Virus record (IMG/VR): IMGVR_UViG_3300030333_005240
Coordinates: 1-20,789 of that record
DNA from: a virus
Direction: 5' to 3' (one strand)
DNA length: 20,789 nt
Shown: positions 1 through 20,789 of the stretch, one piece after another
Position numbering within the stretch: position 1 is the stretch's first letter
How the letters are laid out: each line of letters begins with the position of its first letter
Program-made: the position numbers and the translations under genes
The notes under the pieces: model-generated
Databases searched by the model: none
Seen by the model: the letters and a program-made list of their open reading frames with translations, nothing else
Told to the model about the DNA's origin: nothing

Positions 1-98
1 TCATCAGGAGAAGTTTCAAAGTAACTATTAGCTTCTGCCAAAGTGACATAACTATTAGAACTTTCACCTTTCAAAGTGGCGTGAATAGTTGCTGCCAC
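1..98 (-). CDS. Head-tail adaptor / 'DnaT-like' family protein, N-terminal part
   Basis: The left edge cuts this gene after about 32 codons. The start is GTG at 98-96, because the only upstream ATG in the neighbourhood meets a stop after four codons; a GAGAG stretch lies about 7 nt upstream. The visible protein contains GESSNSYVTLAEANSYFE. The SYVxLAEAxxYF signature is, from memory, typical of the short phage proteins annotated as head-tail adaptor or 'putative DnaT-like' proteins, which sit just downstream of the capsid gene in many siphoviruses. Position fits: it follows the major capsid gene and has its own TACAAT promoter at 123-128. The family call rests on about 20 residues. Confidence 0.55.
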   Translation of the reverse strand, partial: MAATIHATLKGESSNSYVTLAEANSYFETSPD

Positions 99-122
99 GC
101 TTATCTCTCAAACATTGCTTTT

Positions 123-151
123 ATTGTAGCGTCATAAAAAACCCCCACCAA
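123..151 (-). promoter_or_regulatory. Sigma70-type promoter for the head-tail adaptor gene
   Basis: On the minus strand a TACAAT -10 element (128-123, context CGCTACAATAAA) lies 24 bp upstream of the GTG start. At 17-bp spacing the -35 position reads TTGGTG (151-146), a weak match that falls inside the terminator of the capsid gene. The -10 is the same CTACAAT seen at the other promoters of this window. The weak -35 keeps confidence moderate. Confidence 0.5.
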
Positions 152-170
152 ATAAATGATGAGGGCTTTT
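136..170 (-). terminator. Intrinsic terminator after the major capsid gene
   Basis: On the minus strand AAAAGCCCTCA (170-160) pairs with TGGGGGTTTT (150-141) through a GC-rich stem with two G-U pairs, followed by a run of T (141-136). It lies 35 bp past the capsid stop codon. Its T-run ends only 8 bp before the -10 of the next promoter, so termination of capsid mRNA and initiation of adaptor mRNA are physically nested. Confidence 0.85.
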
Positions 171-204
171 ATGCAGATCTATGGAAGATCAGACTTACAC
201 TAGA

Positions 205-1284
205 TCAAAGTGTTGATGTGTCTAGTGGTGTGTTAACTGTTAACTGAACGATAGGAATTAGATCTGCATCATAAGTTGCAGTCCAGTTGTCCTTATTACC
301 AAGAACACTATTGGTTGGGTTGTCAGCAGCATTACCCCACTTAGTACCCATAATGTGGTAACAAGTGTGGTAATCAACAGAAAGTACGTCCTGCTTGGAT
401 AATACGTTTCTATCAGCTTCAATTCTTAGATCCTGCTGCACACCTTCCATGATTGTTCCAGACTTAACCAAGTAGCAGTAGTACTCCTTGATATGACCAG
501 AAGAACCAGGTTGAACAGCGTTCACCTGAGAATCCATGATGACGTTCAATCCAGCGAACTGACCAATGCTTCTAGCATTGACACCAGCACCGCCACCACC
601 CCATGTAACAGCTCCACCGGAAGTTAGTGAAGAAGTTGAGAAGGTTAATAGTCCTACCTGATAGAGATAGAAACCGACATTTGGATGAACAATAAGAGTA
701 TCTAGCTCATCACCACGCTCTCCAAGCAAAGCTCTTGCTGTTGCTACGTTTGAAGCAGTCAAATAGTTAGCTTCACCAGCACCAGAAGCAGCAGCTTTAG
801 CTAAATCAGAAGCATTAGCACTAAGAGCTGTACCAAATAAACCATGTAATTGATAGAACAATCTTTGGCTATTTAGTTTATTGATTGCATCTGCAAGCTG
901 GTTGCGGATTGCATTCATTGGGTCTTCACCAGCAGCCAATGTTGCAATGTCGTCTACAGCGTATGCAAAACCTCTGTGGATGATTGTTGCAATCTGAGTT
1001 GCTGTACCGATTTTCTGAGGTGTTAAGTAACCAGCACTTGAAGTTCCCCAAGTAGCGGTTCCGTTCATTACCTCTTCTGTTGGTGCAACAGGATTGAACT
1101 CAGGAACTTGGATGCGTGTACCGCCTTCTCTTGAATCAAGGAAGCTGTTTCTTACAACTGCTCCACTTTTTACAAAAAGACTGCGTTCTTTAATTGCCTC
1201 TTGCACATAGCGAGACAAATTATTTCTTTTTACGATGTCCGCAAGAAGGACACCGCCAGAGTAATTCTGAAACGGGGCTGCCAT
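205..1284 (-). CDS. Major capsid protein
   Basis: A 359-aa protein beginning MAAPFQNYSGGVLLADIVKR. It is rich in A, G, S, T and N, lacks signal peptide and membrane segments, and has the mixed alpha/beta pattern expected of a phage coat protein. Features include a region around residues 50-65 (DSREGGTRIQVPEFN), a helix near 115-140 (RNQLADAINKLNSQRLFYQL) like a spine helix, and a later Gly/Ala/Ser-rich stretch. It lies directly downstream of the scaffold gene and ends at a strong terminator, the classic scaffold-capsid order. An HK97-type or P22-type fold is assumed, not shown. No Shine-Dalgarno is visible on the coding strand upstream of the ATG. Context and composition make the capsid call firm; the family is not resolved. 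Confidence 0.85.
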   Translation of the reverse strand: MAAPFQNYSGGVLLADIVKRNNLSRYVQEAIKERSLFVKSGAVVRNSFLDSREGGTRIQVPEFNPVAPTEEVMNGTATWGTSSAGYLTPQKIGTATQIATIIHRGFAYAVDDIATLAAGEDPMNAIRNQLADAINKLNSQRLFYQLHGLFGTALSANASDLAKAAASGAGEANYLTASNVATARALLGERGDELDTLIVHPNVGFYLYQVGLLTFSTSSLTSGGAVTWGGGGAGVNARSIGQFAGLNVIMDSQVNAVQPGSSGHIKEYYCYLVKSGTIMEGVQQDLRIEADRNVLSKQDVLSVDYHTCYHIMGTKWGNAADNPTNSVLGNKDNWTATYDADLIPIVQLTVNTPLDTSTL

Positions 1285-1350
1285 TTCTAATTAGGAGGAA
1301 TCTTTAACGAGGTCCAAGTCACAGACTCGGTTGTTAACTCACAGAGCTAA

Positions 1351-2076
1351 CTATGTGGAAGCTCCTGCCTCTTTCTTGAGCACAGCCGCAAGATCAGGCT
1401 CGGAACTTTCAAGGATCATTTGCCTTGTCAGGTTAATACTACCTTCTTTCCACGGATTAAGCATACCTGGAGAGACATTTGATGTGGGAGTTGGTTTAGC
1501 ACCCATACCAGCAGCAGAGCTAGGTTTGAAGTGGTGTTCCCATCCACTACCAGGATTTTTTAGGTTCCCTATGTATGTATTTAGGTCTTGTTCGACACCT
1601 TTGTTAAGTACAACAACCTCACCATTATCATTCTTTTTCAACTTATCTTGAAGAAGAGATAGGGTTTGCTCTGCATTTATAGCACCAGAATTACTGATAG
1701 CTGAAAGTGCAGAGGTTCTAATGTTGGCGGCCTCGTTGGAGGTCTTTAATGTCTTTAATTCTTGATTTAAAGTATTTATTTGCTGGTCTTTTTCTTGGGC
1801 CGTTTTGTTGGCTTCTTCCCATAGGGTTTTCCATTGCCCTTGGTCTTCGAGCTTTTGTTTCCTTTGGTCATCTTGTTTCTTATAGACATCATCAAGTTTA
1901 GTCTTGATGCCTTTGAACTTTTCGCCTTCTTCAGCGATTTTTGCTTCTAATGCAGCAATTTTGCTCTCGTACTCAGCCTTAACACTGTCAAGATTGGGTG
2001 CTTGAGGAGTTGGAGTCTCAGCCACGGGCTGTTCCGCAGGAGTCACGGACTCTTGCTGGATGACTTTTTCTTCCAT
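1351..2076 (-). CDS. Capsid scaffolding protein
   Basis: A 241-aa hydrophilic protein with the usual build of phage scaffolds. There is an acidic, Pro/Thr/Gln-rich N-terminus (about 1-30), a long charged coiled coil (about 30-115; heptads of A/L with E/K, e.g. SKIAALEAKIAEEGEKFKG), and a C-terminal part with Gly/Pro/Ser linkers (about 180-215) before a final basic-acidic helix. Scaffolds gather coat subunits during procapsid assembly and then leave or are cleaved. The gene sits between the 56-aa gene (2 bp gap) and the major capsid gene (66 bp gap), the usual place. Length is within the family range. No protease motif was seen, so it is probably scaffold only. Confidence 0.8.
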   Translation of the reverse strand: MEEKVIQQESVTPAEQPVAETPTPQAPNLDSVKAEYESKIAALEAKIAEEGEKFKGIKTKLDDVYKKQDDQRKQKLEDQGQWKTLWEEANKTAQEKDQQINTLNQELKTLKTSNEAANIRTSALSAISNSGAINAEQTLSLLQDKLKKNDNGEVVVLNKGVEQDLNTYIGNLKNPGSGWEHHFKPSSAAGMGAKPTPTSNVSPGMLNPWKEGSINLTRQMILESSEPDLAAVLKKEAGAST

Positions 2077-2078
2077 AA

Positions 2079-2249
2079 TTAAGCGTCAGTTTTTGCTTTA
2101 GGGGTAGTAGTTTTTGCTTTTGGTGCTGCTTCAGGCACAGGTGTTGTTTTAGTTTCTGGGGTTGTGATTACTTTTCCAGCATCCAAGTCGGTAGCTCGGA
2201 CACCTGAAACAGAAATCCACTTTCCGTCAACTAGCTCTACAGAAGGCAT
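2079..2249 (-). CDS. Small basic C-tailed protein (56 aa), head module
   Basis: An unrecognised 56-aa protein read from ATG 2249-2247 to TAA 2081-2079. The first 25 residues (MPSVELVDGKWISVSGVR) look like a small folded or beta-hairpin segment. The rest is a low-complexity Thr/Pro/Lys/Ala tail with the repeated block PKAKTT/PKAKTD. It is the first gene after the TACAAT promoter at 2277-2272 and stops 2 bp before the scaffold start, so it is probably translated together with scaffold and capsid. A minor head or decoration-type role is possible from position only; no function is claimed. Confidence 0.7.
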   Translation of the reverse strand: MPSVELVDGKWISVSGVRATDLDAGKVITTPETKTTPVPEAAPKAKTTTPKAKTDA

Positions 2250-2271
2250 AGTAATAAGGCTGTTCTCTATT

Positions 2272-2300
2272 ATTGTAGTGTATTAATCGGTTTCAGTCTC
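2272..2300 (-). promoter_or_regulatory. Promoter for the 56-aa, scaffold and capsid unit
   Basis: Minus strand TACAAT (2277-2272, context CACTACAATAAT) lies 22 bp upstream of the ATG at 2249, in the short gap after the portal stop. At 17-bp spacing the -35 hexamer reads GAGACT, a poor match located inside the portal 3' end. It would give a separate scaffold-capsid transcript ending at the terminator at 136-170, which fits the high capsid demand. Confidence 0.55.
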
Positions 2301-3722
2301 GTTTGCGTTAGGTAGTACTTCACCTTGAACCAATATGTCTCTAAATTCTTCTCTATCTATAACTTGCTGATCAAATAGTGAGGTTAAGGCTGTTATATCT
2401 TGTCCAATTAACCTTTCAATATCAAAATCACGACTAATTTTGATTTCTGGAGGTTCTAAACCTAAATAATCAGCCGATAAATTAAACGCTTTTTGCACTT
2501 TTTGCTCTAAATCCAAAGAAACCATAGAAAGCATTGAATTTGTATCTACACGATCTAAACGTCTTGCATCTGCTGATTCTGCAACGAATTTTTGCTGTGA
2601 AAGTGTGCTAATTCCTAAAGTTGCCATCTGTAATTGCAATTCTTGTATTTCTGCTGCCTGAGCCTCAAATGCACTAGCGGCTGGCTCTACATAATAAACT
2701 TTATTTCCTGGTTGAGTCGCCATTGCATAGTTAACACTAATCGCCATATCCTTTGTTTGATCATCCCATCCCTCCATTACCAATAATGGCTGTGAAGCAA
2801 CGTGCAAACTATGAATCAAGTCAGCTTGACGTTGAAAATGTGCCAAATTCAAATAAGCAATATCTAATAACGGTGGTTTACTTGTCATCGTGTCTGTTTT
2901 TCCTGCATAAACAGTTACTAACGGTATTTCACCTAACGAAAACTCACCTGATTCGACCAATTCATAATCTTTTTCGTTAGCAGGAGAGTCAAAATTACCC
3001 GCAAAACTTTCATCTTGCGTGTACATATCTTTTGTTGTCTCTTTTTTCCTGAAAATCTTGTATTGACCTGGCTCAATCACTCTAATTTGATCAAAAACCT
3101 TCTCTCCAAAGTCTCCTTCAGGCACAACAGCTTGTTCTGCAATTCTCACCTGTATCAATTTTCCATAATTAACTTCTCGATCTAGTCTCCAGCCATAAAT
3201 ATTTGCTGGATCGACTTCAATCCAATACGGTCTACGATTTTGATTCCTTTCTTCCGCAAGACTTCTTGCTCCTGTAGGTGCAGGGAAATCAACAAGGGTA
3301 TTGCTATGCCCATAAGTCAACGCACAAATTAATAATCTTCTTGCGTATTCATCTAAGTCTGATCCACAACCATCAACATCCTTAACAAACACATCTGTCC
3401 AATATGGATCACCAATAACTGTTATCGGTTTACGAAGAATTAAACCTGTTGCGGCTCTGACTAATCTTTGTGTATAAGGAGAAAAAACAGAACGATTAAC
3501 TCTTGATAAATATGCGTCATAATCTTCCCTCGGCTCTAATGGTAAAAACGCTTCGGAATTATCTCGTAGATATTCAGTTCCATTAGTAACAGCTTTCATT
3601 ATTTCCCACGCCTTTGTCATATCTAAAACTGCTCTTGTTTTAGAAAATGGATTATCACCCCCACCTAAATAGGTTTGACTAACAACATTTGTACGAATGG
3701 CCCCTGGTACAGAGTATGTCAT
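2283..3722 (-). CDS. Portal protein (DUF4055 type)
   Basis: A 479-aa protein, a usual length for a phage portal, lying between TerL and scaffold where portals are found. The N-terminal third has the pattern of DUF4055 portal proteins: an early W/Y-rich helix (TKAWEIMKAVTNGTEYLRD), then LPLEPREDYDAYLSRVNRSV, then a conserved-looking RLVRAATGLILRKPI segment. The middle is beta-rich (IEVDPANIYGWRL, QIRVIEPGQYKIF), as in the portal wing and clip. A helical C-terminal half follows (FQRQADLIHSLHVASQPLLV). The portal is the dodecameric DNA gate at one capsid vertex and docks the terminase. Third codon positions favour T and A, unlike TerL next to it. The DUF4055 call is from memory of the family pattern. 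Confidence 0.8.
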   Translation of the reverse strand: MTYSVPGAIRTNVVSQTYLGGGDNPFSKTRAVLDMTKAWEIMKAVTNGTEYLRDNSEAFLPLEPREDYDAYLSRVNRSVFSPYTQRLVRAATGLILRKPITVIGDPYWTDVFVKDVDGCGSDLDEYARRLLICALTYGHSNTLVDFPAPTGARSLAEERNQNRRPYWIEVDPANIYGWRLDREVNYGKLIQVRIAEQAVVPEGDFGEKVFDQIRVIEPGQYKIFRKKETTKDMYTQDESFAGNFDSPANEKDYELVESGEFSLGEIPLVTVYAGKTDTMTSKPPLLDIAYLNLAHFQRQADLIHSLHVASQPLLVMEGWDDQTKDMAISVNYAMATQPGNKVYYVEPAASAFEAQAAEIQELQLQMATLGISTLSQQKFVAESADARRLDRVDTNSMLSMVSLDLEQKVQKAFNLSADYLGLEPPEIKISRDFDIERLIGQDITALTSLFDQQVIDREEFRDILVQGEVLPNANETETD

Positions 3723-3774
3723 CTAACTTTTAAAGCTTTCAACAATACATACAGTCTAAACGGTCTTTCCTCGT

Positions 3775-3879
3775 TTACTTTTTCTTTGTAGAACTCTTTT
3801 TCTTACTTGTAGATTTTTTACTTTTCCTTACTTTGGCTAGGTAGCCCTCGCATCTTTTCGTTCCAGCAGATTTTTTCAT
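3775..3879 (-). CDS. Very short Lys/Ser-rich peptide (34 aa)
   Basis: ATG 3879-3877 to TAA 3777-3775 encodes 34 residues starting MKKSAGTKRCEGYLAKVRKS and ending in a run of Lys/Ser/Thr. It starts 5 nt after the TerL stop and fills the TerL-portal gap, leaving only about 50 bp before the portal start. Its strongly basic composition suggests nucleic acid binding. There is no clear Shine-Dalgarno and A-rich DNA can give such a reading frame by chance, so it may not be a gene. Short KS-rich peptides at this position do occur in phage head modules. Confidence 0.45.
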   Translation of the reverse strand: MKKSAGTKRCEGYLAKVRKSKKSTSKKKSSTKKK

Positions 3880-3884
3880 TGTTT

Positions 3885-5138
3885 TTAGTAGATTCTATAC
3901 CCAGTTTGGCCTAAAGTTTCGGGTTTGGCTAAGTTAAATTGCTGGAGGCATAAATAACCGAAAGCGTCGAAAGCGTGATCAACACCAAGATTTTTATTTG
4001 GTAGTCCTGTGTTCGGGGCATAGGTCAGAGTTCGTAAAGATTTGATGAGTTCTTTGCATCGGGGGTGAATATAAGTTCTTCTTATACCTGATGCGTCGTA
4101 TAAGGCGGTGTTGACTGCGGTTATTTTATCTCGGATTTTCCACGGGGCTTTTGGGGAGGAGACATTGAAGCCGCTTCTTCGGAGGATGCTGTGGTCTGTT
4201 GCCCCGACTCCTGCTGTTTTTCTGGCTCCTCCAGTTGGGTCAGGGCAAGCAACTATTCTACGGTCCACGCCATATCTGCGGATTACTTCTTCTGCAAAGT
4301 CCCAGGTTGTTGCCCCTCCAGTCATAATTATTTCGTCGAAAACGTAAAGTTTGTCTTCGTCTTTTACGGCACAGATGCCTGACATGGGGTCTACGTTGAA
4401 ATCGACTCCTAGAAGGATGGGCATTATGGATATGTCTTTGGCTTTTGTGGAGATATTTTCATCGGAGAATGAGACTGCGACGAGACCCGTGAGATTCTCG
4501 AAGCTGGCCTCAAATTCTTGGCGAAATGTGCGTTGATCTAGTTGTGCACGGGCGGCTTGGACTTCTTCTGCTGGTACGTTTCCCCCTTGTATTGTAGTAA
4601 AACTCCAGCGATTCCACTCGCCTGTTGCGTCTTCTGGGACGTAACACCATAGGTCGTAGAACCAGCTTGCCGTTCCATCGGGTGTGGAAATGAATAAGGC
4701 CCAGCCTTGTTTGTCGGCTAGGGCAGGTCGGATGACCTCGAACCAGACCTCGGAATCCATGAAAGCTGCTTCGTCTAGGACTACACCTGCGAGGCTTCGA
4801 CCTCGGAGGGCCATTGCGTTTTCAGTTCCCTTTAGTTCAATTGTGGAATCGTTTATGAGTTCTATTTTTAGGTCGGTTTCGTTCTTGGATTTGACCCATT
4901 CTTTTGGGACAAGTTTTTTCATTTCTTTCCAGGCGATGTCTTTTGCCATGCGGTAGGTCGGGGCACAGTAAAAGTATGTTTCTCCTGGTCTGGATATTGC
5001 TGCTTTTAGGAGTTCGATGCAGGAGAGGTATGATTTTCCGAAGCGGCGGCCAGCGACTAAGACTCTAAATCGCTTTTCGTTATTGAAGACCTCGCCTTGC
5101 GCCCAACGTAAAGATAGTGGTTGTGTTTTTACTGCCAT
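3885..5138 (-). CDS. terL: Terminase large subunit (TerL)
   Basis: A 417-aa DNA packaging motor. The N-terminal ATPase shows Walker A AGRRFGKS (residues 29-36), Walker B GVVLDEAAF with D122-E123, and coupling motif LFISTP shortly after. The C-terminal RNase H-like nuclease shows the three acidic positions: GVDFNVDP, ACPDPTGG and DHAFDAFGYL. Together these cut the concatemer and pump DNA through the portal. The start ATG 5138 gives full ATPase coverage; TGTAGTACATG sits directly at the start with no Shine-Dalgarno. Unusually, the TerS-like gene is on the opposite strand, divergent by 82 bp. Third codon positions favour C (e.g. CGC, TAC, GTC, CTC), in contrast to the T-rich portal gene, hinting at separate ancestry or a strand effect. 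A TACTACAAT motif at 4599-4591 lies inside this gene. Confidence 0.95.
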   Translation of the reverse strand: MAVKTQPLSLRWAQGEVFNNEKRFRVLVAGRRFGKSYLSCIELLKAAISRPGETYFYCAPTYRMAKDIAWKEMKKLVPKEWVKSKNETDLKIELINDSTIELKGTENAMALRGRSLAGVVLDEAAFMDSEVWFEVIRPALADKQGWALFISTPDGTASWFYDLWCYVPEDATGEWNRWSFTTIQGGNVPAEEVQAARAQLDQRTFRQEFEASFENLTGLVAVSFSDENISTKAKDISIMPILLGVDFNVDPMSGICAVKDEDKLYVFDEIIMTGGATTWDFAEEVIRRYGVDRRIVACPDPTGGARKTAGVGATDHSILRRSGFNVSSPKAPWKIRDKITAVNTALYDASGIRRTYIHPRCKELIKSLRTLTYAPNTGLPNKNLGVDHAFDAFGYLCLQQFNLAKPETLGQTGYRIY

Positions 5139-5220
5139 GTACTACATATTAGTCATCTTTTGTACCCTTCCCCCTGTGTTTATCGACTATTTATCATTTT
5201 GCGGGTTAGTATTCTTTTAG

Positions 5221-5694
5221 TTGTATGTGTTTCTGCCCGTGGCTGAAGCTATTTTAGGAGGCGTCGGTGATGCTTTCGTTCCAGAGAATTCGGGGATTGT
5301 TAAGAAGAAGAAAAATCCTGGGAGGTCGGCTGCGTTGGTTGTGAAGGCTAGGCAGCACAGGCTTTATAAGAGGCAGTTGGAGGGCTTGACGGTGAGGCAG
5401 TTGGTTTTGGATCATGCTGCGAAAGAAGGAGTTAGTGAACAGACTGCTTGGTTTGATTGGAGGCAGGTTAATGCGTGGAATGAGGAGGATTGGCAGAAAG
5501 ATCGGGAGAATATGATTTCGAGGTTGCAGAGTATGAGGGTTAAATTGTTTGAGAAGGCTGTGAGGAAGGGGCAGCTTCAAACGGCGGCTCAGATTTTGGA
5601 TTCTCTTGGGAAGGTTGTTGGGGAAAGTGTGGAGACTGTGAATATTAACGCTCCAGAGCTTGCGATTCGTGTTGAAGCGAAGCCAGTCGAGTGA
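5221..5694 (+). CDS. Terminase small subunit-like HTH protein
   Basis: A 157-aa protein. After a flexible basic N-terminus (KKKKNPGRSAA, about 28-38), a helix-turn-helix lies near residues 52-82 (LTVRQLVLDHAAKEGVSEQTAWFDW). A helical segment (about 90-130, QSMRVKLFEKAVRKGQLQTA) suits oligomerisation, and a short beta tail (VNINAPELAIRVEAKPVE) ends it. This order (HTH, helical core, short C-terminal strand) is that of small terminase subunits, which recognise viral DNA and load it on TerL. The TTG at 5221 follows an in-frame TAG; GTG at 5239 is an alternative, and neither has a Shine-Dalgarno. Codons favour G and T endings and AGG for Arg, unlike TerL. TerS sequences are very diverse, so the function rests on architecture and adjacency to TerL. 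Confidence 0.7.
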   Translation: MYVFLPVAEAILGGVGDAFVPENSGIVKKKKNPGRSAALVVKARQHRLYKRQLEGLTVRQLVLDHAAKEGVSEQTAWFDWRQVNAWNEEDWQKDRENMISRLQSMRVKLFEKAVRKGQLQTAAQILDSLGKVVGESVETVNINAPELAIRVEAKPVE

Positions 5695-5879
5695 GGAGAT
5701 TGTTGGATTGGGTGGGTAGTTTCTTTGTTTATCGTTCTCCTGAGCCAGGGCAGGGATACTACAATTTGTTACTACAATTAACTTCTAAGAAGCTGCAAGT
5801 GCTTGCGGGAACTAGGACTCACTACTCGAAAAAGAAATTAGTTGCGATGATTATTGACAATGACAAGTCATTAGTGTAG
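5691..5879 (+). CDS. SAP/Rho-N-like small protein (62 aa)
   Basis: Begins with GTG 5691, overlapping the TGA of the TerS gene (GTGA), so probably co-translated. The N-terminal half (RLLDWVGSFFVYRSPEPGQG) is unclassified. The C-terminal half, LTSKKLQVLAGTRTHYSKKK followed by LVAMII, has the helix-extended loop-helix spacing of SAP or Rho N-terminal domains, small DNA/RNA-binding modules: Leu-x3-Leu, then a basic loop, then (S/K)KKxLVxxI. A nucleic-acid-binding partner of TerS or a packaging accessory would fit the position. Two direct repeats TACTACAATT fall inside the gene and encode YYN and LLLQL in different frames. Confidence 0.55.
   Translation: MRRLLDWVGSFFVYRSPEPGQGYYNLLLQLTSKKLQVLAGTRTHYSKKKLVAMIIDNDKSLV
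5757..5779 (+). repeat. Tandem direct repeat TACTACAATT
   Basis: Two perfect 10-bp copies at 5757-5766 and 5770-5779, 3 bp apart (13-bp period, a little over one helical turn). They fall in different reading frames of the 62-aa gene, so the protein does not explain them. Each copy contains the TACAAT core found at the promoters of this window. Confidence 0.8.
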
Positions 5880-5938
5880 TATAAGTAAGTACTACAAAAG
5901 AGCTTATTTTAGGATGTATCAGTAGGTTCCCAGGGAAC
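5876..5938. promoter_or_regulatory. Two short inverted repeats after the TerS unit
   Basis: GTAGTA (5876-5881) and TACTAC (5890-5895) form a 6-bp inverted repeat around 8 bp, overlapping the stop of the 62-aa gene. At 5926-5938 GTTCCCAGGGAAC is a perfect 13-bp palindrome (6-bp arms, one central base), and its CCCAGGG core can also pair with CCCTGGG near 5970-5976. Then comes A7T5 (5949-5960). The palindrome is too tight for an RNA hairpin and looks more like a protein site. No function is assigned. Confidence 0.4.
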
Positions 5939-5981
5939 GATAGAGAATAAAAAAATTTTTCTACCTTCCCCCCTGGGCAAT

Positions 5982-6007
5982 AAAAAACCCCTACCGCTTG
6001 GCAGGGG
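5982..6007 (-). terminator. Intrinsic terminator of the 93-aa gene
   Basis: Minus strand CCCCTGCC-aagc-GGTAGGGG is an 8-bp stem (one mismatch or wobble) with a tetraloop, followed by TTTTTT. It starts 12 bp past the stop of the 93-aa gene. Confidence 0.9.
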
Positions 6008-6018
6008 TCGGAGCTGGA

Positions 6019-6300
6019 CTACTTGGAGAACTGAGGAAGTGACACTTTTGCGTGTGTCACAATCGAGGCAGAATTCTCGCGAATAAATCTGAAAAATTTG
6101 GACACATCTTCGAGTAACAAATGCAACTCGCGATTGTGTATTTCAGAACGTACCTTGAAATCCTTGATGTAAGTTTTCGCTGGTACGGGATGAACAACTT
6201 TGTGTAAATTGATCACCTCATTTTGTAACATTTGATGTTCATCTAATAATTCAAAATAAGCCTCAAGAATTTCAGCTTTTTTGTTTTTTGATGAGATCAT
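6019..6300 (-). CDS. Hypothetical helical protein (93 aa)
   Basis: An unrecognised, mostly helical protein. Residues 1-35 (KKAEILEAYFELLDEHQMLQ) form an amphipathic helix with heptad-like Leu/Ile spacing, then a Pro/Val loop (HPVPAKTYIKDF), then a second long helix (NRELHLLLEDVSKFFRFIRE). No Cys pair, signal or membrane segment. It is a single-gene unit with two candidate TACAAT promoters upstream (6355-6350 and 6412-6407) and its own terminator downstream. This suggests independent, perhaps early, expression. Confidence 0.75.
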   Translation of the reverse strand: MISSKNKKAEILEAYFELLDEHQMLQNEVINLHKVVHPVPAKTYIKDFKVRSEIHNRELHLLLEDVSKFFRFIRENSASIVTHAKVSLPQFSK

Positions 6301-6348
6301 TTGAAAATAGAAAAGTACCTACGGATTGGGTTAAACTTTTCATATCAC

Positions 6349-6417
6349 TATTGTAGTACAAAATGAACAGATTTCACCTAGCGAAACCTTAAGAAATTAT
6401 TAATTTATTGTAGTACA
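6349..6417 (-). promoter_or_regulatory. Two tandem promoters for the 93-aa gene
   Basis: The 12-mer TATTGTAGTACA occurs at 6349-6360 and again at 6406-6417. Read on the minus strand each gives TGTACTACAATA with a TACAAT -10. The proximal one has GTGAAA as -35 (6377-6372, 16-bp spacing, 4/6 match) and is 50 bp from the ATG. The distal one has no clear -35. Confidence 0.5.
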
Positions 6418-6589
6418 TTAATTACACCAAAATGTAAAAAATGATACATCTATTTTTTAAAATTATCCTGTAGTATTTTAGTAAGTTTTCAGAAATTCGC
6501 CGACAAATCGGAACAAATAGGAGAAAACGAGCCAGAGATTCATAGCTTACAAGCAGATACAGGTTAAACAGAAAAAACAAGCCAATGAG

Positions 6590-6658
6590 TGAATGAATGC
6601 TTGACCAGTGAATGCATGAATGAAAGCCTGAATGATTGCATAAAAAAGACCGTGAATG
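6590..6658 (+). repeat. TGAATG repeat cluster
   Basis: TGAATG occurs six times in 69 bp, starting at 6590, 6594, 6609, 6617, 6629 and 6653, with related ATGCATGA and ATGATTGCA between. The run is non-coding on both strands. Part of the last copy is the loop of the terminator at 6642-6668. It could be iteron-like protein sites or a slipped-strand relic. Confidence 0.6.
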
Positions 6659-6668
6659 AACACGGCCT
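6642..6668 (-). terminator. Intrinsic terminator of the 124-aa/107-aa unit
   Basis: Minus strand GGCCGTG-ttcatt-CACGGTC is a 7-bp stem with one wobble, followed by TTTTTT. It lies 12 bp past the stop of the 107-aa gene. Confidence 0.9.
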
Positions 6669-6680
6669 ATGAATCAAAAA

Positions 6681-7004
6681 TTAAACCGCTTCAGTTTTAA
6701 CCGCATAGGGTGAACTAATCTCTGGCTCTCTTATTCCATGTAAAGAGCAAGCAAGATCAACATGAGCAAACGTTAGACTTTCAGTTGACTTTCTAAAATA
6801 CAAATAATGTTTGCATCTTGGATCAGGTTTTTTAACATCCTTAAACCTATAAGGAATAAGTGTTAATTTCTCCAGGTTGTACCTTTTAGAGTGGGTACGT
6901 CTTCCCACTTTGTACGCTCTTTCTGTTGGTGTTGAGTTCATACAATCGGAGGAAGTGATCAAAACTATTTGATTAAACTTTAGTTTTTTAAAAGTTTCTA
7001 ACAT
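6681..7004 (-). CDS. Hypothetical protein (107 aa)
   Basis: Unrecognised. Basic in the middle (RAYKVGRRTHSKRYNLEKL), with predicted beta strands near the start (FNQIVLITSSDC) and middle (KHYLYFRKS). Three Cys are scattered without a zinc pattern. It is the second gene of a leftward pair, starting 1 nt past the stop of the 124-aa gene, and ends at a strong terminator. Position in the divergent accessory region suggests an early, host-directed product, but nothing in the sequence states a function. Confidence 0.7.
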   Translation of the reverse strand: MLETFKKLKFNQIVLITSSDCMNSTPTERAYKVGRRTHSKRYNLEKLTLIPYRFKDVKKPDPRCKHYLYFRKSTESLTFAHVDLACSLHGIREPEISSPYAVKTEAV

Positions 7005-7005
7005 T

Positions 7006-7380
7006 TTACTTAACCCCTAAAATTCTAAGTTTTGCCTGATTTGCTTCATGCTGGCTAATTCTAAAACCACCATTATCATGATCTAGTTTGTCTAGATACA
7101 TTTTCGCTCTATGGAGAGTGTCGAACTCTTCAATTACATAGATATCATTTTCATCAGCAAAACGAACTTTAAATACTCTGTCTTTTTCGTGGTAAATAAC
7201 CTCATACTCTCCGATTCTTTCATGTTTGAAAATCTCAGAAGTTATAAAGTAAGTACCTGATTTAGTGACTTTTACAGAGTCATAAGCTCTGGACTTAAAA
7301 GTGTCCATTTGACATTTAGAAAAGAAAGCTGGGAAAGCTCTTCTAATCTTCGAGATAGTTGTTAGCTGGTTAGCTGTCAT
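7006..7380 (-). CDS. Hypothetical protein (124 aa)
   Basis: Unrecognised. The start is placed at ATG 7380 (MTANQLTTISKIRRAFPAFF). The in-frame ATG at 7416 would lie upstream of the transcript start predicted from the promoter at 7435-7407, and has no Shine-Dalgarno. An N-terminal basic helix is followed by a beta-rich part with alternating charged and aromatic residues (SGTYFITSEIF, GEYEVIYHEKDRVFKVRFAD) and a helix (LHRAKMYLDKL). This alpha-beta-alpha layout recurs in small phage inhibitors, but no family was recognised. It heads the leftward pair with the 107-aa gene. Confidence 0.65.
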   Translation of the reverse strand: MTANQLTTISKIRRAFPAFFSKCQMDTFKSRAYDSVKVTKSGTYFITSEIFKHERIGEYEVIYHEKDRVFKVRFADENDIYVIEEFDTLHRAKMYLDKLDHDNGGFRISQHEANQAKLRILGVK

Positions 7381-7406
7381 TTTAGGTTTTGGGTGTACCT
7401 TGTAGC

Positions 7407-7435
7407 ACAATAACATAAATAAAAAGACTTTGCAA
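7407..7435 (-). promoter_or_regulatory. Promoter for the leftward 124/107-aa unit
   Basis: Minus strand TTGCAA (7435-7430) and TATTGT (7412-7407) are separated by exactly 17 bp; each matches 4 of 6 consensus positions. The transcript would begin near 7400, leaving a short leader before ATG 7380. Confidence 0.5.
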
Positions 7436-7444
7436 TTATTTCTT

Positions 7445-7485
7445 TTCTCACATTCTCACTGAGAAAAATTATTGTGCTTTTCTCA
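7445..7485. promoter_or_regulatory. Candidate operator: TTCTCA repeats in a divergent gap
   Basis: TTCTCA occurs at 7445-7450, 7453-7458 and 7480-7485. The second is the left arm of a dyad TTCTCA-C-TGAGAA (7453-7465). The sites lie between the leftward unit (start 7380) and the rightward cassette (start 7530), where a repressor could act on both. Confidence 0.5.
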
Positions 7486-7499
7486 TTTTGTGATATTCT
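7472..7499 (+). promoter_or_regulatory. Possible promoter for the rightward small-gene cassette
   Basis: TTGTGC (7472-7477), 16 bp, then TATTCT (7494-7499), 30 bp upstream of the ATG at 7530. Both hexamers are imperfect. One TTCTCA element lies in the spacer, as expected for a repressed promoter. Confidence 0.3.
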
Positions 7500-7529
7500 A
7501 GTAAATGTAATCACTCAGCTAAACCAGGC

Positions 7530-7697
7530 ATGATTAACAAAAGAGATAAGTCTGGAAACTTCCATTTAGTCCAGACAATCACGGACCAGATACTTTTGAT
7601 TTTTTCCCCAAACTCAAAAATTCAAAAAGTTTTTAGGTGTTGGCATATTTCCCAAAAAGAAAACGCACTCTATGAGTGGGAGAGAATTACAAAATGA
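7530..7697 (+). CDS. Hypothetical protein (55 aa), first gene of the cassette
   Basis: ATG 7530 to TGA 7695-7697. The stop overlaps the next start (ATGA), which supports both reading frames. The protein begins MINKRDKSGNFHLVQTITDQ and has a hydrophobic stretch (ILLIF), one Cys, two Trp and a charged C-terminus (ENALYEWERITK). No family was recognised. Only a weak AGG precedes the start. A GTCTGG/CCAGAC inverted repeat lies in its first third. The real start could differ, but the coupling to the next gene argues that this frame is translated. Confidence 0.6.
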   Translation: MINKRDKSGNFHLVQTITDQILLIFSPNSKIQKVFRCWHISQKENALYEWERITK

Positions 7698-8041
7698 ATA
7701 AAGAAGACTCTCTTTCATTTATTAGAAGTGAATTAACAAAAACACTTCTCGAAGATCAAAAAAGACTATCAAAAGAGGAAATACTAGAAATAGTTATTTC
7801 CTCGGGTCGCTCTAAAGCTTCAGCTTATAGAGACTGGGCAGAAGTGGAGAACGAGCCAACAACAGATTGGGACGACATCAGAAGCATCAGAAAACTTTCA
7901 AAAAATGGAAGTGATAACGAATTAATTTTTGATGCTTTCAGAAAAGCAATTCCAATCTATCAAGAACAAAACAAACATCTTGAAGCTTGCCAACTTGCAG
8001 CCCAATTCGCAACAACCAAAAAACAACTAAGGAGTTTTTAA
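7694..8041 (+). CDS. Small HTH protein, TerS-like (115 aa)
   Basis: Start ATG 7694, which overlaps the upstream TGA; the in-frame GTG at 7676 is less likely. An acidic helical N-terminus leads to KEEILEIVISSGRSKASAYRDW (about residues 26-47, a helix-turn-helix) and then a helical C-terminus (DNELIFDAFRKAIPIYQ, LEACQLAAQFAT). The segment SKASAYRDWAEV resembles SEQTAWFDWRQV of the TerS-like protein at 5221-5694, at the same place after the HTH. It may be a second TerS-type or a regulatory DNA-binding protein. It is the best candidate in the cassette to bind the TTCTCA sites upstream, but that is inference. Confidence 0.7.
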   Translation: MNKEDSLSFIRSELTKTLLEDQKRLSKEEILEIVISSGRSKASAYRDWAEVENEPTTDWDDIRSIRKLSKNGSDNELIFDAFRKAIPIYQEQNKHLEACQLAAQFATTKKQLRSF

Positions 8042-8043
8042 AA

Positions 8044-8430
8044 ATGTCTTATCAATCCGCACTGCAAACGCTCCAATGGTCAACATGTCTTGACCTAGAA
8101 AATGGAGTAATTCACGAAGACTGTTTAAACTTTGAACCGTCAAAAGAACTTGAGCAAAGACTTTTGACCGATTGGGAAAATTTCCAGGCTCAAGCAATCG
8201 AATTAGGTTTCGATCCAGAAAAACACAGAATCACATATATAGATTTATCGGAGGGTGATTATTGGGATTATGCAGCTCACGACTTTATTCTTACTAGAAA
8301 TGGTCACGGCTCAGGCTTTTGGGATGGGGATTGGTCCGAACCAATGGCAACCAAACTCACAGAACTTTGTAAAAAATTTGGAGAGATAAACATATATCTC
8401 TCCGACGAAAATTTGTTGGAGGCTTATTGA
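8044..8430 (+). CDS. Conserved phage protein with HDFILTRNGHGSGFWD motif
   Basis: A 128-aa protein starting at ATG 8044, with a good Shine-Dalgarno (AAGGAG near 8029-8034). The region around residues 78-98 (AAHDFILTRNGHGSGFWDGD) matches a motif I recall from small phage proteins annotated as hypothetical (pattern HDFWLTRNGHGAGFWDR). It is followed by a helix and a short beta end (TKLTELCKKFGEINIYLSD). N-terminal half is helical with three Cys in the whole protein, no zinc pattern. The function of the family is unknown to me. Gene order is 2 nt after the HTH gene and overlapping the next start (TGATG). Confidence 0.8.
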   Translation: MSYQSALQTLQWSTCLDLENGVIHEDCLNFEPSKELEQRLLTDWENFQAQAIELGFDPEKHRITYIDLSEGDYWDYAAHDFILTRNGHGSGFWDGDWSEPMATKLTELCKKFGEINIYLSDENLLEAY

Positions 8431-8579
8431 TGGACCCTAGAGAAAAAGCGTTCTTAGAATCCCTGGAGGCTTACGAGCCAACAGGGGAAGAACTTGAGCA
8501 AATGAGATTAGATCTTGAAGCTCAAGACTACTACAACTCAGCATTAACTCCAGCTCAAAGGAATTCATTACACAAATGA
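8430..8579 (+). CDS. Small acidic protein (49 aa)
   Basis: ATG 8430 overlaps the previous stop (TGATG) and the stop overlaps the next start (ATGA). A GGAGG Shine-Dalgarno (8418-8422) sits 7 bp upstream. The product, beginning MDPREKAFLESLEAYEPTGE, is acidic and helical with no cysteines. Unrecognised. The close spacing on both sides is the main support that it is a gene. Confidence 0.7.
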   Translation: MDPREKAFLESLEAYEPTGEELEQMRLDLEAQDYYNSALTPAQRNSLHK

Positions 8580-8872
8580 AAACAGTAAAAATTTATTACT
8601 CCGATTCGAGGGCTTGCGTCGATATGACCAAGCCCGAAAATTTACATACAGAATTCGAGCCAGGATTTTATTGGGAGCTATATATACCGTCCTGGGAAAT
8701 GGAGGAACTTCAAGGATTGATACGAGCCAGGGGCTATGAATGGCAAATTAGGCACATGAATGGCCCTTTTGGTACAAAAAATCACGCTTGGCAGGATATG
8801 TCGTTTAAGTTCAATCTTCTTGGTTTATTGCCGCCAAGTATTGTCGAAAACGATCCAGGTATCTCTCCTTAG
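8576..8872 (+). CDS. Hypothetical protein (98 aa)
   Basis: Starts in an ATGA overlap with the 49-aa gene. Rich in Trp and Tyr (FYWELYIPSWEMEELQGLIR, GYEWQIRHMNGPFGTKNHAW), which suggests a compact fold. No motif was recognised. The last 20 codons overlap the 3' end of the nuclease gene on the other strand by 62 bp, so this end may be shaped by the nuclease sequence. It closes the rightward cassette; no terminator for it is visible before the nuclease gene. Confidence 0.65.
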   Translation: MKTVKIYYSDSRACVDMTKPENLHTEFEPGFYWELYIPSWEMEELQGLIRARGYEWQIRHMNGPFGTKNHAWQDMSFKFNLLGLLPPSIVENDPGISP

Positions 8873-9668
8873 CTGCTAATAAGTCAATATTGTTCATTAT
8901 TTTTACTTCTGGTTCACCTGATCTACGGGCAACAACGATTGCAGCTCCCTTTGGTTGGATGCCCGTGAGACTGGTGAGACCGAGTGCGTACGCTCCGCAT
9001 TGATCCTTAAATTGGGCGTACATTTCTTCGCTTCTTTTATTGCGGGAGGTTTTCCAGTCCACGATATATGGGCCTTCGCCTTGAATGTCCACCATGCAGT
9101 CACACGTTCCAGCAAATCCTTGAGTGGAATACTTTGGGGTGTAATGAATGGAAAATTCCACGGCATGAATGGCCGTTACGTTTGCTTCTATAAAAGTCCG
9201 TAGACCTCTGGCGTAGCCACTTGCACTAAAGTTGACTTTTGGTGCGTTGCGGATGGCCTTTTGCATTGCCCATGCCGTGATCTTTGATGGTGCACGTTCC
9301 AGGCAATCGCCTCCAGTGGTCCAAACTCCTCGGCTGTTCGCTGTTTGCCTTGCGAGTTTCGCTGTGGTTTTGAGGATATATTCGGCGTGTGCATGAGCGT
9401 ACGTTCCACGGTTTGCGGCAAGAGTACGTTCTTCATAGCTGTTCGGACGGTTGAGCCAACGTTCCAGGGCATCTTTTTGTTCTTGGGGAGCTGTTTGACT
9501 AAGGATATGGGTTACTGAAATATATACATTGTCCTTGTTATCTCTATATACACGATGTGGATATATCGTATTGGAATCATCACGTTCCAGATTCCATTTA
9601 TGTAGTCCTGCTAATGCGTTTTGAGTGTCTACACCGACATTAGTAGGCATTAAAGTACACGTTCCCAT
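8811..9668 (-). CDS. PD-(D/E)XK exonuclease (RecB/Cas4-like)
   Basis: A 285-aa nuclease. The catalytic core reads: H92/H94 in TYAHAHAEYIL, E171 in HAVEFSIHY, D190 in FAGTCDCMVD, and D204-x-K206 in YIVDWKTS, followed by the helix motif QCGAYALGL (Q223, Y227). This is the order of RecB-family or lambda-exonuclease-like phage enzymes, which degrade or resect double-stranded DNA for recombination or host DNA breakdown. No iron-sulfur cysteine set typical of Cas4 is evident. It follows the SSB and 94-aa genes leftward, so a replication or recombination role fits. It begins ATGGGAACGTGT with no clear Shine-Dalgarno; ATG at codon 7 is an alternative. The gene carries six GGAACGT copies. Confidence 0.85.
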   Translation of the reverse strand: MGTCTLMPTNVGVDTQNALAGLHKWNLERDDSNTIYPHRVYRDNKDNVYISVTHILSQTAPQEQKDALERWLNRPNSYEERTLAANRGTYAHAHAEYILKTTAKLARQTANSRGVWTTGGDCLERAPSKITAWAMQKAIRNAPKVNFSASGYARGLRTFIEANVTAIHAVEFSIHYTPKYSTQGFAGTCDCMVDIQGEGPYIVDWKTSRNKRSEEMYAQFKDQCGAYALGLTSLTGIQPKGAAIVVARRSGEPEVKIMNNIDLLAAKERYLDRFRQYLAAINQED

Positions 9669-9689
9669 AATTAGTTTACCATAAAAGAG

Positions 9690-9974
9690 CTAAAGGAGCC
9701 AGTCATCGTCTTTATGTGTCTTGACGATATATTCCTCGTAGTTAGTATCCTCCTCCATATATCTTCCGAGCCAGATCATTCCGATTCTTTTTGCTACTGC
9801 AAAGCAATCATCTTCGGTGTACCCATTTTGTCTTAGAGAGTCATACAAATTAACTAGGGAGACTCCTGCTTCCATAACATTTGCAGATACTTCACCGTTT
9901 TCCGTCATTAACTTTCTTAGTCTTATTTCTGTAAGACCAGACGGACCATAGGTAGCGACTTGTTTCTTTTTCAT
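9690..9974 (-). CDS. Hypothetical acidic protein (94 aa)
   Basis: Unrecognised. It has a basic N-terminus (MKKKQVATYGPSGLTEIRLR), a helical middle (SANVMEAGVSLVNLYDSLRQ) and an acidic C-terminus (YMEEDTNYEEYIVKTHKDDD). It sits between SSB and the nuclease, 21 bp before the nuclease start, and probably shares their transcript by read-through of the terminator at 9981-10004, which ends 7 bp before this start. No own promoter is visible. Confidence 0.75.
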   Translation of the reverse strand: MKKKQVATYGPSGLTEIRLRKLMTENGEVSANVMEAGVSLVNLYDSLRQNGYTEDDCFAVAKRIGMIWLGRYMEEDTNYEEYIVKTHKDDDWLL

Positions 9975-9980
9975 AAGAGT

Positions 9981-10004
9981 AAAAAGGGGCCGATGAATGG
10001 CCCC
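9981..10004 (-). terminator. Intrinsic terminator after SSB
   Basis: Minus strand GGGGCC-attcatc-GGCCCC is a perfect 6-bp GC stem with a 7-nt loop followed by TTTTT. It lies 7 bp past the SSB stop and 6 bp before the start of the 94-aa gene, so it may act as an attenuator that makes SSB more abundant than the genes behind it. Confidence 0.88.
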
Positions 10005-10011
10005 TATATAT

Positions 10012-10620
10012 CTAGTCCTCTTTATCTGAAAACGGGTCGGTTCCGTCTATTAAACGGGTGATGTCGAACCCTGCTTTTTGAACTTCGATCCAGGCAGCTT
10101 CTTTATCCTTTATGGCACTTTTCTTTTTAGGGGCAGTGCGTAAAGAGTAGGTAGTGTTTTTCTTAACTCCTTCTCTTGATAGGACAAAATCCCATTCAAG
10201 TAGATCATCTTTGTAATCATCCATTTGACTGATTTGATCTAACTGAGTGATGAGTGTCTTTTGCCCGAATTGCAATATTTGAACTGTTTCAGCGTCGTAA
10301 TTATATACGGGAATAGCTAAAGCTAGTTTTGCAGGATCAGGTGCAGTACCTTCAAAGTTGAGTCTGCGAGTGGCTTCACCAGCCATTGCTTCTTCAATAT
10401 CTTCAGGTGTTGGATCATCTGTAAACCTGTAAGGCTTACTTTTATTAGGATCTTCTACGAGTGCTCCCCAAACTTCATAGAAGTCGAGTGCATTTTCCTC
10501 AAGTAAAGCGAATCTAACGGATGATCCATCCTCTAATTTGGATGGGTTAAGGTAGCGGTCAACTCCAGATGAAGAAGACTTTTTACCTTCTTCTTGTGCT
10601 CTTTTTGATAAAAGTGGCAT
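10012..10620 (-). CDS. ssb: Single-stranded DNA-binding protein
   Basis: A 202-aa protein with the layout of phage gp32/OB-fold SSBs. A basic Ser-rich N-terminus (LSKRAQEEGKKSSSSGVDRY) is followed by a beta core (SSVRFALLEENALDFYEVWG; ALAIPVYNYDAETVQILQFG) with many aromatics for base stacking. The region TQLDQISQMDDYKDDLLEWDF then LSREGVKKNTTYSLR matches a pattern I recall from such SSBs. The tail DPFSDKED is acidic, as in SSBs that recruit partners through the C-terminus. It coats ssDNA at the fork and would work with the helicase-primase and polymerase. A near-consensus promoter drives it and a terminator follows at once, suggesting strong single-gene expression. No zinc site was seen. Confidence 0.75.
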   Translation of the reverse strand: MPLLSKRAQEEGKKSSSSGVDRYLNPSKLEDGSSVRFALLEENALDFYEVWGALVEDPNKSKPYRFTDDPTPEDIEEAMAGEATRRLNFEGTAPDPAKLALAIPVYNYDAETVQILQFGQKTLITQLDQISQMDDYKDDLLEWDFVLSREGVKKNTTYSLRTAPKKKSAIKDKEAAWIEVQKAGFDITRLIDGTDPFSDKED

Positions 10621-10655
10621 GTTTGCTAAGTGGGCATCGCCCTAAGTGCCCTTCT

Positions 10656-10684
10656 ATTGTAGTAGTGTGACAGATACCTGTCAA
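10656..10684 (-). promoter_or_regulatory. Strong sigma70 promoter for SSB
   Basis: Minus strand TTGACA (10684-10679), a 17-bp spacer and TACAAT (10661-10656): a perfect -35, ideal spacing and a 5/6 -10. The ATG is 35 bp downstream. The -35 overlaps the right arm of the dyad at 10668-10683. Confidence 0.88.
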
Positions 10685-10695
10685 TCAGCTACAAT
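10667..10695 (+). promoter_or_regulatory. Sigma70 promoter for the replication operon
   Basis: Plus strand GTGACA (10667-10672), a 17-bp spacer and TACAAT (10690-10695). The -35 includes the left arm of the same dyad. The transcript would start near 10702 at the base of the CCCC/GGGG hairpin and run to the helicase-primase ATG at 10765. Confidence 0.75.
10668..10683. promoter_or_regulatory. Operator dyad shared by two divergent promoters
   Basis: TGACAG-ATAC-CTGTCA is a perfect 6-bp inverted repeat with a 4-bp centre. Its arms contain the TGACA part of both -35 elements, so one dimeric protein here would block, or sit between, both polymerases. Confidence 0.65.
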
Positions 10696-10696
10696 G

Positions 10697-10731
10697 AAAA
10701 AACCCCAAGGACTGAAGGGGCCGATGGGGTT
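10697..10731. terminator. CCCC/GGGG hairpin in the operon leader
   Basis: CCCC (10703-10706) can pair with GGGG at 10717-10720 or, as AACCCC (10701-10706), with GGGGTT (10726-10731). On the minus strand the hairpin is followed by TTTTTT (10702-10697), giving a terminator that would stop antisense reads before the SSB promoter. On the plus strand it would form the extreme 5' end of the operon mRNA, with two alternative stems. Which role counts is open. Confidence 0.5.
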
Positions 10732-10764
10732 AAAAGTTAAGTATTTACAAAGCAATTGTATCAC

Positions 10765-13239
10765 ATGAGTAAGCATCAACAACTATTAGAATTCGTCTCT
10801 AATTGTCCTTCTGATTGGTCCACGTGCCCGATATATGCAAAGGGCGTGACTATGAAAGATGGAAAGGTAGCGAAGGGTAAGTCACCCTATGGAGAAGCTA
10901 TAAAGCCAGGTGCACATTGGTCCCCTTCAAGATCTGCCTTATTAATTGAAAGAGAGCCAGAAAATTTCAAAGCTTTTGGAGTATTCACAGGTGTTGCGAG
11001 TGGTGGTTTAACCATCTTCGATGTTGATTACAACCTCGGTGCAATTAAGAAAAAATGGGGCAAGGATTTAGAGAACGCTCCAACGATTACTTCTAATAAA
11101 AAGAACGCTGCAAAATATCTTTTTATTGTTCCTGAAGAAGACCGCTTAATTGTTAAAGGGATTTCACATGTAGCTGCTGATAAAGAAGGCTTTGAAGTTT
11201 TGTGGGGAAGGCAAGGTGTTTTATTTGGTGCTTATGGTGGACATGAACCAACTAAGACTCCTGAAGGGATATATAAATTTGAGGGAGATTTAAACAATAT
11301 TCCTGTTGCTCCAACTTGGTTGTTGGAGAGGATGAAAGAGCAGTACAGAAAAGAGAATGAGGATAGGCCAAAGAGAAGATTGAAAGATACTCGTTGGTCT
11401 AAACGAACCAAGGAAGAGAAGATCATTATTGCTGAGAATTGCTTGAGTGTGATTCCTCATAAGGGTGCTTACTCGGAAGAGTATTGGTGGCAGATCGGAG
11501 CGATGATTAATTCGGAGCTTCCTGGGGAAGAGGGTTTAAAAGTTTGGGAGAATTGGTCGAAGCAAGATCCTGAATATTCTTACTGCTGGTCTGTTGGTAA
11601 TCCTTGTGAACAGAAATGGAATAGGAGATGGAGGAGTGGTCCTGGTCTTGGCTTTGGAAGTCTTATTCAGTTGGCCGATGAGGTCGATCCAGAGAGAAAG
11701 AGATTTCAGAGAGACGATATATCAGCTTTAGTTGATGAGATAGAAGCTGTTGCTCAGAAATGGAAGCCTGAATATATCGGTGGTGAAGAATTAATTGCTA
11801 GGGGATTAGATCTTGAAGAAGAGATAGAAGATCCTGCTCTACTTGATCAGGCTAAAACTGTGCTCGCTATGGAGGCTGGACGGGCCAGAGAGGGAGCTGT
11901 AGCAATTGACAGGTTGATTGATGCACATTTGTCTTACAAGCGTAATGCAGGTGGAAAACCTAAAGATGTGGGAGATCTGGATGACACAGCGTTTGATTAT
12001 TTAATTCCTGGTTTGTTACCGAAGCCTTGGTTGCTTTTGATTCATGCAGACGGTGGTACTGGTAAATCTGCTATGTGTCAAACACTTTGTAAGCACATCA
12101 GTCAGGGAAGAGATTTCAATGTGCATGGAGGCATGGTGGATATATCGAAGGGAAAATGTCTTTGGTTGAATGGAGATCAAAGTGAAAGGATTACAAGAAG
12201 GCAGTTCAATTTGATTGGTGTTGATAGAGGTGTTGATGTAATTGGTGAATGGGATATGGCTTGGTATAGAAAGTTTTGCAAGATTCAAGGGGGCGGTCCA
12301 GGGAAGAAAGGAAGATATGACTTGATTGTTATTGACAGTCTTGATGGCTGTAATGACTCCAATCCTTATGAAGAGAACAGGAGAGAGTATGCACTTCCTT
12401 TAAAGAGATTGGCTAGAAGAAATGGTCAAGACTTTGGTGCTTGTTCAATTATTGTGATTCACCACAACAACAGGAATGGTGGATTTAGAGGAACATCTGC
12501 AATTAAGGCTGCTGTAGATGAAACATGGAATATGCAGAAAGTGAGTAAAAAAGAGTTAGCTGAAATGGCAGCTCCCTTCAATAGCAGACTCGTAACTGTA
12601 GAGAAGTCAAGAGATGACAGGGAAGGACAAAGGATGTTGTTTAGTTTGCTTCCTGATTACACATATATCATTGGTCCCGTTCCAGAAGGGAAGGATACTC
12701 AGAAGGACAACACTCCTAATCAGCACATGTTGGACATTCTTCAGTTGATGAGGGAGGAGAGAGTTCCTTGGTCTGCGGATTTATTAACTGATCACGAAAA
12801 AGTTGGGGGTATGCACAGAAAACGTGCCATCAGATATAGCCTCTCGAAGTTGCTTGCTCAGAAGTTAATTGTTAAGTGTGACGCACCAGAAAATATATCT
12901 TTTAAAGGTCGTCCACCTGCTTTTTATATGGCTCTTGGTACGAACCTAAAAACCTTCAGAAAAAGGGCAGTTTCCTTAACGCCCGATAATAAGTGTGTAT
13001 TAACTCAAACCTCTTCTACTGGAACGGATCTTATTGACAAAACGGAATTGTCAAAAGTCCATTTTGTCAAAAGTCCTGGCTCGGATACTGTGGAGGCAAA
13101 TACTTTTGACAAAAATACTTTTGACAAAACACCGATTGTCAATAAGAACGCTTCCGCTGCAAGGGAAAAGAGTTTTGACGCTCCCACACACAGACATAGG
13201 GAAAATGCACAAAAGTTCTGGAACGATCCAAAACCATGA
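10765..13239 (+). CDS. Bifunctional primase-polymerase / replicative helicase
   Basis: An 824-aa protein from ATG 10765; a TTG three codons upstream is possible. Order: an archaeo-eukaryotic primase (prim-pol) domain (about 1-200) with catalytic D86-V-D88 in GLTIFDVDYN; a PriCT-like helical domain (about 220-315; YWWQIGAMINSELPGEEGLKVW, WRSGPGLGFGSLIQLAD); a RecA-like helicase/ATPase (about 410-630) with Walker A GGTGKS (430-435), Walker B LIVIDS (D524) and a later IVIHHNNRNGGFRGTSA; a winged-helix-like part (about 650-715, MHRKRAIRYSLSKLLAQKLI); and a low-complexity tail. It would unwind the fork and lay primers for the polymerase in the same operon. The tail (about 755-805) has FDKNTFDK-type repeats created by the DNA repeats at 13034-13143. 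It overlaps the next gene by ATGA. Confidence 0.92.
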   Translation: MSKHQQLLEFVSNCPSDWSTCPIYAKGVTMKDGKVAKGKSPYGEAIKPGAHWSPSRSALLIEREPENFKAFGVFTGVASGGLTIFDVDYNLGAIKKKWGKDLENAPTITSNKKNAAKYLFIVPEEDRLIVKGISHVAADKEGFEVLWGRQGVLFGAYGGHEPTKTPEGIYKFEGDLNNIPVAPTWLLERMKEQYRKENEDRPKRRLKDTRWSKRTKEEKIIIAENCLSVIPHKGAYSEEYWWQIGAMINSELPGEEGLKVWENWSKQDPEYSYCWSVGNPCEQKWNRRWRSGPGLGFGSLIQLADEVDPERKRFQRDDISALVDEIEAVAQKWKPEYIGGEELIARGLDLEEEIEDPALLDQAKTVLAMEAGRAREGAVAIDRLIDAHLSYKRNAGGKPKDVGDLDDTAFDYLIPGLLPKPWLLLIHADGGTGKSAMCQTLCKHISQGRDFNVHGGMVDISKGKCLWLNGDQSERITRRQFNLIGVDRGVDVIGEWDMAWYRKFCKIQGGGPGKKGRYDLIVIDSLDGCNDSNPYEENRREYALPLKRLARRNGQDFGACSIIVIHHNNRNGGFRGTSAIKAAVDETWNMQKVSKKELAEMAAPFNSRLVTVEKSRDDREGQRMLFSLLPDYTYIIGPVPEGKDTQKDNTPNQHMLDILQLMREERVPWSADLLTDHEKVGGMHRKRAIRYSLSKLLAQKLIVKCDAPENISFKGRPPAFYMALGTNLKTFRKRAVSLTPDNKCVLTQTSSTGTDLIDKTELSKVHFVKSPGSDTVEANTFDKNTFDKTPIVNKNASAAREKSFDAPTHRHRENAQKFWNDPKP
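13034..13143 (+). repeat. TTTTGWCAAAA dyad repeat cluster
   Basis: Six related elements in 110 bp: TTGACAAAA (13034-13042), TTGTCAAAAG (13048-13057), TTTTGTCAAAAG (13062-13073), CTTTTGACAAAA (13103-13114 and 13118-13129) and ATTGTCAAT (13135-13143). Each is a near-palindrome around TTGWCAA, and they occur in both orientations. They fall in the tail codons of the helicase-primase gene, where the protein is low complexity. Confidence 0.8.
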
Positions 13240-13487
13240 TTAAGTTTCCTGTTCGCCTTGCTATTTACCAAATTCGATACACAGAAGCTCTTGCTTGTGT
13301 TCGGTACACCTCTTATGGGGAAGATGGGATTGTAAATGGAGTGGACGTTATTGACTACGGTTTTGGTGAGCAGGAATTAATGGAAACGGATACGACTGCT
13401 GCGATTGAGATGGGTATGGATGTGTCGATAATCACATCTCAAGATATCAATATGTTTCCAAAGCTTGCCGAATATACCCAAGGCTAA
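13236..13487 (+). CDS. Hypothetical protein (83 aa)
   Basis: Starts at ATG 13236 inside the stop of the helicase-primase gene (ATGA), so it is translationally coupled. The protein starts with beta-type segments (FPVRLAIYQIRYTEALACVR) and then turns acidic (GFGEQELMETDTTAAIEMG). Unrecognised; no motif or Cys pair. About 60 bp separate it from the next start, the only sizeable gap in this operon. Confidence 0.7.
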   Translation: MIKFPVRLAIYQIRYTEALACVRYTSYGEDGIVNGVDVIDYGFGEQELMETDTTAAIEMGMDVSIITSQDINMFPKLAEYTQG

Positions 13488-13495
13488 TATTTGTG

Positions 13496-13547
13496 CTACA
13501 GTAGTGGAGTAAACATTCAGGGGCGGTATCCATTCCGTTACACCCAA
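13496..13547 (+). other. Leader region before the zinc-finger gene
   Basis: This gap holds a 9-bp palindrome CTACAGTAG (13496-13504) and a GC-richer block from TTCAGGGGCGG (13517-13527) to ACACCC (13540-13545) right before the ATG. GGG near the start can pair with the CCC at the end, and GTA with TAC inside it. No Shine-Dalgarno lies at normal distance from ATG 13548. It could be a structured leader or simply the extended N-terminus of the next protein, as the frame is open back to 13491. Confidence 0.3.
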
Positions 13548-13751
13548 ATGAAACTAAAAAAGACTAGAAAAGAACGTTCTTGCCATACATGCAAGAAAAA
13601 GATTTTCAAAGGTGAAAGTTATGGACAAAAATCTATAACTCTAGGATCAAAGAAAGATGGAATGACAGACTCTTTTGATAGAGACAAAGAAGCCTTTGTA
13701 ATACATCAAATGAGAGTAAGTGTTTCTGTATGCCAGGAGTGTGCAGTATGA
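13548..13751 (+). CDS. Small zinc-binding protein (CxxC...CxxC)
   Basis: 67 aa from ATG 13548. The frame is open 19 codons further upstream, but the preceding sequence looks like a leader. Two cysteine pairs, CHTC (residues 12-15) and CQEC (62-65), bracket a basic and beta-rich middle (KIFKGESYGQKSITLGSKKD), as in a four-Cys zinc ribbon. It probably binds nucleic acid or protein. It overlaps the next gene by ATGA and sits in the replication operon. The exact family is not recognised. Confidence 0.7.
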   Translation: MKLKKTRKERSCHTCKKKIFKGESYGQKSITLGSKKDGMTDSFDRDKEAFVIHQMRVSVSVCQECAV

Positions 13752-13912
13752 ATAAATTTACTTCCGAAGAATTAGATCTTCTTTATAACTTAGTTCGTGA
13801 TCAACATGACGACGTTATGAGAGGAGATTGGGATGCAGTAAAAGATGAAATATCTGAACTGCACTTAATCATGCACAAGATACTTAAGTTTCAAAAAGGA
13901 GCAAATATATAA
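13748..13912 (+). CDS. Small helical protein (54 aa)
   Basis: Start ATG 13748, overlapping the stop of the zinc-finger gene (ATGA), with a CAGGAG Shine-Dalgarno about 9 bp upstream. Two helices: TSEELDLLYNLVRDQHDDV and KDEISELHLIMHKILKF, acidic in the first half and basic at the end. Unrecognised. Its own TAA overlaps the next ATG. Confidence 0.75.
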   Translation: MNKFTSEELDLLYNLVRDQHDDVMRGDWDAVKDEISELHLIMHKILKFQKGANI

Positions 13913-14166
13913 TGGAAAGATCTGAACTTAATGCCATTAAATACGCACTCAAAGTATTAACAAGAGTGCAGACGAGAGAAGATAGACGGGATATGATGGA
14001 TGCCCATTTAAACTCTGAAATGAGGGACAATTTGGAAGAAGCCATCGAATACTTGGAGCGTATTGATGATTACGATCCAACGCCTGTTCACACACCTGGA
14101 ACAATTACAGCTAAAAAGTACGATGATTATCTTTTTGGTGACTGCGAAGCGGAGGATCTCAAATGA
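13912..14166 (+). CDS. Hypothetical protein (84 aa)
   Basis: Starts in a TAATG overlap. The first 55 residues are helical and charged (NAIKYALKVLTRVQTREDRR, RDNLEEAIEYLERID); the rest is Pro/Thr-rich and then acidic (TITAKKYDDYLFGDCEAED). Unrecognised. The next gene starts within its last codons (ATGA). Confidence 0.75.
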   Translation: MERSELNAIKYALKVLTRVQTREDRRDMMDAHLNSEMRDNLEEAIEYLERIDDYDPTPVHTPGTITAKKYDDYLFGDCEAEDLK

Positions 14167-14888
14167 TTGAATTTAATCAAAGAGAGATGTTAACTAAGCG
14201 ATCTGTGCTTAGTTTCGCTGGCTCTGAGATTGACGCTGTAAAGGAAGAAGATGGCATTATATATGTTGTCTTTAAGGAAGAAAATAGTGAACTACAACAG
14301 CTTGACATATGGGTTGTTCAGTTAACTAAAGATCAGTTCTCCCAGGTAAGGAGAGAGGTAGACATTCAACCTATTTCTAATGAACAGTTAAAAGCTATTC
14401 ATGCGAAGGAGGATGAAAAAGAGAGGCAAAAGAAAGTAGCAGATCTTATACCTGTTGTTACACCAGAAGTTGAGGTAACTATCTCTACTCCTAGTGCACA
14501 AAGTAAAGTTGTTCTTCCTACAGAAAAGCAAGCTCCTCTTAACTGGAAAGATAAATCTTGTGAGCAAGAAGCTAGGAGAAGTCGTCAGAAATTAGACGAA
14601 CCTTTTGTTAGCAGTATGCTCCAACTTATCTTTAGATGGCACAGCAAAAATGATTATTCAAAGCATAGAAATGCTAATCATAGTTTGTCTCATTTACTAA
14701 AGAGAACTATTCCAGGTCAATTTAAATTACCTTTTGAAAATTGCAGGAGAATCTACTGTGCACAATCTTATGCAGAGTGGACAAATCCATACAAAAATAA
14801 CTGGAAAAGATTAGTAAAAGATCTAAAAGATAGAGGTTATCACGACGCAATTCCACCCTACTTATTAAAACATTATGGATCTAATTGA
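14163..14888 (+). CDS. Two-domain hypothetical protein (241 aa)
   Basis: Unrecognised. Residues 1-70 look like a small beta domain (SEIDAVKEEDGIIYVVFKEE, DIWVVQLTKDQFSQVR). A charged helix (about 78-93) and a Val/Thr/Pro-rich linker (VVTPEVEVTISTPSAQSK) follow. The C-terminal 110 residues are basic, with Trp, His and Arg (WHSKNDYSKHRNANHSLSHL, NNWKRLVKDLKDRGYHD), resembling a DNA-binding or small enzymatic domain, but I find no catalytic motif. It is the largest unnamed protein between helicase-primase and polymerase, so a replication accessory role is likely by position. It overlaps the neighbours on both sides. Confidence 0.75.
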   Translation: MIEFNQREMLTKRSVLSFAGSEIDAVKEEDGIIYVVFKEENSELQQLDIWVVQLTKDQFSQVRREVDIQPISNEQLKAIHAKEDEKERQKKVADLIPVVTPEVEVTISTPSAQSKVVLPTEKQAPLNWKDKSCEQEARRSRQKLDEPFVSSMLQLIFRWHSKNDYSKHRNANHSLSHLLKRTIPGQFKLPFENCRRIYCAQSYAEWTNPYKNNWKRLVKDLKDRGYHDAIPPYLLKHYGSN

Positions 14889-15114
14889 ACAGCTAGAAGT
14901 TCAAAGAGCACTATCAGATGCCTTTGATAAATTAAATACGAAAAAGGAAGCTATTTACAAACAGCACAACCTTAATCGTACTGAACATAGTGCTGAAGAA
15001 TCTCAAAAATCCTGGCAGTACTATGAAGGATATAGAGACGCAACAATGGCTCTCTTAGAACATTCAATCTCCCTCGGAAAACCCACTCAACTGGAGCTTA
15101 ACTTAAATGTCTAA
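14875..15114 (+). CDS. Helical hypothetical protein (79 aa)
   Basis: Overlaps the previous gene by 14 bp and the polymerase gene by 8 bp. It is almost all helix (MDLIEQLEVQRALSDAFDKL, YYEGYRDATMALLEHSISLG), with mixed charge. Unrecognised. The C-terminal QLELNLNV is a short hydrophobic tail that could dock a partner such as the polymerase encoded next, but this is only a suggestion from position. Confidence 0.7.
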   Translation: MDLIEQLEVQRALSDAFDKLNTKKEAIYKQHNLNRTEHSAEESQKSWQYYEGYRDATMALLEHSISLGKPTQLELNLNV

Positions 15115-16939
15115 ATACAAAGTGTACTACGGTATTGAGAACCTACATCTTCTTGATACCTGCATAACTATAGCGTTTGATACGGAAACGCTCCAGCTAC
15201 AACCAGAAAAGGGGAAGCTCAGGCTTCTTCAGATTGGTTGCAAAGAACGGAACACAATCATAGTGATTGATTGTTTTGAATTAGAGGAAAAGGACTGGAA
15301 GTATCTGGAACGATTTTTTGATACTCCTCGTTTTTGGATTGCCCATAATGCTGTGTTCGATATTGCTTGGCTTCAAGAGCACAACATTCACTTAAAAGGA
15401 ACGCTTCGATGCACGATGCTTGCGAATCGTTTACTTACAAATGGGATACCAGCTTTAAAACATGGATTAGATAGTGTTGTTAAAAGACACTTAGGTATTG
15501 AGTTGTCTAAGGAACAGCAGAAATCCGACTGGAGCGTACCTGAGCTAAGTGAAGAACAACTTGAGTATGCAGCCAAAGATGTTGAAGTTCTTTTGGAATT
15601 AGACAGAAAGCTGGAAGACAAGATCAACTATGGACAGCTTGATATTGCAGAAGAGTTAGAGGTTAGGACTATTCCTGCTCTTGCTCAGATGTGGAGAACA
15701 GGTCTTCCCTGGAACAAAAATGCATTAGAGCAGTGTCGCTCTGATTATGAATATGATGTGGAGCAACTTGGAAGAGAGTTTTTAATCAAATTAGATGAAG
15801 CTTTGCCTGAAGATCAGAAGCTTCCTAGAGATGGTGACGATGACATGGCTCCATTTAATTTACGAGCCAAGGATGAGGGTTCTATTCGGTTAGGGACTAA
15901 AAAATATAAGGGGTTTAATTTGAACAGTCCGAAGCAGTTGCTTGAAAAATTTACGGCTGTGTTAGGTGAGGAGCCTAGAGATTCCAATGGGAAAAAGAGT
16001 GCTTCAAGGCAAGCATTGAGAGGGTATGCAGCAGACCACGAAGTAATTCAAATTTACTTGCAATGGAAAAGGACAGAGAAGAGAAGGCAAATGGTGACTT
16101 CTATTCAGGAAAAGATGGATAGTGATGGATTTGTTCGAGCTTCATATATGCAGCTTGGGGCAGATACAGGTCGGATGAGTTGTATTAAGCCGAATAATCA
16201 GCAGATTCCTAGAGATGACTCTTTTAGGCAATGTGTTCAGGCTCCTGACGGTTGGGTGCTAGTAGATGCTGACTATGGGCAGATGGAATTAAGACTCGCT
16301 GCCGCATTAGCGGAAGACGAGAACATGATTTCTGTGTTTAAAGAAGGTGGTGATCTGCATGAGTACACAGCGCAAGCAATGGGTTGTGACAGGCAGGTAG
16401 CAAAATCCGCAAACTTTGGTTTGTTATATGGGGCAGGTGCAGATGGCTTGCGAAATTACGCAGGTGCTAGTGGCCTAACTATGACAAGAGATGAAGCTGC
16501 CAAGATACGCAATGACTGGCTTGGCACGTACCAGGGAGTTAGGGATTGGCAGAGGGAAAATGGGGAAGAAGCTGATCGTACACAGAAAAATGACAAGCCT
16601 TACATAAGGATTCCCGTGTCAAAAATGAGACGATTTCTTCCAGGTGATTTGAACAAGATTACGGTACGATGCAATACCCCAATACAGGGGGCAGGTGCAG
16701 CAATATTGAAGAAGGCTTTAGGGGAACTTTGGCCCTTGGTTAAAGAAGCAGGGGAAGACACCGTTCGTATTGCAGCAGCAATACATGACGAAATTCTCTT
16801 GTTGGTTAAGGAAGAGGAAGCGGAGAAATGGGCAGCAATATTAAAGGAGAAAATGGAAGAGGCAGAGGCTATCTGGCTCGGAGAAATACCTGCTTTAGCA
16901 GAGACATCTATTGGCAAAACATGGAGGGAGGTCCATTGA
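15107..16939 (+). CDS. polA: Family A DNA polymerase with 3'-5' exonuclease
   Basis: A 610-aa phage replicative polymerase. The proofreading domain is intact: Exo I D25-T-E27, Exo II HNAVFD (D85), Exo III Y154-x3-D158. The polymerase domain has motif A DADYGQMELR (D387/D389), motif B R429-x3-K433-x3-F437-GLLYG and motif C H560-D561-E562. Compared with the usual DYSQIELR, motif A has Gly for Ser. The residue matching E. coli Pol I position 762 is Phe (F437). The N-terminal 5'-nuclease domain of bacterial Pol I is absent, as in T7-type phage enzymes. With SSB, helicase-primase and the exonuclease it forms a self-contained replisome. It overlaps the genes on both sides. Confidence 0.96.
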   Translation: MSKYKVYYGIENLHLLDTCITIAFDTETLQLQPEKGKLRLLQIGCKERNTIIVIDCFELEEKDWKYLERFFDTPRFWIAHNAVFDIAWLQEHNIHLKGTLRCTMLANRLLTNGIPALKHGLDSVVKRHLGIELSKEQQKSDWSVPELSEEQLEYAAKDVEVLLELDRKLEDKINYGQLDIAEELEVRTIPALAQMWRTGLPWNKNALEQCRSDYEYDVEQLGREFLIKLDEALPEDQKLPRDGDDDMAPFNLRAKDEGSIRLGTKKYKGFNLNSPKQLLEKFTAVLGEEPRDSNGKKSASRQALRGYAADHEVIQIYLQWKRTEKRRQMVTSIQEKMDSDGFVRASYMQLGADTGRMSCIKPNNQQIPRDDSFRQCVQAPDGWVLVDADYGQMELRLAAALAEDENMISVFKEGGDLHEYTAQAMGCDRQVAKSANFGLLYGAGADGLRNYAGASGLTMTRDEAAKIRNDWLGTYQGVRDWQRENGEEADRTQKNDKPYIRIPVSKMRRFLPGDLNKITVRCNTPIQGAGAAILKKALGELWPLVKEAGEDTVRIAAAIHDEILLLVKEEEAEKWAAILKEKMEEAEAIWLGEIPALAETSIGKTWREVH

Positions 16940-17115
16940 TTTCAATTTTTCATACGGAATCTGGCTGGTGTTTACGCCAGCTAGAAGACGAGCTAGGCTA
17001 CTACAGCAGTCTGCCAGAGGTTATGGATGTCGCTTATTCAAAAGAGTGGCAGACAGATAATTATGGAGAGGTTGAACAAGGAGATTGTTCGAGCGACCAC
17101 GGGAGATCTCCATAG
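16936..17115 (+). CDS. Hypothetical protein (59 aa)
   Basis: The likely start is TTG 16936, overlapping the polymerase stop (TTGA), with a strong GGGAGGT Shine-Dalgarno at 16926-16932; ATG 16921 in the same frame is an alternative but lies within the Shine-Dalgarno region. The product (ISIFHTESGWCLRQLEDELG) has one central Trp-Cys and an acidic end. Unrecognised. It overlaps the next reading frame by about 90 bp, which leaves open which of the two is fully translated. Confidence 0.55.
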   Translation: MISIFHTESGWCLRQLEDELGYYSSLPEVMDVAYSKEWQTDNYGEVEQGDCSSDHGRSP

Positions 17116-17239
17116 AGCAGCAGACTTTCTAGAGGGAGCTAGGAAAATTCGTGCTGGTTCTAAAAGACAAAGGAACGCATCCAGGCAAGCTCATCGAACC
17201 GCTTATCTGAAAAAAGTCGATAATCCTATTTCGTGGTAG
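17027..17239 (+). CDS. Small very basic protein (70 aa)
   Basis: ATG 17027 has an AGAGG Shine-Dalgarno 6 bp upstream; ATG 17063 in frame would shorten it to 58 aa. The C-terminal half is rich in Arg/Lys (LEGARKIRAGSKRQRNASRQ), suggesting nucleic acid contact; the middle is a helix (MERLNKEIVRATTGDLHRAA). Unrecognised. It shares about 90 bp with the 59-aa frame upstream. Confidence 0.6.
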   Translation: MSLIQKSGRQIIMERLNKEIVRATTGDLHRAADFLEGARKIRAGSKRQRNASRQAHRTAYLKKVDNPISW

Positions 17240-17262
17240 AGTAGTACAACGACAATGTTGAA

Positions 17263-17559
17263 ATGGCTCTAAGACACGGAAACAAGACTTATCTTCAAAT
17301 TCTGCTCGATCCAAACAGAGCAAAACTTCTAATGGGTCAGGCAAAAGCGGAAAATATAAGGGCTACTGCTTGGGTACGAAACTTAATCTACAAGGAACTA
17401 GAGAAGCAATTACCTAGCTCTATCTACAAGGAGGCTTTAGCAGAAGACGAAGCTTCATGGAGAAAATCTATTCGCAAGAGAATAGAAGGCCGATTACCAA
17501 ACACTTCACCCCCAGAACAAAGTAACGATGACAGCAGCATCCACGACCCCGAAATTTAA
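17263..17559 (+). CDS. Ribbon-helix-helix-like DNA-binding protein
   Basis: A 98-aa protein. Residues 8-48 show the RHH pattern: a short strand (KTYLQILLDP), helix one (NRAKLLMGQAKAENI), a turn (RATA) and helix two (WVRNLIYKELEKQL), as in Arc/MetJ-type repressors where the strands of a dimer enter the DNA groove. A charged C-terminal part (about 55-98) is probably flexible. It is a candidate for the regulator of the dyads in this window, such as the 10668-10683 site. The sequence TACAAC lies 13 bp upstream, without a clear -35. Confidence 0.65.
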   Translation: MALRHGNKTYLQILLDPNRAKLLMGQAKAENIRATAWVRNLIYKELEKQLPSSIYKEALAEDEASWRKSIRKRIEGRLPNTSPPEQSNDDSSIHDPEI

Positions 17560-17749
17560 GGTCAATGACCAAGTAAATAAAAAGGTAAACTCAGGCGTTT
17601 ATCTATATGTAGGAGCTACGGCTGGAACGATCATAGAGGTCAAAACCAAGTACAACGTCAGAGGTCGAATCTGTTATTACTACGGTGTTAAATGGCCTGA
17701 TGGAAGACGATCAGAACATGCACAGCACATATTAGTTCCAGCTCCATAA
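17528..17749 (+). CDS. Small beta-barrel (SH3-like) protein
   Basis: 73 aa, overlapping the RHH gene by 32 bp. After a loose N-terminus it reads as alternating beta strands with Gly/Asn turns: FKVNDQVNKK, VYLYVGATAGTIIEVKTKY, RICYYYGVKWPDGR, HAQHILVP. This matches small SH3-like phage proteins in which a GxV/I...YxVxWxDG pattern recurs. Role unknown. Its TAA overlaps the next ATG. Confidence 0.65.
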   Translation: MTAASTTPKFKVNDQVNKKVNSGVYLYVGATAGTIIEVKTKYNVRGRICYYYGVKWPDGRRSEHAQHILVPAP

Positions 17750-17970
17750 TGGTTAATAAAATTCAAGCAGACTGTCCTAAGTGCAGTGTTACTAGGACTA
17801 GAGTTGTATGCACTAAACGTGCCCCTGATGGAGTCACCATTAGACGTAGAAGGTGTGTTATCTGCGATCACCGTTGGTACACGATCCAGTATCCTGAAAT
17901 TGCTGTTTCAAATACTGAAATAAAGTGGGTAGGAACTGGAAGTAACGCTAGATTTACACCGTCTGCATAG
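17749..17970 (+). CDS. NrdR-like zinc ribbon protein, ribbon only
   Basis: 73 aa. CPKC (9-12) and CVIC (36-39) flank TRTRVVCTKRAPDG and IRRRR, the order of the NrdR N-terminal zinc ribbon (CPxC...dg..IRRRReC..C..RfTT..). NrdR represses ribonucleotide reductase genes, but its ATP-cone domain is absent here: only about 30 residues follow the ribbon. It could act as a DNA-binding decoy or a small transcription factor. It is the last gene of the operon and ends 2 bp before the terminator. Confidence 0.7.
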   Translation: MVNKIQADCPKCSVTRTRVVCTKRAPDGVTIRRRRCVICDHRWYTIQYPEIAVSNTEIKWVGTGSNARFTPSA

Positions 17971-17972
17971 AC

Positions 17973-18020
17973 AACAAAACCTCTTGCACTGGGGATGAGG
18001 ATGCAAGAGGTCTTGTTTTT
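17973..18020 (+). terminator. Strong terminator of the replication operon
   Basis: AACAAAACCTCTTGCA (17973-17988) pairs with TGCAAGAGGTCTTGTT (18002-18017) over 16 bp with one mismatch, followed by Ts to 18020. It can also work leftward against the 98-aa gene's transcripts. Confidence 0.9.
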
Positions 18021-18049
18021 CGCAGCGGAGCATCATTTAGACTCCAAGG

Positions 18050-18346
18050 CTATTGTAGCTTTAATAATTTTTTAAGCAAATTGGGGCGTTTGTGCCCCTT
18101 TTCTTTTTTGCTTTTAACTATTTGTGAATGTAAATTAGCCATCCTGACTAAACACTCGGATATAAAAATAGTCTGTTGGTGATTGCGTCTTGCTATATCT
18201 TCTGCATACCTTCTTATACCTTCAATATCATCGGTAGCTCTGATGGTTCGTATTTCTTTTTCTAGTTGTAGCTCTTCTTCAAGGCTAGGAGGTTTGGCTA
18301 ACTCAAGAACAAAAGAAAGGTCAAGAGGAATTTCTGCTTCGCTCAT
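18050..18346 (-). CDS. Hypothetical charged helical protein (98 aa)
   Basis: Last gene of the leftward cluster. It is helical and highly charged: LSFVLELAKPPSLEEELQLE (about 10-29), IRRYAEDIARRNHQQ, and a Lys-rich end (KSKKEKGHKRPNLLKKLLKL). Unrecognised. It overlaps the previous small gene by 26 bp. Its last 20 codons contain the hairpin at 18083-18109, a plus-strand terminator, so codons and RNA structure share the same bases. No Shine-Dalgarno is obvious at the ATG 18346. Confidence 0.65.
   Translation of the reverse strand: MSEAEIPLDLSFVLELAKPPSLEEELQLEKEIRTIRATDDIEGIRRYAEDIARRNHQQTIFISECLVRMANLHSQIVKSKKEKGHKRPNLLKKLLKLQ
18083..18109 (+). terminator. Second rightward terminator
   Basis: GGGGC-gtttgt-GCCCC (18083-18098), 5-bp GC stem and 6-nt loop, followed by TTTTCTTTTTT. 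It backs up the terminator at 17973-18020 against rightward read-through and lies within the end of the leftward 98-aa gene. Confidence 0.75.
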
Positions 18347-18461
18347 TGTTTTTATCTATATGTAGCAATAATTCTTGCCACTCCCCATGTCTAGCTTGCT
18401 GTCTTCTTAGTTCTTTGCAATGAGTACAGTTACACAATTCCGTCGAAGCTGTCGAGGTCAT
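18321..18461 (-). CDS. Small Cys-rich protein (46 aa)
   Basis: Read from ATG 18461 to stop at 18321. The same frame is open upstream to 18527, but that part overlaps the better-supported 56-aa gene. The product contains CNCTHC (residues 10-15) and then a basic helix KELRRQQARHGEWQELLLHI, a possible single zinc knuckle or Cys cluster. It starts inside the end of the 56-aa gene and ends inside the start of the 98-aa gene. Unrecognised; the start is uncertain. Confidence 0.5.
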   Translation of the reverse strand: MTSTASTELCNCTHCKELRRQQARHGEWQELLLHIDKNNERSRNSS

Positions 18462-18600
18462 CTGCTTTAGCCGATAAACCAGTATAGACGCCATGTTGCG
18501 GGTGGTCTGGTCTATGACGGCCATCAAGAACGTACCAACGCTCCATATTCATAACTCTTTGGCGGTCCTCTTCTAACCACTCGGTTTTATACATGCTCAT
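18430..18600 (-). CDS. Small protein with GRHRPDHPQHG motif (56 aa)
   Basis: ATG 18600 to TAA 18430; starts in an ATGA overlap with the 51-aa gene. The sequence MERWYVLDGRHRPDHPQHG then VYTGL is dense in Arg/His/Asp and aromatic residues, and I recall similar YVLDGRH...HP.HG.YTGL stretches in phage small proteins. Acidic end (KADDLDSFDGIV). No function known to me. Its overlap with neighbours supports a translated cluster. Confidence 0.7.
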   Translation of the reverse strand: MSMYKTEWLEEDRQRVMNMERWYVLDGRHRPDHPQHGVYTGLSAKADDLDSFDGIV

Positions 18601-18752
18601 TGAAGTTTTAATGTTCGATTAGGCCATAGTCTAGCCTCTATAAAGTCAACGTCCTCTGGAGTAAGACTGTTGTTACTTTGTTCTGTTGCCGATTCAAGTA
18701 CCCAAAGGGTAAAGCGTTTCCCTCGGTCGCTGCTGAAGAGTAATTTTTTCAT
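18597..18752 (-). CDS. Small protein (51 aa)
   Basis: ATG 18752 to TGA 18597, whose stop overlaps the next start (ATGA). Begins MKKLLFSSDRGKRFTLWVLE and ends with a helix and Trp (DVDFIEARLWPNRTLKLQ). There is no signal peptide despite the KKLL start, since charged residues follow. Unrecognised. A-rich DNA but no clear Shine-Dalgarno upstream. Confidence 0.65.
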   Translation of the reverse strand: MKKLLFSSDRGKRFTLWVLESATEQSNNSLTPEDVDFIEARLWPNRTLKLQ

Positions 18753-18837
18753 TGTTCATTTTTTAAAGAATAGTTAGAATATTTTTGTCCTTTACCCCCT
18801 TAGCAAGTATTAGCATTTTGGTTATTGGATAGCTATT

Positions 18838-18870
18838 AAACCCTTGGCGTTAGACGGGCGTTAAGGGTTT
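18838..18870. terminator. Long hairpin between small leftward genes
   Basis: AAACCCTT (18838-18845) pairs with AAGGGTTT (18863-18870). On the plus strand the stem extends with G-U pairs to about 12 bp (TTGGCG with CGTTAA) and is followed by TTTTC. On the minus strand only the outer 8 bp pair. It lies just past the stop of the 59-aa gene, so it may stop or slow leftward transcription, or block rightward read-through. Confidence 0.5.
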
Positions 18871-18878
18871 TCTAGTAT

Positions 18879-19058
18879 TTACTGTCCTCTCCAATTCCTT
18901 GGTCTGTTTGAATCAAGCCTAACTAATTCTTTATCTATAGCGTTCAAACGGTGAAAAATTTCTCGGATGTCGCCTTGTCTTTTGTTGGATCGGTTCCCTA
19001 AGACCATCAGCAACGCTGACACCATAGCACCGATTAGAGCTGCAATAACTTCAGGCAT
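18879..19058 (-). CDS. Small membrane-anchored protein (59 aa)
   Basis: ATG 19058 to TAA 18879. Residues 3-21 (EVIAALIGAMVSALLMVLG) form one membrane segment, followed by a basic hinge (NRSNKRQGD) and an amphipathic helix (IREIFHRLNAIDKELVRLD). One TM with a short helical cytoplasmic tail is compatible with a small holin-type or antiholin-type protein or another membrane peptide. It overlaps the 63-aa gene by 8 bp. Position near the rightward membrane genes (from 19294) hints at a lysis role; unproven. Confidence 0.7.
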   Translation of the reverse strand: MPEVIAALIGAMVSALLMVLGNRSNKRQGDIREIFHRLNAIDKELVRLDSNRPRNWRGQ

Positions 19059-19242
19059 TTACGTTAGGCCAATATCCTTGCTGAATACTAATCCATTGTT
19101 TCTGAGCCTCTACAAGATCAGGCTTAGATGTATCTGGATCGTTGATTACACTCCATATTTCTATTCTTTTATTAATTGATTCAATAGATATACCGTGAGC
19201 CTTGGCTATTACTTCCTTTTGCTCCTGAGAAAGGAATTTCAT
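19051..19242 (-). CDS. Hypothetical protein (63 aa)
   Basis: First gene of the leftward cluster, divergent from the 148-aa gene with 51 bp between starts. It is helical at both ends (LSQEQKEVIAKAHGISIESI, LVEAQKQWISIQQGY), no Cys, no membrane segment. Unrecognised. The stop overlaps the start of the membrane-anchored gene. Its ATG follows a TTTTTAT-rich leader; a TACATT -10-like element lies at 19270-19265 on this strand, without a good -35. Confidence 0.65.
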   Translation of the reverse strand: MKFLSQEQKEVIAKAHGISIESINKRIEIWSVINDPDTSKPDLVEAQKQWISIQQGYWPNVNA

Positions 19243-19293
19243 TACTTTTTATCCATTTATGTCTAATGTAGTGATGTTTTCTAGTTTTTCCGT

Positions 19294-19740
19294 ATGGCCG
19301 AAACAAAACCAGACGATCCAAAAAAGAAGAATCCCCTGCAAAAACTAAAGGAGGGCTTGGATGATAAAGAAGAACAACTTCAAGTCTTGTCTACATTTGT
19401 ACGTTTGGGAGTTGTAATTTGGAGTGGGTTTATATTAACTTTAAACTATGTAGAATTGCCTGGTTTAGGTAAACAAGAAAGGATCGACCCCACGTTCATA
19501 GCAAGCGTGTTCACTGGTGCATTGGCGTCTTTTGGGCTCGAAACTGCAAAGAAAAGAGGAGATGGAACTTATAAAGCTGATGAGGAGGAAAAGAAAAAAG
19601 CAGAAGCAGCGGGACTTAGTAATGGTGTCCCTTATACCATCATTAAAGTCGAGACTCCTATAAAGTTAGTCCCAGATAAACCAAGAATTGATCCTGTTTC
19701 TGGTAAAGAGATTGATCCTCAGAGTGGGAGGTTGACATGA
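19294..19740 (+). CDS. Two-TM protein, holin-like candidate (148 aa)
   Basis: A charged N-terminus (about 1-28, DPKKKNPLQKLKEGLDDKEE), a first membrane segment (about 31-53, VLSTFVRLGVVIWSGFILTL), a loop with GLGKQERIDP, a second hydrophobic segment (about 66-82, TFIASVFTGALASFGLE) and a hydrophilic C-terminus of about 60 residues with Lys/Glu and a Pro/Asp-rich end. I recall related short membrane proteins in marine cyanophages, annotated as hypothetical. Two TM segments with a following coiled-coil/TM gene fit a holin or lysis pair, but size and long tail are unusual for a holin. The next gene starts in an ATGA overlap. Confidence 0.6.
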   Translation: MAETKPDDPKKKNPLQKLKEGLDDKEEQLQVLSTFVRLGVVIWSGFILTLNYVELPGLGKQERIDPTFIASVFTGALASFGLETAKKRGDGTYKADEEEKKKAEAAGLSNGVPYTIIKVETPIKLVPDKPRIDPVSGKEIDPQSGRLT

Positions 19741-19946
19741 TGAGTGAAGATCTCTCGATTGATGCAAGACAAGAAACTCGTATTGTCTGCACAGAAATGA
19801 AGCTAAAAAGAGCAGAAGAAAAAATAGGAGACTTAGAAGATAGAGTTAGATTATTAGAAAAAAGAGTATTCCAAGCAGCAGCCGTTGTTAGTGCTGCTCT
19901 GGCATTATTAGGATTATTAGCACAAATCAGTAAAGCTTATTTATGA
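19737..19946 (+). CDS. Coiled-coil protein with C-terminal TM (XhlA-like)
   Basis: 69 aa. A GGAGG Shine-Dalgarno is 5 bp (8 bp for the second ATG) upstream. Residues 17-44 form a coiled coil (EMKLKRAEEKIGDLEDRVRL), and 46-66 are one membrane segment (AAAVVSAALALLGLLAQI). This order, acidic-basic coiled coil then TM, is that of XhlA/hemolysin-type phage proteins that work with a holin. Overlaps the neighbouring genes by ATGA on both sides, so the three are translated together. Confidence 0.65.
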   Translation: MMSEDLSIDARQETRIVCTEMKLKRAEEKIGDLEDRVRLLEKRVFQAAAVVSAALALLGLLAQISKAYL

Positions 19947-20455
19947 AACGCTTTATTCCCCTTTTGCTTTTATTAGCAACGCCAGCCTACTCAGGAGGCA
20001 TCACTCATAAGATCACAGCTACAGCACAAGCCTCTGTTGATGGATCGTACTCTCATGCAAAAAGAATAGGTTCAACTTATTCAATGAGTAGTTCTGGAGT
20101 AACAGCAGGAACAATGGGGCATTTAGACGTGCCAGCAGTATCTGATGGAACTTTGACTGGAGTAGCAGCTACACATGGTTCTGGAAGCTATACCCAGACC
20201 ACCGCAGGCGCAGCAACGACTTTCAGCGAAACATTTATTCAGGGGGATGCTACGCCAAGTGCAACAACTTTAAGTTCTGGTGCTGTAGGAAGTCTCCCAA
20301 TGCTGGGGGACACTATCACTTACACAGGGGGTGACAACACAGGGTTGGCAGCCACTATCACAAGCGTATCAGGAGGCACAATAGGATTAACACCAGGGAA
20401 AAGTGGTACATCTGTAACAGGCTCAATTACTTCAGCATTGTCTATAGGTGACTAA
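19943..20455 (+). CDS. Secreted Gly/Ser/Thr-rich protein (170 aa)
   Basis: Signal peptide MKRFIPLLLLLATPAYS followed by GG (cleavage likely after residue 17). The mature part is low in charge and rich in Gly, Ser, Thr and Ala, with beta-type repeats (ITATAQASVDGSYSHAKRIG, TLTGVAATHGSGSYTQTT, GTIGLTPGKSGTSVTGSITS). I recall similar SVDG...RIGSSYS sequences in marine cyanophage genomes; function not known to me. Export points to the periplasm or cell surface of the infected cell, or a virion protein carrying an uncleaved leader. Its TAA overlaps the next ATG. Confidence 0.65.
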   Translation: MKRFIPLLLLLATPAYSGGITHKITATAQASVDGSYSHAKRIGSTYSMSSSGVTAGTMGHLDVPAVSDGTLTGVAATHGSGSYTQTTAGAATTFSETFIQGDATPSATTLSSGAVGSLPMLGDTITYTGGDNTGLAATITSVSGGTIGLTPGKSGTSVTGSITSALSIGD

Positions 20456-20789
20456 TGCGTTATTTATTATTAATAGCCTTTATATCCCTTCCAGCACAAG
20501 CAGTTCCAGTTATTCCATCATTTAATAGTGGTAGCACCACAGCAAGAACAGAAAGCAAACAAAATACCACAGAACTTATAGAACAATGGACGTATTCGAC
20601 TGGTTATGAATATTCAATAGGAGGAACAAATTTAAATATTCAAGGAGATTTATTACCCACCACCGTCACTACAGGGAGCCACGTTGTAGATGGAGTTACT
20701 ACTACTCATCATGGGATTGACCTTAATTCTAAACCTACGGTTACTATGCAGACTCAAGGAGCAGCGACGAATCTAATTGAGTCATATCA
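20455..20789 (+). CDS. Secreted protein, N-terminal part (right edge)
   Basis: ATG 20455 overlaps the previous TAA. The first 16 residues (MRYLLLIAFISLPAQA) are a signal peptide. The mature part starts VPVIPSFNSGSTTARTESKQ and continues with Thr/Ser/Gly-rich beta stretches (TEL, EQWTYSTGYEYSIGGTN). The window ends after 111 codons. Like the gene before it, it resembles from memory a pair of secreted proteins found next to each other in marine cyanophages. Tandem secreted paralogue-like genes after two membrane proteins are unusual for a lysis cassette. Confidence 0.65.
   Translation, partial: MRYLLLIAFISLPAQAVPVIPSFNSGSTTARTESKQNTTELIEQWTYSTGYEYSIGGTNLNIQGDLLPTTVTTGSHVVDGVTTTHHGIDLNSKPTVTMQTQGAATNLIESY

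Follow-up and report, generated by a model that had tools for sequence, protein, structure and literature searches.

The window, the whole 20.8-kb virus record analysed here, carries leftward capsid, portal and terminase genes at its left. To the right of these structural genes lie a nuclease gene and a single-stranded DNA-binding protein (SSB) gene, both read leftward, followed by a rightward operon that runs from a helicase-primase to a DNA polymerase. The SSB start codon (10620, leftward) and the helicase-primase start codon (10765, rightward) are separated by 144 bp. The primase start, corrected from a TTG at 10756, is the ATG at 10765 (MSKHQQLL...), which is kept in relatives. The features from the nuclease to the polymerase are:

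9673-9681, minus strand: promoter-like -10 TGGTAAACT, close before the start codon of the nuclease gene (9668)
9985-10005, minus strand: strong leftward intrinsic terminator right after SSB (AGGGGCCATTCATCGGCCCCT TTTTA)
10012-10620, minus strand: SSB gene, the presumed target of PL (PHROG single strand DNA binding protein, weak match, E 4e-5)
10625-10649, minus strand: predicted 5'-end hairpin of the SSB mRNA, GC-ACTTA-GGGC-GAT-GCCC-ACTTA-GC, with compensatory stem changes in relatives
10656-10661, minus strand: PL -10 TACAAT, with TAC in front (TACTACAAT); relatives keep T-A at positions 1-2 and T at position 6
10667-10672, plus strand: PR -35 GTGACA; NTGACA or TNGACA, always 5/6, in 55/57 regions
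10668-10683, no strand: 16-bp dyad TGACAG-ATAC-CTGTCA, here two -35 hexamers in mirror positions
10679-10684, minus strand: PL -35 TTGACA; TTGACA in 39/57 regions and TAGACA in 10/57
10690-10695, plus strand: PR -10 TACAAT; TATAAT, TACAAT or TAGAAT in 56/57 regions
10765-13239, plus strand: helicase-primase gene (AAA_25, PriCT_2), with which the PR operon opens
15107-16939, plus strand: family A DNA polymerase gene, further along this series of tightly packed rightward genes

A scan of viral contigs with the promoter pattern alone returned six near-identical contigs and four diverged relatives, the SSB of the latter being about 40% identical. Scans with SSB, nuclease and terminase alignments yielded 64 distinct upstream regions, and 56 of them, in 17 clusters, make up the alignment used for column statistics. 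All relatives are metagenome contigs, none of them cultured, and the clusters are not strictly independent lineages. Among phage isolates, the region has no DNA match to a close isolate, and the protein matches are weak only.

The phage group is abundant, uncultured and marine. Nuclease matches among phage isolates are solely to phages of marine picocyanobacteria and to one record named 'Marine'. The portal is best matched by AG-345-A17, a virus from a single cell, at 89% across 39% of the protein, followed by cyanophage S-2L and Prochlorococcus phages. Judged from these matches, the host is likely, although unproven, to be a picocyanobacterium. Integrase, psbA-type and hli-type genes, looked for with respect to lifestyle and host, were not found in 15 related contigs, and a search for prophage relatives in genomes gave only four MAG contigs of mixed taxonomy, which are likely stray phage contigs.

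Divergent promoters of SSB and the helicase-primase

Promoters were scored against the E. coli sigma70 consensus, an assumed standard that may not be that of the host. On this scale PL, with TTGACA at 10684-10679, a 17-bp spacer and TACAAT at 10661-10656, scores 11/12 and is the best promoter-like site of the window. PR, with GTGACA at 10667-10672, a 17-bp spacer and TACAAT at 10690-10695, scores 10/12, as one of three window sites at that level. The predicted start sites, 10649 (leftward) and 10702 (rightward), are 53 bp apart. The original prediction had placed both promoters at these positions with these spacers, and the placement is borne out: when the whole window was dinucleotide-shuffled 1500 times, only 2 shuffles produced an interleaved divergent pair whose scores add up to 21/24.

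The same geometry is found in relatives, distant ones with an SSB about 40% identical included. The distance from -10 to -10 is exactly 34 bp in 57/64 regions, and in 55 of those 57 the two -35 elements match the consensus at 6+5 or 5+5 positions. A perfect TTGACA, present in PL of 39 regions, never occurs in PR. In the alignment, the core columns of the -10 and -35 elements reach 2 bits or nearly so, as compared to 0.2-1.2 bits, and well below 1 on average, in the six columns between the -35s. Thus two near-consensus sigma70-type promoters lie on opposite strands, overlap, and are conserved, including both -10s, in related phages; the predicted division between SSB on one side and helicase-primase and polymerase on the other agrees with this arrangement. 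An indel anywhere between the -10s alters the spacer length of at least one promoter, which accounts for the fixed 34-bp spacing. Since each -35 sits inside the spacer of the opposite promoter, the spacing locks itself without a bound protein.

The extended PL -10, TACTACAAT, is repeated elsewhere. There are six copies in the window (0.17 expected), at 5757-5765 and 5770-5778 on the plus strand and at 4591-4599, 6350-6358, 6407-6415 and 10656-10664 on the minus strand, the last being that of PL, and seven copies in 17.5 kb of the related contig L122. The motif has the look of a promoter -10 in use throughout the phage.

With regard to the transcription units, a terminator-like site downstream of SSB is present in 47/63 relatives, as compared to 3.7% of shuffles, and the nuclease promoter-like element recurs in several relatives as TTGACT-16-TATATT-AATT-ATG. 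The terminator after SSB and the nuclease's own promoter-like element imply that PL probably serves SSB alone. The rightward genes are tightly packed from primase to 17970, and the next strong rightward terminator is at 18083-18098, so that PR plausibly transcribes primase through polymerase. Of the four genes proposed to be controlled jointly, SSB on one side and primase and polymerase on the other keep their places as targets of the two promoters; joint control of the nuclease is not supported. The nuclease element ends about five bases before the start codon, likewise in relatives such as L063, L072 and L055, which suggests a leaderless nuclease mRNA. In several relatives a terminator hairpin lies immediately before this element and is fused to it.

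At its 5' end the predicted SSB mRNA has a hairpin whose plan is constant, namely GC, a short loop, a stem of 4-5 bp, a loop, the returning stem, AC.. and GC. Stem variants among relatives are compensatory (GGGC/GCCC, GAGC/GCTC, GGCT/AGCC, GGTT/AACC and GACT/AGTC). No Shine-Dalgarno sequence is evident between the hairpin and the SSB start codon, and Rfam covariance models gave no match at E<=1 in 10300-11000, the leader hairpin included. The SSB of T4, gene 32, is autoregulated, and by analogy autoregulation of SSB through this leader would be one option.

A leftward terminator and a putative leftward promoter before the primase gene

Three further features lie between PR and the primase start codon:

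10697-10731, minus strand: intrinsic terminator read leftward, AACCCCA...TGGGGTT + T6, situated between primase and the PR -10, with covariation and a one-sided T-tail
10697-10748, minus strand: predicted antisense RNA of about 52 nt, deduced from P3 and the terminator
10755-10763, minus strand: P3, a leftward extended -10 TGATACAAT, one base from the primase ATG

The terminator hairpin spans 10701-10731, with T6 after it on the minus strand; on the PR transcript the same sequence would form a 5'-end hairpin. Among 17 representatives, 26 cells are double-changed with pairing kept, versus 5.7 in shuffles, and the covariation score is 0.55 versus 0.26 in shuffles that preserve column make-up but not relatedness. 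Pairing drops when the partner strand is slid. In 64/64 regions the T-rich tail is on the minus side only, where T fills a mean of 5.4 of 8 positions as compared to 1.9 on the plus side, which identifies the terminator as leftward. It would serve as the intrinsic terminator that ends the short RNA of an oop/pO-like unit. Its T-run (10702-10697) covers the PR start region, and the A-run that gives this tail also falls between the PR -10 and the PR start site.

The P3 motif, TGNTANANT or a close form, is found at the primase start in 64/64 upstream regions and overlaps the ATG in two of them. The forms are TGTTACAAT (27 regions), TGATACAAT (11), TGCTACTAT (8), TGCTACAAT (5), TGCTAGAAT (4), TGATAGACT (3) and others including TGCTATAAT; in L036 and L037, missed by the script, P3 reads TGTTAGAGT and overlaps the ATG. 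The N of TGN is a freely variable column, and the middle of the hexamer varies among forms of a -10 (CAA, CTA, GAA, TAA, GAC). In 61 of 62 regions measured P3 lies 53-61 bp from the PR -10, and in the remaining one 78 bp; relative to the start codon it moves by at least one base, with the motif left whole. P3 has no recognisable -35 and sits between a Shine-Dalgarno-like AGG and the ATG. By sequence, a putative leftward -10 thus lies at the start codon (ATG or GTG) of a replication gene in every region, as expected for an oop/pO-like unit. Start-codon-anchored conservation was tried as a control for P3 and abandoned as not clean: the nuclease start region is conserved too, and there the conserved element looks like a promoter in its own right. 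A repeated TGGANCGWT motif was also discarded; it is scattered through coding DNA on both strands.

Taken together, P3 and the leftward terminator predict an RNA of about 52 nt, from about 10748 to 10697, consisting of a 17-nt 5' tail, the terminator hairpin and a U-run (U6). This RNA would be complementary to the leader of the primase mRNA, up to the edge of the ribosome-binding region.

The strongest alternative, to which we give roughly one chance in three, is that no antisense RNA is made. The hairpin at 10701-10731 would then protect or structure the 5' end of the primase mRNA, and TGNTANANT would reflect a constraint on translation initiation. Both predicted mRNAs do start with a hairpin at or near +1, the location of the motif between AGG and the start codon would suit such a constraint, and A-rich DNA downstream of a -10 aids melting. 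However, the invariably one-stranded T-tail does not fit this explanation, nor does the lack of such an A-run on the PL side, and the free N in TGN-TANANT, the shifting start codon and the varied -10 middles suit a promoter better than a ribosome site.

A less likely, although not negligible, possibility is that P3 acts by transcription interference only, the leftward polymerase colliding with PR or terminating on top of it and the RNA being inert. The T-run that ends the terminator does fall on the PR start site, and activity of lambda pO reduces transcription from pR (PMC3985674). Interference alone, however, leaves unexplained the near-constant length of about 52 nt and the free 17-nt tail, although interference and antisense action are not separable by sequence. 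On balance we lean, by a modest degree, toward P3 directing an antisense RNA.

The dyad formed by the -35 elements

TTGACA in one reading direction is TGTCAA in the other. Of the 12 arm bases in TGACAG-ATAC-CTGTCA, 10 (5 of 6 arm pairs, TGACA/TGTCA) are the -35 hexamers themselves, and the mirror dyad arises because two near-consensus promoters with equal 17-bp spacers are placed as mirror images. The original prediction took this dyad for an operator, on which a dimer of phage or host origin would switch both promoters together, and with them SSB, nuclease, primase and polymerase. The arms are exact and the dyad is identical in close relatives, and comparable designs are known, such as pLS20 Pc/Pr with RcoLS20 (PMC4207663). 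Against this, perfect 6-4-6 dyads occur at chance frequency (7 in the window, 7.7 expected from shuffles), and there is no second copy of the dyad in the window.

Comparison with relatives also speaks against an operator. The sole arm pair outside the hexamers, 10673/10678, is not kept, being complementary in 40% of cluster weight as compared to 29% expected from column frequencies; for the outer pair, 10667/10684, the figure is 17%. Among the 56 aligned relatives, no hexamer pair co-varies above the column-frequency expectation, and substitutions are one-sided, leaving the arms uncompensated. All six arm pairs are kept in only 9/57 regions and four pairs in 28/57. Eight deep relatives have no 6-4-6 dyad, and the same eight keep the PR -10, the P3 -10, the terminator and a PL-like -10. 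Relatives thus retain the promoters and lose the dyad, the very outcome that the original prediction had named as counting against it. In six of these eight the -10s are 27 bp apart, not 34. In addition, a terminator separates SSB from the nuclease, which has its own promoter-like element, and no HTH-type regulator matched Pfam among the 20 distinct window proteins searched, a set that covers the window's part of the genome and a portion of its ORFs.

With a dyad at chance frequency, without covariation and lost in the deepest relatives, control by a dimer bound there is improbable. In the E. coli bio operator and the Tn10 tet region, divergent promoters are placed under a single repressor dyad; here, by contrast, the dyad is neither conserved nor compensated beyond the promoter hexamers, which speaks against a repressor-operated pair of the bio/tet type, and no repressor is known. 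We conclude with considerable confidence that the 40-bp site consists of interleaved divergent promoters without an operator.

Among L030, L031, L032, L034, L036, L037, L114 and L121, several deep relatives carry, in the region upstream of SSB, a TTGAC-like element that precedes the PR -10 by just some 7 bp, together with a small dyad of another sequence there (CTTGACAAG in L036, GGTTGCCAACC in L121). A further factor may be required by their promoters. The sole possible DNA-binding regulator among the window proteins searched is a 73-aa protein (17749-17970, plus strand) in which only an NrdR-like zinc ribbon was recognised (Pfam E 9e-7).

Proposed control and comparison with known systems

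Conservation in relatives extends to all three -10s, the two -35s, the terminator and the hairpin of the SSB leader. From these elements we infer that the promoters fire and that the antisense RNA exists and inhibits. In the model we propose, PL would read SSB and PR the operon from helicase-primase to polymerase. Because each -35 lies inside the opposite promoter's spacer, only one RNA polymerase could occupy the site at a time, and control would come from competition between polymerases, the simplest switch, rather than from a repressor on the dyad. Leftward transcription from P3, ended by the terminator just before PR, would produce the RNA of about 52 nt against the primase mRNA leader, and this RNA and its transcription would act as a brake on the replication operon, as lambda pO/oop does on pR and RNAII on repB. 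The model as a whole, interleaved promoters without an operator, polymerase competition and a P3 antisense brake, is the account we favour, with moderate confidence. Five E. coli bidirectional promoters show no competition at basal activity and compete only with one side strongly active (PMC12825309), so that competition here would require PL and PR to be strong enough.

Bacterial bidirectional promoters (PMC12825309, PMC10268837) resemble the present site in that pseudo-symmetric DNA serves both directions and the polymerases are mutually exclusive. They differ in sharing or overlapping the -10, whereas here it is the -35s that interleave. Bidirectional promoters as described by Warman et al. 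have divergent starts 7-25 bp apart and a shared -10 (PMC10268837); with predicted starts 53 bp apart and -10s 34 bp apart, the pair PL/PR does not belong to that class. The pLS20 Pc/Pr region (PMC4207663) similarly has two sigmaA promoters facing apart on about 40 bp and controlling opposed units. In pLS20, however, the boxes of both promoters coincide and the regulator RcoLS20 acts through operators and looping, while neither a regulator nor an operator is supported here.

For the P3 unit, the closest designs come from lambda and pMV158. Lambda pO is leftward, with a -10 mutation two bases from the first codon of the replication gene O; its product is the short oop RNA, and it reduces transcription from pR (PMC3985674). 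The likeness of pO/oop/tO to the P3 unit lies in a leftward -10 by the start of a replication gene and a short terminated RNA, convergent with the gene's promoter. In lambda, however, oop is antisense to cII and pR is far upstream, whereas the predicted RNA would cover the leader of the replication gene itself and PR starts at its far end. RNAII of pMV158 is 48 nt long and comprises a 17-nt tail and a stem of 8 bp; it is complementary to the leader immediately before the start of repB and blocks repB translation (PMC4485353). The predicted RNA, about 52 nt with U6, would share the 17-nt 5' tail, the single terminator hairpin and the U-rich end. pMV158 differs in that RNAII acts on the initiator gene of a rolling-circle plasmid together with the CopG repressor, while the present target would be a phage helicase-primase, with no repressor seen. 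The arrangement may thus be described as having the place of pO and the shape of RNAII, a likeness of design and not of membership.

The operator claim falls, and what remains is a deeply conserved control region with a third promoter, a one-sided terminator and a structured SSB leader. Antisense RNAs that control replication are classic in plasmids and in lambda. We tentatively suggest, at slightly less than even chance, that this marine phage group controls its replication by an antisense RNA of about 52 nt to the helicase-primase leader, joined to interleaved SSB and primase promoters. Equally tentatively, the promoter of the RNA would touch the start codon of the gene and the RNA would end where transcription from the gene's own promoter starts, making it a phage counterpart of plasmid copy-number RNAs. 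If the arrangement is conserved across marine phages, which may infect picocyanobacteria, the design would be shown to be general. The predicted 52-nt RNA offers a specific target for metatranscriptome data.

Five contigs in which no relative of the window's SSB, nuclease or primase was detected also fit the interleaved-promoter pattern (L008:9090-9129, L010:3161-3200, L016:6839-6878, L021:7044-7083 and L022:7654-7693). Their hexamers are near-consensus, TTGACA...TGTCAA with TATAAT/TACAAT-like -10s, and the interleaved geometry seems to recur in other phages.
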